Shown here in pieces: positions 1-64,000 of a stretch of DNA of 64,000 nucleotides (positions are counted from its first letter, which is position 1; every line of letters starts with the position of its first letter). The position numbers were made by a program, and so were the translations under genes. The DNA comes from Treponema sp. Lineage in GTDB: Bacteria > Spirochaetota > Spirochaetia > Treponematales > Treponemataceae. The stretch lies in contig JAFUFU010000036.1 in the NCBI GenBank assembly GCA_017469785.1, positions 19,004 to 83,003 on the forward strand, in the 5' to 3' direction. A model generated the notes under the pieces. The model was not told the origin of the DNA and searched no databases. It was given only the letters and a program-made list of their open reading frames with translations.

Positions 1-902
1 CATTTTTCACGAATTTCCGCGCGGTTCTCAGGCTTCAGGCTCAGCTCATCGTTGACAGCTACAGCGTCCTTTTCAATATTTTCTCGGTTCTTCTCCTGAT
101 CAGTTCAATTTTATGCGCCGCCGTCATAATCATGTTCCGCCCCGTAAAATACAGCGAAAAAGATTTCGGAATCAAAAAAACGCAGTATGCGCTCAGCGGA
201 AGCTTGTCGAATCTTCATATCCGCGAAAGCTATTTTTCCGGCGAGCGCTTTTCCGGCAAGGCTTTCGCGTACGAGCCTGTCTGCCACGATGAGATTACCG
301 AAGAACTTTATTCAAGGAATCCGATTCTTATTTTTTCTCCCGGAGTCCGTGCGACCGTCCAGAATTACGAGCCTTATCTCATGCTCCTTGCTCAAAAAGG
401 ATACAAGGTTCTTTCCGCTGACTTGTACACAACCGATACAAAGTTGCTTGAAAGTCTTTCGGACAACTCATTCTTGAAGTCAATTCTCGACTCCCCCTTC
501 ATGCGCCGCGCAGCCTCAGTTCATTTCTCACGCACAAAAAACGAGGAATTCGAGCAGATTCTTGCAAAAGAAAAATCACTGGCAACAAAAAAATATTCCG
601 CCCTTACAAAACTTGCACTGGAAGTGTTCGGCGATGAATCGATAGTTTTCTATATCGTTGACAATGTTGATTTCGATTCAATTTATGCCGTAATAGAAGA
701 ATTTAATACTGAACCTTACGCCAACGCAAAGGGATTCTTTTCAATGAACCGTGTTGACGAATATACGACCGGAGGATTCGGATTCATTGAGCAAACCGAC
801 GTTCTTCTGGCCCACAGAAAAGGCATCGAGCGGGAAAGCAAATTCTTCATTCCGCGCTATGTCGCCAACAAAACAATAAAAGCAATCGAGGAGGCAAAAT
901 AA
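1..902 (+). CDS. Membrane-anchored protein with weak alpha/beta-hydrolase resemblance (5' partial)
   Basis: The frame is open from the left edge (first full codon at 3), so the true start lies upstream and the ATG at 132 is internal. The visible N-terminal part holds a hydrophobic membrane segment (around VLFNIFSVLLLISSILC) and the rest is soluble. NPILIFSPGVRATVQNYEPY followed by GYKVLSADLYTTD looks like the first strands and oxyanion region of an alpha/beta hydrolase. I see no GxSxG nucleophile elbow, so catalysis is not supported. It ends 1 base before the nif3 start and is probably translated as one operon with nif3 and lspA. Function unknown. Confidence 0.6.
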   Translation, partial: FFTNFRAVLRLQAQLIVDSYSVLFNIFSVLLLISSILCAAVIIMFRPVKYSEKDFGIKKTQYALSGSLSNLHIRESYFSGERFSGKAFAYEPVCHDEITEELYSRNPILIFSPGVRATVQNYEPYLMLLAQKGYKVLSADLYTTDTKLLESLSDNSFLKSILDSPFMRRAASVHFSRTKNEEFEQILAKEKSLATKKYSALTKLALEVFGDESIVFYIVDNVDFDSIYAVIEEFNTEPYANAKGFFSMNRVDEYTTGGFGFIEQTDVLLAHRKGIERESKFFIPRYVANKTIKAIEEAK

Positions 903-903
903 A

Positions 904-1677
904 ATGTCCATGACTCTGACAGAACTCAACCGTTATTTCAATTCATTTCTCCATAAGGAAGATTATGACTCAGACATCTCTTTAAACGGAATCCAGATTT
1001 CAAACTCCAAGCCGGACGAAAAACCGATTACAAAAGTTGCCTTTGCCGTTGACGCCTGTGAAGCAACGGCCTTGAAAGCCGCCGAGGCCGGAGCTCAGGT
1101 CCTTTTCGTACATCACGGCCTTTTCTGGGGACATTGCGAGACAATCACAGGAACCCACTACAAGCGGGTTGCCGCCTTCCTCAAAAATGACCTGGCTCTC
1201 ATCGCATATCATATTCCGCTGGATGCAAATGAATTCGTGGGAAACAATTTCGGACTTGCGAAGCGAATCGGGCTTGAAAAAGTCCGCCCCTTCGGGAAAT
1301 GGCGGGGCATGACGCTTGGAGCAAGCGGTGAGCTTCCTTCTGAATGTACAATCGAAGAACTGGCGCAAAAGCTTTTTCCAAACGGCGAAAAACCTGCGCA
1401 CATCTTTCCCTTCGGCAAAAAAATGATTAAAAAGGTGGCGATTATCTCAGGCGGTGCCGGCGATGATTTTTCTCAGGCTGTGAAAATCGGTGCGGACGCA
1501 TACATCACCGGGGAAGTCGGACATGAAGAGTTCCACGCAATCGAAGAGTCCGGAATCAATGTGATTGCAGGCGGTCATTACAACACAGAGACTGTCGGCG
1601 TTCAGCTTGTACAAAAACGCCTTGAAGAAGATAAAGGTCTGGACACGGTCTTTATCGACATTCCTACAGGTTTATGA
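904..1677 (+). CDS. Nif3-like dinuclear metal center protein
   Basis: A 257-residue member of the Nif3/YbgI family, which forms toroidal hexamers with a two-metal site; the substrate is unsettled and some members are annotated as GTP cyclohydrolase I type 2 homologues. Seen here: an N-terminal part starting MTLTELNRYFN, the HHGLFWG metal motif near residue 70, YHIPLDANEF near 100, and a C-terminal GGHYNTETVGVQ that carries the second ligand set. The start at 904 has GAGG 9 bases upstream; an ATG at 910 is the alternative. It lies between a membrane protein gene and lspA, same strand, in a tight operon. Confidence 0.9.
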   Translation: MSMTLTELNRYFNSFLHKEDYDSDISLNGIQISNSKPDEKPITKVAFAVDACEATALKAAEAGAQVLFVHHGLFWGHCETITGTHYKRVAAFLKNDLALIAYHIPLDANEFVGNNFGLAKRIGLEKVRPFGKWRGMTLGASGELPSECTIEELAQKLFPNGEKPAHIFPFGKKMIKKVAIISGGAGDDFSQAVKIGADAYITGEVGHEEFHAIEESGINVIAGGHYNTETVGVQLVQKRLEEDKGLDTVFIDIPTGL

Positions 1678-1713
1678 TAAAATCTCTGCACAAAACTCAA
1701 TTAAGGTAAAAAA

Positions 1714-2298
1714 ATGTCAGACAATACTATAGAAGTTTCATTCAAGCCAAAATATTTTACGGCAAAAAAACTTGTTCCCCTCATTCTTGTCATTCTGGTA
1801 GTTTTGCTGGATCAGCTCACAAAGCTCATTGTCACAGATACCATTCCTCTATATGAAATCGGCTCGTCTTTTTTCGGCGGATTTTTGAGGTTTGTCCATG
1901 TGAACAATCCGGGAATCGCATTCAGCATTGGGCAAGGCTGGTCACTTGCCGTACGTGGCATCCTTTTCAGAATTATTCCGCTCATTGTCATCATCGTTGT
2001 ACTTGGTGTATATATGCGGAATGATGATTTCAGTACTCTGCAGCGGTGGAGCATCGCCGGAATCATAGGTGGCGGATTCGGAAATCTGATTGACCGCTTT
2101 TTCAGGGCAGAAGGCGTCGTCGATTTCATTGATTTTCAGTGGTTCGGAATCGCCAAAGCCCCCTTCAAATTTCTCCGCTGGGAACGATGGCCAACATTCA
2201 ATATCGCCGACTCCGCCGTGGTTGTCTGCGGAATTCTGCTTCTGCTTTCATTTATCATCTCTGTGAAGAAAAGTCGGGTCAAGGAGAACGCGGAATGA
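1714..2298 (+). CDS. lspA: Lipoprotein signal peptidase (signal peptidase II)
   Basis: The aspartic peptidase of the inner membrane that cleaves prolipoprotein signal peptides before the lipidated cysteine. The 194 residues hold four hydrophobic segments and the family blocks in order: LLDQLTKLIV (about residue 32), VNNPGIAFSIG (about 65), GGGFGNLIDRFF (about 120, first catalytic Asp) and FNIADSAVVVC (about 168, second catalytic Asp). It has an N-terminal cytoplasmic extension and an AAGG ribosome site before 1714. The stop overlaps the next start as ATGA at 2295-2298, so the following small membrane gene is likely translationally coupled. Confidence 0.96.
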   Translation: MSDNTIEVSFKPKYFTAKKLVPLILVILVVLLDQLTKLIVTDTIPLYEIGSSFFGGFLRFVHVNNPGIAFSIGQGWSLAVRGILFRIIPLIVIIVVLGVYMRNDDFSTLQRWSIAGIIGGGFGNLIDRFFRAEGVVDFIDFQWFGIAKAPFKFLRWERWPTFNIADSAVVVCGILLLLSFIISVKKSRVKENAE

Positions 2299-2588
2299 CA
2301 AAAAAAGAAAGAACATTGCTCTTTACGATTTGCGTAATCATTTACAATATAATAATCGGATTGGCAATTGAAGCCGTGCTGATTGTCTCGCTTCTCTTCT
2401 TTCTCGCCGAAAATCCGAAGCTCGCGGAAAGCGTTTTCACTCAAGTCGCGCTGCCACTGCTCCTGTTAATCGGTCTTATTGCGGCCATGTCAATTTCAGT
2501 TCGCTCTGTCGGCTGGGCGATAAGAAAATTCAATCTGGAAGACAAACTAGACCCAAAAGTAGTTTCCCGCTATCAGAAGAAACTGTAA
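2295..2588 (+). CDS. Small two-span membrane protein downstream of lspA
   Basis: A 97-residue protein starting MTKKERTLLFT at 2295, chosen because it overlaps the lspA stop as ATGA and has AAGGAG upstream; the frame is open further 5' but that part overlaps lspA out of frame. Two hydrophobic segments (about residues 8-36 and 46-65) are followed by a basic tail KLDPKVVSRYQKKL, which predicts both ends in the cytoplasm. I do not recognise the family. It is the last gene of the operon, before a terminator-like hairpin. Confidence 0.75.
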   Translation: MTKKERTLLFTICVIIYNIIIGLAIEAVLIVSLLFFLAENPKLAESVFTQVALPLLLLIGLIAAMSISVRSVGWAIRKFNLEDKLDPKVVSRYQKKL

Positions 2589-2672
2589 GCCAAAAATTCC
2601 TCACAACGGGAGCAGCTTTAAGTGCAAAAAGACGGTAAATGCAAAAAAACGGTCGGAATCGGGGTTCTGACA

Positions 2673-2705
2673 AAAAACCGCTTGAACTTGTTCACCGCGG
2701 TTTTT
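2673..2705 (+). terminator. Intrinsic terminator of the lspA operon
   Basis: Perfect inverted repeat AAAAACCGC (2673-2681) / GCGGTTTTT (2697-2705) with a 15-base loop, ending in a T-run. It works as drawn for the plus-strand operon; the A-rich 5' arm could also serve the minus strand. Confidence 0.65.
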
Positions 2706-2722
2706 ATGGCAGGTTCCCGATG

Positions 2723-2746
2723 CGAGCACATTTGTTGTTGTGCTCG
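2723..2746. terminator. Hairpin between convergent lspA operon and pta
   Basis: CGAGCACA (2723-2730) pairs with TGTGCTCG (2739-2746) across an 8-base loop. It lies between the lspA-operon terminator and the end of pta, with T-rich DNA at 2757-2790. A second or bidirectional terminator is the simplest reading; the T-tract is not immediately adjacent. Confidence 0.4.
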
Positions 2747-2787
2747 TTTGTAGACCGTTTTTTTTGTTTATCTGTTATTTTTTTTAC

Positions 2788-3813
2788 TTATGCCTGCAAT
2801 GCTGTAACTGCTACAGTATCGACGATTTCGTCTACATTACAGCCGCGGCTAAGATCGTTAAGCGGTTTTGCAAAGCCCTGACAGATAGGGCCGATTGCCT
2901 TCCAGCCACCCATGCGGGCTGCGATTTTGTAACCGATATTTCCTGCATTGATGTTGGGGAAGATGAAAGTGTTTGCATGACCAGCGACTTTGCTGCCAGG
3001 CGCCTTGAGCTCGCCGACTTCTGGAGCGATTGCGGCATCAAACTGGAATTCGCCGTCCAAAGCCAAGTCAGGAGCTTTTTCGTGAGCGATGTTTGTTGCG
3101 TGAACGACCTTTTCGACTGTGTTGCCGTCTTTTGGGTCGGCTCCAGAGCCTTTTGTTGAGAATGAAAGCATTGCGACTCTTGGCTCGATTCCAGCGATTG
3201 CCTTTGCTGTTCCTGCAGAAGCGATTGCGATGTCAGCCAGCTGGTTCTCGTCTGGGTTGATGTTGATTGCACAGTCACCGAAAACTGCGATTCCCTCTGA
3301 GAGATATTTGTTTCCGCCCTCTGGAGCGACCATGATGAAGCATGAAGAAACAGTGCTGCATCCAGGAGCAGTTTTGATAACCTGGAGTCCCGGTCGGAGA
3401 GTGTTTGCCGTTGAGTGGCATGCTCCAGAAACGAAACCGTCAGCATCTCCTGCCTTGAGGATAAGAGCGCCGTACATGGTGTAATCTTTAAGCACATAAG
3501 CTTTTGCGGCAGCAACATCTGCGTATTCTGGCAGACCGGTCTTTTTGTTGAGTTTGCCTTCGCGGGCTTTGTACAAAATTTCAGCGTATTTATCGGCATT
3601 TGAATCAGCCTGCGGATCAACAATATTGACTCCGCTCATGTCAAAACCAAATTTCTCAATTTCAGCTTTATTGCCGAGAAGGATAATTTTTGCGATGCCC
3701 TCTTTTACGATGCGTGAAGCAGCCTCAACGACGCGCTTGTCTTCACCTTCACAAAGAACGATTGTTTTGCCAGCAGTTTTTGCTTTGGCACGAAGTTCTT
3801 TTACAAAATCCAT
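2788..3813 (-). CDS. pta: Phosphate acetyltransferase
   Basis: Converts acetyl-CoA and phosphate to acetyl phosphate and CoA in the cytoplasm, the first step of acetate formation with ATP gain through acetate kinase. At 341 residues it is the short, single-domain Pta form. Seen: KTIVLCEGEDKRVVEAASR at the N-terminus, DGFVSGACHSTANTLRPG (about 150) and the C-terminal NINAGNIGYKIAARMGGW and GFAKPLNDLSRG blocks typical of Pta/PTB proteins. It is a single gene; acetate kinase is not next to it. A terminator-like hairpin lies just beyond its 3' end. Confidence 0.95.
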   Translation of the reverse strand: MDFVKELRAKAKTAGKTIVLCEGEDKRVVEAASRIVKEGIAKIILLGNKAEIEKFGFDMSGVNIVDPQADSNADKYAEILYKAREGKLNKKTGLPEYADVAAAKAYVLKDYTMYGALILKAGDADGFVSGACHSTANTLRPGLQVIKTAPGCSTVSSCFIMVAPEGGNKYLSEGIAVFGDCAININPDENQLADIAIASAGTAKAIAGIEPRVAMLSFSTKGSGADPKDGNTVEKVVHATNIAHEKAPDLALDGEFQFDAAIAPEVGELKAPGSKVAGHANTFIFPNINAGNIGYKIAARMGGWKAIGPICQGFAKPLNDLSRGCNVDEIVDTVAVTALQA

Positions 3814-3936
3814 GTTTTGCCTCTATAATATATAAATTTTTTTGCGACTATTATTTTAGCCCTTTTGCCCAGAGAATCAATTAAAAATTCCAACATTTTT
3901 TTAGTCTTTTCTGTGATACAAGACAAAAATCAGAGA

Positions 3937-5592
3937 TTAATATCCATCGCTCATGGCTCGGTTCAAATCGCGCTGGTAAAGCTCGGCATAGACAGGGCTT
4001 CGCATCTTGAGGTCGTCTTTTTTGGCTTGATTGAACGGGACGAAACGCCAGAATACGGCACGCAATTCTTTGTCCATGCGCTGGATACCGTCAACTTCTT
4101 TTGTCATCCAGAGAACATAATCAGCGATGAAGTATGATTTAAGATCACCCTTGAGTTTCTGGCGCTCAATCCACTGGTAATACTGACCGGTCAAGCCTTC
4201 CTCCATCCAGTAATAACTTGCCTTTTCTTTTGCAACCTGCCATCGTAAGTCAGCGACAGCCATGAGAATGGCAATTTTTAGATCACGCGGATACATTGGA
4301 ATGACGATTCGTCCACGGCTTGTAACGCGGTTGTATCGGTCGAAAGGCTCCCAGCAGAAACCAAAATCGCCGTAGGTAGGAAGACAGAGAACATAAGGAA
4401 CAATGCGGTTCTTCATGTTTTTGTGGATTCGGACGAAGCACTCCGGGTCATTATCCTCGACCCATTTGAGAATATTGAGTACGTTTTCGCGGAATCCTGT
4501 GAGACGAGGCACACAATGGTAGAATTCCCGCGTAAAAATCGGGAACTGATTACCCTGACGGCCACAAGTCATTTTTGCCATCTGTCGCACGGTCTGATAT
4601 TCAATCATCAAATCGCCGGTACTGACTTCAACCGCCTCAGGCTGCATAGACATCTTGTCCTGAAGAGAAGTGCCAATTGCTTTTGCTTCTTCAAATTCTT
4701 TGAGATAGCCTGCAAGCTCCTTATCAAGTTTCTGCAAGGCACGGAGTTTTTCCTGAATTTCTCCAAAGAGACGTTTTTGTCCGTCAGTATAAGGCTGCTT
4801 GTGCGGTTCCAGCCCCAGCATCAGATTATGTTCGCAGAGAGAATCAATACGGTTCCTAAGCTCATTTTCGAGCATCTGACGCTCAGCTTCCTTTGAGTTG
4901 AGAAGACTTTCGGCGTTCTGCAATTTGCCGTCATTCTTGCTTTTGAGCTGCTGAATTCGCTGGGCCTCGGCGCCGGGGTCGTTTTTGCGCGGAGCACGGG
5001 CCTCGTCAGTGGCAGACAGATTGAGCCGGCCAGATGCGATTTCGCGGAACCATTCATCCATGTAATAAACAGGCTCACCAGTGTTGTTTTCGATAATTAC
5101 GGTTGAGAACAGCTGCTTCTGCTCCGGCGTGAAGAGGGATGGCAAAACGACGCCGAAACGCATGAGCATCTGCTTTGGTTTTTCCAGATTACGGTCGCTG
5201 GCTTTGGGACACATTACGCGGATAAGCTCCCACCATGAAGTGACGAGCTGCTGACGATAGACGGTCCTGTCTTTGGGATCCTGACAGGTGAGGTATTTTG
5301 ATAGAATCTTGTGCACACGCTGTCCCTGCTCACCTTCACCACCAAGTGCCGTTTTATAATATGAGGTGCCGTCAAAAATATGATTAGACTCTTCTTCGTA
5401 GAATTTTGTAATTTCCTTGAAGCCCTGCTGGGACAAATCGACTTTGTGCGCACTGTCACGTGGTAAATTTTCAGCCTTTTTCTCAGGTGGTTCAGAAATA
5501 TCTTTGAAAGACGGTAACTCGCTAGGTCCTACATCAGCCTGGGTTTCAGCAAGCAATGCCGCGATGGTTGGGTCCAAATCTTGATCTGTCAT
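3937..5592 (-). CDS. Unknown large cytoplasmic protein with central coiled coil
   Basis: A 551-residue protein without signal peptide or membrane segment that I cannot place in a family. The N-terminal ~60 residues are acidic and probably disordered. Residues ~200-310 are rich in E, K, Q and heptad-like leucines (for example NAESLLNSKEAERQMLENEL), which predicts a coiled coil. The C-terminal ~200 residues form a compact, aromatic-rich domain (for example YGDFGFCWEPFDRYNRVTSR) with RGRIVIPMYPRDLKIAILMA. It stands alone between pta and birA on the minus strand. No catalytic motif was recognised. Confidence 0.7.
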   Translation of the reverse strand: MTDQDLDPTIAALLAETQADVGPSELPSFKDISEPPEKKAENLPRDSAHKVDLSQQGFKEITKFYEEESNHIFDGTSYYKTALGGEGEQGQRVHKILSKYLTCQDPKDRTVYRQQLVTSWWELIRVMCPKASDRNLEKPKQMLMRFGVVLPSLFTPEQKQLFSTVIIENNTGEPVYYMDEWFREIASGRLNLSATDEARAPRKNDPGAEAQRIQQLKSKNDGKLQNAESLLNSKEAERQMLENELRNRIDSLCEHNLMLGLEPHKQPYTDGQKRLFGEIQEKLRALQKLDKELAGYLKEFEEAKAIGTSLQDKMSMQPEAVEVSTGDLMIEYQTVRQMAKMTCGRQGNQFPIFTREFYHCVPRLTGFRENVLNILKWVEDNDPECFVRIHKNMKNRIVPYVLCLPTYGDFGFCWEPFDRYNRVTSRGRIVIPMYPRDLKIAILMAVADLRWQVAKEKASYYWMEEGLTGQYYQWIERQKLKGDLKSYFIADYVLWMTKEVDGIQRMDKELRAVFWRFVPFNQAKKDDLKMRSPVYAELYQRDLNRAMSDGY

Positions 5593-5698
5593 ACTGCATT
5601 TATCCTCAAAAATAAAACAAATTCAAATTAATTATAACACATATGGCAAATTTTTTCATCATAATTTTTAGGATTCCTGCCTTTAAAGATATCTGCTG

Positions 5699-6775
5699 TC
5701 AGACGAAATCATAGGAGTGCAGGGAAATTTCTCCAGAATTCAGTTTTTTTATTTCGTGCTCTTCTGTCTCGACAACAAGGCGCATTTCATCGTCAACATC
5801 TTTTACAATGGCTCTGTAAGTTTCCCCGGAAAGACCTGCAACAGGGTTTACGGTCACGCTTTTTCCTGCAAGCATTGAAAGCGAGCGATAATTCATGATT
5901 ATTTCTGATTTTGCCTGCTCATCATCGCTTTCAAAAGTCTTGTAGAACATTATGAGATTTTTTATGACCTCTGAGACAAGCTGATTTTTAGTACATGGCG
6001 TAAAATTTTCGCCTCTGGAGATTTTTGCCTCCTCAATACTTCCGGCAATTTTGGCAAGTTCTCCGGTTATATCAGGATTTTTACGGATATTTATCCCGAT
6101 GCCCACAACAGCCGCATCAATGCTGCCTGTCTCGAAATTCGTGATTCCCTCAACAAGGATACCGCATATTTTTTTTCCGGCAAGAAATACGTCATTCACC
6201 CATTTAATCTGCGGATTTTCCCCAAAAAGACTTTTGACCGCATTTGAGACTGCAAGGGCCGCCGCCGCCGTGTAAAGAGCAGGATTTTTTACACCACCCC
6301 GGGGTGAATAGAGAAGCGAAAAATACACCCCTGTTTCCGCAGGAGAGACGAAAGTACGACCCAGTCTCCCCTTTCCACCTGTTTGCATTTCGGCAGCAAA
6401 CAGCGAGATATGGGCTGTTTTGCCTTTTTCGGTAAGATTTCCTTCCGCGTCCCGGAAAGCCCCCACTTCTACAGCGCGCCGCTTTGCCTCAGAATTTGTG
6501 GAATCTATCGAATCAAAAGTATAGACATGCACTGGAGACGTGCCGGAAATCAAGCGGGATATTTCCCCTGCGTCCAGCTTGTCAGGCTTTGAAAGCAGCT
6601 TATAGCCCCTGTTCGTGACAGCCTGAATTCTATAGCCATCGCTTTCAAGTGAGCGAATTGCCTTCCAGATTGCCGTTCGGGAGACTCCGCAAGAAAGGGC
6701 AAGCTGCTCACCGGAAAGAAATTCGTCCTTTTTTAGAGAAAGAAGTGTTTGAAGAACGCTGTTTTTCGTAGACAT
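5699..6775 (-). CDS. birA: Bifunctional biotin ligase / biotin operon repressor
   Basis: Activates biotin as biotinyl-AMP and transfers it to a lysine of biotin carboxyl carrier domains; the N-terminal helix-turn-helix lets such proteins repress biotin genes. Seen: winged HTH at residues ~15-65 (SGEQLALSCGVSRTAIWKAI), substrate loop GGKGRLGRTFVSP (about 130), IKWVNDVFLAGKKICGILVE (about 195) and a C-terminal SH3-like part. The length of 358 is somewhat longer than E. coli BirA. Its ATG overlaps the stop of the upstream PII-like gene by one base (TAATG), so they are co-translated; a functional link to nitrogen genes is not obvious. Confidence 0.93.
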   Translation of the reverse strand: MSTKNSVLQTLLSLKKDEFLSGEQLALSCGVSRTAIWKAIRSLESDGYRIQAVTNRGYKLLSKPDKLDAGEISRLISGTSPVHVYTFDSIDSTNSEAKRRAVEVGAFRDAEGNLTEKGKTAHISLFAAEMQTGGKGRLGRTFVSPAETGVYFSLLYSPRGGVKNPALYTAAAALAVSNAVKSLFGENPQIKWVNDVFLAGKKICGILVEGITNFETGSIDAAVVGIGINIRKNPDITGELAKIAGSIEEAKISRGENFTPCTKNQLVSEVIKNLIMFYKTFESDDEQAKSEIIMNYRSLSMLAGKSVTVNPVAGLSGETYRAIVKDVDDEMRLVVETEEHEIKKLNSGEISLHSYDFV

Positions 6776-7449
6776 TATTTTTTCTTTCCGAGGAGCTCAA
6801 AATCCGTTACAGGAGAGCTAAACGCGATTCCCATACCTGGCTCTTTGAGACACTTGACTTCTTTAATTGCGGAAAGCACGGCTTCTTTTTTGCCGCTCTC
6901 AACGACGATAATCAGCATGTCCTTTTCGGGAACGATGTGCATTCCGAAGAACTTTGCATCGTCCTCACGGGCAGTTCCTCGCGCGTTAATCACCGTTCCG
7001 CCTGTAGCACCGGCTTTTCTGGCCGCAAACATAACGTCGTCGGCATAGCCCTTGTTCACGATGACCGTAATCATATCGCTGGATTTTGTATTCTCATTCA
7101 TTTTTTCTTCTCCTTTTGAATCGCTGGATTCTGCTTTTCCAGAAACAATGCCGGCTTTTAATGTGGAATCAACAGCCAGAGTAAATAGGCAGCCGAAATC
7201 AGTTTTTTCATTTTTTGCAGAATCAAGGATTGCGCTCATAATCGCCGATTTTTTTTCTGAATCAACGACCATGTAAATCAAATCTTTTGTAGTCTCGCCG
7301 GTTCCGAGAATGGCGCCTAGATTTGACTTTGCAAGAGCCCGCCCCATTAAGACAGTGCCTCCACCGCAGCCAGCCGCAACTGCCGCCTTGGTAAGTTTTT
7401 CGCCCCTGTCATGGGGAACGATACTTATAATCAGTGAAAATGCGCTCAT
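6775..7449 (-). CDS. Tandem PII-like protein linked to a DUF1538 membrane protein
   Basis: Two PII-superfamily domains in one chain: residues ~1-105 (FSLIISIVPHDRGEKLTKAA, GCGGGTVLMGRA) and ~125-220 (DMITVIVNKGYADDVMFAAR, GATGGTVINARGTA), joined by a charged linker. PII domains are ferredoxin-like trimers that bind nucleotides or small effectors and tune transporters and enzymes. The uridylylated T-loop tyrosine of classic GlnB is not apparent. The start overlaps the stop of the DUF1538 gene (ATGA at 7446-7449) and the stop overlaps birA. The pairing suggests it gates the neighbouring membrane protein, which is an inference from context. Confidence 0.85.
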   Translation of the reverse strand: MSAFSLIISIVPHDRGEKLTKAAVAAGCGGGTVLMGRALAKSNLGAILGTGETTKDLIYMVVDSEKKSAIMSAILDSAKNEKTDFGCLFTLAVDSTLKAGIVSGKAESSDSKGEEKMNENTKSSDMITVIVNKGYADDVMFAARKAGATGGTVINARGTAREDDAKFFGMHIVPEKDMLIIVVESGKKEAVLSAIKEVKCLKEPGMGIAFSSPVTDFELLGKKK

Positions 7450-8981
7450 TCCTGCACCTCCGACACAATCTTTGCTTTTTCAGCCCGGCCGGACTTAATC
7501 TTGAAGATGATTCCAAGAACCTGAATCGCAATCAAGGGTGTCATGGCCACCAATGCGATTACGCCGAAAGCGTCCACCGCAGGATTTCCGCCGCTTGAAG
7601 CCGAGGCTCCCAAAGTGAATGAAAGAATAAAAGTGCTTGTCATTGGCCCGCTGGCGACTCCGCCTGAGTCAAAGGCAATTCCTGTAAAAAGCTTCGGACA
7701 GATAAAGGATAAAATCAAAGCCAGAGAATAGCCCGGAATCAGTATGTACCAAAGGGAAAAGCCGAAAAGAACACGGAGCATCGAAATTCCTATTGAAATA
7801 GCGACGCCTGAGCTCAAAGCCCCCAGCATTACCTTTCGCTTAATCGTGCCGCCGGAAATCGACTCAACCTGATCCGTCAAAACCCAGACAGCCGGCTCTG
7901 CGCTTACGATAATCGCGCCGAATACAAGGCCTGTCACTACGAGAAGCGCTGTCCAGAAAGTACCTGTCTGGCTTGCAGCTCCCAGAACGTTTCCCAAAGC
8001 CTCACCAGCTGGCATAAAGCCCCCCTGGGCGCCAGTAAGAAATAAAATCAAGCCGACGAAGCTCATCACAAAGCCCCGTGCCATTCGGACGACCTGCATA
8101 GGAGGCATTTTTAAAAGAAAAATCTGAAAAAGAACGGCCATTCCAGCCAAAGGAGCAAGAGCCGCAGCAACTTCCTTAAAAATCGAGGGCAAAAGGTTCA
8201 GGAAGACGAGGATTCCACTGCCAGCAAGACCGTGAGAGCTTTCGGCAACAGAATCAGCAGAAGAAGAATTTCCACCGGACAAAATGATTCCGTAAACGAT
8301 GACCGCAAGGACCGGCCCAATTGATGCAATTCCCGTTAAGCCGAAAGAATCATCACTTGAAGACTTGAGTTTTCCGTTTTTGTCGGATTTTGCACGGACG
8401 GCCGCCACACCTACGCCCAATGCCATTATGAAAGGAACAGTCATTGGACCGGTCGTGGCACCGCCTGAATCAAAGGCGACTCCCTGAAATGTGGCCGGAG
8501 TGAAAAAGGCCATGACAAAGACGAAAATGTATGAAATCGTAAGAAGAATGTTCAACGGAATGGAAAGCACGGTACGGAGAATGCCCAATGCCACAAACAA
8601 TCCCACGCCCACGGCAATCATGAAAATCAACCCCCACTTGCTTACGTCAGGTGCGATTCCCCGAACCTGATCGGCAAGAACCTGAACATCCGGCTCTGCC
8701 ACGGTAACGATAAAGCCAATGAGAAAAGCTGTCCCAAGAAGCAAGGGGAGACTTCGCTTGGCCGTAAGGGCCGCTCCGCTCCGCTCACCGATAGGGAGGA
8801 TTCCGATATCGACGCCAAGAAGAAAAATCGTAAGCCCGAAAATCACAAGGATTCCACCGATTACAAAACGCGACATAACCGTGAAAGATAAGGGGGCTAT
8901 CGTAAGCCCCATTACAATCACAAGAATCATAATCGGCAGTACAGAGGAGACAGTCTCCCTAAATTTTTGAAAAAGATTCAT
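7446..8981 (-). CDS. DUF1538 family membrane protein (internally duplicated)
   Basis: A 511-residue integral membrane protein of the DUF1538 family, whose transported substrate is not established. It contains two similar halves: GVDIGILPIGERSGAALTAK / AEPDVQVLADQVRGI / AFDSGGATTGPMTVPFIMAL in the first and AEPAVWVLTDQVESISGGT / AFDSGGVASGPMTSTFIL in the second. Such repeats usually mean two inverted or parallel bundles with the conserved FDSGG.xGPMT loops lining a path. It overlaps the PII-like gene and follows glnN by 31 bases, which points to nitrogen-related transport, an inference from context only. Confidence 0.88.
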   Translation of the reverse strand: MNLFQKFRETVSSVLPIMILVIVMGLTIAPLSFTVMSRFVIGGILVIFGLTIFLLGVDIGILPIGERSGAALTAKRSLPLLLGTAFLIGFIVTVAEPDVQVLADQVRGIAPDVSKWGLIFMIAVGVGLFVALGILRTVLSIPLNILLTISYIFVFVMAFFTPATFQGVAFDSGGATTGPMTVPFIMALGVGVAAVRAKSDKNGKLKSSSDDSFGLTGIASIGPVLAVIVYGIILSGGNSSSADSVAESSHGLAGSGILVFLNLLPSIFKEVAAALAPLAGMAVLFQIFLLKMPPMQVVRMARGFVMSFVGLILFLTGAQGGFMPAGEALGNVLGAASQTGTFWTALLVVTGLVFGAIIVSAEPAVWVLTDQVESISGGTIKRKVMLGALSSGVAISIGISMLRVLFGFSLWYILIPGYSLALILSFICPKLFTGIAFDSGGVASGPMTSTFILSFTLGASASSGGNPAVDAFGVIALVAMTPLIAIQVLGIIFKIKSGRAEKAKIVSEVQE

Positions 8982-9012
8982 CCAGCCAGCTCCGTATTAA
9001 TAGAAAGAAAAA

Positions 9013-11103
9013 CTATACTCTGAACAACAAATCGCTGTAGCTTGGATAAGGCTTGTATTTTTCGCCCAAAATCGGCTCAATCTGGTCGGCGATTTTGCGG
9101 GTGGCTTCCATCTGAGGGATTACTTTGTCCACATAGAAACGAGCCTGCTTTGGCACATCGGCGATTGCCACGGCCTCATTGTGGACTTTCTCAAGTTTTT
9201 GCGCCTCGGAATCGAGCTTGTCGGCAAGGGCAGAGATTTTTTTGACAAGGTTTGCCTGAGCCGAGCATTTTGCGTTCGGAACGATTGACATCACCTTGGA
9301 AGCTGATTCTGCAACCGCGCTCATGTAGGCGTAGCTTGCAGGAAGAATATCCTTGTAAATCATGTCCAGCATGGTGTTTACTTCGATGTTGAGCACCTTT
9401 GAGTATTTTTCAAGCTTGACTTCATGGTGGCTCTTCATCTCGCTTTCGCTGTAAACGCCGTATTTTGTGAACATTTCGATATTCTTGGCGTCAAGGTAGT
9501 GCTCCATTGCGTCCGGCAAAGTTTTAAGGTTCAAAAGGCCGCGTTTTTCGGCTTCTTTTACCCACTCGTCATCGTAGCCGTTGCCGTTGAAGATGATTTT
9601 CTTGTGCTCGATGACTTTTTCTTTGATGAGTTCCTGCAAGTCAGTGTTCAAGTCGCGGGAATTTTCAAGCCGTGTGGCAAATTCGTCCAAAGTTTCGGCG
9701 ACAATCGTGTTCAGAACAACGTTCGGACCGGAAATTGAGAGAGATGAACCCAGCGAGCGGAACTCGAATTTGTTTCCCGTAAAGGCGAATGGTGAAGTTC
9801 GGTTTCGGTCAGTCGTGTCCTTAGGGATTGCCGGAAGGACAGAAACACCGATCTGCATTTTTTCGTGAGTTTTCTGGCTGTAAGGAGAGCCTGTTTCGAT
9901 TGAGTCCAAAACAGCCTGCAATTCATCCCCGATGAACATTGAGATTATTGCCGGTGGTGCCTCGTTTGCTCCCAAGCGGTGATCGTTTCCGGCAGAAGCA
10001 ACGCTGTCACGGAGCAAATCCTGATGCTTGTCCACGGCCTGAATCACGGCAGTGAGCATAAGAAGGAACTGGGCATTCTCCCGCGGAGTTTCGCCCGGCT
10101 CAAGAAGATTGAAGCCGTCATCGGTGCTCATTGACCAGTTGTTGTGCTTTCCGCTGCCGTTTACGCCGGCAAAAGGCTTTTCGGCAAGAAGGCAGTACAA
10201 GCCGTGCTTCAAGGCGACTTCTTTCATTAGGCGCATGGTGAGCTGGTTCTGGTCTGCGCTCAAGTTCGTCGTGGTGAAAATCGGAGCCATTTCGTGCTGG
10301 GCGGGAGCGACCTCGTTGTGCTTGGTCTTGCTCAAAATTCCAAGCTTCCACAATTCGTTGTCCAAATCCGCCATGAACTCGGCGATTCGAGGCTTGATTG
10401 AGCCGTAGTAGTGGTCGTCCATTTCCTGACCTTTCGGCGGCATAGAGCCAAAGAGAGTGCGGCCTGTGAAAATCAAATCTTTTCTCTGTTCCCAGAGTTT
10501 TTTGTCGATTAAGAAATATTCCTGCTCAGGGCCAACCGTTGTAATCACTCGTTTTGCAGAAGTGTTTCCGAAGAGGCGGAGGATTCGCAAAGCCTGAGTG
10601 TTGAGTGCTTCCATTGAGCGGAGAAGGGGAGTCTTTTTGTCCAGAGACTCGCCTGTATAAGAGCAGAAGGCCGTCGGAATGTAAAGTGAGCCGTCTTTGA
10701 TGAAAGCGTAAGATGTTGGGTCCCAGGCAGTGTAGCCGCGGGCTTCAAAAGTAGCGCGGATTCCGCCAGAAGGGAATGATGAGCCGTCAACCTCGCCCTT
10801 TACCAGCTCCTTGCCGGAAAATTCCATGATTACGCCGGAACCGTTGGGAGAAATGAAAGAATCGTGCTTTTCGGCGGTGACGCCAGTGAGAGGCTGGAAC
10901 CAGTGAGTGAAGTGAGTGGCTCCCTTTTCGATTGCCCAGTCTTTCATTGCGTTGGCAACCACATTGGCCACATCAAGCTCCAGCGGCGAGCCCTGCTGAA
11001 TCGTCTTTCTAAGCGATTTGTAAGTGTCTTTGGGGAGACGAGCGCGCATCACATCGTCATTGAAAACCATGCTTCCAAAAATCTCTGGTACGGTAACGGA
11101 CAT
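9013..11103 (-). CDS. glnN: Glutamine synthetase type III
   Basis: Makes glutamine from glutamate, ammonia and ATP in the cytoplasm. Length (696) and the start [16 protein letters not shown] are typical of the GSIII family, much longer than GSI. Seen: [20 protein letters not shown] (about 60-80), [11 protein letters not shown] (metal and glutamate binding), [29 protein letters not shown] (about 335) and [18 protein letters not shown]. Downstream by 31 bases is the DUF1538 gene. A second, type I-like synthetase is at 43.5 kb. Upstream DNA holds tandem hairpins (11128-11219) whose role is uncertain. Confidence 0.97.
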
Positions 11104-11127
11104 TTTATACTCCTATTTAGGCTCAAG

Positions 11128-11219
11128 CACCGCACGGATGCGGTGAAAAAGCAAGGAGAGAATTTTCTGAAAGAAAATTCTCGTACGAACAAAAAATCCA
11201 CGGATGGATTTTTTGTTCG
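11128..11219 (+). repeat. Tandem hairpins with ACGGAT hexaloops upstream of glnN
   Basis: Three back-to-back perfect hairpins: CACCGC/GCGGTG around loop ACGGAT (11128-11145); GAGAATTTTC/GAAAATTCTC around TGAAA (11158-11182); and a 14-base stem at 11186-11199 / 11206-11219 around a second ACGGAT loop. The same layout and spacer wording (AAAAAGCAAGGAGAGAA) recurs at 28049-28103. Loops read A-N-GGA-U only on the plus strand, opposite to glnN. The last stem (GGATTTTTTG) can also act as a terminator in either direction. Confidence 0.7.
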
Positions 11220-11352
11220 CCTACTCCTAAGTGCAGGAATAATACCATAAATCACAAGAAAATAGAATAGGAAGAAAATATGAGCAAAGAAAATGCGGTT
11301 ACAAGCTATATAGAAATAACACATAACATGCACTTCAATGCGGCATGACAGA

Positions 11353-11459
11353 TTCATCGCCCTATTTTTCTTTGTGCCGCCTGTCCAGCTCGTTGTAGAC
11401 ATCCTGCCAGTTTACGCCGCCAGCGACAACGACACGGCAATTTACAGCCTGGCGCAAAG
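11353..11459 (-). pseudogene. Chimeric relic of the hisA-hisIE gene
   Basis: Bases 11353-11410 match 15411-15468 (3' end of the intact fusion gene and its immediate downstream bases) with 2 differences in 58. Bases 11411-11459 match 16099-16147 (inside its hisA part) with 3 differences in 49. The two pieces are fused with the intervening ~630 bases missing. It is therefore a degraded copy with an internal deletion, not a gene. The surrounding ~400-base gap (11104-11510) otherwise contains only the hairpins described above. Confidence 0.85.
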
Positions 11460-11510
11460 ACTGAGGGGCGAGATTCAGAAAGCTGTACTGACGACAATAG
11501 ATGAGAAGAT

Positions 11511-12208
11511 TTAGAACTTTGAAGTCACTCTACGAAATTCCTCTTCTTCCTTCCAATACCCCAGCAGCTCTTCCCTGCTATTCAGCCCGATCTTCGTGTA
11601 AATCCGGCTGATATTGTTTTCCACCGTGCGCTTGTTCAGCCCCAGTTTTTCTGCGATTTCGGGATTTGTGTATTTCTGCATAACAAGCTGGATAATGCTG
11701 ATTTCGCGTTTTGTGAATTTGGAAAGGGAATGTTCAAACGACACGAGACTTTTTGCGAGCGACGGCTCTACATAAAGCGTGCCGGTCATAACAGATTCAA
11801 TCGCCTTTCTAAGCTCGCTTTCATCGCTCAGTTTGGTCACATAGCCCATTGCCCCGGCCTCAATCGCCGAGTTCACGAAGCTTGGCGAGGAATGCATTGA
11901 ATACACGATTATTTTGATTTGCGGGAATTTTTCGTGACAGGCTCCAATCAGCGAGATTCCCGCATCGTTCTCACCATCAAGATTCAAGTCGGTAATCAGC
12001 ACATCGGGGATTTTCGCTGCCTCGCTGTCTTCATTTTTTGTCTGCGGTTTCCACCATGCGAGTTTTCGGCTTGTGCCATAAAGTCCAGAAAGCCCTTCGT
12101 GTCAGCCGAGCAGCCGACGCACTCATAATTCGATTTTTCGCAAAGATAGCTGATGATTCCCTGCCGCATAAGGCTGTGGTCTTCAACCAAAAAGAACGAT
12201 TTTTTCAT
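11511..12208 (-). pseudogene. NarL/LuxR-type response regulator, frameshifted
   Basis: Two pieces of one response regulator lie in different frames. The first (start 12208) begins MKKSFFLVEDHSLMRQG with the receiver acidic pocket and runs out of frame at about 12040-12090. The second (open to 11511) carries LITDLNLDG with the phospho-acceptor Asp, the conserved Lys in YVTKLSDE, and a LuxR-type HTH (FTKREISIIQLVMQKYTNPE, LGLNKRTVENNISRIY). One missing or extra base restores a ~230-residue protein. It is real decay, a phase switch, or a sequence error. The ATG overlaps the stop of the kinase gene (ATGA at 12205-12208). Confidence 0.85.
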
Positions 12209-13059
12209 ATTTGCTCCAGCGGCACAAACAATTTTACTTCCGTGCCGACATCTTTTTCTGAATTTACCGTAAGTTTTCCGCCGAGGTGAGATGCCCGCAT
12301 TTTCATTCCCTGCAAGCCGAAATGCCCATGCCTGCGGTTCTGCCCGAACACTCCGCCTCCCCCGCCGCCGACAAGCGAATTTTTTGAAAAGCCTTTTCCG
12401 TCGTCTTCTATAGAAATGTACAAGCCCGACATCTCGTTTTTTTGCTCACGGCGGATGATGACCGAAACTTCGCTCGCCTGCGCATGTTTTTTGATATTTG
12501 AAAGCGATTCCTGCACGATGCGGTAAATGCCGAGCTTCTGCGAATCCAAAAAACGAGCCGAATCAAGCACGGACTCGCAATCATCAAGAATCGCAAGGGA
12601 AACATCAAGCTGATTTTTGTCGCGGAAATTCTGGCACAAAGACTGAACCGCCGCCGAAAGTCTCTCGTGGGCAAGGTCTGGCGGAATCAGCTCGTAGCAG
12701 ATTGAGCGGATTTCTGTAATGCATGCGCGCAAAAGCTCCTTCTGGCTCTCGTCCTTTGCAAGAGAGACCGCAACCCGCAAATCCTGCGCCACCGTATCAT
12801 GAAGCTCCGCCGAAAGCCGGGAACGCTCTTCTTCCTGCGCATTTATGATGTGAGAGGCATATTCGTCGGATTCTTTTTGGCGTTGTTTTGAAATTGAGAT
12901 TCGGATTAGAGCAATCACCACGGCAAGAAGAGCCGCACAGCAAACGACCACAAGAATCACAAAAAAGACGGTGAACGAACGCACCATCTCCGAGAGTTTT
13001 TGGATTTCTTCCGGATTTAACTTAATATTTGTATAGGGGGGGGGTAACAGCAAGTTCAT
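12205..13059 (-). CDS. NarX-type sensor histidine kinase with poly-C tract near its start
   Basis: A 284-residue HisKA_3 kinase: one membrane segment at ~28-52, dimerization/phosphorylation motif SRLSAELHDTVAQ (His ~98), and an HATPase_c domain with ESLSNIKKHAQASEV (N box), DDGKGF and FGLQGMKMRA (G boxes), plus an unusual glycine run before the lid. There is almost no extracytoplasmic domain, so sensing probably comes from the membrane protein encoded just upstream, whose stop it overlaps. Codons 6-8 (PPP) lie in nine consecutive C bases (plus strand G at 13036-13044), a slippage-prone tract close to the start. Confidence 0.9.
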   Translation of the reverse strand: MNLLLPPPYTNIKLNPEEIQKLSEMVRSFTVFFVILVVVCCAALLAVVIALIRISISKQRQKESDEYASHIINAQEEERSRLSAELHDTVAQDLRVAVSLAKDESQKELLRACITEIRSICYELIPPDLAHERLSAAVQSLCQNFRDKNQLDVSLAILDDCESVLDSARFLDSQKLGIYRIVQESLSNIKKHAQASEVSVIIRREQKNEMSGLYISIEDDGKGFSKNSLVGGGGGGVFGQNRRHGHFGLQGMKMRASHLGGKLTVNSEKDVGTEVKLFVPLEQI

Positions 13060-13670
13060 TCATCAATATTCTCCGCTTTTTTTACAACCTGATACAGAGC
13101 CGCTCCCAAAAAAGTGCAGATAAGCCGGTCAAGTACGGTGATTGGAATCCGTGAGAAAATGCAGGCAACGAAAAGCCCGAAATGCTGACCAAGAAAGGCA
13201 GTCACGAAATTACGCACGGGATTTTCATAAATCTGATTGTCAAAGCAAATTCTCTGAACAGCCTCAATCGAGCCTCCGATAATGCTGGAAGCGAAAGCCG
13301 TCACAAGCGAAATCAAAACGAGATAGAGGATTGTGAGAGTCCTTGAAAGATAAAAATTCTGATTTCTCCAGTAAAAAAAACATGTAAAGAAGGCAATCGC
13401 AGCCCCGCACAAGCAGTACATTATCTCCCACGGATAAACAGGATTCCCCAGAATCATCATAAGGAAAAAGCGCAGGATATTGTAACTGATTCCGACCATC
13501 ATCCCCGGAACAAGACCCGCATAGAACACGATGAACACCGTGCCGACTGTGTCCATAAAAAGCGGAAGATGCAGTATATCGCCCAGAATATATGCCACAA
13601 GAAGATTGAAAGCTTGGGCGAGAAGGCAGAGAAGGATAATTTTTGCAGTCTGATTATACAAGTTTTTCAT
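13056..13670 (-). CDS. Polytopic membrane protein, probable sensor partner of the kinase
   Basis: A 204-residue protein with about six hydrophobic segments (for example KIILLCLLAQAFNLLVAYIL, GTVFIVFYAGLVPGMMVGIS, YLVLISLVTAFASSIIGGSI). The compact architecture with PGMMVG and an ILRFF segment resembles ECF-transporter S components or the membrane domains fused to some bacterial kinases. The gene is first in a three-gene minus-strand operon and overlaps the kinase by ATGA at 13056-13059, so I infer it supplies the sensor domain. Substrate unknown. Confidence 0.75.
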   Translation of the reverse strand: MKNLYNQTAKIILLCLLAQAFNLLVAYILGDILHLPLFMDTVGTVFIVFYAGLVPGMMVGISYNILRFFLMMILGNPVYPWEIMYCLCGAAIAFFTCFFYWRNQNFYLSRTLTILYLVLISLVTAFASSIIGGSIEAVQRICFDNQIYENPVRNFVTAFLGQHFGLFVACIFSRIPITVLDRLICTFLGAALYQVVKKAENIDE

Positions 13671-13789
13671 AAAGCATGGGATTATTATGGCATAATAGGG
13701 GAGAATTATCTATAAAAACTCGCCAAGCAGACGTTCCGCATGGCGAAGTGACTCATTTCTGTATCACGGAATTATCCGCTTGATTTTAG

Positions 13790-13972
13790 CTACGACGCCA
13801 GCTGCTGGCGGATTATGCACACCGCCCGCCGGCTGGTCTTGCCGCAATCTGCCGAACCGCTGATAATGAAGGCAATTTTTCCAGACGGAGCGGAATAGAC
13901 AGGATTCTTTACGGCACAAGGAGATTTTATCCGAAGGGATTTGTTGTTGATGGATTCTTTGATACTTGGCAT
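13790..13972 (-). CDS. Possible 60-residue protein behind a duplicated promoter
   Basis: Starts MPSIKESINNKSLRI with AAAGGAAAG upstream of the ATG and ends at a stop at 13790. I recognise no family. What supports it is context: 60 bases upstream is a 67-base sequence (14034-14100) that also lies upstream of the membrane-protein gene starting at 15127, as if both used the same promoter. Composition is ordinary and the reading frame is short, so it may be non-coding. The rest of the gap between 13671 and 14187 shows nothing else recognisable. Confidence 0.3.
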   Translation of the reverse strand: MPSIKESINNKSLRIKSPCAVKNPVYSAPSGKIAFIISGSADCGKTSRRAVCIIRQQLAS

Positions 13973-14033
13973 ATTGATGCTTTCCTTTCTGATTTAGTTT
14001 TCCTTTGTATTAAAGTGAAGATTAGCATACCAA

Positions 14034-14100
14034 TTGCGAAAAAGTGTGTGTTAGTGTGAACGCACTGTTTGTAGTGAGTTTTACGCACGGAATGAAAAAA
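14034..14100 (-). repeat. Duplicated upstream sequence, copy 1
   Basis: 67 bases identical except for one position to 15203-15269. Read on the minus strand it precedes the small frame at 13790-13972 and contains CACACTAACACACAC followed by TTTTTCGCAATTGGTATGCT. It probably holds a promoter or a regulator site. Confidence 0.6.
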
Positions 14101-14161
14101 ATCCCGTCACGCAAGTTTCTCTGCAATGGCGGGGGAGTGTTCCGCGCGGGGTCGGGCTTTT

Positions 14162-14197
14162 AAAACAAAAGCGACGGAGCAGAAATCCTACTCCGTC
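14162..14197 (-). terminator. Terminator overlapping the stop of the PD-(D/E)XK-like gene
   Basis: On the minus strand GACGGAG (14197-14191) pairs with CTCCGTC (14179-14173), followed by GCTTTTGTTTT. The stop codon of the gene ending at 14188 lies in the loop. Confidence 0.6.
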
Positions 14198-14631
14198 AGC
14201 AAATCCCATTTATCCAAATAAGTATTATCAGCATCACGAAACGCGCGCATTGAAGTGTCTTTGTGTTCCTCGCCGTTTTTCTTTGGGGCGGACAGATACT
14301 TCTTGTGGTTGTTTTTCACATACTCTGCGACGACCTTGCTCGGAACAATATGGAATTCGCTTTTCCCGCTGCCGTCGTCAAAAAGGTAAAAGATGTAGAA
14401 CAATTTCGGGCTGACGAGCGTTTCCGCTTTTTCGCTCAGTTTCCATTCTTTTTTACTTTGGCTTGCCTTCACCTGAATCAAAAGAGGATTCTGCAACGCT
14501 TCATCAACAATCAGAATATCAACCGACTTGGTGTTTTTGAGCGTGGGGGAAACATAAAATCCGCGTTTTGTAAGCTCCGCCGCCACAAAAAACTCTGCGG
14601 CAACGCCCGACTCATTGGTTGATAACGGCAT
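14188..14631 (-). CDS. PD-(D/E)XK nuclease-like protein
   Basis: A 147-residue protein with features of the restriction-endonuclease-like fold: an N-terminal helix with Glu (GVAAEFFVAAELTKRGFYVS), then KNTKSVDILIVD with the metal-binding Asp, then LLIQVKASQSKKEW with the Q-x-K signature. Proteins of this shape include small restriction-like and DUF4365-type proteins. There is no methylase or other partner next to it, so a restriction role is not shown. AAGGAG precedes the ATG at 14631. It sits in a patch flanked by duplicated promoter DNA, suggesting accessory DNA. Confidence 0.6.
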   Translation of the reverse strand: MPLSTNESGVAAEFFVAAELTKRGFYVSPTLKNTKSVDILIVDEALQNPLLIQVKASQSKKEWKLSEKAETLVSPKLFYIFYLFDDGSGKSEFHIVPSKVVAEYVKNNHKKYLSAPKKNGEEHKDTSMRAFRDADNTYLDKWDLLTE

Positions 14632-14701
14632 GGTTTGCTCCTTATGAAACGAGCGGATGTATTTCCGCCCGCTTTATCATAATTTTATTGCGCAATGAAT
14701 C

Positions 14702-15127
14702 TTAGACGACCACAAAACCTTGCAAGCCTACGGGAAGTGTGGCAAGCCGTTCAGTTTCTTCGTCAGAAAGATTGTAATACATTCCTGTTTCCTCGTTTTT
14801 GGCTTCAGATTCCTCTTCTTTTGAAGAATTTTTAGTTCCGCCAACACCGAGCACACCTATGATGGTATATGATGTGAGCGCACTACAAAGAAGTGGTTTT
14901 CCGACATAAGTCCATACAAAGTTTGCGAACCAGCCAGAACCCTCCGAAAAACTTTCGAGGAACGGCATGACATGGGCAAGCCAAGAGAAAAATGCCCATA
15001 CAGCACCGCCAACGACGGCACAAAGAGGAACTGTGTAGAACATTCTAGGAATGGCGACATCTAACCAAACACAAATCAACACCGATAGCACTGCGCTCAC
15101 GATGATACCAATAATAAATTTTTTCAT
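14702..15127 (-). CDS. Small membrane protein, unknown
   Basis: I place the start at 15127 (MKKFIIGIIVSAVLS) because GGAGG lies 8 bases upstream; the longer open frame has no ribosome site. The 141 residues hold an N-terminal membrane segment, a second at ~32-50 (VPLCAVVGGAVWAFFSW), a third near 88-100, and an acidic tail with KNSSKEEESEAKNEE. No family recognised. Upstream (15203-15269) is the second copy of the duplicated promoter-like sequence. Confidence 0.6.
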   Translation of the reverse strand: MKKFIIGIIVSAVLSVLICVWLDVAIPRMFYTVPLCAVVGGAVWAFFSWLAHVMPFLESFSEGSGWFANFVWTYVGKPLLCSALTSYTIIGVLGVGGTKNSSKEEESEAKNEETGMYYNLSDEETERLATLPVGLQGFVVV

Positions 15128-15202
15128 AAGAGTTTTCCTCCAAAATGTGTTTTTGCCCGCACCATCAAAGCGCAGACATTTTTCTGAGGAAAATCTTACC
15201 AT

Positions 15203-15269
15203 TTGCGAAAAAGTGTGTGTTAGTGTGAACGCACTGTTTGCAGTGAGTTTTACGCACGGAATGAAAAAA
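15203..15269 (-). repeat. Duplicated upstream sequence, copy 2
   Basis: Second copy of the 67-base sequence at 14034-14100 (one mismatch). On the minus strand it lies about 75 bases upstream of the gene starting at 15127 and reads CACACTAACACACAC then TTTTTCGCAAATGGTAAGAT. Confidence 0.6.
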
Positions 15270-15290
15270 AAATTACAAAAAAGGAGATGA

Positions 15291-15395
15291 CCAATAAGTT
15301 CAAAAAGTGTCATTTTCGGGCTTGACCCGAAAATCCATTTAATTGCAATACAAGAGATTGCCGTGTCGAGCACGGCAATGACTCATACTTATTGG
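15291..15395. repeat. Hairpin element bounded by CCAATAAGT inverted repeats
   Basis: A 105-base element with ends CCAATAAGT (15291-15299) and ACTTATTGG (15387-15395). Inside are two perfect hairpins: TTTTCGGG/CCCGAAAA (15313-15333) and ATTGCCGTG/CACGGCAAT (15357-15379). It looks like a REP/MITE-type intergenic repeat and could also terminate transcription after the his fusion gene. Confidence 0.6.
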
Positions 15396-15419
15396 ACAGC
15401 CCCGTGAAAATTCATCGCC

Positions 15420-16721
15420 CTACTTTTCTTTGTGCCGCCTGTCCAGCTCGTTGTAAACATCCTGCCAGGTGACGCCCTCTTTGTACATGAGCACGCTCAC
15501 GAAATATAATAGGTCGGCGGCTTCCCAGATAACCTCATCTTTTGATTCAGCATCGTCGGTGAGTTCTTCGGCTTCTTCCATGACCTTTTCGCGCACTCGT
15601 TTTGCATCGAGCGTTGCCGTGTAGCTTCCCGGGCGCGGATTTGCGAATCGCTCGGCAATGGTTCCGTAAAGCCGCTCAAGATTTGATTTTGCATCCGGCT
15701 CCGCGCCAAAGCAAGTGTAGCTTCCCGTGTGGCAGACTCCGCCGTGAGGAATGACTGTGGCAAGGACAGTGTCCCGGTCGCAGTCAACTCGCATTTTGAT
15801 AAGCTCAAGGAAGTGACCGCTTGTCTCGCCCTTTGTCCAAAGAACATTTCGTGTGCGGCTGAAGAAAGTGAGCTTTCCTGTTGCAAAAGATTTTTCGAAT
15901 GCTTCTTTGTTAGAATAGCCCATCATCAAAACTTCGCCGCTTGGGCTCTGGGCAATCACTGGAATCATGCCGTCAACTTTCTCAAAATTGAGACAGCCGA
16001 TAAAAGCGTCCTTGAGATTGACTTTGCCAGTGTAGAGAGCCATTCCCAGCTGAACGTCACAGCCAAGTTTTTCAAGCTCAACAATCTGCTCCAAAGTATT
16101 TACTCCACCAGCAACAACGACACGGCAATTTACAGCCTGGCGCAAAGCCTTGCATGAGTCCATGTCAGTTCCCTGCATACAGCCTTCTTTTTCGACGCAG
16201 GTGAACAAAAGCTCAGAACAGTATTTTTCGGCCTGACGAGCACCCTCAATCAAAGGAATATCTACCGTCTCAGTCCAGCCTTTAACGGCGATTTTGCCCT
16301 GAATCGAATCGACAGAAATAATCACGCGCTGTTTTCCGATTTTTTCACAAAGTTCCTGCAAAAACGCTTCGTTTAAGACAGATTCGCCAGTCTTGGGATT
16401 TGGATTCCATGCAGCACTTCCGATGATAACCTTTTCGGCACCCAGAGAAATTAACTCCCGGGCTTTTTTTACATCACGGATTCCGCCACCTACGCGCACA
16501 TTTCCCCGTCGCAAGAGAGATTTTAAAAGCGGCGTGTTTTTTGTATTGCCTTTTTCGTCCGTGTTGCGGAGAGCCTGGTCAAGGTCGATGATTGCGACCT
16601 CGCCGTATTTGTCGAATTCTGAAATCAAAGCGTCCGAATCGTCGCGCTGAAGAACCAAATCTTTTCCGTTTTTGAGCTGGACCACGTGTCCGTCTTTCAT
16701 GTCGATTGAAGCGATTACCAT
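15420..16721 (-). CDS. HisA-HisI-HisE trifunctional histidine biosynthesis fusion
   Basis: Three histidine enzymes in one 433-residue chain. Residues ~1-245 are a HisA-type (beta-alpha)8 isomerase (ASIDMKDGHVVQLKNG, RVGGGIRDVKKA, SVDSIQGKIAVKGWTE). Residues ~250-355 are HisI phosphoribosyl-AMP cyclohydrolase (VLMMGYSNKEAFEKS, VDCDRDTVLATVIPHGGVCH, the metal-binding Cys/His set). Residues ~355-433 are HisE PRA-PP pyrophosphohydrolase (REKVMEEAEELTDDAESKDE, EAADLLYFVSVLM). HisIE fusions are common; HisA joined in front is unusual. No other his gene is adjacent. A broken copy lies at 11353-11459. Confidence 0.92.
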   Translation of the reverse strand: MVIASIDMKDGHVVQLKNGKDLVLQRDDSDALISEFDKYGEVAIIDLDQALRNTDEKGNTKNTPLLKSLLRRGNVRVGGGIRDVKKARELISLGAEKVIIGSAAWNPNPKTGESVLNEAFLQELCEKIGKQRVIISVDSIQGKIAVKGWTETVDIPLIEGARQAEKYCSELLFTCVEKEGCMQGTDMDSCKALRQAVNCRVVVAGGVNTLEQIVELEKLGCDVQLGMALYTGKVNLKDAFIGCLNFEKVDGMIPVIAQSPSGEVLMMGYSNKEAFEKSFATGKLTFFSRTRNVLWTKGETSGHFLELIKMRVDCDRDTVLATVIPHGGVCHTGSYTCFGAEPDAKSNLERLYGTIAERFANPRPGSYTATLDAKRVREKVMEEAEELTDDAESKDEVIWEAADLLYFVSVLMYKEGVTWQDVYNELDRRHKEK

Positions 16722-16756
16722 GCTCTAAGTATAGCGAAAACGCGGGGTATGTACAA

Positions 16757-17245
16757 TTATAAAGAAAGAATTGTAAAACCCTCTACAAATTTCTTAATCA
16801 TATCTGGATTTTTCTGAGCATAAGAGATGATTTTTTTTCCGAGACCGGCTTGTACGAGATTCTCCACATTTTTAATCGGCTGGCGATTGATTGCAGGACA
16901 AGTATTTTCAAGCATTACTCTGACTTTTCCTTCGATTTCAGTTGCTCGGAGTGGCCATATTGAGCAGTCAAAAGGTTTTTCTTCTTTTGAAAGGATGCAG
17001 CCCACCTCTCCCAGAAAAGGACAGGCAGCCTCCTCCTCTGGATCATCGCTTTTGTACAGGTGAAGCAACTCCACTGTAAAACTTTCATTTCCGACTTTCT
17101 TGAAGCGGCTGTTTGGGTATTTCTTTTCGAGGATTTCTTTTGTTTTTCTGTCAAAAAGGGGCGTTTCCCAGAGGCTTTTTCGTCTGAATGAACAGCAAAA
17201 GCGGCAGGAAGCGCAGTCTTCCCCGGATAGAATTGATTTCAGCAT
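16757..17245 (-). CDS. YkgJ-family cysteine-cluster protein
   Basis: A 162-residue cytoplasmic protein with the CxxCxxCC motif near the N-terminus (CASCRFCCSFRRKSLW) and a second Cys set CPFLGEVGCILSKEEKPFDC, the pattern of the YkgJ/Fe-S or zinc cluster family of unknown biochemical role. Its start overlaps the end of the DUF2156 gene upstream by 7 bases, so the two are co-translated. Confidence 0.8.
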   Translation of the reverse strand: MLKSILSGEDCASCRFCCSFRRKSLWETPLFDRKTKEILEKKYPNSRFKKVGNESFTVELLHLYKSDDPEEEAACPFLGEVGCILSKEEKPFDCSIWPLRATEIEGKVRVMLENTCPAINRQPIKNVENLVQAGLGKKIISYAQKNPDMIKKFVEGFTILSL

Positions 17246-18204
17246 GAGTAAAATTTCTCCAGCAAGTTGTCAGGATGATAAGAGAGCTTTGCCTTCCTCA
17301 GTCCCTCGACGCCCATGTCTTCTTCCCGGTTAAGGAATTCGTAGGAATCTGCAGCATTCGCGAAGCACCAGTTGATTGCCGCATAAGCTCCATTTGACGC
17401 GGCCTCAGCCAGACATTTTTCAAAGTGAACGTCGAGCATGTTTTCCGAGATTCGGGAAGCCAGGGTCATGGCGACAGCTTTTCCATTCGTGTAGAGAACT
17501 CCGCCGTCCAGAGCAAAATCTTCCTTATTCACGAGGGCGCTTTTTATCATTTCGTGTTCAAGCAGAAGGATTTTTTTGTCTTCCTCGCTTGTTAATATTT
17601 CAGTTGAGGAAAAACGCTCCTCAAGCCATTTCTGGGCAACAAAAATCATGTCATCGGCGATGGAGCACAAATTGAGCGAGCGGAATTCCCAGTTTCCTTC
17701 ATATATTCTCTGAAAGCGGGAGACATGGTTCTTCTTTTTGTGGTAGCTTTTTCCCTGGAGAAGGGCCAGTTTTTCACGGCTGTAGATGTAATCACAGTCA
17801 TCGCGGTTCGTCTGCCATTCAAGGAGAAAATCCGGAAAATCTTTTTTAAAAACAGCATCGATTTCGTTTTTCTGATTTTGGGTAAGCAGACAGAATTTTA
17901 CTTTCCGTCCATTTTCTTTTGCATCGCTGATTATGAGGGAAAGAGCTTCTGAAAGACTGTGATTTTTATCTTTCTCGCTAACTTTCTGGTCGCATAGTTT
18001 CAAGGGAAACCCATAGCCTGTGCGGTTTTCGGCTCCAGTGTAGTAGCGGAAGAGGTAGCCCTTGTCAATGGCTGTTTTGGTATCGTATTTTTTTTGCAGC
18101 AGGAAAATATTCACAAGTGAAGTGTCGCTTCCTTCGAGGTTTGAAGAGAGCATACAGTCCTTGAGACAATGAAAATCTTCCAGCGTAAGGATAGACCAAT
18201 TCAT
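17239..18204 (-). CDS. DUF2156 / GNAT-fold protein (LPG synthetase C-terminal-like)
   Basis: I take the start at 18204 (MNWSILTLEDFHCLKD), which matches the usual beginning of this family; the frame runs open ~50 codons upstream but that segment overlaps promoter-like DNA. The ~321 residues follow the DUF2156 pattern: SDTSLVNIFLLQKKY near the start, a central region with YIYSREKLALLQGKSYHKKK, and the C-terminal acyl-transfer-like fold ending in NREEDMGVEGLRKAKLSYHP. Family members resemble the lysyl-phosphatidylglycerol synthase catalytic domain, but the substrate here is unknown. No clear ribosome site is visible at 18204. Confidence 0.75.
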   Translation of the reverse strand: MNWSILTLEDFHCLKDCMLSSNLEGSDTSLVNIFLLQKKYDTKTAIDKGYLFRYYTGAENRTGYGFPLKLCDQKVSEKDKNHSLSEALSLIISDAKENGRKVKFCLLTQNQKNEIDAVFKKDFPDFLLEWQTNRDDCDYIYSREKLALLQGKSYHKKKNHVSRFQRIYEGNWEFRSLNLCSIADDMIFVAQKWLEERFSSTEILTSEEDKKILLLEHEMIKSALVNKEDFALDGGVLYTNGKAVAMTLASRISENMLDVHFEKCLAEAASNGAYAAINWCFANAADSYEFLNREEDMGVEGLRKAKLSYHPDNLLEKFYSC

Positions 18205-18406
18205 ATTGTATAAAATATAACAAAAAGTCTGTGAATCGTCACCTAAAAAGAAGCAATGTGTCAAAAAAGTCAGAATAATCAAAAGTGTCGTATGTTTTTT
18301 ATTTTTCAGAGGACTTATACTGTTATCACGAGAAAGTTTTTTTCTTGTAACATATAGCAAATAAAAAATGTTCTATTAATTAAGAACACTTTTGGAGGTA
18401 ATTTCT

Positions 18407-18910
18407 ATGAAAAAAATCATTGCTGCTTTGGCCGCTTCACTTTTGTTTGGCGCATCTGTTTTTGCCGAGGGCTATCTTTCAGCAAACGACGTTCCGGTTG
18501 GAGAAATCAAAGCAGACGCTCCGCAGGAAGATGGTTTCGTAATCCACGGAAAAGAGAAAAAAACTATCAAAGTTCAGAAAAACTCAACAAAATTTGCAGG
18601 TGAGAAATTCACACAGAGGCTCTCTCTCGGCGGTTCAAGAATTGAGGAAGGTGGCGCACCAGAACTCGTAATCTCTTTCCCGGCTCAGAAAGGCGAGACT
18701 TTGAGCGTTTACGGAAAATCATCAAGCAAAAAAGACGATCGTGTTGCAGAAGTCTATGATGCAAGCGGAAACGTTGTTGCTTCTCTTCCGATGGTTTATG
18801 ACGGCGGAAAGACTGAAATTCAGACTTTCAAAATCCCAGCTGACGGAACTTATTCAGTAGGCTCAAAAAACGGCACGATTTATATCTACAAAATCGAAGT
18901 TAGCAAATAA
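18407..18910 (+). CDS. Exported protein of unknown function
   Basis: Start at 18407 (MKKIIAALAASLLFGASVFA), with GGAGG at 18394-18398; the first 20 residues are a clear signal peptide. The mature ~147 residues are predicted mostly beta (for example AGEKFTQRLSLGGSRIEEGG, GNVVASLPMVYDG, GTIYIYKIEVSK), as in a single jelly-roll or carbohydrate-binding-like domain. That resemblance is by pattern only. It precedes the pectate lyase gene but is separated from it by a terminator, so co-transcription is unlikely. Confidence 0.75.
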   Translation: MKKIIAALAASLLFGASVFAEGYLSANDVPVGEIKADAPQEDGFVIHGKEKKTIKVQKNSTKFAGEKFTQRLSLGGSRIEEGGAPELVISFPAQKGETLSVYGKSSSKKDDRVAEVYDASGNVVASLPMVYDGGKTEIQTFKIPADGTYSVGSKNGTIYIYKIEVSK

Positions 18911-18954
18911 GCCGGGCTCTAGCTGATATTCATTCTATCACCTATTGGAATAAG

Positions 18955-18986
18955 AAGAGCAGACTCTCAAAGGTCTGCTCTTTTTG
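18955..18986 (+). terminator. Intrinsic terminator
   Basis: AAGAGCAGAC (18955-18964) pairs with GTCTGCTCTT (18973-18982) across an 8-base loop and runs into T residues. Confidence 0.85.
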
Positions 18987-19023
18987 TAATATATTGAACA
19001 TATAAAAAGGAGTTCAGAGTACG

Positions 19024-22000
19024 ATGAAAAAATCACTCTTAAACCTTTTGTTTGCGGGAACAATCGCTGTTCTTTCATTGTCTCCGATTTTTGCAGACAG
19101 AGGAGCATGGGCAGACGCAGCAGTTCCGAGCATTACAAAAGTTGAACAAACAGGTCCAAACGAGGTTACGGTCTCGTTCAACAGCGACACTTCAAACAAC
19201 GGTTCTGATGGCGGTGAAGTTGTAATGACTTCAGATGTCGGCGCATCGAAAAAGAATATGTACGGAAAAACCCGACGCCCTGCAAAGGAAACCACATTCG
19301 AGCTTAAAAAATCAGGAACCTATACTTTCGTCGTAAACGCAGAACGAGACGGCGAATCAACAAAACATGAATCAGAGGCAAAATCATTCAAATATATTCT
19401 TCCTTTGATTAAGCCAGTCCTTTCCGCACGAAATCTTGGTGAAGGAAAAGTCAATCTGGAGTGGACAGGTGTTCCGGAATCAGACGGCTATATCGTCTCT
19501 TACACGGACGAAAACAAAAAGACTGTCTCACTTCCATCAACCACAGAGCAGAGCACACAAATCACTCTCCCGGTTGGAACAGTGACAAATTTCGTGGTAA
19601 CGGCAACCCGCGGTTCTGAAAAAATCGCTTCTGAGCCACTCAAGAAAACGACGAGCAAAATCGAAGAGCGGATTTGGGAATTTGCGGAGTTTGGTACATC
19701 AACCAAACCAGATTACAACAACTTCGAGATTCTCGACTCTGATAATCTCACAGTCAAACTCAATTCATGTGAATTCGATCCGAAAACCGGCGCTATCATC
19801 AACAAGGGCGGTAAATTCGAGACTTTCTTTGACGGCATTTCCTTCTATTATACAAAGCTTGATCCTTACAAAGAAAACTTTGAGCTTACAGCCACAGTAA
19901 CGGTTGATTATCACAACCCATCTGCTGACGGACAGGAAGGATTCGGGCTTTTGGCTATTGACCGACTGTGGAAAAGCGGCGAGTCAATGACAATCGCATA
20001 CAACAACTCGGCTGGCGTTATTTCACGAAAATACACCACGCATGTTGACGGAGTTAAAAAGGAGATTAAAGACGGTCTTGGCTCACGATTTGTAAGCGGA
20101 ATCACCGATGCAATCATTGAGGCAGGAGATTCAGAAATCTCTCAGAAAGCCACGAGCATAAGCAAGGCATTCAGTTACGATCAGTCATCAGACGCAATCA
20201 AGACTGGCGACAAATACCGAATTACGCTCAAGAAAGACAACACAGGCTACCACGCAATCTACAAACGTGCTATCGCATCAGAGGATTCAGTTGAAGAATT
20301 CATCATGTATGACAGCGCGAACAAAAAGCTCACCCAGCTCGACAAAGACAACATCTATGTTGGATTTGCGGTTGCGCGAGGCTGTAACGCAACATTCAGC
20401 GACGTTGACCTCAAAATCACCGACCCGAAAACGGATCCGGTTGCACTTGAAGAGCCGCCAGAGTTGGTTCCGCTCACAACGCTCATCGACTGCCCGACAA
20501 CATGGTACAACACAAAATATCCTTTCGTGTTCAACAGCAACGCAAAAGGTACGATTACCATCAAAGACAACGATGGAAAAGTTCTTCTCAATGCAGGAAA
20601 AGTTGAGGCTGACGTTGATTTCAAGACCACGCTCAAAATCAAAAACGGAATCAATGACCTTCTCGTAACCTTCGCTCCTGAGGACGGATGGGAACCAGCT
20701 CCAAAATCTGTCGTCGCACAGTTCAACAAAACTCTTGGCGAATACGAAAAGAACTACAGCGCAGTAACTTACACTCACAGCATCATCTCAAAGGCAATCA
20801 AAGGAAGCAAGATTTATGTTTCCCAGAATGGCGATGTCTTTGGCGATGGTACAAAGAATTCTCCTGTAGATTTGGAATCAGCAATTCTCTACTCAAAACC
20901 GGGACAGACCATTCTTCTTGCAGGCGGAAAATATTATCCGAGCCGACCGATTACAATCGACCGTGGAAACGACGGAAAACCGAACGCGCGAAAAGTCCTC
21001 ATGTCGGAAGATCCGAACAACCGCGCTATCATTGACTTCTCAAGCACAAAGATGACGGTTTCAGGCATCAGCCTTTACGGAAGCTATTGGACTTTCAAGA
21101 ATATCGACATCACAGGAACGCCGGGCGACTGCAAGGGCATTCAGGTTGCAGGTAACTACAACCAGCTTCTCATGGTGGACGCTTACCTGAACGGAGACAC
21201 AGGCATTCAGATTTCAGGACGGGCATCTGAACCATACGAAAAATGGCCCCATGACAACCTGGTTTACGGCTGTGAATCATTCGGAAATGCTGATCCGGCC
21301 CAGAACAATGCTGACGGCTTTGCGGCAAAACTCACGACTGGCGAAGGAAACGTATTCCGTAACTGTGTCGCTCATCACAACGTTGATGACGGATGGGATT
21401 TGTACGCTAAAATCGAGACAGGCCCGATTGGCGCCGTTTTGATTGACAACTGTATCGCATACAACAACGGCCGCAAGATTGACAATAGCGGCAAAGGCGA
21501 CGGAAACGGATTCAAGCTCGGTGGTGACGGAATCGCAGTCAAGCACCTCATCAAGAATTCAGTTTCTTTCAACAACGATTTGAACGGTATCACCACAAAC
21601 TCTAACCCGGCTCTCATCGTTGAAGCCTGCTCTCTCTACGGAAACAAGGACACAAACCTTAATTTCTACGGAAAGGGTGAGGCTGACAAATATCCGCGAA
21701 CAATCAAGGCGTCCAACATCCTTTCAATCGAAGGCATGGGCCGGGACAAATTCGATGAATCAAAAGACCCGACCTTGAAAGCACGCCTCGAATCAGACAA
21801 CAATTTCTTCTTCGGCGGCGCAGAATCTGTAAACAAGAGCGGCGCAAAACTCGGAAAAGAATCTTTCAAGGATGTTGATTACAAGAATATCGCTAATGGT
21901 CTCAAGGAAGACGGCAAAACATTCAACCGACTTCCACGCGATGAGAACGGTGTATTCGATTTGGGAGACTTGTTCAAGCTTACGGACAAAGTTCCTGCGG

Positions 22001-22140
22001 GAGTCGGAGCAAATTACAATGGTACAAGCTTCAAGATTCCGGCAGGCTCATCAAGCAAGCTCCCAATCGCAATCGTAGTCATCCTGGTCGCAGCCCTCGC
22101 TTGCTGCTGTATCATTCTTAAAAAGAAAAAGTCAAATTAG
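19024..22140 (+). CDS. Membrane-anchored PL9 pectate lyase with Fn3-like modules
   Basis: Cleaves polygalacturonate by beta-elimination. The 1038 residues comprise a signal peptide (MKKSLLNLLFAGTIAVLS), two Fn3-like modules (~40-140 and ~140-225), a jelly-roll-like module (~230-490), another beta module, and a right-handed parallel beta-helix (~600-960) with PL9 wording: GKYYPSRPITIDRGNDGK, NADGFAAKLTTGEGNVFRNC, HHNVDDGWDLYAK, GDGNGFKLGGDG and NSNPALIVEAC. The C-terminus is a hydrophobic segment (PIAIVVILVAALACCCIIL) followed by KKKKSN, which would hold the enzyme in the inner membrane with the catalytic part outside the cytoplasm. This is the only pectin enzyme in the window with an export signal. 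Confidence 0.92.
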   Translation: MKKSLLNLLFAGTIAVLSLSPIFADRGAWADAAVPSITKVEQTGPNEVTVSFNSDTSNNGSDGGEVVMTSDVGASKKNMYGKTRRPAKETTFELKKSGTYTFVVNAERDGESTKHESEAKSFKYILPLIKPVLSARNLGEGKVNLEWTGVPESDGYIVSYTDENKKTVSLPSTTEQSTQITLPVGTVTNFVVTATRGSEKIASEPLKKTTSKIEERIWEFAEFGTSTKPDYNNFEILDSDNLTVKLNSCEFDPKTGAIINKGGKFETFFDGISFYYTKLDPYKENFELTATVTVDYHNPSADGQEGFGLLAIDRLWKSGESMTIAYNNSAGVISRKYTTHVDGVKKEIKDGLGSRFVSGITDAIIEAGDSEISQKATSISKAFSYDQSSDAIKTGDKYRITLKKDNTGYHAIYKRAIASEDSVEEFIMYDSANKKLTQLDKDNIYVGFAVARGCNATFSDVDLKITDPKTDPVALEEPPELVPLTTLIDCPTTWYNTKYPFVFNSNAKGTITIKDNDGKVLLNAGKVEADVDFKTTLKIKNGINDLLVTFAPEDGWEPAPKSVVAQFNKTLGEYEKNYSAVTYTHSIISKAIKGSKIYVSQNGDVFGDGTKNSPVDLESAILYSKPGQTILLAGGKYYPSRPITIDRGNDGKPNARKVLMSEDPNNRAIIDFSSTKMTVSGISLYGSYWTFKNIDITGTPGDCKGIQVAGNYNQLLMVDAYLNGDTGIQISGRASEPYEKWPHDNLVYGCESFGNADPAQNNADGFAAKLTTGEGNVFRNCVAHHNVDDGWDLYAKIETGPIGAVLIDNCIAYNNGRKIDNSGKGDGNGFKLGGDGIAVKHLIKNSVSFNNDLNGITTNSNPALIVEACSLYGNKDTNLNFYGKGEADKYPRTIKASNILSIEGMGRDKFDESKDPTLKARLESDNNFFFGGAESVNKSGAKLGKESFKDVDYKNIANGLKEDGKTFNRLPRDENGVFDLGDLFKLTDKVPAGVGANYNGTSFKIPAGSSSKLPIAIVVILVAALACCCIILKKKKSN

Positions 22141-22154
22141 TTGATTTCTGATTG

Positions 22155-22199
22155 AACAGGCTCCCGAAACAGTTCTCTGCCGGGAGCCTGTTTTTTTTT
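22155..22199 (+). terminator. Intrinsic terminator after the PL9 gene
   Basis: AACAGGCTCCCG (22155-22166) pairs perfectly with CGGGAGCCTGTT (22181-22192), followed by T residues. Confidence 0.9.
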
Positions 22200-22236
22200 A
22201 TTGCAAAAAAAGTGCCGTTCAAGATACAATCTCACC

Positions 22237-22926
22237 ATGCGCACAATCTGTTACAAATGCCTGAGACCGACTGATACATGTCTATGCAAATTCGTCCCGC
22301 CCTTTGATTCTGGAATCAAATTCGTCTTTCTGATGCACCCTAAAGAAGCAAAAAGGAACCGCACCGGCACAGGAAGGATTGCGCATGCAGGACTTATCGA
22401 CTCGGAAATCTTAATCGGAATAGATTTTACAAAACACGCACGGCTGTGCGAGCTGCTCGCCGATGAACGCTATTATCCGGTACTGCTTTACCCCGGCGAT
22501 GACGCGTGGACATCTCAAAAAGAAGGGTTCAAGGCAGAAATCGGAAAGAAAAAACTTCTTGCCATCATCATTGACTCGACCTGGTTCTGCTCTAAAAAGA
22601 TGATTCGACTGTCAACGAATATAATGGCTCTTCCCAAGCTCAGTTTTGCTAAAAGCTACCGCTCAATTTACACATTCAAGAAAGAGCCCAGCGAAGAATG
22701 TGTCTCCACGATAGAAACCTGCTATTATCTGATTAAAGAATTACAGGAAAGTGAAATCGTTGCCAAAGACGTAAATCCAGAATGCCTAATGACAGCATTT
22801 AAGGAGCTGATAAAACTTCAGCTTCAGAAAGAAAATGACCGCATTGACGGAAAGCTTCCAAATTCCCACGCAACGGATTTTAAATACACCACCAAGAAAG
22901 TGATTCCTGATTTTATTTCAGATTAA
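22237..22926 (+). CDS. DTW-domain tRNA-uridine aminocarboxypropyltransferase
   Basis: The DTW family transfers the 3-amino-3-carboxypropyl group of SAM to uridines in tRNA (acp3U). Seen: four-Cys N-terminus CYKCLRPTDTCLC (zinc ribbon-like), FLMHPKEAKRNRTGTGRIA (about 35), and the signature IIDSTWFCSKKM, where the usual D-x-x-W core is preserved. The start at 22237 fits the family; the open frame extends 12 codons upstream. The 3' end overlaps the convergent GH3 gene by 14 bases. Confidence 0.88.
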   Translation: MRTICYKCLRPTDTCLCKFVPPFDSGIKFVFLMHPKEAKRNRTGTGRIAHAGLIDSEILIGIDFTKHARLCELLADERYYPVLLYPGDDAWTSQKEGFKAEIGKKKLLAIIIDSTWFCSKKMIRLSTNIMALPKLSFAKSYRSIYTFKKEPSEECVSTIETCYYLIKELQESEIVAKDVNPECLMTAFKELIKLQLQKENDRIDGKLPNSHATDFKYTTKKVIPDFISD

Positions 22927-24640
22927 GAGGCACTTTTCCTTCCGGTTCAAAATCACCCGCAAGGGCCGCAAACAGAGCCTTGAAAGTGTATGGCGAATAA
23001 CTGTAACCGAAGAGAATCGTGTCCGCAAATTCAAATCCAGTGAGGACAGGAACAGGCGTAAGAACAGACATAATAATCACGCGCTTTCCGCACTTGGAAA
23101 GACGACGGGCAATCTGCGCCCCCTCCTTATTCGGAACGTAAAAAATAATCGTTTCATAGTTGCTTGCCATGGCTTCAAGCTGGTTGCCGTTCCAGTCGAT
23201 TCCCACGGCTCCAAGAGCATCGAAATTTATTTTATAGAATGCAAATTCACCGTAACGGGCCTTGGCTTCCGTAAAGAAGTCGGACTCAACGTGCAGAGAA
23301 GGATTTTTTTCGTCCGGGAATGAATCAGACGGGCCGATTACAAGAAGCTGCTCCCCTTCTCCACGCTTGTAAGGGAAAGCACCGCGTTTGAACAAGGTAA
23401 TTGCCCGGCAGGCCTGAGAAAGGAAGAACTTCTGTCCGTCCCGGTCAGGAATCTGCTCGCTCAGACGGGCAATTTCAGGATACAGTGGCGCCGCATTTCC
23501 GCTTTTGAAATAAACAAGTTTTGCAAGGATTACCCGGCGGGCAGCGCTTTCGACGATTTTGCGGAATTCCGGGTCAGTCCTGATATTTGAGAGATTGAGA
23601 GTCCAGAGCTTTTCATCAAGTTCGGCCGTTCGGGAACTGAGGATTATATCGTTACCGGCCTGAATCGCCATTTCAAAAGCCCGGGAACTGTTTCCGGCAA
23701 ATCCCCATGCCCCCTCCATCATCATGTCATCAGTGATGATGAGGCCATTGTAGTGGAGTTTTTCACGAAGAATATCTGTGAGCCACACTTTTGAAAGCGA
23801 TGACGGAGACTTGTCTATGCGCGGAAAAAGCAGGTGGCCGCTCATTATTGCGGGAACATTTTGTGAAATCAGATATTTGAAAGGCACAAGCTCACGGCTT
23901 TCTGCAGTTTCATAGTCAATGTAGACTTCCGGAAGATTGACGTGAGAATCGGAACTGGTATCGCCGTGTCCTGCAAAATGCTTTGCCGTCGGAATGACAC
24001 CAGCTGCAAGTGAACCTGCGACGAATGCAGAGCCGAGCTGACCGACAAACTCCGGGTCTTCACCAAATGAACGGGAACTGATAACCGAAGAATCGTGATT
24101 TGTGTATAGGTCAATGGTCGGGGCAAAGTTCATGTTGATACCGAGGGCTTTAATTTCTCGGGAAATATAGTAGGCACTGTAATATGAATCAATGGGATAT
24201 TGAGAAGCCCCGATTGCCATGTTGCCGGGAGTTTCAGAAGTGTCGCCTTTGACATGCCGAATCCAGCCGCCTTCCTGATCTGTTGCCACAAAGAGAGGAA
24301 TCCTCAAATGACGACGCTGGGCCCTCTCCTGAAGCGAGGCAATTGATTTTGCGACAAGCTCCGTGTCATCCGTATTCCATCCAAACACCTTGACACTTCC
24401 CAAGCCACGGTCAGACACCCACTGATTCAAAAGCAGGCTCGGCTCCTTGCCAGCCCAGCCAAACATATACATCTGGGCAAGCTTTTCTTCATCGCTCATC
24501 TTTGAAATCAAAAAATCAGCCAGAGCTTCCGCAGGATAATCGCTCCAGAAATCAGCATTATCAGGAATTGAGAGGGAATTCTGTGTATAGGAACCGAAAA
24601 GAACAAAAATACTCAAAAACAGAGCTGAAAACTTTTTCAT
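22913..24640 (-). CDS. Exported GH3 beta-N-acetylhexosaminidase (NagZ-like)
   Basis: Hydrolyses terminal beta-N-acetylglucosamine, classically in peptidoglycan recycling. 575 residues: signal peptide (MKKFSALFLSIFVLFGSYTQ), then the GH3 barrel with DQEGGWIRHVKGD, NFAPTIDLYTNHD, the NagZ signature KHFAGHGDTSSDSH (catalytic His/Asp loop), SGHLLFPRID and the nucleophile region LIITDDMMMEGA. The C-terminal ~200 residues form a second alpha/beta domain as in longer GH3 enzymes. Being exported rather than cytoplasmic is unlike E. coli NagZ but common in two-domain relatives. Confidence 0.92.
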   Translation of the reverse strand: MKKFSALFLSIFVLFGSYTQNSLSIPDNADFWSDYPAEALADFLISKMSDEEKLAQMYMFGWAGKEPSLLLNQWVSDRGLGSVKVFGWNTDDTELVAKSIASLQERAQRRHLRIPLFVATDQEGGWIRHVKGDTSETPGNMAIGASQYPIDSYYSAYYISREIKALGINMNFAPTIDLYTNHDSSVISSRSFGEDPEFVGQLGSAFVAGSLAAGVIPTAKHFAGHGDTSSDSHVNLPEVYIDYETAESRELVPFKYLISQNVPAIMSGHLLFPRIDKSPSSLSKVWLTDILREKLHYNGLIITDDMMMEGAWGFAGNSSRAFEMAIQAGNDIILSSRTAELDEKLWTLNLSNIRTDPEFRKIVESAARRVILAKLVYFKSGNAAPLYPEIARLSEQIPDRDGQKFFLSQACRAITLFKRGAFPYKRGEGEQLLVIGPSDSFPDEKNPSLHVESDFFTEAKARYGEFAFYKINFDALGAVGIDWNGNQLEAMASNYETIIFYVPNKEGAQIARRLSKCGKRVIIMSVLTPVPVLTGFEFADTILFGYSYSPYTFKALFAALAGDFEPEGKVPLNLK

Positions 24641-24701
24641 ATTTTATCCACGCATTTATCAATACAATTCTATCAAAAATCGAATAATCTTTCTATTGGA
24701 C

Positions 24702-24730
24702 TAGACAAAGATTCTGATTTTGTGTATATT
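24702..24730 (+). promoter_or_regulatory. Promoter of tRNA-Cys
   Basis: TAGACA (24702-24707), 17-base spacer, TATATT (24725-24730). It ends 11 bases before the tRNA. Confidence 0.6.
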
Positions 24731-24741
24731 ATTAACACTTT

Positions 24742-24813
24742 GGCGTCTTATCCAAGCGGTAAGGAAGCGGTCTGCAAAACCGTTATGCAGCAGTTCGATT
24801 CTGCTAGACGCCT
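24742..24813 (+). tRNA. tRNA-Cys (anticodon GCA)
   Basis: Cloverleaf seen directly: acceptor GGCGTCT/AGACGCC, D arm TCC/GGA, anticodon stem GCGGT/ACCGT around CTGCAAA (anticodon GCA), T arm AGCAG/CTGCT around TTCGATT. The discriminator base is T and CCA is not encoded. A promoter precedes it and a terminator follows. Confidence 0.96.
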
Positions 24814-24819
24814 TGTTAA

Positions 24820-24848
24820 ATGAGTCGCAATGCGGCTCATTTTTTTTG
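24820..24848 (+). terminator. Terminator after tRNA-Cys
   Basis: ATGAGTCGC (24820-24828) pairs with GCGGCTCAT (24832-24840) across a 3-base loop, with one G-T pair, and is followed by eight T. Confidence 0.85.
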
Positions 24849-24861
24849 CACTTCCGGCTTT

Positions 24862-25395
24862 TTATGGCTTTAAATGGGGGGCAATTTCCAGAATCAGCTC
24901 AACGGCGGCTTTCCTTTCTTCTTCGCTGCTGAACAAAACCAGCTGTTCATTTCCATTGCTCAAAATAAGCCTGAGAGTTTTAAAGTCAACATCAGTGGTT
25001 TCAGGGTCATTTTCATAGGCCAGTGTCGGGAGAGAAATCACATCTTTCCAAAAAAGAGCCGCCGTTCCAGAAACAAGCATTTTTTCATAGATTCCAGCTT
25101 TTCCGCATCCAGAACCTTCCCGGGCGGCAATTTCAGCGGCGACAAGGGCCGTTCCAAGAAGAACGACATTCACAGCCCAGCCGTAATTTCTCAGGGGAAC
25201 GACAAGAATCAAAATCAAGGCCAGAACAGCGATTCCAATCCATTTTCGGGAAGATGGCACGGAGAGCGGCATCAGCAAGGCTCCTGCCTGAGCAATAATT
25301 TTTTTACGCCTGTGGGGAACTGAAGACAAGATTCCGACGTATCCCAGCAGAGCCATACCAAGCATTGAAAAATAGATAATCTGTTCCAGCGTCAT
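24862..25395 (-). CDS. Membrane protein, unknown
   Basis: Start chosen at 25395 (MTLEQIIYFSMLGM): AAGGAG lies 8 bases upstream and the ATG overlaps the Nudix stop (TGATG). A GTG three codons earlier is possible. The 177 residues have membrane segments at ~6-25, ~50-68 and ~70-90, then a ~90-residue cytoplasmic part (VDFKTLRLILSNGNEQLVLF) with a PH-like strand pattern. Family not recognised; translated together with the Nudix gene. Confidence 0.65.
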   Translation of the reverse strand: MTLEQIIYFSMLGMALLGYVGILSSVPHRRKKIIAQAGALLMPLSVPSSRKWIGIAVLALILILVVPLRNYGWAVNVVLLGTALVAAEIAAREGSGCGKAGIYEKMLVSGTAALFWKDVISLPTLAYENDPETTDVDFKTLRLILSNGNEQLVLFSSEEERKAAVELILEIAPHLKP

Positions 25396-25928
25396 CAGTT
25401 CCACTCCTTCTTTTTGAGCCAGAGCGAAAGAGTTTTCCTGGCGCTTTCAAAGGCAAGGGGAAGCTCCGCAAGCTCACTCTCATTTCGCACAGAACACTCT
25501 TCCAGAGAAAGAACCTCGGATTCCTGCGTGCGCATTTTCGCCCCATCAGGAAGCGTCGCCGAGAAGAAGATGTCACAGGTTTTGTACTGGATATCCTTGT
25601 AATCATATGTATTGGGGAATGCGGCGATATATGAAAGCGATAAAGGCTCCACGCCAAGCTCCTCGCGACATTCACGAATGCAGGCCTCCTCTGCGCTTTC
25701 GTCCGGATCGACAAATCCGCCGGGTAAGGCAAGAAATCCCTTCCGAGGCTCCTTGGCCCGCTTTTCCAGCAAGATTTTGCCTTCACCAGATTCGATTACA
25801 AGCCCGACAGCGGCAGCCACATTGTTGTACAGGGTAAACCCGCAGTCATCACACTTCCATTTTCGCATGTTGACGTTCTGAATTTTTTTGCCGCCACAAT
25901 TGGGACAGAAAGAAAAGTCGTTTTTCAT
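25395..25928 (-). CDS. Nudix hydrolase with N-terminal zinc ribbon
   Basis: Hydrolyses a nucleoside-diphosphate-linked substrate; the layout resembles NudC-like or ADP-ribose pyrophosphatase-like enzymes, and which one is open. 177 residues: zinc ribbon CPNCGGKK...KCDDCG at 8-30 and a complete Nudix box starting GGFVDPDESAEEACIRECRE and ending ELGV (~71-94). It is followed by the coupled membrane protein gene. Confidence 0.9.
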   Translation of the reverse strand: MKNDFSFCPNCGGKKIQNVNMRKWKCDDCGFTLYNNVAAAVGLVIESGEGKILLEKRAKEPRKGFLALPGGFVDPDESAEEACIRECREELGVEPLSLSYIAAFPNTYDYKDIQYKTCDIFFSATLPDGAKMRTQESEVLSLEECSVRNESELAELPLAFESARKTLSLWLKKKEWN

Positions 25929-25946
25929 TTTAACATCCTGAGATTT

Positions 25947-26828
25947 TTAGTAATAGACAATTTTATAGTCAGAGAAAGAATTGAATCCGCAATTTTGGTA
26001 GATATTGAAAGCTGTTGTGTTCACCTTCTTCACAAACAAAACAATTGTTTTTTTTTCGTTTTTGAAGCGTTCCGTGAGATTTTTTACGAGATAGGTCGCA
26101 ACACCTCGGTTCCTGAAATTCATGTCCGTAAAGATTCCGCCAAGCTGTATGCAATTTTCGCCTTTTGCGTTGATTGAAGCCTTCGCGATGACACGACCGT
26201 TATAACGCACGCCAAAGACCTCACCGTTTTGGAGGGAATGCCTGAGCAGGATTCTCGTATTTTTTTCGTTGAAGGAATTCTTGTCCACAAGCACCTCTTC
26301 GATTTCATAATCTCTTTGAATGGGAAAAAGAGCATCGAAGTCGGATTCCTTGCAGTCAAAAATTTCACAACCACGAATCAGGGATTTATTTTTGGAATCA
26401 GAGCTTGCCTTTGACTCATTGTTTTCTTCGATAAGAGCATTGTATTCCATGAGATTGTAATCGTTCACGGCTTTGGGAACGGTTCCGAAGAGTTTGAGCA
26501 TGATTTTTGCAATGGCATCAGTGTATTTTTTTTCTCCGATGATGCTGAATAATTTTTGCGGACGGACAAGTGAAAAATACTCCTGAATCACGGGAAGAAC
26601 AACGTCGCTTTCGAGACAATGAAGAATCTGTCCGCCGGAAGAAATTGAAAGCACGCCCCAGATAACATTGCGTTCGTCTAAAATATAGAGGATTCTGGTA
26701 TCTTTTTTTTTGAAATGAGCAACCAGCGATACCGATTTGTGCTCGTTTGCAATGAGAAAATCAAAAACCTGATTACGAACCTGCAAAAAACCAGGCCCGT
26801 CAGAATCAATAAGTTCGAAAATTAACAT
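25947..26828 (-). CDS. GNAT-family N-acetyltransferase
   Basis: 293 residues. The C-terminal ~100 carry the GNAT acyl-CoA-binding signature (GGIFTDMNFRNRGVATYLVK) followed by IVLFVKKVNTTAFNIYQNCG. The N-terminal ~150 residues form a second, GNAT-like half typical of two-domain members (DUF-type FR47-like). Substrate cannot be inferred. No obvious operon partner. Confidence 0.82.
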   Translation of the reverse strand: MLIFELIDSDGPGFLQVRNQVFDFLIANEHKSVSLVAHFKKKDTRILYILDERNVIWGVLSISSGGQILHCLESDVVLPVIQEYFSLVRPQKLFSIIGEKKYTDAIAKIMLKLFGTVPKAVNDYNLMEYNALIEENNESKASSDSKNKSLIRGCEIFDCKESDFDALFPIQRDYEIEEVLVDKNSFNEKNTRILLRHSLQNGEVFGVRYNGRVIAKASINAKGENCIQLGGIFTDMNFRNRGVATYLVKNLTERFKNEKKTIVLFVKKVNTTAFNIYQNCGFNSFSDYKIVYY

Positions 26829-26928
26829 GCTTCTTGTGAATTATAGCATATTTTTCATCTTATTGCAGATTTTATTTGAATAATTGCAGATTTTTCTATA
26901 TTTTTATACATATTACGAAGGAGACCCT

Positions 26929-27465
26929 ATGGAAATCGAATATCAGAAAATGGTCAAAATCCATTACACACTTAAAGATGCGGAAGGAAAGCAGCTGGAT
27001 TCTTCCCTTGGCGGTGAGCCGCTTGAATATATGCACGGAATCGGCTCCCTTATCCCAGGCCTTGAGTCACAGCTCAACGGTCACAAAGCAGGAGACAAAT
27101 TCCACGCAGAGATTGAGCCGGCTTTGGGCTACGGCGAATACGATGAAAATCTCGTCGCTGAAGTTCCCCGCGCCCAGTTTGACACAGGAGCAGAGATTAC
27201 GGTAGGTCAGCAATTCCAGGCTGACACCGCGACGGGTCCGATGATTGTAAAAGTCACAAAAATCGGGGACGACAAAATCACCGTGGACGGAAACCATGAG
27301 CTTGCAGGCAAAAAGCTCTTCTTCGATGTGGAAGTCGTTGACGTGCGCGATGCCACCGAGGCCGAGCTTGAGCCATTCGTAAACGACTCATGCGGCTGCG
27401 GAGGCGGATGTTCTGGCTGCGGAAGCTCTGGTGGCTGCGGAGGCTGTTCTGGATGTGGGGAATAG
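26929..27465 (+). CDS. slyD: SlyD-like FKBP prolyl isomerase with cysteine-rich tail
   Basis: Peptidyl-prolyl cis-trans isomerase and chaperone of the cytoplasm. 178 residues: FKBP halves (MVKIHYTLKDAEGKQLDSS, IGSLIPGLESQLNGHKAGDK) with an insert-in-flap domain (~70-120: EPALGYGEYDENLVAEVPRA), as in SlyD. The tail (from residue ~152) has seven cysteines spaced by glycine and serine in place of the histidine-rich metal tail of E. coli SlyD, suggesting nickel/zinc or other soft-metal binding. Start at 26929 has GAAGGAG 5 bases upstream. It overlaps the phosphatase gene by 13 bases. Confidence 0.92.
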   Translation: MEIEYQKMVKIHYTLKDAEGKQLDSSLGGEPLEYMHGIGSLIPGLESQLNGHKAGDKFHAEIEPALGYGEYDENLVAEVPRAQFDTGAEITVGQQFQADTATGPMIVKVTKIGDDKITVDGNHELAGKKLFFDVEVVDVRDATEAELEPFVNDSCGCGGGCSGCGSSGGCGGCSGCGE

Positions 27466-28037
27466 AAAGCTCCACGGAGACGAAAGGCGCTCTCTACCTG
27501 ATGCGCCACGGCCGCACGGACTGGAACAATCTCAAAAAACTGCAGGGGCGCACGGACATCCCCCTGAACGATGAGGGGCGGCAGATGGCTCAAAATGCCC
27601 GGGAAGAATACAAATCCGTGCAATTTGATGTCTGCTACTGCTCTCCCCTTGTCCGCGCCCGGGAAACGGCCGAAATTCTGCTCAAGGGGCGGAACGTTCC
27701 AATCATAACCGACCAGCGTCTCATTGAAATGTCCTTTGGAATCTACGAGGGCGTAGAGAACGCCTACAAAAATCCCGATTGTCCGGCATATGTTTTCTTC
27801 AAAGACCCGGAGCATTATATTCCCGGCGACGGTGGTGAAACCTTCGAGGAGCTTTTTGAACGCACTGGCTCCTTCCTCAATGAAGTCGTTGAGCCAGATA
27901 TTCAGGCCGGAAAAAACGTGCTTATCCTTGGTCACGGCGCCATGAATTCAAGCATTATCTGTCAGGTAAAAAAAATCCCGCTATCCCAGTTTTGGGACGC
28001 GGGAATCGAAAACTGCAAACTGAAAAAATTATTGTAA
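27453..28037 (+). CDS. Histidine phosphatase / phosphoglycerate mutase-like
   Basis: Start chosen at 27453 (MWGIESSTETKGALYLMRHG), which has GGAGG 8 bases upstream inside slyD; earlier in-frame starts read the Cys-rich slyD tail in another frame. 194 residues with the RHG phospho-His motif LMRHGRTDWNN, second-site YCSPLVRARETAEIL, acidic EMSFGIYEG and the second His in ILGHGAMNSS. Substrates in the family range from phosphoglycerate to phosphosugars and cobalamin precursors. Coupled to slyD. Confidence 0.85.
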   Translation: MWGIESSTETKGALYLMRHGRTDWNNLKKLQGRTDIPLNDEGRQMAQNAREEYKSVQFDVCYCSPLVRARETAEILLKGRNVPIITDQRLIEMSFGIYEGVENAYKNPDCPAYVFFKDPEHYIPGDGGETFEELFERTGSFLNEVVEPDIQAGKNVLILGHGAMNSSIICQVKKIPLSQFWDAGIENCKLKKLL

Positions 28038-28048
28038 CAAAGAAAATT

Positions 28049-28103
28049 CCTCGCATGGATGCGGGGAAAAAGCAAAGAGAGAAAATTACAGGATGTAATT
28101 TTC
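28049..28103 (+). repeat. Tandem GGA-loop hairpins, copy 2
   Basis: CCTCGC/GCGGGG around loop ATGGAT (28049-28066), with one U-G pair that would be a C-A mismatch on the other strand, so the plus strand is the better-folding RNA. Then GAAAATTAC/GTAATTTTC around AGGAT (28081-28103). The joining sequence matches that of 11128-11219. Confidence 0.65.
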
Positions 28104-29121
28104 AAACCTTGAACTGATCGATTTCTTCACCGATTGTTTTGACAGAGCGGTTCATCTCTACGGAAATATCCGTGAGAGCACTTCCCGTTTCGCTGATTCT
28201 TCGCACGCTGGAATTGATTTCGCCCACCGAAGAATTCAAGTTTCCAGATGAATCTTTCAGACGAGCAACTTCCTGCAAAATCTGCTGACTTCCCGCGCTC
28301 ATTTCCTCGGCGGCGGCACGTACATTTCCCGTGCTGTCGCTCATTACATGGAGGGCATCGAGAACCTGCTTTGAACCTTCCGATTGCTCGTCCATTGCCG
28401 CCTTAATCTGGCGAACCAGCTGGTCTGTCTCGCGGATGCTTGAAGAAACCGCCGTGAAGGCCGCGCTTGACTCAGAAGAAGAAGAAACGACCGCTTCGAT
28501 TGAAGAGCGGATTTTCTGCAGCTGGTCGCCGATTGTCTTTGACTGTGCAGAAGAAGTCTCTGAAAGCTTTCGGATTTCGTCAGCGACGACTGCAAAGCCC
28601 TTTCCTGCCTCGCCAGCATGAGCTGCCTCGATTGCCGCATTCATGGCAAGCAAATTGGTCTGGCTTGCGATATTCGCAATCGCAACATTTGCTTCCTGAA
28701 GCATCTGAGACTGGGTTTCGATTTCTCCAATCTGGTCGTTTACATTAGCCTGCTTTGAGGCGCCGAGATTTGCTCTTTCCTGCAATGAAGCGAATTCACC
28801 GGCCATCTTTTCGATTGAAGCGTTGATTGCGCTGATGTTGCCAATCATCTCCTCTGTGGCGGCAGATGCCTGAGTTACGCCAGAAGACTGATTGTGAATC
28901 ATATTGTCCAAAGACTGGATGTTCGACGTGATTTCAGTGATTGCGCTGGCCGTGCCGTCAACGCTCTCGGTCTGCTCGGTAAGAATTGTCCTGAAGTTAT
29001 TGAGATTCTCGTTGATTTCTGCGATTGCCCTCTCCGTGTCAGAAATGCTCGCCTGCAAGTTTCCGTCAATATCCTGAAGGCTTTCCTTTGATTTTTTGAC
29101 CTGGGCGATGATTTCCTGCAA
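28102..29121 (-). pseudogene. Chemoreceptor (MCP) lacking its sensor and membrane half
   Basis: Only the cytoplasmic signalling part of a methyl-accepting chemotaxis protein remains: methylation helices rich in A, S, E and Q, and the conserved hairpin tip [20 protein letters not shown] / [16 protein letters not shown] that binds CheA and CheW. The frame is closed by a stop about 18 bases upstream of the first possible start (TTG at 29121), and no Cache, HAMP or membrane segment precedes it. It begins where a HAMP-adjacent helix would be. A soluble receptor is possible, but the abrupt start at the edge of AT-rich mobile DNA suggests truncation. Confidence 0.7.
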
Positions 29122-29153
29122 TTTCTGAATGAAATATCACGAAATAGACTATG

Positions 29154-29199
29154 GGAACCGCTACGGCTTCTGAGTTCGTTGACGGTTCCATTAGTGATA
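29154..29199. repeat. Hairpin at the junction of the truncated MCP and the AT-rich island
   Basis: GGAACCG (29154-29160) pairs with CGGTTCC (29193-29199) across 32 bases. It is in the 257-base non-coding gap 29122-29378 and may mark the end of the inserted element; the rest of that gap is AT-rich without recognisable features. Confidence 0.35.
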
Positions 29200-29378
29200 G
29201 ATTTCCTCTAATTCCTTAAATGTATTACAATAAATTCAATCACTTGAATCCAAAAGAAAATAACTTCAACAATTTTTGAAAATTGTTGCCATCGAGTAGA
29301 AATTCTCTTTTTGAATTTCTTATTTCTTTTTTTAGATTGCTTTTTCCTCAAGCACCTCCTAAAGAATGATTACATAGT

Positions 29379-30851
29379 CTAATCAAAAAACCATTTTGCT
29401 ATACGATGGGAAGGAACATATGTGTAATCTTTGTGGCCATCGATTTCGCCTTTTTGAATTTCGTATGATGAATACTTTTTATCATAAATATAAATTCGAA
29501 TATATGAAGTTCTTTCCATCTTTCTAATGTCATCGATTAATTGACTTGAACTTTGACCTTTTGGACAATAAGCATAAACATACAATACTGTGATATCTTG
29601 CGACTTCGTATTATTTTTTATTCCTTTATTAGGATTAATTTTTGTATAATGAATTTCAGGTTTTGTACGGGTATATAAATAATTATTTGCACGTATTTTA
29701 CTTTGTCGCTCAGCACGTTCTCTTGCTTCTTTTGCAGCTAATTCTTCTTGCTTTCTTTTTTCTTCCATAAATTTTTTGTAAAAATCTGTTTCTTTTAGAG
29801 GATATGAAATAGTTGTCTGGTTAGCATCAGTATTAAAAGCAAGTGATAATGTGTCTGCACAATCAACTATTTTTGAATCTGGGATTTCTCTTTTTGATGC
29901 GTAATAGGAATCAATATAATTGATAATGCTTGTACTATCTTTCTTAAGTACAAAAATTACTGGATTAGTTTTTTCATATAAAGAATTAAAAGCGGTTATG
30001 AATTCTTCTTGAGTATCTTTTCCTGAATTTGAGTAAAGATAATAATAAGTTGAATCGGCGTGTAATCTTGTTTCAATTATATTGATATGGTTGCTTGAAA
30101 GAAGTTCTTTAGAGGCCTTCTTCAATTGCCGTTCATCTGCATGTGAAAAATAATAACAACAAGACACTCCTAAAATAGCAATGGCTAATAGACTCCATAA
30201 AATCTTTTTTGTGACGGCTTTTTTATTTTCTCTTTTTTTTGTTTCAATCACATCAGGTCTTAGATAATAACAGTCAAAATCAGAATTATAATCATCGATA
30301 ACTTGTTGTGGACTGTAACAGAAGTCTCCTTCATTACTTGGTTTTTCATTATTTAAATTATTGCTTGGGGTGGAATCTGATGAAACGTTATTTTCATCCT
30401 CTGAAAGATTGGTCTTATCTATAAGGCGGTCGTGTGAAATTGTTTTTAGTTCATATTTTGAACTTATATCAATACTATGTTCGAAATTTGTAATAGCTTC
30501 CAAAGGATCAATATTTTGAATGTTCATGTTTGCAAAAGATGTTCTAGAAAAATTAATTGAATAGACATATTGATCTTCCGTGTTTCCACTTTTCTTGCTG
30601 AGTCTTTGCGTATAGCCTGATATTTGAATATTTTCAATTTTTGGAGAGATATTGAATAGAACACCTGCAAAAAAGAAAGCCATACCTATTACACTTGTCG
30701 CATAATCTTTGTTTAAGTCAGAAATAGCCTTTTTCTTTATTGATAGTTTTCCACTTGATAAGATAGAACATGTTGTCTGTGGAAAATCTTCAATCTCTGG
30801 TAAGTCCAAGTCTAATATTATAGTTTTATTTGTAATCAATTGAAAAATCAA
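29379..30851 (-). CDS. Unknown membrane protein of the DUF4236-linked AT-rich module
   Basis: 490 residues of AT-rich coding sequence. The N-terminal ~230 residues are soluble with a low-complexity Asn/Ser/Glu stretch (~150-190); a single membrane segment lies near 217-237 (ILWSLLAIAILGVSCCYYF); then a ~110-residue domain, an E/K/R-rich helix (EEKRKQEELAAKEARERAER) and a C-terminal ~100-residue domain (ITVLYVYAYCPKGQSSSQLI). No family recognised. Its start lies 26 bases inside the DUF4236 gene, so both form one unit. Confidence 0.65.
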   Translation of the reverse strand: MIFQLITNKTIILDLDLPEIEDFPQTTCSILSSGKLSIKKKAISDLNKDYATSVIGMAFFFAGVLFNISPKIENIQISGYTQRLSKKSGNTEDQYVYSINFSRTSFANMNIQNIDPLEAITNFEHSIDISSKYELKTISHDRLIDKTNLSEDENNVSSDSTPSNNLNNEKPSNEGDFCYSPQQVIDDYNSDFDCYYLRPDVIETKKRENKKAVTKKILWSLLAIAILGVSCCYYFSHADERQLKKASKELLSSNHINIIETRLHADSTYYYLYSNSGKDTQEEFITAFNSLYEKTNPVIFVLKKDSTSIINYIDSYYASKREIPDSKIVDCADTLSLAFNTDANQTTISYPLKETDFYKKFMEEKRKQEELAAKEARERAERQSKIRANNYLYTRTKPEIHYTKINPNKGIKNNTKSQDITVLYVYAYCPKGQSSSQLIDDIRKMERTSYIRIYIYDKKYSSYEIQKGEIDGHKDYTYVPSHRIAKWFFD

Positions 30852-31728
30852 CGGGAAGATTTATTGTTTTTAGAACATCAGAGATTGTTTCAGATAAGTA
30901 ATTATCATCAGGATTTAGAATAATATCATATAAGTTATTTCTTTCTAAAATTTCTTTGTTATACTCTTCAGCATATTCTTTGTCAAATTTTTCCTTATTT
31001 GTTTTTTCTTGTTCAAGGAAAGCATTCTTTTTAGAAATCCAATCATTTTTTGCATTATTAAATAATTCTCTCAATTTATTAAGAGTTGCTTCGTCAGTAA
31101 GTTTTTTTCTATTCCAGAACTTTGCATTCTTGGTGTTAGCAATAGCCCAGTTAAAGGCTTCGTCATATAATGCAGATTGATTAGGTTCAGGCATTTCAAA
31201 TCTTTTTACACGGTAATACTTCTGTTTTATTTCTGATGTATCATTTTTCTCGGAAATAACATCTTCTTCTGTGATTATCTTTGGAGTAGATTTGTAAATA
31301 TAAACAGTATCATCGTTTTGTTTTTTTAAGTAATCAAATTTTGCTTTTCGAGCTTTTTCAACAATTTCCTTATATTCAGGAGTTCTTTTTATTCGCCTTA
31401 GAAATGAATCATTTGTAAAAGGGTTCCCTCTTGGATCAATAAGCAGAAAAGTTTCATTACCGTCATTATCAATTAGGAACTGATATGTAGAGCCAGGTTC
31501 ATAATCTCGCTCTACTAAATTTGACGTATTATAATGTGTTGGACTAGAATTAATTTTTTGACGATAGGATAGACCAGTGCCTGGCAAACCGGTATTTATA
31601 TAGGTACCTCTTGGGCCTGTCGAAATTGAAGCTCCTCTTACTCCAAGTGAAATGCCCACTCCTGACTTGGAAAGATTTAAATGAACACCTCTACAAATTC
31701 TGATTCTTCGCTGAAATCTATAAGCCAT
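30826..31728 (-). CDS. DUF4236-domain protein
   Basis: 300 residues. The first ~55 match the DUF4236 pattern exactly: RIRICRGVHLNLSKSGVGIS, LGVRGASISTGPRGTYINTG, then LPGTGLSYRQK. The domain's function is not established. The rest is charged and helical (for example NTKNAKFWNRKKLTDEATLN) without membrane segments. Codon use is strongly AT-rich, unlike the flanking chromosome. It is preceded by a nonsense-interrupted gene (31743-32225) and overlaps the next gene, so the three form an operon-like module. Confidence 0.75.
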   Translation of the reverse strand: MAYRFQRRIRICRGVHLNLSKSGVGISLGVRGASISTGPRGTYINTGLPGTGLSYRQKINSSPTHYNTSNLVERDYEPGSTYQFLIDNDGNETFLLIDPRGNPFTNDSFLRRIKRTPEYKEIVEKARKAKFDYLKKQNDDTVYIYKSTPKIITEEDVISEKNDTSEIKQKYYRVKRFEMPEPNQSALYDEAFNWAIANTKNAKFWNRKKLTDEATLNKLRELFNNAKNDWISKKNAFLEQEKTNKEKFDKEYAEEYNKEILERNNLYDIILNPDDNYLSETISDVLKTINLPVDFSIDYK

Positions 31729-31742
31729 AATATCAATTCTCC

Positions 31743-32225
31743 TTATTTTAAAGACAACTCAGTTTTATTGTATAAATCTATGTATAGTTCATGAAACGAT
31801 GTATGTCTCTCTGGCATTCCCCATAGTTCTATCATAGTTTTTATATCGCTTTTATTTAGTTTTAATTTTTCATAGCCAATAGATTTCCGATTTGTAGGGA
31901 ATTCTTTTAACTTCTTAAACACCTTGTTTAAAATTTCAAAAGTTGGACACTGTGCAATTTCTGAATAAGGTTCTTAAACAAAACTTTCTAAAACAGAGTA
32001 TGAATACAAATCTATTAAGTATTTTTCTTCTTTAGTTTCTTTGTACATCTGTCTAAGGCAAATCTTTATTTCAGAAAATGCTCTTGGAATAGGCATGGCT
32101 GATAATGCATTCTTATATCTTTCTTTCCACCCAGAATTGGTTTTATTCCAAATAGGTGTGTTTTTATACTCAAATCCCAATTCTTCTGCAATTTGTTCTG
32201 CGTTGTCTCTATTAATTGAATACAT
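31743..32225 (-). pseudogene. Third gene of the AT-rich module, interrupted by one in-frame stop
   Basis: Reading from ATG 32225 the frame is MYSINRDNAEQIAEELGFEY onward for 83 codons, then TAA (31974-31976), then continues in the same frame for 76 codons (starting EPYSEIAQCPTFEILNKVFK and ending NKTELSLK) to a second TAA at 31743-31745. The two halves look like one ~160-residue protein. The end is 14 bases before the DUF4236 start. Family not recognised. Suppression of the stop cannot be excluded. Confidence 0.7.
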
Positions 32226-32288
32226 TTTTCAATTTCTCCAGATATGCCAACAGTTATTCTCTATATGAAATTAATTGGCTGATAAAAC

Positions 32289-32297
32289 ATTATATCA
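32289..32297 (-). promoter_or_regulatory. Extended -10 promoter of the DUF4236 module
   Basis: On the minus strand TGATATAAT (extended -10 TGn plus TATAAT at 32294-32289), about 65 bases upstream of the first gene of the module. No good -35 is visible, as is usual for extended -10 promoters. Confidence 0.5.
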
Positions 32298-32359
32298 CAT
32301 GTATTAACAAATGCGACTAAATATGTAATGTTTTAATTTTTTTCTTTCATGGTCAGTAG

Positions 32360-32715
32360 AAGTCCAGAAGGCTGGCCGTCTGGCAGATAATCCAAAAAGA
32401 CAGAGTCTTGTTGGCGGAGGATTAGAAAGGGCAACGTTGCCCTTCTCGGGTTTCCAAAGGGCAGAGCCTTTTGGTGGCTATGAAGTGGAGAAAAAAAGCG
32501 GTGAAAGACTTCCTTTTGGGGAAGCTTTCATTTGCCCGCGCTTTTCGTAACGGAATAGCCAAGGAGTCGAGGGGATATGCCCTCGCACAATAGAAGTTTG
32601 TAGCGGATTTTTTGTAAAAACGCGGGCAAACTTCTATTGTGTTAGAACTTGGCTACAAGTTCTGGGGGAGTGCCGAAGGCTTTTTTTTCATGCCTTTACG
32701 GCTCATTTTCTGTAA
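32360..32715. other. Hairpin-rich non-coding region beside the relaxase gene (candidate oriT or structured RNA)
   Basis: About 350 bases without a gene but full of inverted repeats: an 18-base perfect palindrome AAGGGCAACGTTGCCCTT (32427-32444); GAAAGACTTCC/GGGGAAGCTTTC-like pairing near 32500-32530; CGAGGG/CCCTCG near 32568-32585; and a perfect 15-base inverted repeat CACAATAGAAGTTTG (32586-32600) / CAAACTTCTATTGTG (32627-32641) with a 26-base loop. Next to a MobV-type relaxase such DNA is expected to be an origin of transfer. A large structured RNA is the alternative. Confidence 0.5.
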
Positions 32716-32734
32716 GGGAAACGGTGCGCTAACT

Positions 32735-32773
32735 AAAAAAAAGACGCAATCAAGCAGTATTGCAAGATTGCGT
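32735..32773 (-). terminator. Terminator of the relaxase operon
   Basis: ACGCAATC (minus strand, 32773-32766) pairs with GATTGCGT (32751-32744), followed by eight U. Confidence 0.8.
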
Positions 32774-32794
32774 ATTTGTTGAAAACTGGGAAAA

Positions 32795-34552
32795 TTACCG
32801 CTCAATGTCGTAATTACGCGAGCGGATTTTTTTTCTGCGTTCCTGAACTTCTGGAATTGCTTCCTTAATTTCACGAACTTCCTTAATCTGGCTGAGGGTA
32901 TTTCCTCTCATGCCTTTTTCGATGTACTCTCCGAAATTGCTGCAGTAGCTTTGCCTCATGTCTTCCGCAACAATCATCAGCTCATCTGGGGTCTTGTTCC
33001 AGAAGTGTTTTGCAAAATACTGTGCCTTATGAAGCCATCCGCAGAACTTTTCTTCAAGGCCGTTAAACCATTCGCAAAGGCCTTTTCCATCTCTTCTTCT
33101 TGCCATAAGTCTTGCATCGTCAAACTTTATGTCATCTGCAAAAGTGAAGTATGGGGTAGCCGCATTGTTGTTGACTTTCTCGGCCCTTTCTGCGAGTTCC
33201 TTAGTTTCCCTCAGCATCTGGTCTAAGGCTCTGTCTTTTTCTTTTACCTCCTCCTTTTTCTTTTTAAGTTTCTGCACGAACTTGTGAAGGGATTCGGAAG
33301 CGTGTTTTCTGGCGTTCGCTAAGAAAGTCTCTTTTTTTGCAACATTTTCCTCGCGCTCTATTAATTCATCTTCCCTGTCGCTCAGCTTGAATTCCCTGCT
33401 CTTAAAGTCGTACTCCTTCTGTTCAACATACGCGTTATGCTCTTCCTTTTCTTTTTCAAGGTCCTTTGCTTTCTGCTTGTTTTCTTCAGCTTGTTTCTGG
33501 TTGTCTTTTTCCCATTCAACATTATCAGCCGATTCTTTATCAACTGCCTTTACATTTTGAAGAAGCTTTTCTCCAAGTGCGTAAACTTCACTTTTAAGGC
33601 TCGGGTCTTTTGAATAAATGTAATCTTCCGTTGTAAGATGGTCTCGCTTTTCATTCGGATTCTCGATTTCAAGGCCATGCTCACGTGCGATTTTTACTAA
33701 AAGATTCCTCTGTGCATTAGTCCATTGAATCAGGTTTGTTACCATGCGCGATTTTGTGATTTTTCCGTCTTTGGATTCTGCTTCTTCAGTCTGTTCTGTT
33801 TGCATTGGTTTATCCTTTAGACTTTCAAAACATTTCATACGCTCGTTCAGTGGAACTTCTTCAAGCGAAGGCTCTTCCTTCTTTTTTCTGCGGGGTTTCT
33901 TCCTCAGACCGTAGACTTTCTCCGCGACTTCCGGATCAATCTCTATGTTCATGATGCCTTGTTCAAGTAAAGCACCGTTCATGGAGTTTTGAATCTTCTG
34001 TCCGCGTTTGCAGTTGTAGGCTATGGGGATATAGTCTAAGTGCATGTGGGGTGCACCTTTTACAAAACCACCGTTTCCGTCCTTCCGCATTTCATCTGCA
34101 TGATAATAAGCACCGATTACCTTCATGTTTGGATTCTGCTTCTGAAACTCTTCCAGAAAGGCCTTGTAGATTTCCTTCTGGACTTCTGGATCTGGCATCT
34201 GTTCAACGTTTCCGATTGTAATAAGGGCTTCCCTTACGGGTACAAGGTCTTTTGACTTTTTTACCTTCTCCCAATAAGAGTTGAACTGCCGTTCTTTTTT
34301 CCTCTGCTTACCGTTGTATTCTCTGAAAGCTTCTCCGAAAATCTGTTCGTAGGCTTCCTTTGGGGGAACGTCAATCCATGTTTCGTGCAGTCCGCCTTTT
34401 ACAATGTGTTCCTGCTTTTCACAATATTTGGGGGCTCTGATATTATGTTCTCGGCAAGCCTGATAAAGCTTCTTGCGTTTTCTCCCGCTTGAATCAATTC
34501 CATCTTTTTCCATTCCGCCGTTGTGGAAAGATGCCGTATAGCTTTCGCTCAC
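32795..34552 (-). CDS. MobV-type relaxase (plasmid recombination/mobilization protein)
   Basis: Nicks at an origin of transfer and pilots single-stranded DNA. I choose GTG 34552 (VSESYTASFHNGG...), because AAGGAG lies 7 bases upstream; the frame is open to a TTG at 34600 without a ribosome site. Of 585 residues the first ~200 are the catalytic domain, with YHADEMRKDGNGG and the histidine motif PHMHLDYIPIAY that binds metal. The remainder is a long charged coiled coil (~330-470: KDLEKEKEEHNAYVEQKEYD) and a C-terminal helical domain. It sits with ParB-like, excisionase-like and integrase genes. Confidence 0.88.
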   Translation of the reverse strand: MSESYTASFHNGGMEKDGIDSSGRKRKKLYQACREHNIRAPKYCEKQEHIVKGGLHETWIDVPPKEAYEQIFGEAFREYNGKQRKKERQFNSYWEKVKKSKDLVPVREALITIGNVEQMPDPEVQKEIYKAFLEEFQKQNPNMKVIGAYYHADEMRKDGNGGFVKGAPHMHLDYIPIAYNCKRGQKIQNSMNGALLEQGIMNIEIDPEVAEKVYGLRKKPRRKKKEEPSLEEVPLNERMKCFESLKDKPMQTEQTEEAESKDGKITKSRMVTNLIQWTNAQRNLLVKIAREHGLEIENPNEKRDHLTTEDYIYSKDPSLKSEVYALGEKLLQNVKAVDKESADNVEWEKDNQKQAEENKQKAKDLEKEKEEHNAYVEQKEYDFKSREFKLSDREDELIEREENVAKKETFLANARKHASESLHKFVQKLKKKKEEVKEKDRALDQMLRETKELAERAEKVNNNAATPYFTFADDIKFDDARLMARRRDGKGLCEWFNGLEEKFCGWLHKAQYFAKHFWNKTPDELMIVAEDMRQSYCSNFGEYIEKGMRGNTLSQIKEVREIKEAIPEVQERRKKIRSRNYDIER

Positions 34553-34639
34553 TGTTGTACTCCTTTGGGCAGGCTCTTTCACTTTTGGCTTTTGGAACAA
34601 AGGCCCTGGGAGTAGCCTTTGTTTCCGCTTTACCTTGTA

Positions 34640-35494
34640 TTATGCGCTCAGAGATTTTTCAAGATCTTCAAGGCTGATTCCTTTTCTAATTTCACTGATT
34701 GCGTAACGAACACCTTTTGCAAAGGCTTCATCCGTCTTTGTTTTGGATACTGACTTTGCAGTTGATTTTTTTGCTGCAGGCTTTGCTTTCACTTCTTCAA
34801 CTTTAGCTTTTGCCTCCGCTTCTGACTCAGGGTTTGGAGCTGCCGGGGAGACAGTCTCTTTGTCGGCCTTTTCTTCCGCCTTCTGCTCTGGCTTAGGCTT
34901 TTTCTTGTCCTGAATCTGCTTATAAACCTGATTCATACTGATTTCATCTTTTTTGATGGCTTCCCGTTGCTCAGGGCTTGCTTCCTTCAAAACAAGTCTT
35001 GTCTTTTCAACAGTTTTTGCAGAAACTCCAATCTGCTTTGCGATAATTTCAGATGCCTTTCCTTTTTCACCAACTACATTTCCTTTTCCTTTCTCAAAAT
35101 TGAAGTTTGCGACTGCATCCAAAAGAGCTTGTCCGCTTAAGTTTCTGCGGTTTATCTGCTCTTTGATTGCAAAAGTCTTTGCTTCTTCGATGTTTGCAAA
35201 GTTGTGAATGATACAGGGAATTGTCTTGTTTCCCAAACTTTCCCATGCGCACTTTCTTGTATGGCCGTCAATCAGGATGAATTCCTTTCCGCGCTTCCAG
35301 ATGTGAATCTCATGTCCTGACTTGAAGCCCTCTTCTTTCATCGACTGCTTCATTTTTTCGAGAACATCTTCTTCCATGACCAGAAGTTTCTGGAACTCTG
35401 GAATGAGAACAATGTCTTTGATTTTGAGAATTTTCTTCTCGCTGATTTTCTGTGTGGTGTCCTTCACTATGCTGATAATGTCGTTCAGTTTCAT
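34640..35494 (-). CDS. ParB/RepB-like nuclease-domain protein
   Basis: 284 residues. The N-terminal ~100 is a ParB-type domain (KIKDIVLIPEFQKLL, FILIDGHTRKCAWESLGNKT with the GHTR loop that binds nucleotide in ParB proteins, KEQINRRNLSGQALLDAVAN). Next comes an HTH region (ASEIIAKQIGVSAKTVEKTR), then a Pro/Ala/Lys/Glu-rich linker and a short C-terminal motif. Chromosomal ParB is unlikely given the location; it probably partitions or regulates the mobile element. AAGGAT precedes the ATG. Confidence 0.85.
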   Translation of the reverse strand: MKLNDIISIVKDTTQKISEKKILKIKDIVLIPEFQKLLVMEEDVLEKMKQSMKEEGFKSGHEIHIWKRGKEFILIDGHTRKCAWESLGNKTIPCIIHNFANIEEAKTFAIKEQINRRNLSGQALLDAVANFNFEKGKGNVVGEKGKASEIIAKQIGVSAKTVEKTRLVLKEASPEQREAIKKDEISMNQVYKQIQDKKKPKPEQKAEEKADKETVSPAAPNPESEAEAKAKVEEVKAKPAAKKSTAKSVSKTKTDEAFAKGVRYAISEIRKGISLEDLEKSLSA

Positions 35495-35579
35495 ATGTTT
35501 ATCCTTTTGTAGTTTTGTGTTTTAGATTTCACTGACAGTCTGAAAACTTCCGGACTGCCAGTGCCGGCTTCAAAAGTAC

Positions 35580-35777
35580 TTATGCTGAAGTCTTTAAGCG
35601 TTCAACGAATGCCAGAACATCAGAATTCTTGTACTTTCTTCTGCGTCCGTCTTTGATGGCCCTTTCTTTCAGCCAGTCATAACGTTCACAGGAATGAAAT
35701 GAAGAAGGTGCGCATCGTAAGTATTCGATGACTTCCTTCTGGAGCCAGAGTTTGTCTAGTGATGTTTCATTTTTCAT
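35580..35777 (-). CDS. Excisionase-like HTH protein
   Basis: 65 residues from ATG 35777 (MKNETSLDKLWLQKEVIEYL); GGAGG lies just upstream. The sequence KEVIEYLRCAPSSFHSCERY, then GRRRKYKNSDVLAFVERL, is the winged-helix layout of MerR/AlpA-type excisionases, which bend att DNA and set integrase direction. It is the gene upstream of parB-like and just downstream of the integrase, as usual for such elements. Confidence 0.75.
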   Translation of the reverse strand: MKNETSLDKLWLQKEVIEYLRCAPSSFHSCERYDWLKERAIKDGRRRKYKNSDVLAFVERLKTSA

Positions 35778-35825
35778 GTGCTGCTCCTCCAAAAGATTAA
35801 GTTTCTTTTCTCTCTCCGATTATCC

Positions 35826-37211
35826 TTAAGCTCCTACCTTTTCCGGCAAAAGCTTTTGTCCATTTTCCGGTTCGTCCGCTTCATCGTCCTTTATGACGTA
35901 AACTGCATCCGAACTAAGATTCTTGAGAATTGGTGCAAACAGATGCTCCGTACTTTCTGCAATCTTATTCAGTGCAATTTCCTTTTGAATATGATTTGCA
36001 TAATTGTTGAACACGCTTTCTGTTTTATGGCCTGAACCAATCATACAGATTCGCTGGTCTCCGATATCAGAAAGTGTATTTGTACACCATTCATGTCGGA
36101 AACTGTGGAATGTGATTTCTTTCGGATTCGGATATCCGATTGATTCAAGAGCCCGCCTTAGATATCTGTTGAATCTTTTAGGGGAAAGAGGCTTATCAGG
36201 ACTTTGAGGACTATAGAAAATAAAACTTTCAGGACTGCATCCCCAAGGATTGAAAGAAGCCTGATTTAAAATCATGTCTCTCAATTCTGGTGGAATCATG
36301 AATTCCCTTTCATCTCCGTTCTTCGGAGTTTTTAGTCCATCATACCGGCTGTATGAATGTCGGATATAGATTCTGTCCTCACCAATATCACGAATCTGAA
36401 GCGCAAGAATTTCACCCTGCCGCATTCCGGTAAAGCAGGCAATTACACATGCAAGTTTTACGCGATCGTTATCCCATTCAGCATTGAAAAGCTTTATTGT
36501 CTGTTCAAGTGAAAGAATAACTTTTTTCTTTGGTGAGCTTTTAGGAAGGATGATTCCTGAATAACAGTTGTTTTCTGTCAGTCCGTTCAGGTGTGCCCAC
36601 TTCAGGGGAATTGTTGCGGCCTGAAGGACGGCTTTTACTGTTTTCGGAGAGATTTTCTTAGTGGACTCCGCCATGAAAATCTTTTTTACATCATCTCTGG
36701 TAATTTCTCCAAGAAGTTTTCCTTCCAGAAGAGGTGTCCAGTAATGCTTGACGATGTTTCTCATGTTCAGGATGTGACGGTTTGTTTCAGAATGCCCCTT
36801 TAGTTCCATTTCACGAAGATAAGCAGACTTATCCCGCGTCCAGAAATCAATAAGGTATTCCATTGCATCACAGTCACCTTTTGCATTTGTCCGGACAGCA
36901 GTCTGAATGATTTTACGGGCTTTCATAACCTCGATAAGATCATTGATTTCCTGCTCAGACAGATTGTTCGTCCTGAGATAATTGAGAACAGAAATAAATG
37001 TGAATGATTGCTTGCCGATGGCTCTTCCAGTTCTGGATGTTCGCTCTGGTACACAACCATTAACGACCCATTCCATTACCGTTCGTTCGGCATCCGTTTT
37101 GTTTTCTTTTCCCGTACTTTTGTTTCGGGAAATTGTGCCGTCAGGGAGACGGACTTGAGCATACCAGAATGGTGAATGCTTTGTTTTGAATAAAAGGTAA
37201 GGTTTATTCAA
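35826..37211 (-). CDS. Tyrosine recombinase (integrase)
   Basis: Catalyses integration and excision of the element at a tRNA-like att site. The C-terminal catalytic domain shows the R-H-R-H-Y set: TGMRQGEILALQI (Arg), then ITFHSFRHEWCTN (His and Arg), GSGHKTESVFNNYA (His and Tyr nucleophile). A SAM-like core-binding domain lies at ~115-210. I prefer TTG 37211 (LNKPYLLFKTKHSP), which has AAGGAAG 5 bases upstream; an earlier TTG at 37238 is possible. The gene ends the island closest to the att-like sequence at 37443. Confidence 0.92.
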   Translation of the reverse strand: MNKPYLLFKTKHSPFWYAQVRLPDGTISRNKSTGKENKTDAERTVMEWVVNGCVPERTSRTGRAIGKQSFTFISVLNYLRTNNLSEQEINDLIEVMKARKIIQTAVRTNAKGDCDAMEYLIDFWTRDKSAYLREMELKGHSETNRHILNMRNIVKHYWTPLLEGKLLGEITRDDVKKIFMAESTKKISPKTVKAVLQAATIPLKWAHLNGLTENNCYSGIILPKSSPKKKVILSLEQTIKLFNAEWDNDRVKLACVIACFTGMRQGEILALQIRDIGEDRIYIRHSYSRYDGLKTPKNGDEREFMIPPELRDMILNQASFNPWGCSPESFIFYSPQSPDKPLSPKRFNRYLRRALESIGYPNPKEITFHSFRHEWCTNTLSDIGDQRICMIGSGHKTESVFNNYANHIQKEIALNKIAESTEHLFAPILKNLSSDAVYVIKDDEADEPENGQKLLPEKVGA

Positions 37212-37442
37212 TGTATCTTCCTTGTCTTGGGCAGGCAAGAAGATATTTACACTTTATCATTCTGGTTTATGAATGTAAAGCATATTCTGACAAATACGCG
37301 CATTTTTAATCCTAACCGTTTACTTAAAATTCGATTTTTCAGGTTTTAGGCCTTAAAAAAATCAAAAACAAGCAAATCTAATTCTTTGTACCATATAGAA
37401 TTAAACCATTCATATTCTAAATGGCACAAAGGGGGCCATCAA

Positions 37443-37464
37443 GGTTCGAGTCCTACCCCAGCTA
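37443..37464 (+). other. tRNA 3'-end fragment, att-like site copy A
   Basis: GGTTCGAGTCCTACCCCAGC plus TA: a T loop (TTCGAGT), the 3' half of a T stem (CCTAC) and an acceptor 3' strand. The bases before it (CCATCAA) do not complete the T stem, so only the 3' end of a tRNA-like gene remains. This is the normal scar of tRNA-site integration, about 230 bases from the integrase. The identical 20-base core recurs at 37641. Confidence 0.7.
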
Positions 37465-37471
37465 AAAGAAA

Positions 37472-37500
37472 AATCTCCTGTAAGCGCAGGAGATTTTTTA
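37472..37500 (+). terminator. Terminator after att-like copy A
   Basis: AATCTCCTG (37472-37480) pairs with CAGGAGATT (37487-37495), then T residues. Confidence 0.8.
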
Positions 37501-37529
37501 TTTTAAAACATAATGATTTAAAAGCCTGT

Positions 37530-37647
37530 ATGGACTCGAACCGAAGTGAGCGCGCCGACAGGCGAAAAGGGCGCATGGACGCGCCCGACAGCGAACGGAG
37601 GCGGCTGAAAGGAACAAACAGGAGGTTTGTGACTGGAAGCCGAGTCC
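37530..37647. repeat. GC-rich element bounded by GGACTCG / CGAGTCC
   Basis: 118 bases whose ends GGACTCG (37530-37536) and CGAGTCC (37641-37647) are inverted repeats and echo the tRNA T-loop wording (GGACTCGAACC is the complement of GGTTCGAGTCC). The interior is GC-rich with repeated GACAG and GCGCC motifs and contrasts with the surrounding AT-rich DNA. I see no coding sequence. Confidence 0.45.
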
Positions 37648-37660
37648 TACCCCAGCTAAA
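37641..37660 (+). other. att-like direct repeat, copy B
   Basis: CGAGTCCTACCCCAGCTAAA, 20 bases identical to the core of copy A, 195 bases further on and again followed by a terminator. Confidence 0.6.
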
Positions 37661-37663
37661 GTT

Positions 37664-37692
37664 AATCCACTCACAGCGAGTGGATTTTTTTT
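37664..37692 (+). terminator. Terminator after att-like copy B
   Basis: AATCCACT (37664-37671) pairs with AGTGGATT (37679-37686), followed by T residues. Confidence 0.8.
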
Positions 37693-37717
37693 GTAAAACA
37701 TGACTGGAAGCCGGGGC

Positions 37718-38512
37718 TTACCATTCAAAAACAGCCCAACGGTCGTTCATCTTTGGGAGCAGGGCCGCAAACAGCCAGCCGCGCAACGAGTGCTTTTTCA
37801 TCTCCTCGTTAAAGCTATGCTCTTCCACAAGTCTCACCCCGTCACAAAGTGAGGCAATATCTTCGCCAGACCAAGTTCCGCTTTTAAAAACAGCTTTTGT
37901 TGCCTTTACCGTATCATGGTGCTTCTGATGCTTTACCATCAGCGGATTATTCTGCTCGGCAATCAGAGTGGCTTTCGGAAAATTCTTCTTCAGAATGGAA
38001 AGCATCTTTCCGATTTCATCGAGGGTAAAATACATGAAAAGACCTTCCGCCAGAAAGAGTACTGGAGAAGATTTTTCCTTGATTTTTTCCTTTATAATGG
38101 TGCACCAGTTTTCTTCAAGCCCGCTTCCCGCAATCATCGTTACACGCTCCCGCTCTTCAAAGACTTTTTTTCGCGCAAGGATTGAATCCGGCAAATCAAG
38201 GTCAAACCATGTGATTGTTCCGTTGTCAACCCGGGAAAACCGATTGTCAAATCCGGCTCCAATATTCACAATAACGGCATCCGGATTTTCTGACACAAAA
38301 TCCTTCACCATCCGGTCCAGCATGACTGTACGGGCAATCACCCCCTCATGGCTCAGGAATTTATCAAAGGGAGCCGTGTCCATGTCCAAATGCTCGATTA
38401 TCTGAACAGCCACCTCGTCCTTTATACGGGCATTCTTTCGTTTTGTCTCATTAGCTTTTATGGCAAGCGGAATAAGAGCCGTAGTCTCAACGTCGCCAAG
38501 TTGTAAAGTCAT
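37718..38512 (-). CDS. Leucine carboxyl methyltransferase-family SAM methyltransferase
   Basis: 264 residues of the PPM1/TcmP-type methyltransferase family, which acts on carboxyl or small-molecule hydroxyl groups with SAM. Seen: TALIPLAIKANETKRKNARI at the N-terminus, the SAM loop VIVNIGAGFDNRF (about 85), WFDLDLPDSI (acidic residue for the ribose) and LFLAEGLFMYF. AGGAGG precedes the ATG at 38512. Its promoter holds a perfect palindrome between -35 and -10, so it is likely repressor-controlled; no repressor gene is adjacent. Confidence 0.85.
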   Translation of the reverse strand: MTLQLGDVETTALIPLAIKANETKRKNARIKDEVAVQIIEHLDMDTAPFDKFLSHEGVIARTVMLDRMVKDFVSENPDAVIVNIGAGFDNRFSRVDNGTITWFDLDLPDSILARKKVFEERERVTMIAGSGLEENWCTIIKEKIKEKSSPVLFLAEGLFMYFTLDEIGKMLSILKKNFPKATLIAEQNNPLMVKHQKHHDTVKATKAVFKSGTWSGEDIASLCDGVRLVEEHSFNEEMKKHSLRGWLFAALLPKMNDRWAVFEW

Positions 38513-38547
38513 ATAAACCTCCTGTTAGCCAAAACTAACTGTAAAGG

Positions 38548-38576
38548 ATTTTATATAACAGTGTTATAAAAGTCAA
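38548..38576 (-). promoter_or_regulatory. Promoter with embedded operator for the methyltransferase gene
   Basis: On the minus strand TTGACT (38576-38571), a 17-base spacer, TAAAAT (38553-38548). The spacer contains the palindrome TATAACACTGTTATA (38554-38568), placed to block RNA polymerase, typical of TetR-type control. Confidence 0.75.
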
Positions 38577-38587
38577 TTCATTTAAAG

Positions 38588-38622
38588 CAAAAAAAGGCGG
38601 GGATATCTGAATCCTCGCCTTT
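38588..38622 (-). terminator. Terminator of the purine permease gene
   Basis: AAAGGCGAGGAT (minus strand, 38622-38611) pairs with ATCCCCGCCTTT (38604-38593) with one mismatch, followed by U residues. Confidence 0.75.
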
Positions 38623-38636
38623 CAAAAATCAGCCTG

Positions 38637-39941
38637 CTATTTCAAAGCTTCAAAGATGATGTCAAACAAGAAAATGGCACCGAGAACCCATGTAACCACA
38701 GGAATCTCTTTTGCTTTTTTAGAGACGACTTTGCACAGAATGTAGCTGATGATACCGAATGTGATACCCTTTGAAATTGAGTATGAGAAAGGCATGACAA
38801 TAATAGTGATGAAGGCAGGAATTCCTTCTGAAAGGTCCGTGAAATCAATTCCCATGACAGAGCGCATCATGAGGAAACCGACAAAAATCAATGCCGGAGC
38901 TGTGGCAGCTGACGGAACCAATGCAAAAAGAGGGCTCAAGAAGAGAGCGATCAGGAAAAGAACAGCCGTAACGACAGAAGCCAAACCTGTACGAGCACCA
39001 GCGGCAACGCCAGATGAGCTTTCAACAAAACTTGTGACAGTTGAAGTACCAAGACAAGCACCAACAACAGTTCCAACAGCGTCAGACAGGAGCGCGCCCT
39101 TTGCATTCACCACGTTTCCTTCTGAATCCTTGAGATTAGCCTGCTCAGCCACACCAAGCAAAGTTCCGATTGTGTCGAACAAATCAGTAAACAGGAAAGT
39201 AAAGAATACGATAAAGAATTTTACGGTAAGCACGCTGCCCCATTCAAACATGAAGAGGTGCGGAGAAGCCGGCTTTGAAACCGGAGAAAAATTTTCCGGG
39301 ACAGTCGTAACACCGAAAGGAATTCCAATAAGCGTTGTGAGGATGATTCCAATCAAAATTGCGCCCGGAACCTTGAGAGTGTAGAGAACGATTGTAATCA
39401 CAAGCCCGAGAAGCGCGACAATTGCAGAAGCATGCTTCAAGTCAAGATTGACGAAACCAATCAGCGTGCCAGTGTCATTTGCAACGATTCCGGCATTGGC
39501 GAGACCAATCAGCGCGATAAAAAGACCGATACCGACAGCGACTGCCTTACGGAGATTAAGCGGGATTGACTTGATGATTGCCTCGCGGATTCCAAAAAGA
39601 GAAAGAACAATAAAGAGAATACCTTCCAGCAAGACCGCTGTGAGGGCAAAAGCCGGCGTGCAGCCCATTCCAAGCACGACAGTGTATGTGAAGAAAGCGT
39701 TGAGACCCAATCCTGGAGCAAGGGCCACAGGAAGATTTGCGCAAAATGCCATTACAAGAGTTGCAATCGCGGCAGAAACAGCCGTTGCCGTGAATACTGA
39801 ACCCCATTCCAGGCCGGCGCCAGAAAGGATTCCAGGGTTTACGGCAAGAATATAAGACATAGCGAGGAAAGTTGTGATACCGCCGATGACTTCGCGGCTG
39901 ACTGTTGAGCCTCGCTCCTGAAGCTTAAAAAGTTTGTCCAT
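38637..39941 (-). CDS. AzgA/PbuG-type purine (adenine/guanine/hypoxanthine) permease
   Basis: A 434-residue inner-membrane transporter with about 12-14 hydrophobic segments. Family wording: EVIGGITTFLAMSYILAVNP, ANLPVALAPGLGLNAFFTYT, the substrate-site region FFTFLFTDLFDTIGTLLGVA, GTSTVTSFVESSSGVAAGAR and VGFLMMRSV. These are AzgA-like NCS2 features for proton-coupled purine uptake. TAAGGAG precedes the ATG at 39941. It stands alone with a terminator 15 bases beyond its stop. Confidence 0.92.
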   Translation of the reverse strand: MDKLFKLQERGSTVSREVIGGITTFLAMSYILAVNPGILSGAGLEWGSVFTATAVSAAIATLVMAFCANLPVALAPGLGLNAFFTYTVVLGMGCTPAFALTAVLLEGILFIVLSLFGIREAIIKSIPLNLRKAVAVGIGLFIALIGLANAGIVANDTGTLIGFVNLDLKHASAIVALLGLVITIVLYTLKVPGAILIGIILTTLIGIPFGVTTVPENFSPVSKPASPHLFMFEWGSVLTVKFFIVFFTFLFTDLFDTIGTLLGVAEQANLKDSEGNVVNAKGALLSDAVGTVVGACLGTSTVTSFVESSSGVAAGARTGLASVVTAVLFLIALFLSPLFALVPSAATAPALIFVGFLMMRSVMGIDFTDLSEGIPAFITIIVMPFSYSISKGITFGIISYILCKVVSKKAKEIPVVTWVLGAIFLFDIIFEALK

Positions 39942-40014
39942 AAGACACTCCTTACATTTTTTGACAGATTATAAAATATACCGTTTGACAAACAGTTTCA
40001 ATACAGAAGAAAAA

Positions 40015-41295
40015 TCAATTGAGCTTGGCGACCAATGCCTCAAGCTGAGCCTTTGTGAGAACCGGTTCTCCGTCAACTTCAGCAGTAGTAAAATAATCCC
40101 ACAAAACAGCCTGAAGGTTTTTGATTTTTGAGACGTCATTTATAGAAAGAAGACGCTGAAAAGATTGGGCCAGCAGGGCTTTTGAACGGTATTCGTTAAT
40201 ACCCATGCGATTTGTCTTCTGGTAATCCTCAGAGACTTCTTCCCATGTTGCGCCACAGAAAGCAGCGAGCAAGGCCGAAAATACGCCCGTCCTGTCTGTG
40301 CCGATCGCGCAGTGAATCTGAAATGGAGCCTTGTGGGCATCGTCAATGATGAAAGTGACAATAGCGCGAACCCATTCCGAAAAAAGTTTATCCCGGGGAT
40401 GCGTATACACATATTCATAGCTTGGAACAACATGAGACGGAGACATCACATTGCAGACGCTTTTTGAATCAAGAATCTTTTTATAATATGGAGGAATCTC
40501 GACATGTCCTTCCGTTCCGTCATACCACTTGATTTCTTCTCCAGCAAAAACCGTATAGTCGTCAGTGAGATTTATGTCTGACATGATTCCTTCCTGCTCG
40601 GAAAGTTTTTGGACAAGCTCAATCCTGGTTTTCTCAGTCTCGTATTTTGTGCTGCGCCCGCCAGTCGAATAAAACGGATGAAAAGAACGGAAAAGTTTTT
40701 TTGTTCTTGGAACAAGACGGAAATTAGAGATTTCTTCCTGCCCCTCGCGACCGGTCAAATCAAAATCAGAAAGTTTTTTTACCTTGTCCGCGATTTTACA
40801 CTCTTCAAGGAATTCCGCGAGATGCTTTTCAGAAAAAAGCACGACCAGATTTTTATCGGCAGAAGGAAAAACATATCCTGGTGGAATAAAATCCCGCTGC
40901 TCTAAAACAAGGAAATTCCCATTAACGCAAAATTTATATTCTGGGAAACCTGAATTTCCAACACCAGAAAGATTGGAGAAATCAACCGCAAGATAATGCA
41001 ATGCTAGAGAGGGCGCGGCCTGCATCTCATACAGAGGATTTTCCAGCCACATGTTGAAAGAACCGCAGACAAAAGCAGATTTTATTTCATCGCGCTGCTC
41101 CCACAAAGCATAATCATAGAGAAAAATTACCAGCTTGCGCTCGCTGTCCACAATAAGACACTTTTTTCGCGTGTCCTGAGTAACGGCATAATGTTTATCA
41201 TTGATGACAAGCTCGTCAGCGTGTTCTGCTACCAAATCCCGACTCCAACATTTCCATATATTGAAGAAACTAGCATGAAACCCGCTGATTTTCAA
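40015..41295 (-). CDS. Tyrosine/dual-specificity phosphatase with possible CBM48-like N-terminal domain
   Basis: The C-terminal ~150 residues contain the P-loop HCAIGTDRTG (C-x5-R) of cysteine phosphatases, followed by EVSEDYQKTNRMG. Residues ~70-145 read FVCGSFNMWLENPLYEM, then PEYKFCVNGNFLVLEQRD, the order of motifs in AMPK-beta/CBM48 glycogen-binding modules (GSFNxW and YKFxVxG). That assignment is by eye. If true it is a laforin-like arrangement. Start is a TTG at 41295 without a ribosome site; the frame is open through to the asnB stop, so the N-terminus is uncertain. Confidence 0.75.
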   Translation of the reverse strand: MKISGFHASFFNIWKCWSRDLVAEHADELVINDKHYAVTQDTRKKCLIVDSERKLVIFLYDYALWEQRDEIKSAFVCGSFNMWLENPLYEMQAAPSLALHYLAVDFSNLSGVGNSGFPEYKFCVNGNFLVLEQRDFIPPGYVFPSADKNLVVLFSEKHLAEFLEECKIADKVKKLSDFDLTGREGQEEISNFRLVPRTKKLFRSFHPFYSTGGRSTKYETEKTRIELVQKLSEQEGIMSDINLTDDYTVFAGEEIKWYDGTEGHVEIPPYYKKILDSKSVCNVMSPSHVVPSYEYVYTHPRDKLFSEWVRAIVTFIIDDAHKAPFQIHCAIGTDRTGVFSALLAAFCGATWEEVSEDYQKTNRMGINEYRSKALLAQSFQRLLSINDVSKIKNLQAVLWDYFTTAEVDGEPVLTKAQLEALVAKLN

Positions 41296-41320
41296 GAGGA
41301 CAAACTGAATGACTTTATTT

Positions 41321-41334
41321 CTGCATCCGTGCAG
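41321..41334 (-). repeat. Single GGA-loop hairpin between asnB and the phosphatase gene
   Basis: Minus strand CTGC/GCAG around loop ACGGAT. Same loop as in the tandem elements at 11.1 kb, here on the minus strand, directly after the asnB stop. Confidence 0.5.
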
Positions 41335-41342
41335 GGCTTTTT

Positions 41343-43196
41343 CTAATAGGCTTCATCATGCACCCCCGCTATGGCCCTTCCGCTGGGCTCGTCCATGTTT
41401 TTCCAGGCGGCGTCCCATTCAAGGGCTTTTGCCGTTGAGCAGGCAACTCCCGCCTCATGAGGAACGCATTTTGCGGCGGAATCGCTGGGGAAGAGACGGC
41501 TGTAGATTTCGCGGTAGTAATATTCTTCCTTTGTTTTTGGCGGATTTACGGGGAAGCGGTTTTCGCGGCGGGCAAATTCCTGATCGCTGACTTTCTCCTC
41601 GGTGATTTTTTTCAGGGTGTCAATCCAGTTGTAGCCCACGCCGTCAGAGAACTGCTCTTTTTGCCGCCATGCGATGTTTTCCGGGAGCAGGTCTTCAAAG
41701 GCCTTGCGCAAAATCCATTTTTCAATCCGCTGCTTTCCTTCGGGGAGGCGGATGCTCATTTTGTCGCTGGGGTTAAGGCTCATGGCGATGTCGATAAAAT
41801 CTTTATCAAGGAAGGGAACGCGGCCTTCCACGCCCCATGCCATAAGGCTCTTGTTCGCGCGGAGACAGTCGTAAAGGTGGAGCTTACTCATTTTTCGCAC
41901 CAGCTCTTCGTGGAATTCTTTAGCGTCAGGCGCCTTGTGGAAGTAAAGGTAGCCGCCGAAAAGCTCATCGCTTCCCTCCCCCGAAAGAACCATTTTGATT
42001 CCCATTGATTTTATAACCCGGGCCAGAAGATACATGGGCGTGCTTGCCCTCACCGTGGTGATGTCGTAGGTCTCGATGTGATAGATTACATCCGGCAGGG
42101 CGTCCAGCGCTTCCTGAATGGTGAAGTGGACTTCGTGATGAACGGTGCCGATGTAGTCGGCAGCCTTTTGGGCGGCGATTAAGTCTGGCGAGCCTTCCAG
42201 GCCGATTGCGAAAGAGTGGAGCTGTGGCCACCAGGCGCTTTCCTTGCTGTCACTTTCGATTCGCTTTTTAGAGAATTTCTGGGTGATTGCGGCGATGATT
42301 GAAGAGTCCAGACCGCCTGAAAGAAGCACGCCGTAGGGAACATCGCTCATAAGCTGGGCTTTTACCGCCGTTTCCAGGCCGTTCCTAACTTTTTCAATCA
42401 CGGCGGGGTTGATGATTTCCCCCTTATCGTCAGCGGCTTTGGGAGAATTCTTAACAGAGTCGTAGTTTTCCCAGTCACGGTGATACCATTTCACGGGTTT
42501 AACTTGTGAGCAGGCGTTGCGGGCGGCGTCTGAGCCCGCAGAAGGGGTAGCGGAAGACGCGTTCGCGGCTGGAGCGAGGGGAAGGCTTTCCCCTTCTGAT
42601 TTCTCCTTGCTATACAAATAGCTTCCGTTGGGGAATTCTTCGATTGTGACGCACTCTCCCTCCAGGGCTTTCAGCTCGCTTGCGACATAGTAGCGGCCGG
42701 CCTTGTCCCAGCCCTGATAAAGGGGGATTACGCCGATTTCGTCCCTGGCAATCAGGTAGGCGTCGCGCTCGCTGTCGTAGAGGGCAAAGGCGAAAATACC
42801 GGAAAGTTCTTCAATCATGGCGGAAAAGTCGCCGCTCTCCCGGTATTTTTTGTAAAGGGGCAGGATTACCTCGCAGTCGCTCCCGGTAAGGAAATGATAG
42901 CTTTGGGCGAACTGGGCGCGGAGATTTTTGTGATTGTAGATTTCGCCGTTAGCCGCAAGAATCAGCTTTCCGTCGTCGCTTACAAGGGGCTGCTTTCCGC
43001 TCAAGGGGTCAACGATTGAAAGACGCTCGTGGCTTAAAATGGCATTGTCGCCGGTGTAAACGCCGCTCCAGTCCGGCCCGCGGTGACGGATTTTCTTGCT
43101 CATTTCCAGCACCTGGGCGCGAAGCTCTTCTTTCAAGCCCTGAGCTATGGGCTGGCTTCCGCTGTTCAAATCAAAACATCCTACAAATCCACACAT
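41343..43196 (-). CDS. asnB: Glutamine-hydrolysing asparagine synthetase
   Basis: Makes asparagine from aspartate, ATP and glutamine amide. Start set at 43196, because the mature enzyme needs the N-terminal cysteine nucleophile (MCGFVGCFDLNSG); GAGGAG lies about 10 bases upstream. The 617 residues show the Ntn glutaminase domain (RHRGPDWSGVY, SHERLSIVD, LAANGEIYNHKNLR) and the PP-loop synthetase domain (VLLSGGLDSSIIAAIT, LSGEGSDELFGGYLYF, RVPFLDKDF). A ~170-base leader precedes it with a terminator hairpin at its 5' end shared with glnA (see 43306-43365), so expression is probably attenuated. Confidence 0.95.
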   Translation of the reverse strand: MCGFVGCFDLNSGSQPIAQGLKEELRAQVLEMSKKIRHRGPDWSGVYTGDNAILSHERLSIVDPLSGKQPLVSDDGKLILAANGEIYNHKNLRAQFAQSYHFLTGSDCEVILPLYKKYRESGDFSAMIEELSGIFAFALYDSERDAYLIARDEIGVIPLYQGWDKAGRYYVASELKALEGECVTIEEFPNGSYLYSKEKSEGESLPLAPAANASSATPSAGSDAARNACSQVKPVKWYHRDWENYDSVKNSPKAADDKGEIINPAVIEKVRNGLETAVKAQLMSDVPYGVLLSGGLDSSIIAAITQKFSKKRIESDSKESAWWPQLHSFAIGLEGSPDLIAAQKAADYIGTVHHEVHFTIQEALDALPDVIYHIETYDITTVRASTPMYLLARVIKSMGIKMVLSGEGSDELFGGYLYFHKAPDAKEFHEELVRKMSKLHLYDCLRANKSLMAWGVEGRVPFLDKDFIDIAMSLNPSDKMSIRLPEGKQRIEKWILRKAFEDLLPENIAWRQKEQFSDGVGYNWIDTLKKITEEKVSDQEFARRENRFPVNPPKTKEEYYYREIYSRLFPSDSAAKCVPHEAGVACSTAKALEWDAAWKNMDEPSGRAIAGVHDEAY

Positions 43197-43230
43197 AAAA
43201 CAATGAGACTCCTCTTTATTAAAAAAATCT

Positions 43231-43305
43231 GCCACAAGGATGTGGCACAAAGCCCGATATCGCAAGAATTTTGCCTGCAAAATTCTTGTCGCGACATGGA
43301 TGTCG
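43231..43305 (+). repeat. Tandem GGA-loop hairpins in the asnB leader region, copy 3
   Basis: GCCAC/GTGGC around loop AAGGAT (43231-43246), CAAGAATTTTGC/GCAAAATTCTTG (43263-43288) and CGAC/GTCG around ATGGAT (43292-43305). Loops have the A-N-GGA-U form on the plus strand, antisense to asnB. Confidence 0.65.
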
Positions 43306-43365
43306 AAAAAAAAGAGGCCACAGACAATGCCCCGTAAAAGGGAATTATCTGCGACCTCTTTGTCG
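43306..43365 (-). promoter_or_regulatory. asnB leader: hexaloop antiterminator hairpin and terminator
   Basis: Read on the minus strand. Hairpin 1: CGAC (43365-43362), hexaloop AAAGAG (43361-43356), GTCG (43355-43352). Competing terminator: AAGAGGTCGCAGA (43360-43348) pairs over 13 base pairs, two of them G-U, with TCTGTGGCCTCTT (43324-43312), and is followed by U residues down to 43306. The two structures share bases and are exclusive. The loop has A at position 1 and G at position 4, as in ANTAR target RNAs. The transcript should start at about 43366, so this is the very 5' end. Confidence 0.75.
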
Positions 43366-43373
43366 TTTTGAAT

Positions 43374-43403
43374 TTTATACATCAAAGCCGATTCCTTTGT
43401 CAA
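43374..43403 (-). promoter_or_regulatory. asnB promoter
   Basis: Minus strand TTGACA (43403-43398), 18-base spacer, TATAAA (43379-43374). Confidence 0.8.
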
Positions 43404-43412
43404 TGCGGAGAG

Positions 43413-43441
43413 TTGCAAAATCTTCTGCAATCCACTAGAAT
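43413..43441 (+). promoter_or_regulatory. glnA promoter
   Basis: TTGCAA (43413-43418), 17-base spacer, TAGAAT (43436-43441). It is divergent from the asnB promoter, with 9 bases between the two -35 boxes. Confidence 0.8.
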
Positions 43442-43452
43442 ATTTTCAAGTA

Positions 43453-43517
43453 ACGGCAAAGAGGTCGTAGGTTTTTCGCCATAAGTGTTTTTCGGCGCAA
43501 AGTCTACGGCCTTTTTT
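43453..43517 (+). promoter_or_regulatory. glnA leader: hexaloop antiterminator hairpin and terminator
   Basis: Hairpin 1: ACGGC (43453-43457), hexaloop AAAGAG (43458-43463), GTCGT (43464-43468). Competing terminator: AAGAGGTCGTAG (43459-43470) pairs with CTACGGCCTTTT (43504-43515), then U. Compared with the asnB leader, the first 18 bases (ACGRCAAAGAGGTCGYAG) and the 3' arm (TCTRYGGCCTYTTTT) are conserved while the middle differs, and stem changes are pairing-preserving (G-U for A-U). The terminator ends 3-4 bases before the ribosome site of glnA. Confidence 0.78.
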
Positions 43518-43530
43518 CATGGAGAAGCAG

Positions 43531-44703
43531 ATGTTATACACACAGGAAGAAGTTTTAGATTATGTAAAAGAGGAAGATGTCAAATTCGTGCGCCTTGCAT
43601 ATTTTGACCTCTCAGGCAAGCAGAAAAACGCCACGATTATGGCGAGCGAACTTCCCAGGGCTTTTGAGAACGGTGTCGCTTTTGACGCCTCGGCCATCGA
43701 TGACTTTGAGGAGGCCAACAAGGCGGATCTTTTTCTCTTTCCAGACGCTTCAACACTCTCCGTCCTGCCTTGGCGGCCAAGCTCGGGCAAAGTCATACGC
43801 ATGTTCTGCGACATCCGGCGCTCGGACGGCTCTCCATACAAAAAAGATTGCCGCCACCTGCTTAAAGAAGCAGCCAGAAAAATCAAGGGCGAATGCGGCG
43901 TAGACCTTCAGATTGGCACGGAATTTGAATTCTATCTCTTCAAACTGGACGAAAACAGCGAGGCGACGAAAATTCCTTTCGACAAGGCCGGCTACATGGA
44001 CATCGCCCCGGAAGACAAGGGAGAAAATATCCGCCGCAATATCTGCTTCACTTTGGAACAGATGGGTATCACGCCGGAATCAAGCCATCACGAGGAAGGC
44101 CCCGGCCAGAATGAAGTCGATTTCCGCTATTCAGATCCGCTCACTGCCGCCGACAACGCTTCAACTTTCAAATGGATTGTACGCACAAAGGCAGCAGAAA
44201 GCGGTCTGTACGCAGATTTTTCCCCGAAACCGCTTTTAGACAAGCCGGGAAGCGGAATGCACATCAACATTTCCTGCTCGGATGCAAATAAAAATGACCA
44301 GATTCTCGCGGGAATCCTCAGTCATATTGAAGAAATCACTTATTTCCTCAATCCAACGGAGAATTCCTACAATCGCCTCGGCGAACTCAAGGCTCCACGA
44401 TTCATCTGTTGGGGAAAGGAAAACCGCTCGGCCCTGATTCGCGTGCCAGCAAGCAAGGACAAAATGCGTCTGGAAATCCGCTCGCCGGATCCAAGCTGCA
44501 ATCCCTACATCGCCTTTACACTGCTCATTCATGCGGCAATCGACGGAATCAAGAATAAGCTGCAGCCACCGGCCCCCGCCACAGAAAATCTCTTCGACTC
44601 GGCGGTGGCAAAAAAAGTCAGCTACAAGACGATTCCAGACACCATTGAGGAATCACGGGAACTCGCCCTCAACAGCAGCTTCATCAAGGAAATCTTAGGC
44701 TGA
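43531..44703 (+). CDS. glnA: Glutamine synthetase, type I family
   Basis: Forms glutamine from glutamate and ammonia with ATP. Start at 43531 (MLYTQEEVLDYVKEED), chosen because GGAG lies 6 bases upstream; an ATG at 43519 directly abuts the terminator. 390 residues, shorter than the ~440 of classic GSI. Motifs: IGTEFEFYLFKLD (metal/glutamate), HHEEGPGQNEVDFRY, GSGMHINISCSD, NRLGELKAP, ENRSALIRVPAS and RLEIRSPDPSCNPY. The ANTAR gene follows by 2 bases, so the regulator of the leader is probably co-transcribed with its target. Confidence 0.92.
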   Translation: MLYTQEEVLDYVKEEDVKFVRLAYFDLSGKQKNATIMASELPRAFENGVAFDASAIDDFEEANKADLFLFPDASTLSVLPWRPSSGKVIRMFCDIRRSDGSPYKKDCRHLLKEAARKIKGECGVDLQIGTEFEFYLFKLDENSEATKIPFDKAGYMDIAPEDKGENIRRNICFTLEQMGITPESSHHEEGPGQNEVDFRYSDPLTAADNASTFKWIVRTKAAESGLYADFSPKPLLDKPGSGMHINISCSDANKNDQILAGILSHIEEITYFLNPTENSYNRLGELKAPRFICWGKENRSALIRVPASKDKMRLEIRSPDPSCNPYIAFTLLIHAAIDGIKNKLQPPAPATENLFDSAVAKKVSYKTIPDTIEESRELALNSSFIKEILG

Positions 44704-44705
44704 GA

Positions 44706-45272
44706 ATGACTTCTGACACACATTCTGTCCTTCTTGTGACAAAAGATACGAAGATTTCCTCTCTTGTAAGCCTGATGCTCGCCCCGCCCCTCTTTGAGCT
44801 TTCAGTCTGCACGGATTTCAACGAGGCCCGGCGAAAATGCGATGAACGGAATTTCAACATCGTAATCGCCGACTTTTCCGACGGAGAGGGAACTGATTTT
44901 GCCATTGACATCTCAGATTCTCCTGCCACGATTCTGCTTTTAGCCCCGGCCGAGCATTTTGACCAGATTAGCTTCAAGGTAGAAGGTTACGGAATTCTTA
45001 CGCTCACCAGCCCGTTCGACCAGTTCTATTTTTACAACATGATTAAGGTGGCCATCGCCGTACATTACAAAGTCCAGGTTCTTTCCAGCAAGGCCACGCA
45101 GCTCAAGCAAAAAATGGAAGAAATCAGGCTTGTAAACCGGGCAAAAATGCTTCTCATGCAGGGCAAAAGCATGACGGAACAGGAAGCCCACCGCTACATT
45201 GAAAAAGAAGCAATGGACACCGGCTCAAAAAAGACGGCTGTGGCTGAAATAATAATAAAAACCCTGAGTTGA
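44706..45272 (+). CDS. ANTAR-domain transcription antiterminator with degenerate receiver
   Basis: 188 residues. Residues ~1-110 are a receiver-like domain (SVLLVTKDTKISSLVSLML, NIVIADFSDGEG), in which the usual Lys before Pro is replaced (TLTSPFD), so ordinary phosphorylation is doubtful. A helix joins it to the C-terminal ANTAR domain (QLKQKMEEIRLVNRAKMLLM, QGKSMTEQEAHRYIEKEAMD). ANTAR proteins bind RNA hexaloops with A1 and G4 and prevent termination, mostly in nitrogen genes. It sits 2 bases after glnA, behind the leader described at 43453-43517. Confidence 0.93.
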   Translation: MTSDTHSVLLVTKDTKISSLVSLMLAPPLFELSVCTDFNEARRKCDERNFNIVIADFSDGEGTDFAIDISDSPATILLLAPAEHFDQISFKVEGYGILTLTSPFDQFYFYNMIKVAIAVHYKVQVLSSKATQLKQKMEEIRLVNRAKMLLMQGKSMTEQEAHRYIEKEAMDTGSKKTAVAEIIIKTLS

Positions 45273-45291
45273 GAAACCTTAAAGACCAAAG

Positions 45292-46119
45292 CTAAAATTT
45301 CAGGGCAAAGGAAACGCCGTTTCCCAAGAGAGAAAGATTCACGTCATCGTGCTTTGCGTTGAATGTGTGAACCCAGGGAACGAAAAACCCCACTGCGCTT
45401 CCGATACAGGCACCTGTGAGAACATCCGTCATAAAATGATTCCCGCTCATAATGCGAAGGGAAGCTACTCCGGCGGCCAAGGCATAAGAGCCGGCCACGA
45501 CAGGAAGCCGCCAATTCGATTCCGGGAAATATTTGCAGAAAGTGTAGCTTGTAAAAGTCGCACAGGCAAAGGCCATTGTAGAATGTCCGGACGGGAACGA
45601 ATTGGCCCAATCGCCATCATCCACATCTTTCTCAGGGAAAGTATCCGCATCGTAATACATATAGGGCCGGGTTCTGCTTACGGCGAGTTTTGTAAGCTCC
45701 TTGATTCCATTCGCTATCAAAAGAGTCTCGGCATACATTACTCCGCAAGTGAGCCACTCTTCTTTGCCCTTTGCGGCCAGAACTGCCGGAGTAGCCATAG
45801 TCGCCACAAGCAGAAAATCAGCGGCCTTGTCACGGCTTTTTGAGTAGGAATGCATGAAATAGCGGTCAATGGAATTCACGTCGCCCTTATCGTATTTCTG
45901 TCCCTTGTATTTCTGCCGGTTGACTTCAAGGACATTGTCCAAAATCAAGTCCGAACCAGAAAGAGCAAGTCCTGTTCCAAGCAGGATTCCGTCTGTCACT
46001 GGAGAGAGCGCGAAAACCTCCCCGCATCCCCAAACATTAAAGGGCTTATCGCGTTCTGCCCCGGTCAAGGGAGCGAGCAGGAGAACAAGCAGAGCGAGGG
46101 CAAGTATTTTTTTAGGCAT
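45292..46119 (-). CDS. Exported PAP2-superfamily phosphatase
   Basis: A membrane/periplasmic phosphatase of lipid phosphates, undecaprenyl pyrophosphate or related substrates. 275 residues: signal peptide (KKILALALLVLLLAPLTGAE), then the three PAP2 motifs KLAVSRTRPYMYY, SFPSGHSTMAFACATF and GNHFMTDVLTG. Hydrophobic segments surround the motifs. It is preceded by the SPOR gene on the same strand, 17 bases away, suggesting an operon for envelope functions. It ends convergent to the ANTAR gene. Confidence 0.9.
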   Translation of the reverse strand: MPKKILALALLVLLLAPLTGAERDKPFNVWGCGEVFALSPVTDGILLGTGLALSGSDLILDNVLEVNRQKYKGQKYDKGDVNSIDRYFMHSYSKSRDKAADFLLVATMATPAVLAAKGKEEWLTCGVMYAETLLIANGIKELTKLAVSRTRPYMYYDADTFPEKDVDDGDWANSFPSGHSTMAFACATFTSYTFCKYFPESNWRLPVVAGSYALAAGVASLRIMSGNHFMTDVLTGACIGSAVGFFVPWVHTFNAKHDDVNLSLLGNGVSFALKF

Positions 46120-46136
46120 GATTCAGATTTCCGCCT

Positions 46137-48080
46137 TTATTTCGCGTCGCTCATCGAATCAGAGGCTACAAAATCCGAGTCCCAGATTTTCAAGTCTTTG
46201 CCGAACTGAATCAAATCTTCCTTTTCGAGAATGCTGTTTGGAGCCGTATCAAGGGCAATGACATAAGATTTCGTAGAGAAAGAAATTTCCTTCTGGCTTG
46301 AATTTGAAAGATACCATCCTTCAAGAGCGTTGAAGGAAATCGGCTGATTTGCAGAGGAAATCTCCGCGGAATTTTTTGCCGTCGTAAAATGCTCATGCAC
46401 TGACCTTGCATTGAAATCGTAATCCAAATCATAGAATCCTACGCACAAAAGCGCAGAACGTTCTATAAAATATGACTTGGCAAGGGAGTGCCCGACAATC
46501 GGCAGGGCCCATTCTGCATTATTTCGGTCCCTTGAGTAAGACTCATCGACTTTCTTGAAATCAAAACAGATGAACGAACGGCTTTCTTCTTCGTTTGAAT
46601 CAGGAAGCACAAAGAAAGTCCTTCGCATCTGCGGGAAAAGAGAAAGGGAACCGTCATTGAAAGAATCAATCAGGAAATTAATGAATTCATCTCTGGTAAA
46701 ATCATTTGAGCTGATTCTCACAAAAAGTTTTTCCGCTATGTTTTTTCCGAAGAGAACTGTCTCTCCGTTATTCTCATAAAGCTCGCAATCAAAAACGCCG
46801 TTTCGCGCTCCAAACTGCATTGAGTCAGCTTCCCCTTCAAAATCGTCAGAGGGAAATTGTTCGGCTGCCGCCATGAAAATATTGACATTCTTCTGGTACA
46901 GTTCATCGCGACATGTGGCAAGAAGAGCCGCTTCAACAGAATTCTCACCGCCGATATATCCGAGAATGTCCGAGGAAAGGGTCGGCTTATCAGAGCTTGC
47001 AAGATAATTATCGTAATCAAGAATTATGATTTCCTGTATCGGGAAATCCTTGTTCGCAGGAAACTGGCTTACGATTTTTTCAACGGGAGAAGACAGGCAG
47101 GTCGAGATTTCTGTTTTGCCGTCATTGAAGGCAACCGGCTCACGTGCAATAATCTCGTCATATTTTTTGATTCGCGCTTCGATTTCGCGGTAATCAGAAA
47201 CAGCCGTGTCAGCTATTCCTGCGTCCGTGAACTGTGCCTGCAATTCTTCCGCTTCCTCGCGGCTGGCAAAAGCCCCTACATGGATGTTGAAAGCAAAAAA
47301 TTCATTCGGGTCAAAGGTCTTGAGCATATAGGGGTCAAAACCAAGCTCCTTGAGACGGTTACTGTCATTCTGTGCGAACTGCTCGTATTTATATGAGCGG
47401 ACCTGCACGGAATAAGGCATTTCCTCGCTGAGAACGGCTTTTTCGTTTTTATCGAGGTTTTTTGGCTCTTCACTGATTTCCGGCACAACCTCACTTTTCG
47501 CGACTTCAACGATGAGAGGTTCCGGCACTGGAGCTGGAGTTGGTTCTGGTTCTGGTTCTGGCTCCGGCTCAGGTTCGGGAGCAAGCAGCTCAGTTTTTGG
47601 TTCCTCAGGAACAGGAAGCGGCTCGGCTTTCGGCAATGGTTCTGGTTTCGGCTCAGCCTTAGGCTCAATCTTGACTTCGGGAATCGGCGCCAGTGCAGGC
47701 TCCGCTTTTTTTGAAGCCACTGGAGCGGTCTGGACTGGAGAATTCTTCTGGATTATCTTTTCGCTTTTACATACCCAGAAATCTTTCAGGCCAAGTTCCT
47801 TAACAAAGGAATAATTTTTCACTTCATCTCGATATTTTCTGGCATCAGCAATTTTCTTAAATTCCTTTGAAAGAAGAACACGGTAATAACTCTCATTCTT
47901 GACCTTACTTTCACTGACGAAAGAAGCCATGCTCTGCTTTTCCAGCCTTATGACCATTTCCTCTGCATTTTTCAGTTGCTTGTAAGAAGCCACGCAGACA
48001 TGATATCCCTCTGCAAAAGCCGAAATCACAAAGAAATTCAATAGTACAATAGAAAGAAAAAATTTTAGTGATTTTTTCAT
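46137..48080 (-). CDS. Exported protein with two SPOR-like domains and a proline-rich linker
   Basis: Start at 48080 (MKKSLKFFLSIVLLNFFVIS) gives a signal peptide and has GGGGG upstream; the longer frame overlaps a terminator. The ~647 residues hold a SPOR-like domain at ~27-105 (YHVCVASYKQLKNAEEMVIR), a linker of Pro-Glu repeats (~125-190), a second SPOR domain (PYSVQVRSYKYEQFAQNDSN, IHVGAFASREEAEELQAQF) and a ~380-residue C-terminal domain I do not recognise. SPOR domains bind denuded septal peptidoglycan. This suggests a role at division sites, an inference from the domain. Confidence 0.8.
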   Translation of the reverse strand: MKKSLKFFLSIVLLNFFVISAFAEGYHVCVASYKQLKNAEEMVIRLEKQSMASFVSESKVKNESYYRVLLSKEFKKIADARKYRDEVKNYSFVKELGLKDFWVCKSEKIIQKNSPVQTAPVASKKAEPALAPIPEVKIEPKAEPKPEPLPKAEPLPVPEEPKTELLAPEPEPEPEPEPEPTPAPVPEPLIVEVAKSEVVPEISEEPKNLDKNEKAVLSEEMPYSVQVRSYKYEQFAQNDSNRLKELGFDPYMLKTFDPNEFFAFNIHVGAFASREEAEELQAQFTDAGIADTAVSDYREIEARIKKYDEIIAREPVAFNDGKTEISTCLSSPVEKIVSQFPANKDFPIQEIIILDYDNYLASSDKPTLSSDILGYIGGENSVEAALLATCRDELYQKNVNIFMAAAEQFPSDDFEGEADSMQFGARNGVFDCELYENNGETVLFGKNIAEKLFVRISSNDFTRDEFINFLIDSFNDGSLSLFPQMRRTFFVLPDSNEEESRSFICFDFKKVDESYSRDRNNAEWALPIVGHSLAKSYFIERSALLCVGFYDLDYDFNARSVHEHFTTAKNSAEISSANQPISFNALEGWYLSNSSQKEISFSTKSYVIALDTAPNSILEKEDLIQFGKDLKIWDSDFVASDSMSDAK

Positions 48081-48096
48081 GATGCCCCCATGATAC

Positions 48097-48128
48097 AAAA
48101 AAGCACCCGCCAAGGCGAGTGCTTTTAT
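48097..48128 (-). terminator. Terminator of the polygalacturonase gene
   Basis: Minus strand AAAAGCACTCGCC (48126-48114) pairs with GGCGGGTGCTTTT with one mismatch and a short loop, followed by U. Confidence 0.8.
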
Positions 48129-48141
48129 TATCGGCATATTT

Positions 48142-49497
48142 TTATTCGTATATAAAGGTTTCTTTTGGCCCATCTATAGTCACGTTCTCGAATTTTGCAC
48201 CGGGAGCGTTTCGTACCCTGAAACTCTTTACAGTCACTTCCGGAAGTCCGTAGAACATATCGCTTTCCATCGGCGATCGGTCAGAAGATTCGTCTGTGGT
48301 GAAGTGGCAGTCGCGGATTTCAAGATTGTCGATTGGCATTTCAGGAAGACCTACGATAAATCCAGCGCTGGCCTTGCAATTTTTGCCACGGCAACCGATG
48401 ATTTTGACATCATGAATACGCGGGGTCTCACTCGTAACCGGCTGCTTTTCTAGGGAGAAAAGAGGAGACTTTGTATCTGTGATGCCGCACTTGTAATACA
48501 TGTTCATTGCGATTGGGCAGAGAGTGTCATCCATGACGAGATTTTTTAGCTCAATGTCATACAAGTCACCGCCACGGCCTCGCCGGCTCTTAATTCGGAT
48601 TCCACGGTCAGTGCCGCTCAAATCGCAGTTTTCTGCGTGAACGTGCTGGATTCCGGCCGCCGTTTCTGAGCCGAGGACGATTCCACCGTGAGCAAAGCGG
48701 ACGGTGCAATCCTTGATTGTGACATTGACTGTAGGACGGTTCACGCGGATTCCGTCCGGGCCTGAACCAGATTTGAGACAAATTCCGTCGTCGCCGACAG
48801 CAACAAAACAATTCAGAATCTGGACATTCGTGCATGAATCCACGTCAATTCCATCAGTGTTTGGCGCTGAATAAGGATTTTCGATTTTAAGGTCTCTCAG
48901 AACCAAATCATCGACATAAAGGGGATGAACAGTCCAGAAAGGAGAATTCTTGATGTGAACGCCCTCGAGAGTTACGTGCTGGCAGTTGATGAATTCAATG
49001 AGCGAAGGACGCAGGAACTGTGTCTCTCGGCCGCCGCCACCGCCAGCCTGATTTTCGTATCCCGGGTTCAATTCTGCCAAAGCAAGCTCGTAAGAAGCCA
49101 TGGGTTTTGACTGGCCAGCTGTTTTTTTTGCCTTGACGATACCCCACCAGTCGCTTCCGTTTCCATTTATCAAGCCTTTGCCTGTGACGGTGACATTTTT
49201 GCAGTCTGAGGCACGAATCAAGGAGTGCATGGCATAACATTCAACACCTTCCCAACGGGTGAAGGCAGGCGGATATTCAGACGGATCTGTCAAAAAAGAC
49301 AGTTCGGCGCCTTCTGAAAGCTCAAGAGTTGAGTTGTCGACTAAATCTATCGGGCCTGTAAGCCAAATTCCCGTACCGACGGTAAGTTTTCCGCCACCAT
49401 TTTTTGAAATTTCCTCAAACGCTGCTTTAAAAGAATTCGTATTGTCAAAAGTACCGCCACTTTTTCCACCAAAATCTTTAATATTTACTTCAATCAT
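48142..49497 (-). CDS. GH28 polygalacturonase without signal peptide
   Basis: Hydrolyses galacturonide linkages. 451 residues with a right-handed beta-helix and the GH28 catalytic set: NTDGIDVDSC (N-T-D), VAVGDDGICLKSG (D-D), FAHGGIVLGSET (G-H-G variant with H-G-G) and RGIRIKSRRGRGG (R-I-K). The start MIEVNIKDFGGKSGG has no export signal, so it should act in the cytoplasm on imported oligogalacturonides, like exo-acting relatives. The gene precedes nothing on its strand but the SPOR gene beyond a terminator. It probably works with the pectinesterase 93 bases upstream. Confidence 0.92.
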   Translation of the reverse strand: MIEVNIKDFGGKSGGTFDNTNSFKAAFEEISKNGGGKLTVGTGIWLTGPIDLVDNSTLELSEGAELSFLTDPSEYPPAFTRWEGVECYAMHSLIRASDCKNVTVTGKGLINGNGSDWWGIVKAKKTAGQSKPMASYELALAELNPGYENQAGGGGGRETQFLRPSLIEFINCQHVTLEGVHIKNSPFWTVHPLYVDDLVLRDLKIENPYSAPNTDGIDVDSCTNVQILNCFVAVGDDGICLKSGSGPDGIRVNRPTVNVTIKDCTVRFAHGGIVLGSETAAGIQHVHAENCDLSGTDRGIRIKSRRGRGGDLYDIELKNLVMDDTLCPIAMNMYYKCGITDTKSPLFSLEKQPVTSETPRIHDVKIIGCRGKNCKASAGFIVGLPEMPIDNLEIRDCHFTTDESSDRSPMESDMFYGLPEVTVKSFRVRNAPGAKFENVTIDGPKETFIYE

Positions 49498-49590
49498 ACA
49501 ATCCCTCGTGTGAGTTTTTCACTATTCTTATTTTACTAAGGTTTCATTAGTTCACAAGCGATGAATAAGATATGATTTTGTATTTTTGCG

Positions 49591-50550
49591 TTAAGAAACA
49601 ACAATTTTTACGAGCTGATTTTTTTCATTTTCTGTCATAGTGTAGCCGTGCTTTTCCTGTAAGGCAGTGTCGTAATCGGAGAGAGTGCCGTCAGCATGGA
49701 GGATTTTCGTGCCGTACTCCCGCCAGCCCCATAGGGCGCTTCCCTTTTCGGGATAGACGGCTCGCGTGCCATCTTCGTCAGTCCAAAGGGCAAGGTCGTA
49801 CAAGTCAGAAATGCGGCAGTTGATGAGAGCGATTGAATCCCAGCGGTCAAGGCTGTCTGGCTTTCCAGTTCCCTGTGAGCGACCGATGTAAATTCTGGCC
49901 TTTTTGCCCCGGTCATCGGCAGTGAAGTCGCAGTCGATAAAGACAAATCCAGGCTTTGAATTCCATGCCCGGCTCTGGAGGACATAGGCCGGTCGGTCCC
50001 TTCCCCGGTTGTCGTCTCGGGTGTGAAGAGTGCATTTTTCAAAGACAGAATAATTGCAGTAGCCCCAGATAAAATCCACATCGCCGGTGACATAACAATT
50101 CTTGAAGTGTGAAATTCCCTTTACATGAATCGTGTCCTGGCGGCTGATAAAGCGCATTCCCTCGCAAAAAAGCTCTCCGTCCTGACAGTGAAAGCAAATC
50201 GCTTCCGCCTGATTACCAAGAGAAGCGTCGTCACAAGTTTTGACATGAGTGTTTTCAATAGTAAAATTTTTAAGCGTTACGGAAGTGCATTTTTCGCCAA
50301 AAGTGATGACCGCGCGATTTTCAGTGTCCTTGTGGAAAGCCTCGCAGTTTTCGCCACGGAGAGCGCAGCGGGAAGAATCCCCAGAAGCACTCTCAATCAC
50401 CAGCGGATTAGGCAGATTGTAAAAAATCCGCTGGTGCTCCAGTGCATGATGCTCGCCGTCAGCAAGCAAAATATGAACAAGCTCGCTAGAAGGAGAGATT
50501 TGGGAAAAAATTCCATCAAGAGAATCTTTAGTTGTAAGCGTAATTTCCAT
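49591..50550 (-). CDS. CE8 pectinesterase without signal peptide
   Basis: Removes methyl esters from galacturonate. Start at 50550 (MEITLTTKDSLDGIFSQISP), 2 bases after the stop of the kinase gene upstream; weak ribosome site. 319 residues with CE8 blocks AICFHCQDGELFCEGM, SRQDTIHVKG (Q and D of the active site), GDVDFIWGYCNYSVFEKC (catalytic Asp) and YIGRSQGTGKPDSLDRWDS (Arg). It has no export signal, so demethylation would occur inside the cell. It is in line with the cytoplasmic GH28 enzyme. Confidence 0.9.
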   Translation of the reverse strand: MEITLTTKDSLDGIFSQISPSSELVHILLADGEHHALEHQRIFYNLPNPLVIESASGDSSRCALRGENCEAFHKDTENRAVITFGEKCTSVTLKNFTIENTHVKTCDDASLGNQAEAICFHCQDGELFCEGMRFISRQDTIHVKGISHFKNCYVTGDVDFIWGYCNYSVFEKCTLHTRDDNRGRDRPAYVLQSRAWNSKPGFVFIDCDFTADDRGKKARIYIGRSQGTGKPDSLDRWDSIALINCRISDLYDLALWTDEDGTRAVYPEKGSALWGWREYGTKILHADGTLSDYDTALQEKHGYTMTENEKNQLVKIVVS

Positions 50551-50552
50551 AA

Positions 50553-51191
50553 TTAACTTCTTGCCAGTTCCACAATCCACTTTGCGGTGGCTTCGATTCC
50601 GGCGCTGGTGCTGTTAATCATCATGTCGTAGTTCTTGCGGTCGCCCCAGATGTTTTCAGTGAAAGTGTTGTAGTGGTTTGCACGGCGTTTGTCGATTTGG
50701 ATAATCGTTTTTTTGGCGCAAGACTCGGTTTCCTTGTAGATTTCCTCGATTCGTTTGACTTTTGCATCGATGTCAGCATAGATGAAGACATTGAGCAAGT
50801 CTTTGTTGTCGATTTGGTCAGAGGTTGAGAGAATATAGTCCGCGCAGCGACCGACGATTACGCAAGGTTCTTTTGTGAGACCTAGGATGATTTTGCGCTC
50901 GGCATTAAAAATCTGGTCTGCAAGGGGAAGATTTGCCTGCCCCACAGGTTGCCCCACGCCACCCGCGCTGGTTCCGGCATAGCTGGTTCCCAAAAGCAGG
51001 TTGTAAAGCCAGCCAGAAGAAAGGTTCTGCTCGGTCTTTTTGATGAAATCCGCAGAAAGTCCGCTTTCTTCAGCCGCCAAATCAATGATTTCCTTGTCAT
51101 AGAAAGAATAGCCCAACTGTTCGGCGACCATTTTGCCAATCAAGCGACCGCCAGAACCATATTCACGACTGATTGTAATATATTTTTTCAT
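50553..51191 (-). CDS. Cytidylate kinase-like family protein
   Basis: Start at 51191 (MKKYITISREYGSGGRLIGK) with AGAGG upstream. The 212 residues follow the cytidylate kinase-like (CMK2) family: P-loop-like SREYGSGGRLIGKMVAE, YSFYDKEIIDLAAEESG, CVIVGRCADYIL and FIYADIDAKVKRI. The substrate may be cytidylate or another small molecule. The same operon continues with the pectinesterase, which may be chance. Confidence 0.8.
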   Translation of the reverse strand: MKKYITISREYGSGGRLIGKMVAEQLGYSFYDKEIIDLAAEESGLSADFIKKTEQNLSSGWLYNLLLGTSYAGTSAGGVGQPVGQANLPLADQIFNAERKIILGLTKEPCVIVGRCADYILSTSDQIDNKDLLNVFIYADIDAKVKRIEEIYKETESCAKKTIIQIDKRRANHYNTFTENIWGDRKNYDMMINSTSAGIEATAKWIVELARS

Positions 51192-51270
51192 AGTTCTACC
51201 TCTCTTTTCTTCTGTAGATTTTTCACGAAACATATTATATCATAGCTTTTGAAAACGGGGGATAAAAAAA

Positions 51271-51618
51271 ATGACAGGTTACGAAAAAATTGCGGTCCTT
51301 TTGACAGAACTCGGAAGAGAAACAAGCGAACAAATTCTTTCGATTCTCCGTCTCTCACCCGAGCAGATGAACAAAATCAGCAAAAACATCATGACGCTGG
51401 GAAGCTACAATCCCCGGAACCTGCTCCATGTCCAACGGGAAACAGCCGTCCTTGAAGAAGTAAAACGATTCGGCGAATTGCGGGGCATTTACAGAGAAGT
51501 CGCTCCGCAAAATGGCGGATTCATCATGGTGGATGACAAACTTGAAAATCTCAAAAATGAAATTCCCAAGAGTCCTGAAGACGTTGCAAACATCCTGAGA
51601 GGCTGGCTCGACAAATGA
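51271..51618 (+). CDS. Small FliG-N-like protein
   Basis: 115 residues. The first ~75 (MTGYEKIAVLLTELGRETSE, ILSILRLSPEQMNKISKNIM) resemble a single FliG N-terminal or middle repeat, but the rest of FliG, including the charged motor domain, is absent. GGGGG precedes the start. The stop overlaps the next start (ATGA at 51615-51618), linking it to the metallo-hydrolase. A role in the flagellar switch is only a resemblance. Confidence 0.6.
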   Translation: MTGYEKIAVLLTELGRETSEQILSILRLSPEQMNKISKNIMTLGSYNPRNLLHVQRETAVLEEVKRFGELRGIYREVAPQNGGFIMVDDKLENLKNEIPKSPEDVANILRGWLDK

Positions 51619-52772
51619 AAAAGTTTCTCCATGCCCTTGCGATTATCGGAATCGTGATTGCAGCGCTTGTCGCAGTAGTCTCACTTTTCGCCTTCGTTTT
51701 CTTGAAAGTCTGGAAACCTTTCGGCGGAAAAGCTAGCCGGGCAGACAGGAAAAATTACTCCGAACGCTCTGCGAATTTTGACGGCAAAAAATTCCACAAC
51801 GAAGAAGATTTCTCCACCATGTCGCTCCAAAAAAATCCCGTCCCTGATCCTCTCACTTTTTCGAAGAAATCTCCCCGCCCTGACTTCGAATTTCCGACAA
51901 AACAGCCTGATTTCATTTCAAATCCCGACAAGAAAGCTGCACTCGATGAAATCACAGTCACTTGGTTCGGTCATTCAAGCCTTTTGATTCAAATGCACGG
52001 CCTGACTATTGCCTTCGATCCGGTTTTTTCTGAAGTCATTTCACCAGTCTCATGGATTGGTAGCCGCAGATTTTCCCATCCTCCAATCAAAGCAGCCGAT
52101 TTACCGGAAATAGACATTCTCATCCTTTCCCACGACCATTACGACCATCTTGATTATGACGTGATTCGCGAAATTGACAAAAAAGTAAAAAAATATATAG
52201 TTCCCCTCGGCGTGGAGAATCATCTGAAACGCTGGAAGATTAAGCCGGAAAAAATATCGAATATGGCCTGGTGGGAAGAAATTCAAATCGGCGCCCTCAC
52301 CATTGCCTGTACGCCGGCACAGCATTTTTCCGGACGCCATCTCACAGACAATATGGCGACTCTTTGGGCAAGCTGGGTTTTAAAAGACGGGTTCCATCAG
52401 ATTTTTGAAAGCGGTGACTCAGGATTCAACACACACTGGGAGCGCATTCACGAAAAATACGGAGATTTTGACTTTGTGATGATGGAATGCGGTCAGTATG
52501 ATGTTCAGTGGCCAAAAGTTCACTCCTTTCCTGAGCAGTCTGTTGAGGCTGTTAAGATTCTTGGCGCAAAAGTCGCCCTTCCGATTCACTGGGGGGCCAT
52601 CATCCTTTCACGGCACGGCTGGGACGACAGCGTAGAACGGTTCCTTCTGGCCGCCGAAAAAGAAAACATCACGGTAATTACGCCATACATCGGAGAAACG
52701 GCGCATTTAAGCAGCCCGAATTTGTACCTGAGCCGATGGTGGCGGAGAGACTCGTTAAGCCTGCTCCGCTAA
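51615..52772 (+). CDS. Membrane-anchored NAPE-PLD/UlaG-type metallo-beta-lactamase-fold hydrolase
   Basis: 385 residues: an N-terminal membrane anchor (ALAIIGIVIAALVAVVSLFA), a linker, then the hydrolase domain with VTWFGHSSLLIQMHGLTIAF, the zinc motif SHDHYDHLDYD (H-x-H-x-D-H), CTPAQHFSGRHLTDN, FESGDSGFNTHW and PIHWGAI. This is the phosphodiesterase/NAPE-PLD branch, acting on lipid or nucleotide phosphoesters. It is coupled to the FliG-like gene by ATGA. Confidence 0.85.
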   Translation: MKKFLHALAIIGIVIAALVAVVSLFAFVFLKVWKPFGGKASRADRKNYSERSANFDGKKFHNEEDFSTMSLQKNPVPDPLTFSKKSPRPDFEFPTKQPDFISNPDKKAALDEITVTWFGHSSLLIQMHGLTIAFDPVFSEVISPVSWIGSRRFSHPPIKAADLPEIDILILSHDHYDHLDYDVIREIDKKVKKYIVPLGVENHLKRWKIKPEKISNMAWWEEIQIGALTIACTPAQHFSGRHLTDNMATLWASWVLKDGFHQIFESGDSGFNTHWERIHEKYGDFDFVMMECGQYDVQWPKVHSFPEQSVEAVKILGAKVALPIHWGAIILSRHGWDDSVERFLLAAEKENITVITPYIGETAHLSSPNLYLSRWWRRDSLSLLR

Positions 52773-52775
52773 CGA

Positions 52776-53468
52776 TTATTTTTCAATCACCACGAGATTT
52801 CGCTCCCGCTCTTCCTCGCTGCCAGTGTTTTCCGTGAGGAAAGGCACGGTCAGCGGAAAAATCTCATATTTTGGCTTTTGCGGAAGATTTTCCATTTCTT
52901 CGGTTATTTTTTCCCGCTTTGCCTTGTAGGCGCAGAGACAACCGTCATCTTTTAAAATCCTCAAAAGCACTTTGGCCATTTTCTTATCAAGGGGCCGGAA
53001 AGCTCTGAAAACGCACAAATCAAACCGCCTCTGCTCAAGCCGCTCCGCCTGGTCTTCTTCTACGGAAACATTTTTCAGGCCGAGAATCTGGCTGCAATGA
53101 TTCAGAAAACCGCATCTTTTTGTCATGCGCTCAACCAGAGTGAATTTGAACTGAGGAAGGGCCGTTGCCAGGGGAATGCCCGGTAAGCCCGCTCCGCTTC
53201 CGATGTCCGCAATGGATGGAGAATCAAAACGCGATGAAACAATCCCGCAGATTTTCGGAAGGGCTGAAAGGCTGTCCAGAATGTGGCGTACGGCAATCTC
53301 ATCGTGCTCGTCAGTGTTAATCAAATCGAATTTCGCATTGTATTCCTGAAGCGCAGAAATGTAGGTCTCCATTTTTGATTCAAGCTCATCAATCGGGAGA
53401 ATCTTAATTCCAAAAAAATCGCCCTTATCAAATCCAAGATGCAAAAGACCATCGTGAAGAATGCCCAT
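52776..53468 (-). CDS. rsmG: 16S rRNA (guanine(527)-N(7))-methyltransferase
   Basis: Methylates N7 of G527 of 16S rRNA with SAM. 230 residues: YNAKFDLINTDEHDEIAVRH, the SAM motif ADIGSGAGLPGIPLA, KFTLVERMTKRCGFLNH and FRAFRPLDKKMAKVLLRILK are standard RsmG/GidB blocks. mnmG is not next to it. It is the last of three genes on the strand with the next two upstream. Confidence 0.94.
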   Translation of the reverse strand: MGILHDGLLHLGFDKGDFFGIKILPIDELESKMETYISALQEYNAKFDLINTDEHDEIAVRHILDSLSALPKICGIVSSRFDSPSIADIGSGAGLPGIPLATALPQFKFTLVERMTKRCGFLNHCSQILGLKNVSVEEDQAERLEQRRFDLCVFRAFRPLDKKMAKVLLRILKDDGCLCAYKAKREKITEEMENLPQKPKYEIFPLTVPFLTENTGSEEERERNLVVIEK

Positions 53469-53477
53469 GAAAACCTC

Positions 53478-54497
53478 CTATCTGTCCAGCGAAAGAAGCA
53501 TATCCATTTTCCAAGTCCCGTCGCTTGCACGCAGGGTGACCAGATTTCCGGTACGGTCAGCAGTCAGCGTGTTTTTTTGAGTGAGCTGGTAGAGATACGA
53601 ATACTGATTTTCCCAATCTTGACTAACGGCCGGCGTAACAAGATATTTTGTAATTCCGTTTTCTGTGCCCTCTGCCCTGAAATAGAAATAGAATGTCTCG
53701 TTCCGAACTTTGTTTTCAGACATGTATTTTCGGTCGCCGGTGAGAAGAAAAGTTCCGTCAGTCTCAAGGTCTGAAAAATAGATTTTTTTGCAAGTTGCAA
53801 GGATATCGTAACCGTTTACGCTAAAGCGCAAGATTTTCGGCTCCTTTTTGGTGACATTTGAAAAAATATTCTCGCCGTCTTTCCTCTCGCTGATTTTTGA
53901 CGCGGATTCGCCGTTGGTTTTCGCAACTTGATTTTTGAGTTCAGTAAGTTCCGAGAGAATCGTTTTAAGGGTGGCAGAATCCACTGTGCTTGCCGTGACC
54001 GTGTTTTGAGCCGCGGAAAGCTGTGACTGGAGACTCGAATTTCCTCGCCCGAGGAGCGAAGAAATCTGCCCGAAGACACCGAGACTGCTCATGGACGATA
54101 TGTCATCGGCAGTAAGCTGGTTCAGTGCCGAAGAAGACTGCGCAAGCGCACTGATTTTTTGAGCCTGACTTTGTGTCTTTTGGCTATTCTGACTTGTATT
54201 CTGATTTTGTGAATTTGCAGATGTCGTTACCGTCTGGCTCGTGATATTTTCTGCCTGAGAAGACGGAGCCTTTGGCGCATTTGGAGCGGTTGTTTTCGGC
54301 GCGACAGGTTTTGCCCCGGAATAAAAATCACTTCGTCCCGGAGAATAAAATCCGCTTCCCACACTTGGCATCGTTACGGAAGGGCCAGATGGCATGGCGG
54401 GCATTGTAAGAGATGAAGCAGAGGAATCATTCTTGGTCTGGGCGAAAAGACTGAAATTCAAGAGTATGAGAATGACTGTGAGGAATCTTGCGGGCAT
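53478..54497 (-). CDS. Exported protein with Ser/Gln-rich low-complexity region
   Basis: Start at 54497 (MPARFLTVILILLNFSLFAQ), one base after the stop of the upstream gene and giving a clean signal peptide; the frame extends 36 codons upstream without a ribosome site. ~339 residues: a long Ser/Gln/Asn/Thr-rich segment (~30-190), then a C-terminal beta-rich domain (ILRFSVNGYDILATCKKIYF, NETFYFYFRAEGTENGITKY). No family recognised; periplasmic or outer-membrane facing. Confidence 0.7.
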   Translation of the reverse strand: MPARFLTVILILLNFSLFAQTKNDSSASSLTMPAMPSGPSVTMPSVGSGFYSPGRSDFYSGAKPVAPKTTAPNAPKAPSSQAENITSQTVTTSANSQNQNTSQNSQKTQSQAQKISALAQSSSALNQLTADDISSMSSLGVFGQISSLLGRGNSSLQSQLSAAQNTVTASTVDSATLKTILSELTELKNQVAKTNGESASKISERKDGENIFSNVTKKEPKILRFSVNGYDILATCKKIYFSDLETDGTFLLTGDRKYMSENKVRNETFYFYFRAEGTENGITKYLVTPAVSQDWENQYSYLYQLTQKNTLTADRTGNLVTLRASDGTWKMDMLLSLDR

Positions 54498-54498
54498 C

Positions 54499-55305
54499 TT
54501 ACAGCTGCTCAAGGCTTTCTTCGACATACTGCAACCTCTGCTGCAAGGCTTCAATCGTCTTTGTGAGGCGATTCTTTTCTTTTTCGAGCTTGGCACGTGG
54601 ATCATTGTTTCCGCTGGCCTTTTTCATCAGCTCGGTTACGGTGTCGGGAGATTTTCCGCCAAGGATTGCCTGAGTCGCAGAATCCCGGTCTTCGCTTTTT
54701 TTGAGCATGGCGACTTTTTTCATGTTGTCAAAACCAAGGGCAGGATTCACTTCCACGCGGCCAAGCTTTGTGATGTCCTTTGCGGTGTTCCGTGGCAGGC
54801 AGAGAACACGGTCAAGGTAATCCTCATAGCGGATGTTCGCCTTTTCGCAAAGGGCATGAGCTTCGGCCAGAAGTTTCCCGAATTCCTGCATGAGCTTGCC
54901 GTTTACTTCCATATATTCTCTGCGGATTTTTTCGGTGAGCTCTTTAAGCTCAGGAGAATCCTCAAGGTCGATTTTGTAAATTCCCAGCTCTTCCGCTTTT
55001 TGAAGCAAGGCATGGAAGCGCGCCCAGAAAGCCTGATTATGGACGCGGGTGCCTTTCATGGGGAGCTTTCCGCCGGTTTCTGCAATGAATTCCTCGGTCA
55101 GAAGGTGATGCGTGTATTCGTGAATAGCCGTGTAAATGAGCTGCATGTCGCTCTTGAAATTCTTGTTGTGAAGAAGGATTTCATGAGTATCCGGCTTGTA
55201 AAGGCCGTTGACCCTGGTGCTCTCCTTGCCTGTCATCGTAACCGTAAATTCCAATTCTGTATTTTCAATCTGCAAAAGTTTCTGTTTGATTTCTTCGTTA
55301 TCCAT
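54499..55305 (-). CDS. Putative zinc metallopeptidase with HExxH motif
   Basis: Start at 55305 (MDNEEIKQKLLQIENTELEF) with GAGGT upstream. 268 residues with AIHEYTHHLLTEEFIAE (HEYTH, with a possible third ligand Glu downstream), then a helical region ending in a coiled coil (KLEKEKNRLTKTIEALQQRL). It has no signal peptide. SprT- or Irre-like domains are possible relatives, but I cannot confirm. It is followed by the exported protein gene by 1 base. Confidence 0.65.
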   Translation of the reverse strand: MDNEEIKQKLLQIENTELEFTVTMTGKESTRVNGLYKPDTHEILLHNKNFKSDMQLIYTAIHEYTHHLLTEEFIAETGGKLPMKGTRVHNQAFWARFHALLQKAEELGIYKIDLEDSPELKELTEKIRREYMEVNGKLMQEFGKLLAEAHALCEKANIRYEDYLDRVLCLPRNTAKDITKLGRVEVNPALGFDNMKKVAMLKKSEDRDSATQAILGGKSPDTVTELMKKASGNNDPRAKLEKEKNRLTKTIEALQQRLQYVEESLEQL

Positions 55306-55368
55306 CTGTGACCTCAAATTCTGCTTCCAAGTATATCGTTTTTTATTTTCTTTGAATACAAAACATGT

Positions 55369-55391
55369 TATAATTCTACGAAATCGTTGTA
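55369..55391 (+). promoter_or_regulatory. -10 box and LacI operator at the regulator gene
   Basis: TATAAT (55369-55374), then the operator TACGAAATCGTTGTA (55377-55391), whose core ACGAAATCGT is a palindrome. The operator covers the start of transcription. The exact reverse complement lies at 56478-56492. Confidence 0.8.
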
Positions 55392-55405
55392 TAGAGGTAT
55401 CAACT

Positions 55406-56416
55406 TTGGTAACACTCAAAGATATCGCACGAGAATGTAACGTTTCTTTTTCAACAGTGAGCAAAGCTCTTAAAGGAAGCCCGGAAATCGGCCCGGAAAC
55501 AACAGAATTCGTTCAAAAAAAAGCCAGAGAAATGGGCTATCACCCGAATCTTGCGGCCCGAACGCTCAGGACAAACCGCACTTACGACATCGCCGTTATC
55601 TTCGAGGAAAAAACAGGCGTCGGTCTCCAGCACGAATATTTTGCCAGCGTCATCTCAGGAATTCAGAAAGTCGCGTTCAAAAAAGGCTATGACATGACCT
55701 TTGTAGGCGGCGATTCCAAAAAGAACTATGATTATTACTCACACACCCTCGCACGGCACTACGATGGAGTTGCGATTCTTTCCTGCGACTTCTCTTCTTC
55801 AGGAATCGTCGAGCTTATCAAAAGCGACATTCCCACCGTCACCCTTGACTATGCCTTTGATTCCAAGCATTCAGCGGTTCTCAGTGACTCAGAAGCAGGC
55901 ATACGGGAGCTTCTCGAATATGTGATTTCAATGGGACACACAAAAATCGCAATGATCCACGGAGAAGAAACCTGGGTCACAGAGCAGCGAGTCTCATCTT
56001 TCAAGAAAACATGCAGCCAGCACGGCCTTTCAATTCCAGAAAACTACTTTCTTGAAGTCCTCTATCACGATGCAGAAGGCTGCCTTATCGCCACGGAAAA
56101 GCTTTTGGAACTGGAGGAACCGCCAACCTGCATTTTCTATCCCGACGACTTTGCCGCGCTGGGAGGAATCCGCGAACTGAACAACAGGAACCTGATTCCC
56201 GGAAAAGACATCAGCATAGTCGGCTACGACGGAATCAACCTGACTTCCATGATGCTGGCTCCCCTCACCACATACGCTCAGAACGGAAAACTCATCGGCG
56301 AAACCATGGCAGACACTCTCTTCCGGCAGATTGAGCAGGGAAACATTTTCAGAGCGAAGACGGAATTCATCAACGGAATGATGATAAAGGGTGGAACAGT
56401 CGCAAAAATAAATTAA
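55406..56416 (+). CDS. LacI/GalR-family transcription repressor
   Basis: Start is TTG at 55406 (VTLKDIARECNVSFSTVSKA as residues 2-21), with AGAGG 8 bases upstream; the longer frame overlaps the divergent gene. 336 residues: HTH and hinge (LKDIARECNVSFSTVSKALK, GYHPNLAARTLRTN), then a periplasmic-binding-like sugar domain (GVGLQHEYFASVISGIQKVA, PDDFAALGGIRELNNR, ISIVGYDGINLTSMMLAP). It has an identical operator at its own promoter and at that of the GH94 gene. A cellobiose or related sugar is the likely inducer. Confidence 0.94.
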   Translation: MVTLKDIARECNVSFSTVSKALKGSPEIGPETTEFVQKKAREMGYHPNLAARTLRTNRTYDIAVIFEEKTGVGLQHEYFASVISGIQKVAFKKGYDMTFVGGDSKKNYDYYSHTLARHYDGVAILSCDFSSSGIVELIKSDIPTVTLDYAFDSKHSAVLSDSEAGIRELLEYVISMGHTKIAMIHGEETWVTEQRVSSFKKTCSQHGLSIPENYFLEVLYHDAEGCLIATEKLLELEEPPTCIFYPDDFAALGGIRELNNRNLIPGKDISIVGYDGINLTSMMLAPLTTYAQNGKLIGETMADTLFRQIEQGNIFRAKTEFINGMMIKGGTVAKIN

Positions 56417-56444
56417 AAATTCCGTAAAAAATCAGAAAATTACA

Positions 56445-56492
56445 TTTACAAAAGCAAAACAAATAGCTTATACTTACTACAACGATTTCGTA
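56445..56492 (+). promoter_or_regulatory. GH94 promoter with LacI operator
   Basis: TTTACA (56445-56450), 18-base spacer, TATACT (56469-56474), then TACAACGATTTCGTA (56478-56492), the reverse complement of the operator at 55377-55391. Confidence 0.85.
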
Positions 56493-56503
56493 AGGAGAAT
56501 TAA

Positions 56504-58981
56504 ATGAAGTTCGGACACTTTGATGATTCACGCCGAGAGTATGTAATCGAGACACCTCGCACACCGTATCCCTGGATTAATTATCTGGGAACTCAGGGAT
56601 TTTTCTCATTAATCTCAAACACAGCGGGTGGATATTCTTTCTATAAAGATGCCCGCCTCCGCCGCATCACGCGCTACCGTTACAACAATGTTCCAATCGA
56701 CATGGGCGGCCGCTATTTCTACATCAACGACAACGGCACGATCTGGAATCCGGGCTGGTCTCCTGTAAAAACTGAGCTGGACGCTTACGAGTGCCGCCAC
56801 GGTATGGGCTACACAGTCATTACCGGCAAAAAGAACGGCCTCAAGGCAGAAGTCACATTCTTTGTTCCACAAGACTACGACGGCGAAGTCCAGCAGGTTG
56901 TTTTGACCAACGAAAGCTCATCTGCAAAGACTTTCAAATTCTGGTCATTCGCTGAATGGTGTCTCTGGGACGCTCAGGATGACTGCACAAACTTCCAGAG
57001 GAACTTCTCTACCGGCCGCGTTGAAATCAAAGATTCTGTTATCTACCACAAAACAGAATACCGCGACCGCCGCAACCATTTTGCGTTCTACTCAGTAAAC
57101 GACAAGATTGACGGCTACGACACAGACCGCGATACATTCATCGGCTTGTACAACGGATTCAACAATCCTCAGCAAGTTCTGGACGGAAAATGCGGCAACT
57201 CACTCGCAGACGGCTGGTCTCCAATCGCTTCCCACTACAAGGAAATTACTTTGAAGGCCGGTGAGAGCAAGACTTTAGTTTTCGTTCTCGGCTATGTTGA
57301 GATGCCGGTTGAAAAGAAATTTGAGGCTGACGGCAAGACAATCAACAAGGAAAAAGCCCTTGCAATGATTGAAAAATACAACACTCCAGAGAAGTTCGCA
57401 GCCGGAATGGCAGAACTCCGCGCTTACTGGGACAAGCTCCTCGGAATTCTCAACGTAAACACTCCAGAAGACAAGGTAAACCGCATGGTAAACATCTGGA
57501 ATCAGTATCAGTGTATGGTTACATTCAACCTTTCCCGCTCTGCAAGCTACTTCGAATCAGGAATTGGCCGGGGAATGGGATTCCGCGATTCAAACCAGGA
57601 TATTCTTGGCTTTGTTCACCAGATTCCAGACCGCGCACGAGAGCGCCTTATCGACATTGCTTCTACTCAGCTTGAGGACGGCGGATGTTACCATCAGTAC
57701 CAGCCACTCACAAAGAAGGGTAACGCAGACATCGGCGGCGACTTCTCTGATGACCCATTATGGATGATTCTTTCTGTTTCTGCTTACATCAAAGAGACAG
57801 GTGACTGGTCAATCCTCGACGCAAAGGTTCCTTACGACAACGACGAATCTAAAGCAAAATCAATGCTCGACCACCTCACAGTAAGCTTCTACCACATTGT
57901 AAATAATCTCGGACCACATGGACTTCCACTCGCAATGCGCGCAGACTGGAACGACTGCATCAACCTTTCATGCTTCTCTGACACACCGGGCGAAAGTTTC
58001 CAGACTTATACAAACCCAAAATTCAAGGCAGAAGGCGGCTACTCAAAGGTTGCAGAATCAGTATTCGTTGCAGCCCTCTTTACTTATGTTGGACCAAACT
58101 TTGTCGGAATCTTGAACCACTTGGGTAAGAAAGATGAAGCAGCTAAGGCTCAGGCAGAAATCGACAAGATGAAGAAAGTAATCATGGAATCTGCATGGGA
58201 CGGCAACTGGTTCATGCGAGCTTACGACGCTTACGGCAAGAAGATGGGTTCAAAAGAATGTGAAGAAGGACAGATTTTCATTGAGCCACAGGGCTTTGCA
58301 ATCATGTCTGACATCGACAAGGACGCAACAAAAAAGACTCTTGCTGCAATCGACGAGCGCTTGAACACAAAGCACGGACTCGTTCTCAACAACCCTGCAT
58401 TCAGCAAATACTATGTTCAGTACGGCGAAATCTCTACATATCCGGGCGGATACAAAGAGAATGCCGGGATCTTTACTCACAACAACGCATGGATTATCTG
58501 TGCGGCAGCTTATGCTGGTGAAGGAAACCAGGCATTCAAATACTACTCAGAAATCGCTCCAGCTTACACAGAAGAGACTTCTGACCTTCACAAGACAGAG
58601 CCTTATGTTTACGGCCAGATGATTGGCGGAAAGGACGCCGGAAGCGACATCGGACAGACCGGCAAGAATTTCGGTCAGGGAAAGAACTCTTGGCTCACAG
58701 GAACCGCCGCCTGGAACATGGTTGCAATCAGCCAGTACATCCTCGGTATTCAGCCGGACTTCGACGGTCTCAAAGTTGATCCATCAATTCCATCAAGCTG
58801 GGACGGATTCACAGCAACTCGCTTGTTCCGCGGCGCTAAGTACAACATCACAATCAAAAACCCAAGCCATGTTTGCAAGGGCGTAAAATCAATGCTCGTT
58901 GACGGAAAAGCCGTAGAAGGCTGTGTTGTTCCGTTCGACGCAAGCAAAAAAGAAGTCAATGTTGAGATTACATTAGGCTAA
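56504..58981 (+). CDS. GH94 cellobiose (disaccharide) phosphorylase
   Basis: Phosphorolyses cellobiose to glucose 1-phosphate and glucose, saving ATP, in the cytoplasm. 825 residues, the size of cellobiose phosphorylases. Blocks: [60 protein letters not shown] (the catalytic Asp region), [20 protein letters not shown] and [16 protein letters not shown]. Chitobiose phosphorylase is a less likely alternative. AAGGAG precedes the ATG. Control by the adjacent LacI protein is supported by the shared operator. Confidence 0.94.
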
Positions 58982-59020
58982 ATTGCTTCAATTAAGAAGT
59001 AAGTAATCCACAAATCAAAG

Positions 59021-59058
59021 AAAGTCCGTATTGAGCGTTTGCCCGGTACGGACTTTTT
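59021..59058. terminator. Terminator between convergent GH94 and zinc-ribbon genes
   Basis: AAAGTCCGTA (59021-59030) pairs perfectly with TACGGACTTT (59047-59056), with T-rich DNA on one side and A-rich on the other, so it may serve both strands. Confidence 0.8.
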
Positions 59059-59338
59059 AATTTCCGAACAGGGCCGCAAAAGCATTCCTTGCCTCAGCCG
59101 CCTTGTTTCCGCCAGAATCAGAGCCAGCCGAAATTACGGCAGGTGAAAAATAATCGCAGAAATTGGCCTTTTCCTTGTTTTTTACAAGCTCGTCAACAGT
59201 CTCGTGGCAATCATAGTGGCTCCCCGGTGAATAAAACTTGCAGTTGACGCAGGAATGAAGGTCACGCCCGCAAAAGTCACAGACCGAAGAGCGGGTAATC
59301 GCTCCAATCGGAAGCGGCTTTCCGCATTTCTTGCACAT
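59057..59338 (-). CDS. Small multi-cysteine zinc-binding protein
   Basis: Start at 59338 (MCKKCGKPLPIGAITRSSVC), chosen because GGGAG lies 5 bases upstream; the ATG at 59350 directly follows the terminator U-tract. 93 residues with a zinc ribbon CKKCGKP...CDFCGRDL and a second set CVNCKFYSPGSHYDCHE, then NFCDYFSP, and an Ala/Gly-rich C-terminal tail. It has the look of a conserved small protein without assigned function. It is preceded by a ~200-base leader with its own promoter, upstream ORF and terminator. Confidence 0.8.
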   Translation of the reverse strand: MCKKCGKPLPIGAITRSSVCDFCGRDLHSCVNCKFYSPGSHYDCHETVDELVKNKEKANFCDYFSPAVISAGSDSGGNKAAEARNAFAALFGN

Positions 59339-59350
59339 AAAAACTCCCAT

Positions 59351-59382
59351 AAAAAAAGAAAACCGCCAGCTTTTGGCGGTTT
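59351..59382 (-). terminator. Leader terminator immediately before the zinc-ribbon gene
   Basis: Minus strand AAACCGCCA (59382-59374) pairs with TGGCGGTTT (59368-59360) around a 5-base loop, followed by U residues; the ribosome site of the next gene begins 4 bases after the U-tract. Confidence 0.9.
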
Positions 59383-59456
59383 ATAGTTTGCCTCTCTTCG
59401 ACCGTGCGAAGGGCAATTAATGATTCCCTGCAAATCCTGCAGGCGGAGTGTGTTTG

Positions 59457-59540
59457 CTAAACCAAGACCCCTGAGGAGTCAGATCTTTTTGTCGGAAATT
59501 GCATAACGCCTCCTGTCGTGCAGCCGGTGTGCGTCCTCAT
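59457..59540 (-). CDS. 27-residue upstream ORF in the leader
   Basis: ATG 59540 to TAG 59457, preceded by AGGAG 4 bases upstream. Peptide begins MRTHTGCTTGGVMQFPT and ends SDSSGVLV. A second ATG in the same frame (codon 13) has its own perfect AGGAGG with 5-base spacing, so translation could start at two points. No match to amino-acid-run leader peptides; five Thr and one Cys. The stop overlaps the sequence that can pair with the terminator stem. Confidence 0.6.
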   Translation of the reverse strand: MRTHTGCTTGGVMQFPTKRSDSSGVLV

Positions 59541-59561
59541 CTCGCTCCTGTCTACAATTTA

Positions 59562-59589
59562 ATAATACCACACTTTTATACAAAAGCAA
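59562..59589 (-). promoter_or_regulatory. Promoter of the leader RNA
   Basis: Minus strand TTGCTT (59589-59584), 16-base spacer, TATTAT (59567-59562). Confidence 0.7.
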
Positions 59590-59642
59590 GCAAAATTTTT
59601 AAAATTCTGCGAATTTTTGTTCAATTTTTTTTGAATGTACTT

Positions 59643-59936
59643 TTACTCAAAGCAGAATGTCTGCGCATCGATTTTTTTCATTCCTATGTTTTTCCAAAAA
59701 ATTTCGGCATTAGTGTCTTTTGCGTCAAGAACGGCGTTTTTTGCTCCGGTTTCGAGCATCAGCCTTTCCATTGCATAGGTTCCGATTCCAATGTGCCGGT
59801 AATTTTTGTTCACTTCAAACAGGTCAATAGAAAGCGTATCCCCCAGCATTTTATAGACGCAGACGGCCTTGAGAAAGTCACTTGACGGCTTATAGTCAAA
59901 AATATCGCTGTCCAAGATTCGGTAATTCAAGTTCAT
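59643..59936 (-). CDS. Small GNAT-family acetyltransferase
   Basis: 97 residues with the core GNAT pattern: SIDLFEVNKNYRHIGIGTYA (the acetyl-CoA loop R-x-x-G-x-G/A) and ERLMLETGAKNAVLDAKDTN. It is short for the family, whose usual length is 140-160, and the first strands are minimal. Substrate unknown. It is monocistronic. Confidence 0.7.
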   Translation of the reverse strand: MNLNYRILDSDIFDYKPSSDFLKAVCVYKMLGDTLSIDLFEVNKNYRHIGIGTYAMERLMLETGAKNAVLDAKDTNAEIFWKNIGMKKIDAQTFCFE

Positions 59937-60069
59937 GTCCTTAATTATGACACCTCAGATTTTGTGTTTCAATATCTTGAATCATCAGAGCGAGCCTTAG
60001 CCTTAATTTGACAAAAATACTGCTATCTTCAAAAATTCTATGCTATAATTTCACAAGGAGGCCTTTTAA

Positions 60070-60219
60070 ATGGGTTGCGGTCGCGTTCTTTTGTGCATTA
60101 TCTTTCCGCCCCTTGCCGTGCTGGACAAGGGCTGCGGTTCTATCGTCATTGTCACGCTGCTTACCTGCTGCGGCTGGGTGCCGGGCGTCATCGGGGCTTT
60201 GGTGATTAACAACAAGTAG
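60070..60219 (+). CDS. YqaE/Pmp3-type small membrane protein
   Basis: 49 residues, MGCGRVLLCIIFPPLAVLDK then GCGSIVIVTLLTCCGWVPGV then IGALVINNK: two membrane segments with the PPLAV loop and the WVPGVIGA hallmark of the Pmp3/YqaE family, which affects membrane potential or ion balance. AAGGAGG lies 8 bases upstream of the ATG. It is followed by the helicase remnant after 12 bases. Confidence 0.88.
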   Translation: MGCGRVLLCIIFPPLAVLDKGCGSIVIVTLLTCCGWVPGVIGALVINNK

Positions 60220-60231
60220 AGGGTACAAAGT

Positions 60232-62684
60232 ATGCTTTATTTGTTAGGCTCTTCGGCTGTTGTCTTTACAATAATCCTCACAGTCATTGCTCATAAGAGA
60301 CAGAAAAAACAACTTAAAGAGCTTGAAGAAAAAATACATATCTTCCACTCCCAAATAGAAACTTTCTTTACCGAGTATTTAAATCTGAAAAAGCAATATG
60401 TTTCAGAATCTACTGAAAGCATTTTTGTTTCAAAATGGCAGAACCTGTATTCTGAACTCGCAAAGTTTCATATTTCTCAAAAACACAACGAATATGAAGA
60501 AATAGCACATTTCAGAAAAACTTACGCGAATCTTCACGATTATTTTGAGACGGCAAACAGCCAGTTCATCCAAAACGAATCGATAAAACATGACGCGCTT
60601 TTTTCCAACATTGACGGAAAATCTCTGGACGAACAGCAGAGAACTGCCGTCATCACAGATGAAGACAGGATTCTGGTTCTTGCGGGCGCAGGAAGTGGCA
60701 AGACGCTTACAATTTCTGCGAAAGTAAAATATCTGTGTGAAGTAAAAAATGTTAATCCGAATGAAATTCTTCTGATTTCTTTTACAAAAAAGTCCGCAGA
60801 GGAAATGACGGAGCGAATTCGGAGCAAACTTCATATTCCTGCCGTTGCCACAACTTTTCACAAACGAGGGCTGAAAAGGCAAAGACTTACACCACTCTGA
60901 ACAACGAACGGGTAAAAAGCCTTGAAGAAACAAAAATCGCAAATTTTCTTTTTATGAACGGTGTGAACTACGAGTACGAAAAACTCTATCCTTTTGAAAG
61001 CAATGACCCATCAAGAAAAGCTTACCGCCCCGACTTTTATCTTTCTGATTATGACATTTATTTGGAACATTTCGGAATCTCAAAAGACTTTACTGTGCCG
61101 TGGCTTTCTCCTGTTGAAGAGAAAAAATATCTGGAAGGCATCCAATGGAAGCGGTCTTTTCACGAAGAACACAAAACGAAGCTGCTTGAAACATATTCGT
61201 ATTACAATTCGGAAGGAATCTTGCTCAAAAAACTTGCAGAAATTTTAAACGCAAACGGAGTCGCGCTGAAGCCACGGGATTTTTCCGATGTGTTCAACAC
61301 CGTGTATGCAAGTAAAAGCAACAAGTATTTTTCTGAATTTATGAACCTCTGCTGCACTTTTATCAGCCTATTCAAATCAAACAATTACAGGATAGAGCAA
61401 ATCGAAATCTTGAAGAAAAATTATTGCAGCGCAGAACCGAATGAGTTTTTGTGCGAGCGGACTTCACTCTTCCTAAACATAATCAAAGTCATCCTTGCCG
61501 AATATCAAAACCATCTTTCTGCACAAAACGCAATTGATTTTTCCGACATGATAAATCTCGCTGCTGAAAAAGTTGAGGCTGGATGTGAAATCACGCCCTA
61601 CAAATATGTGATTGTGGACGAGTATCAGGACATATCAAAATCCCGCTTTTGTTTTTTAAAGGCAATCGTAGAAAAATCACGGGCAAAGCTTTTCTGCGTA
61701 GGCGACGACTGGCAGGCAATCTACCGCTTTGCGGGAAGCGACATTTCTCTTTTTACCGATTTTGAAAAATACTTCGGCTACACAAAAATCCTGAAAATCG
61801 AAAAGACTTACCGAAACTCCCAGAATCTGATAGACGAAGCATCTCGCTTTGTTTTGAAAAATCCCATGCAGTTGAAAAAAGATTTGCGTTCAGATAAAAA
61901 ACTAGACTATCCGCTTGTGTTCTGGGGATATGATGATGAGCCGTACAAGACAATCCAATTTGCGGTGAACAAAATCATTTCTGAATTCGGAATAAACTCT
62001 TCCATCTTGTTTTTGGGCCGGACAAATTACGAAAGAGAAATCTTGAAAAAATCTGGCTTGTTTAGATTTTACAAACGCAATCGGGATGAATGCATTGAAT
62101 ACATACCCTCTCCCGAAGTGCCGATAGACTTTCTTTCTGTTCACAAATCAAAGGGCTTGGAAGCGGATAATGTAATCATTTTGAATTTTAAGAATGACAA
62201 GCTTGGCTTTCCAAATCAAATTGCCGATGACAAGGTTCTGAATCTTGTCCTAACGAACGCAGAGAATTATAAATTCGCAGAAGAACGCCGTCTTTTTTAT
62301 GTCGCGATTACCCGAACACGAAACAGGACTTTTGTTCTGACCGACAACAAAAATCCCTCCCCATTCTTTAAGGAATTCACTGAGTCAAATTCCGTGTGTT
62401 TTGTCGGAATAAAAAAAGTAGAAGCAACAGCTCAAACACAATGTCCGCTTTGCAAGACAGGAAATCTGTATAAGGTTGAGCATGAAGGAAGGTATTTTGT
62501 CGGTTGCTCGAATTTCCCGAAGTGCAGATACACACTCCACGATGCTACAATCCTGTTGAATCCGAAAAAATGCCCATCATGTGGTGGTTTCCTTGTAAAA
62601 CGGAAAGGAAAAAACAGTCACTGGTTTGTCGGCTGCACGAATTATCCGCATTGTGAATATACGGAGCAGATTGTAAAGCCGTAA
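60232..62684 (+). pseudogene. DNA helicase IV/UvrD-type helicase, broken by an internal deletion and frame change
   Basis: The first part (60232-60900) has an N-terminal membrane/coiled segment, LDEQQRTAVITDEDRILVLA, Walker A GAGSGKT and motif Ia SFTKKSAEEM. It breaks right after TTFHKRGL. The second part, in another frame, starts without a start codon at about 60870 as EKAKTYTTLNNERVKSLEET and continues with VIVDEYQDISKS, FCVGDDWQAIYRFAGSDISL, KIEKTYRNSQNLIDEA, SVHKSKGLEADNVIIL and RRLFYVAITRTR, then two topoisomerase-type zinc ribbons (CPLCKTGN, CPSCGGF). Helicase IV proteins have roughly 60-100 more residues at the junction, so a deletion plus frame change is the likely cause. ATG 60954 would give only the second part. 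Confidence 0.8.
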
Positions 62685-64000
62685 GTGGTTTGATTTCTAA
62701 TTTGGGTGTAAAATAATTCTTTCTGAGTTTGAGACTAACAAGAAAATGTTGTGGTTTGATTTCTAATTTGGGTGTAAAATAATCTTTCCCCTGTATCTAC
62801 AAAAGCATTTTTAGTTGTGGTTTGATTTCTAATTTGGGTGTAAAATAATTGCAGAAGCCCCTTCCTTTGCACTTTTTGCGTTGTGGTTTGATTTCTAATT
62901 TGGGTGTAAAATAATCCGATTCTGACGTGAAAGGCGGGTGATTTGTTGTGGTTTGATTTCTAATTTGGGTGTAAAATAATAATAACAGTCTGAGTCTGCC
63001 AAATTCTTATGTTGTGGTTTGATTTCTAATTTGGGTGTAAAATAATGGCTAAGACTTATGGAGCGGGCGGCGATGAGTTGTGGTTTGATTTCTAATTTGG
63101 GTGTAAAATAATAATAAAGGTGTACACCACCGCCGGAATTAAGTTGTGGTTTGATTTCTAATTTGGGTGTAAAATAATTTAGCACTCTGTTTCATAATGA
63201 CAGTGTAAGTTGTGGTTTGATTTCTAATTTGGGTGTAAAATAATATTTATAATGAAAATGTTAAGATCAAAAAAGTTGTGGTTTGATTTCTAATTTGGGT
63301 GTAAAATAATACACTCTGCAAAAAAGGGTGTAGACATTCAGTTGTGGTTTGATTTCTAATTTGGGTGTAAAATAATTGCTCTTTTCTTTTTTTGCTTCTT
63401 CATCATGTTGTGGTTTGATTTCTAATTTGGGTGTAAAATAATACGGCTCAGCGTTAGACTTGATGCATTCAAGTTGTGGTTTGATTTCTAATTTGGGTGT
63501 AAAATAATCTTTTGAATAAGGTTATTTGTTGGTAAGTTGTTGTGGTTTGATTTCTAATTTGGGTGTAAAATAATAACGATAACAAAATAAAAAAACTCTA
63601 TATGGTTGTGGTTTGATTTCTAATTTGGGTGTAAAATAATCCATTATATAAAGCATGGTGTTGAGTTTGAGTTGTGGTTTGATTTCTAATTTGGGTGTAA
63701 AATAATGGTTATGAGCGAGGGCGGAGCTGATGACATGTTGTGGTTTGATTTCTAATTTGGGTGTAAAATAATTTACTTTCCCACAACCAACTGACTACTC
63801 ACGTTGTGGTTTGATTTCCAATTTGGGTGTAAAATAATCTTACAAAACTCTTGGAAAGATTGCCGAAGGTTGTGGTTTGATTTCTAATTTGGGTGTAAAA
63901 TAATGCACTTTTTTCAGCAATGGGGCGGCGGGAGGGTTGTGGTTTGATTTCTAATTTGGGTGTAAAATAATAGTTGCTACAGCGGCTGCTATCCATTGTA
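62685..64000 (+). CRISPR. CRISPR array, 20 repeats visible, probably type II-C (continues beyond the window)
   Basis: 36-base repeats beginning GTTGTGGTTTGATTTC and ending TTGGGTGTAAAATAAT, with 29-31-base spacers (mostly 30). Full repeats start at 62748, 62814, 62880, 62945, 63011, 63077, 63143, 63209, 63275, 63341, 63407, 63473, 63539, 63605, 63671, 63737, 63803, 63869 and 63936. The first copy (62685-62717) lacks 3 bases because the stop codon of the helicase remnant replaces them. The copy at 63803 has one T-to-C change (position 17). Repeat length, spacer length, GTTGTGG start and the -10-like TAAAAT near the 3' end resemble type II-C arrays transcribed from within repeats. No cas gene is in the window. 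Confidence 0.97.

Follow-up and report, generated by a model that had tools for sequence, protein, structure and literature searches.

The ANTAR protein encoded directly behind glnA very probably binds a single hairpin in the leaders of glnA and asnB, prevents formation of the terminator and lets both genes be transcribed. The two genes are divergently oriented in the window, i.e., the whole stretch of 64,000 nucleotides of Treponema sp. DNA that was analyzed (Table 1). In both leaders, the 3' side of a hairpin with an A1/G4 hexaloop (AAAGAG) also serves as 5' arm to a strong terminator-like hairpin. This arrangement, proposed for each leader by an earlier sequence-only reading, was confirmed by sequence, folding and scans. 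On their own, the hexaloop hairpins are weak (-5.1 kcal/mol for glnA and -4.1 for asnB); the terminators fold at -26.4 kcal/mol (glnA, 43458 to 43516, z -4.75) and -32.6 kcal/mol (asnB, 43361-43311, z -7.81). Only 12 nt (glnA) and 8 nt (asnB) separate the end of the -10 box from the hairpin stem. As for the back-to-back promoters of the same reading, the plus-strand one was listed by a simple scanner, and the minus-strand one can be read in the sequence and was absent from the scanner's list (its -10 lacks the final T), which gave another site at 43372-43344. The scanner also missed both long terminators, whose stems are interrupted. The start of glnA is more probably the ATG at 43531, preceded by GGAG at 43521, than position 43519.

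Table 1. Features of the divergent glnA/asnB region, in window positions.
Feature	Position	Strand	Details
asnB, glutamine-hydrolysing asparagine synthase	41343..43196	-	PRK09431 asparagine synthase B, E 8e-256
Second terminator-like hairpin, asnB leader	43222..43247	-	TGCCACATCCTTGTGGCA followed by a T run; scanner gives 43247-43230; loop ATCCTT without G4
Predicted intrinsic terminator, asnB leader	43306..43361	-	U run included; folding
Single hexaloop hairpin, asnB leader, predicted antiterminator	43352..43365	-	CGAC-AAAGAG-GTCG; loop 43361-43356
asnB promoter, predicted	43374..43403	-	TTGACA-18-TATAAA; read from sequence
glnA promoter, predicted sigma-70	43413..43441	+	TTGCAA-17-TAGAAT; promoter scan
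Single hexaloop hairpin, glnA leader, predicted antiterminator	43453..43468	+	ACGGC-AAAGAG-GTCGT; loop 43458-43463
Predicted intrinsic terminator, glnA leader	43458..43517	+	U run 43512-43517 included; exclusive with the hexaloop hairpin
glnA, glutamine synthetase	43519..44703	+	ORF and domain matches
ANTAR-domain regulator, 188 aa, degenerate receiver-like N-terminus	44706..45272	+	Only PF03861 match of the genome

The exact sequence CGRCAAAGAGGTCG occurs three times in the 3.24 Mb of the genome, against about 0.1 expected (an estimate), each time followed by a terminator, and the third copy precedes gltB. When up to three mismatches are allowed, the 14-mer by itself is not more frequent than the reversed sequence used as control (346/372 versus 382/404), so it is the overlap with a terminator that makes the site, and only units with such an overlap were counted. 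Eight further units were found elsewhere in the genome, before gltB (two), amtB-PII (two), glnN (two), pyrG and gdhA (a weaker match). At amtB, there is a third unit beyond these eight, with the loop GATGAC and the terminator in another register, which was part of a trial alignment and was excluded from model R1; the gltB, amtB and glnN leaders have two or three units. In relatives, units also precede gltD, purF, carA, dapF and urtA, and every target gene with an assignable name belongs to nitrogen, glutamine or related amino acid metabolism.

Conservation in relatives had been set beforehand as a test able to refute the reading, and the covariance-model search and alignment revealed a hairpin/terminator pair that is conserved with covariation. 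The regions from relatives were hand-picked among the matches listed, and related genomes are non-independent observations. From 125 model matches, 11 were set aside (four with an A.C stem pair, re-used for the grouping of leaders, and seven apparent opposite-strand matches of palindromic terminators), leaving 114. Both helices are conserved in 111 aligned units (106 distinct); in the terminator helix, 99.4% of cells are paired, with two-sided changes in 9 of the 10 pairs. Loop positions 2 (A) and 4 (G) are invariant in 114/114 and position 1 is A in 113, although the search model itself favors these bases. At loop position 6, all four bases occur with the terminator pairing intact in 114/114, i.e., it covaries.

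The RNA also follows the ANTAR gene. Among 213 genomes sampled across the order, 34 had both, 2 the RNA only, 21 the gene only and 156 neither (Fisher 1.4e-22). Hence, the gene was present in 34/36 RNA-positive genomes, and 21/55 ANTAR-positive ones had no model match; a scan with the loop unconstrained found no unit in 11 of 20 ANTAR regions, within the piece fetched. The two RNA-positive, ANTAR-negative genomes of this sample are G034, with a weak and palindromic match, and G286. Within the genus sample, R1 matches were present in 6/20 genomes lacking the gene, among the matches listed, and two of these genomes (G007 and G013) are >90% complete, with dapL and asnA leaders that look credible. 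On inspection, the weak model matches in G034, G049 and G108 were rejected. At the level of sequence, ANTAR control of asnB and glnA is well supported, both by the covariation seen in the conserved hairpin/terminator pair and by its association with the ANTAR gene. The proposed single regulator for asnB and glnA would act within a regulon that appears larger and centered on glutamine. Feedback of the regulator on its own gene through the glnA leader fits this genome and is not conserved; only 9 of the 49 judgeable glnA-ANTAR loci in relatives have a unit before glnA itself, and general autoregulation by this route was rejected.

The ANTAR gene starts 2 bp behind glnA, as first read, and its product matches PF03861 with E 2.6e-15 and 56.4 bits (curated cut-off 27.3). 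In spirochaetes, glnA is directly upstream of the ANTAR ORF in 51/54 cases. The N-terminus gave no receiver Pfam match, and the set of residues of a phospho-receiver (acidic pair, phospho-Asp, Ser/Thr and Lys) is incomplete; the Asp is present, the Lys is replaced by Ser, the Ser/Thr position is Ala, and one residue of the acidic pair is absent. The missing Lys had been pointed out in the sequence-only reading and is a property of this protein but not a general trait, since Lys is found in 34/54 related ANTAR ORFs. With the Asp retained in 50/54, the spirochaete receivers speak against a general loss of phosphorylation. The clostridial glnA-linked ORFs differ, with Asp in only 2/14 and neither Asp nor Lys in 9/14. 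In the ANTAR part, the positions mapped to the EutV RNA contacts K149, E160 and M172 (PMC8934654) are invariant in 54/54 spirochaete ORFs, and positions 143 and 147 are Arg/Lys in 54/54 and 53/54, respectively. The position of the G4-stacking Tyr164 is occupied by His in 47 and Gln in 7 of the 54 (His here), and that of Arg142 by Ile in 45/54, including this protein, so hexaloop recognition may differ from that of EutV.

The number of hexaloops deserves separate consideration. Antitermination by EutV in vivo requires both hairpins, with the hexaloops of eut leaders 5-12 nt apart, according to PMC3369931. EutV also binds single hexaloops in isolation (PMC8934654), and NasR bound an RNA with one hairpin at about 12 uM (PMC7496416). 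The EutV structures left open why two are needed if each dimer is in contact with a single hexaloop at any moment, and the same work asks whether single-hexaloop sites act, perhaps only without a polymerase time limit (PMC8934654). Of the dual-hexaloop features of Ramesh 2012, the A1/G4 hexaloop on a short stem and the overlap with the terminator are present here, and the upstream hexaloop (P1) at a short linker is absent. The earlier observation of only one clear hexaloop per leader has held up consistently across the glnA-linked class, with no unseen second loop. An upstream A1/G4 hexaloop within 30 nt was detected in only 8/206 spirochaete units versus 10/18 raw units at named eut loci. In Clostridia, an upstream hexaloop with a purine at loop position 1 was found in 0/10 glnA-linked leaders versus 15/16 eut leaders (Fisher 2.1e-6), and one with A1 in 0/10 versus 12/16 (Fisher 2.0e-4); 4 of the 14 clostridial glnA-linked regions yielded no unit, and L205+1428 was dropped as spurious before these counts. 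The clostridial genomes have single-hexaloop glnA and amtB leaders and the glnA-ANTAR adjacency. As P1 was detected in most eut leaders, in 0/10 clostridial glnA-linked ones and in 8/206 spirochaete units, these leaders form a predicted class of NitR-like ANTAR attenuators with one hexaloop, represented in two phyla.

It could be argued that the motif is the canonical dual one with a cryptic P1, in the form of a weak stem, another loop or a neighboring tandem unit. ANTAR attenuators that have been well studied are described as dual, the gltB, amtB and glnN leaders here do have several units, and the sensitivity of the P1 test is incomplete, with about four real-looking eut leaders giving none. 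The 76 leaders classed as single are also an upper bound, since the upstream hairpin in L041 is a unit missed by R1 and found by R2. However, most eut leaders were positive in the same test, and A1/G4 hairpins were not in excess over the 130 nt preceding the first unit (6, the 15 other loop classes ranging from 0 to 11). The predicted starts leave almost no room for P1, with the best-scoring -10 ends ≤15 nt before the stem in 86/97 leaders (14 in the shuffled control). The hexaloops of tandem units are much further apart than those of eut leaders because every tandem unit has its own terminator. We thus consider a hidden P1 very improbable. Very improbable too is that the attenuators are read by a factor other than ANTAR, either as a small-molecule riboswitch or by another protein. 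The link to ANTAR is one of co-occurrence, and units are kept in a few ANTAR-negative genomes, but the A1/G4 loop is the known ANTAR signature, the association across genomes is strong, and nearly all the ANTAR genes lie behind glnA. Besides, no Rfam family reached its gathering score on the leaders, the lone match with E below 1 being at chance level. There is hardly any chance that these are terminators of the usual kind, or copies of a repeat that spreads, with shared sequence and no regulation. The terminator stem sequence is indeed partly common to different leaders, but the units sit directly after predicted promoters and before genes, they covary with a conserved loop, and their nameable targets share the metabolic theme described above.

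Under the favored reading of single-hairpin antitermination by ANTAR, the protein would bind the hexaloop hairpin as it leaves the polymerase, and the bound hairpin would keep the terminator from forming, so that glnA and asnB are transcribed. Since very few nucleotides separate the predicted start from the hairpin, the antiterminator would be the first structure made, and an already active ANTAR dimer might capture it without a recruitment hairpin. One regulator would in this way set the supply of glutamine together with several glutamine-consuming enzymes, because the same units precede gltB, amtB-PII, glnN, pyrG and, with the weaker match, gdhA. Here, unlike in most relatives, the glnA leader would bring the regulator's own gene under the same control. 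The signal may come from a partner rather than from classical phosphorylation, given that the receiver here lacks the Lys and Ser/Thr and that neither Asp nor Lys is present in most clostridial glnA-linked proteins; the first candidates for this partner might be the AmtB-fused PII and glutamine synthetase itself. Read-through may perhaps rise under nitrogen limitation, as reported for clostridial NitR. We also considered that one dimer might bridge the nascent transcripts of head-to-head promoters; this cannot be the general mechanism, as most leaders have no such neighbor in the fetched pieces. The 97 leaders include 5 head-to-head pairs at ≤300 bp, and convergent pairs within 1 kb are absent.

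Among the closest known systems is NitR of Clostridium saccharobutylicum, the ANTAR protein of GS/GOGAT genes described as acting by antitermination on nitrogen limitation (PMC6316151). Antitermination of GS/GOGAT genes is shared, though here predicted from the leaders before glnA, glnN and gltB, and the ANTAR gene directly behind glnA and single-hexaloop glnA and amtB leaders also occur in Clostridia. The differences are the spirochaete phylum, the wider targets (including asnB, pyrG, purF, carA and dapF) and the receiver Asp, mostly retained in spirochaetes and mostly lost in the clostridial glnA-linked ORFs. With EutV and the eut leaders, as described in PMC3369931 and PMC8934654, the units share the A1/G4 hexaloop, the terminator-antiterminator overlap and the three invariant ANTAR residues. 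However, EutV depends on P1 and P2 joined by a short linker and on phosphorylation of its receiver, whereas here there is one hexaloop per terminator and, in the protein of the window, a degenerate receiver. The ANTAR part also matches AmiR (1qo0) and NasR (4akk) in sequence, and AmiR, which has a pseudo-receiver (PMC3369931), aligns a His with the EutV Tyr164 position. Both differ in being described as acting on dual-hairpin targets at one locus each, with AmiC as partner or a fused nitrate-sensing domain. The ANTAR regulon of Desulfotomaculum acetoxidans similarly has multiple attenuators over several nitrogen metabolism transcription units, but those sites were found with a dual-hairpin model (PMC3369931). 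The main text of PMC3369931 mentions neither "treponema" nor "spiroch". Literature searches gave nothing joining ANTAR and antitermination, or antitermination and nitrogen regulation, to Treponema, no title about the domain among those listed for ANTAR and Treponema, and only PMC8934654 for single hexaloops and ANTAR.

On balance, we lean toward two ANTAR architectures, one with dual hexaloops and a phosphorylated receiver (Eut-like), the other the glnA-linked, NitR-like form of Spirochaetes and Clostridia. In the latter, one first-made hexaloop would suffice against a moving polymerase without a recruitment hairpin, and the regulator, setting a whole glutamine-economy regulon, would be drifting away from phosphorylation. 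These leaders would make up a large natural set of single-hexaloop attenuators acting against the polymerase time limit. The ANTAR protein also becomes a candidate regulator of nitrogen metabolism in these spirochaetes, where a single RNA switch would govern enzymes that produce glutamine and enzymes that consume it. The covariation and promoter constraints can be used to find more units. Single-hexaloop and dual-hexaloop eut leaders occur in the same clostridial family of genomes, so the question of one versus two hexaloops is directly testable by swaps.

The leader features described in the sequence-only reading were all recovered, at the coordinates given there, by inspection of the sequence, by folding and by promoter and terminator scans. 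The glnA and asnB leaders each open with a hairpin of 4 to 5 pairs that has a C-G closing pair and the hexaloop AAAGAG. Starting at this hexaloop, the sequence makes up the 5' arm of a terminator fold with a U run at its end. In both leaders, folding favored the terminator over the hexaloop hairpin by >20 kcal/mol, so the small hairpin would have to be held by something for the genes to be read. A simple scanner listed the plus-strand promoter; absent from its list were both long terminators and the minus-strand promoter, whose TATAAA lacks the final T that the scanner requires. Profile matches confirmed glnA and asnB, and the ANTAR ORF, which starts 2 bp behind glnA, is the single PF03861 match in the 3.24-Mb assembly (rated 97% complete). 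Besides its ANTAR unit (the A1/G4 hexaloop hairpin overlapping a terminator), the asnB leader contains a perfect 12-bp inverted repeat, CAAGAATTTTGC/GCAAAATTCTTG, and a second terminator-like hairpin (see the table). Elsewhere in the window, adjoining genes for a family 28 glycosidase and a pectinesterase point to pectin use by this spirochaete.

Conservation of the hairpin and terminator in relatives, the check proposed by that reading, was borne out, with covariation in the terminator. A covariance model of the unit (R1), built from eight units of this genome (alignment A2), had matches in 93 of 146 genus genomes (E <= 0.01). Sixty regions from 27 R1-positive genomes, chosen among the matches listed, were fetched, and cmsearch over these, the window and two more loci of its genome gave 125 matches, 114 of which had all three inner hexaloop-stem pairs intact. 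Their loops read, by position, A 113 and G 1 (1); A 114 (2); A 78, T 27, C 5 and G 4 (3); G 114 (4); A 100 and G 14 (5); and G 89, C 17, A 5 and T 3 (6). Position 6 paired with the terminator 3' arm in all 114 (GC 87, CG 17, AT 5, TA 3, GT 2). In alignment A4 (111 rows, 106 distinct), which was fitted to the terminator structure and is thus biased towards it, 99.4% of the cells in the terminator helix were paired and 9 of 10 pairs had both-side changes, far exceeding shuffled and slid controls. The hexaloop helix had 97.2% of cells paired and both-side changes at one pair only, since the terminator also constrains the bases on its 3' side; A.C combinations at this stem's variable pair fell below expectation (4 vs 8.7, p 0.02). 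A scan of 878 kb that left the loop letters free found 205 hexaloop-plus-terminator overlaps, 162 of them A1/G4, which is supporting rather than independent evidence since the loci had been picked for model matches or an ANTAR gene.

A pattern search, followed by models R1 and R2, found eight units in this genome besides the two of the window. One more weak match (C4, E 0.04) yielded no gene and was left out of the count. The third hairpin of the amtB-PII leader may be a unit that has decayed or is wired differently, and the AmtB protein with its fused C-terminal PII-like domain may sense nitrogen for the ANTAR regulator.

Features in the window and in other loci of the same genome (L032, the amtB-PII locus)
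Feature	Position (strand)	Description
Back-to-back ANTAR leaders, asnB and glnA	43352-43468	divergent promoters
Stretch with inverted repeat and second hairpin, asnB leader	43222-43288 (minus)	repeat 12 bp, perfect, once in window
Second terminator-like hairpin, asnB leader	43247-43230 (minus)	loop without G4
Glycosidase and pectinesterase genes	48142-50580 (minus)	adjoining
gltB leader		two tandem units
amtB-PII fusion leader		two units and a third hairpin in another register
Third amtB hairpin	L032:5840-5892 (minus)	loop GATGAC, G at position 1; the hexaloop stem shares its 5' strand, rather than its 3' strand, with the terminator
Ammonium transporter	L032:4014-5744	TIGR00836 at 7-415; 465-573 matched by P-II models with scores short of the curated cut-offs
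glnN leader		two units; type III glutamine synthetase (PF12437)
pyrG leader		unit with A.C pair in hexaloop stem
gdhA leader (C28)		weaker match, E 0.004; hairpin GAC-AAAGGC-GTC, terminator, glutamate dehydrogenase gene

The matches in relatives and in this genome were grouped into 97 leaders (76 with one R1-found unit, 21 with two). By protein match to genes of this genome, the next ORF was asnB in 25, gltB in 20, glnN in 17, glnA in 9 and amtB in 7, two weak matches reading by eye as gltD (L054, to gltB) and purF (L077, to asnB). The other 19 were named by eye as pyrG (6), dapF (3), gltD (2) and purF (2), with six left without assignment, one of them the amtB leader of this genome, for which the script picked the wrong ORF. 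NCBIfam confirmed one representative each of pyrG, gdhA, purF, dapF, gltD, carA (a cut-off piece scoring under its curated score), dapL, asnA and urtA; in two regions from another family of the order, the unit precedes carA and glnA (L158, L159). By these assignments, one predicted kind of leader is common to glutamine synthesis, ammonium uptake, glutamate synthesis and several glutamine amidotransferases. Divergent promoters with back-to-back ANTAR leaders are also found between other gene pairs (L042, L046, L048, L050); five pairs lie within 300 bp among the 97 leaders, and there were no convergent pairs within 1 kb.

The RNA and the ANTAR gene also occur together. The gene was found in 126 of the 146 genus genomes, and R1 matched 87 of these vs 6 of the 20 lacking it (Fisher 0.0011), or 36/52 vs 2/12 among genomes at least 90% complete (Fisher 0.0012). 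An order-wide sample of 213 genomes had both in 34, RNA only in 2, ANTAR only in 21 and neither in 156 (Fisher 1.4e-22; two of the 55 ANTAR matches score under the family cut-off), and its subset from the same genus 29, 1, 8 and 12 (Fisher 1.1e-5); all these p-values overstate independence, the genomes being related. As to the exceptions, G286 retains a pyrG leader, and two drafts of about 280 and 240 contigs (G007, G013), the source of the dapL and asnA leaders, have credible leaders and no detected ANTAR gene, possibly due to their fragmentation. On the other side, several ANTAR-positive, R1-negative genomes have a second ANTAR clade and divergent hexaloops (AAAGAT, AAAGGT, GAAGGT) before asnB, and a loop-unconstrained scan found no unit in the fetched piece of 11 of 20 ANTAR regions.

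At the sequence level, conservation and co-occurrence support the predicted control of asnB and glnA by the ANTAR regulator, the core of the earlier claim. Its extension, feedback on the regulator gene through the glnA leader, is rejected as a general feature. The ANTAR ORF lies directly behind glnA in 51 of 54 spirochaete cases (some regions were fetched around leaders, two of the sets mostly around the ANTAR gene itself), but a unit precedes this glnA in only 9 of 49 loci judged (3 too short and 2 without a long ORF were left out), so the arrangement of the window is a minority one. The core claim is unaffected because it does not rest on conservation of the glnA leader.

The circuit is also supported as a new variant of ANTAR attenuation, with one hexaloop instead of two. 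In eut leaders, according to PMC3369931, induction is lost when the upstream hexaloop hairpin (P1) is deleted, and altering the linker is detrimental. The best-scoring -10 box within 140 nt upstream ended <=15 nt before the stem in 86 of the 97 leaders vs 14 of 97 with shuffled upstream sequence; with a start about 6 to 7 nt past the box, a second hairpin would have no room in the spirochaete leaders. A1/G4 hexaloops were not over-represented upstream of these leaders (six found, one a missed tandem unit), and only 8 of 206 units had one within 30 nt upstream. The same script found P1 for 10 of 18 raw units at eut loci of Enterococcus, Pediococcus, Clostridiaceae, Streptococcaceae and Fusobacterium; by eye, one of these 10 looks spurious, and the other eight comprise about four spurious terminators and about four real-looking leaders whose P1 was missed. 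Among 20 clostridial regions (14 with ANTAR behind glnA, and 6 eut loci named by eye from their proteins), P1 with an R1/G4 loop was present in 15 of 16 eut units (A1 in 12), whereas the same test found it in 0 of 10 glnA-linked units (glnA 6 and amtB 3 by protein match, purA one by eye; Fisher 2.1e-6, or 2.0e-4 for A1 only, with two locus pairs near-identical). The -10 box lay <=15 nt from the stem in only 4 of these 10, most others being at 17 to 34 nt, so the clostridial case rests on absence of the hairpin and not on lack of room; predicted promoter proximity this extreme is a spirochaete feature. These single-hexaloop, attenuator-like sites offer an answer to the question, raised by the structural work on EutV (PMC8934654), of whether lone hexaloops act.

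The closest solved relatives of the ANTAR protein are Rv1626, EutV, AmiR and NasR. In the 54 spirochaete ORFs, the positions that we mapped to EutV K149, E160 and M172 are invariant, and Arg or Lys is found at 143 in 54 and at 147 in 53. Unlike EutV, they have His (47) or Gln (7) in place of the G4-stacking Y164, and Ile in place of R142 in 45. Their receivers keep the phospho-Asp in 50 and the Lys in 34, with Ser at the Lys position in the window. In an alignment of clostridial proteins, 14 glnA-linked ones lack Asp in 12, Lys in 10 and both in 9, and 13 others, eut-linked, keep both. These losses suggest a regulator driven by a partner or ligand, less strongly for spirochaetes than for Clostridia. 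Two clades of glnA-linked ANTAR proteins were found inside one genus (L127-L166). The receiver of the second reads VLIVSNT...DTPLPDE...PKP, and two clostridial genomes have proteins 42 to 44% identical to this clade, which was possibly transferred between phyla.
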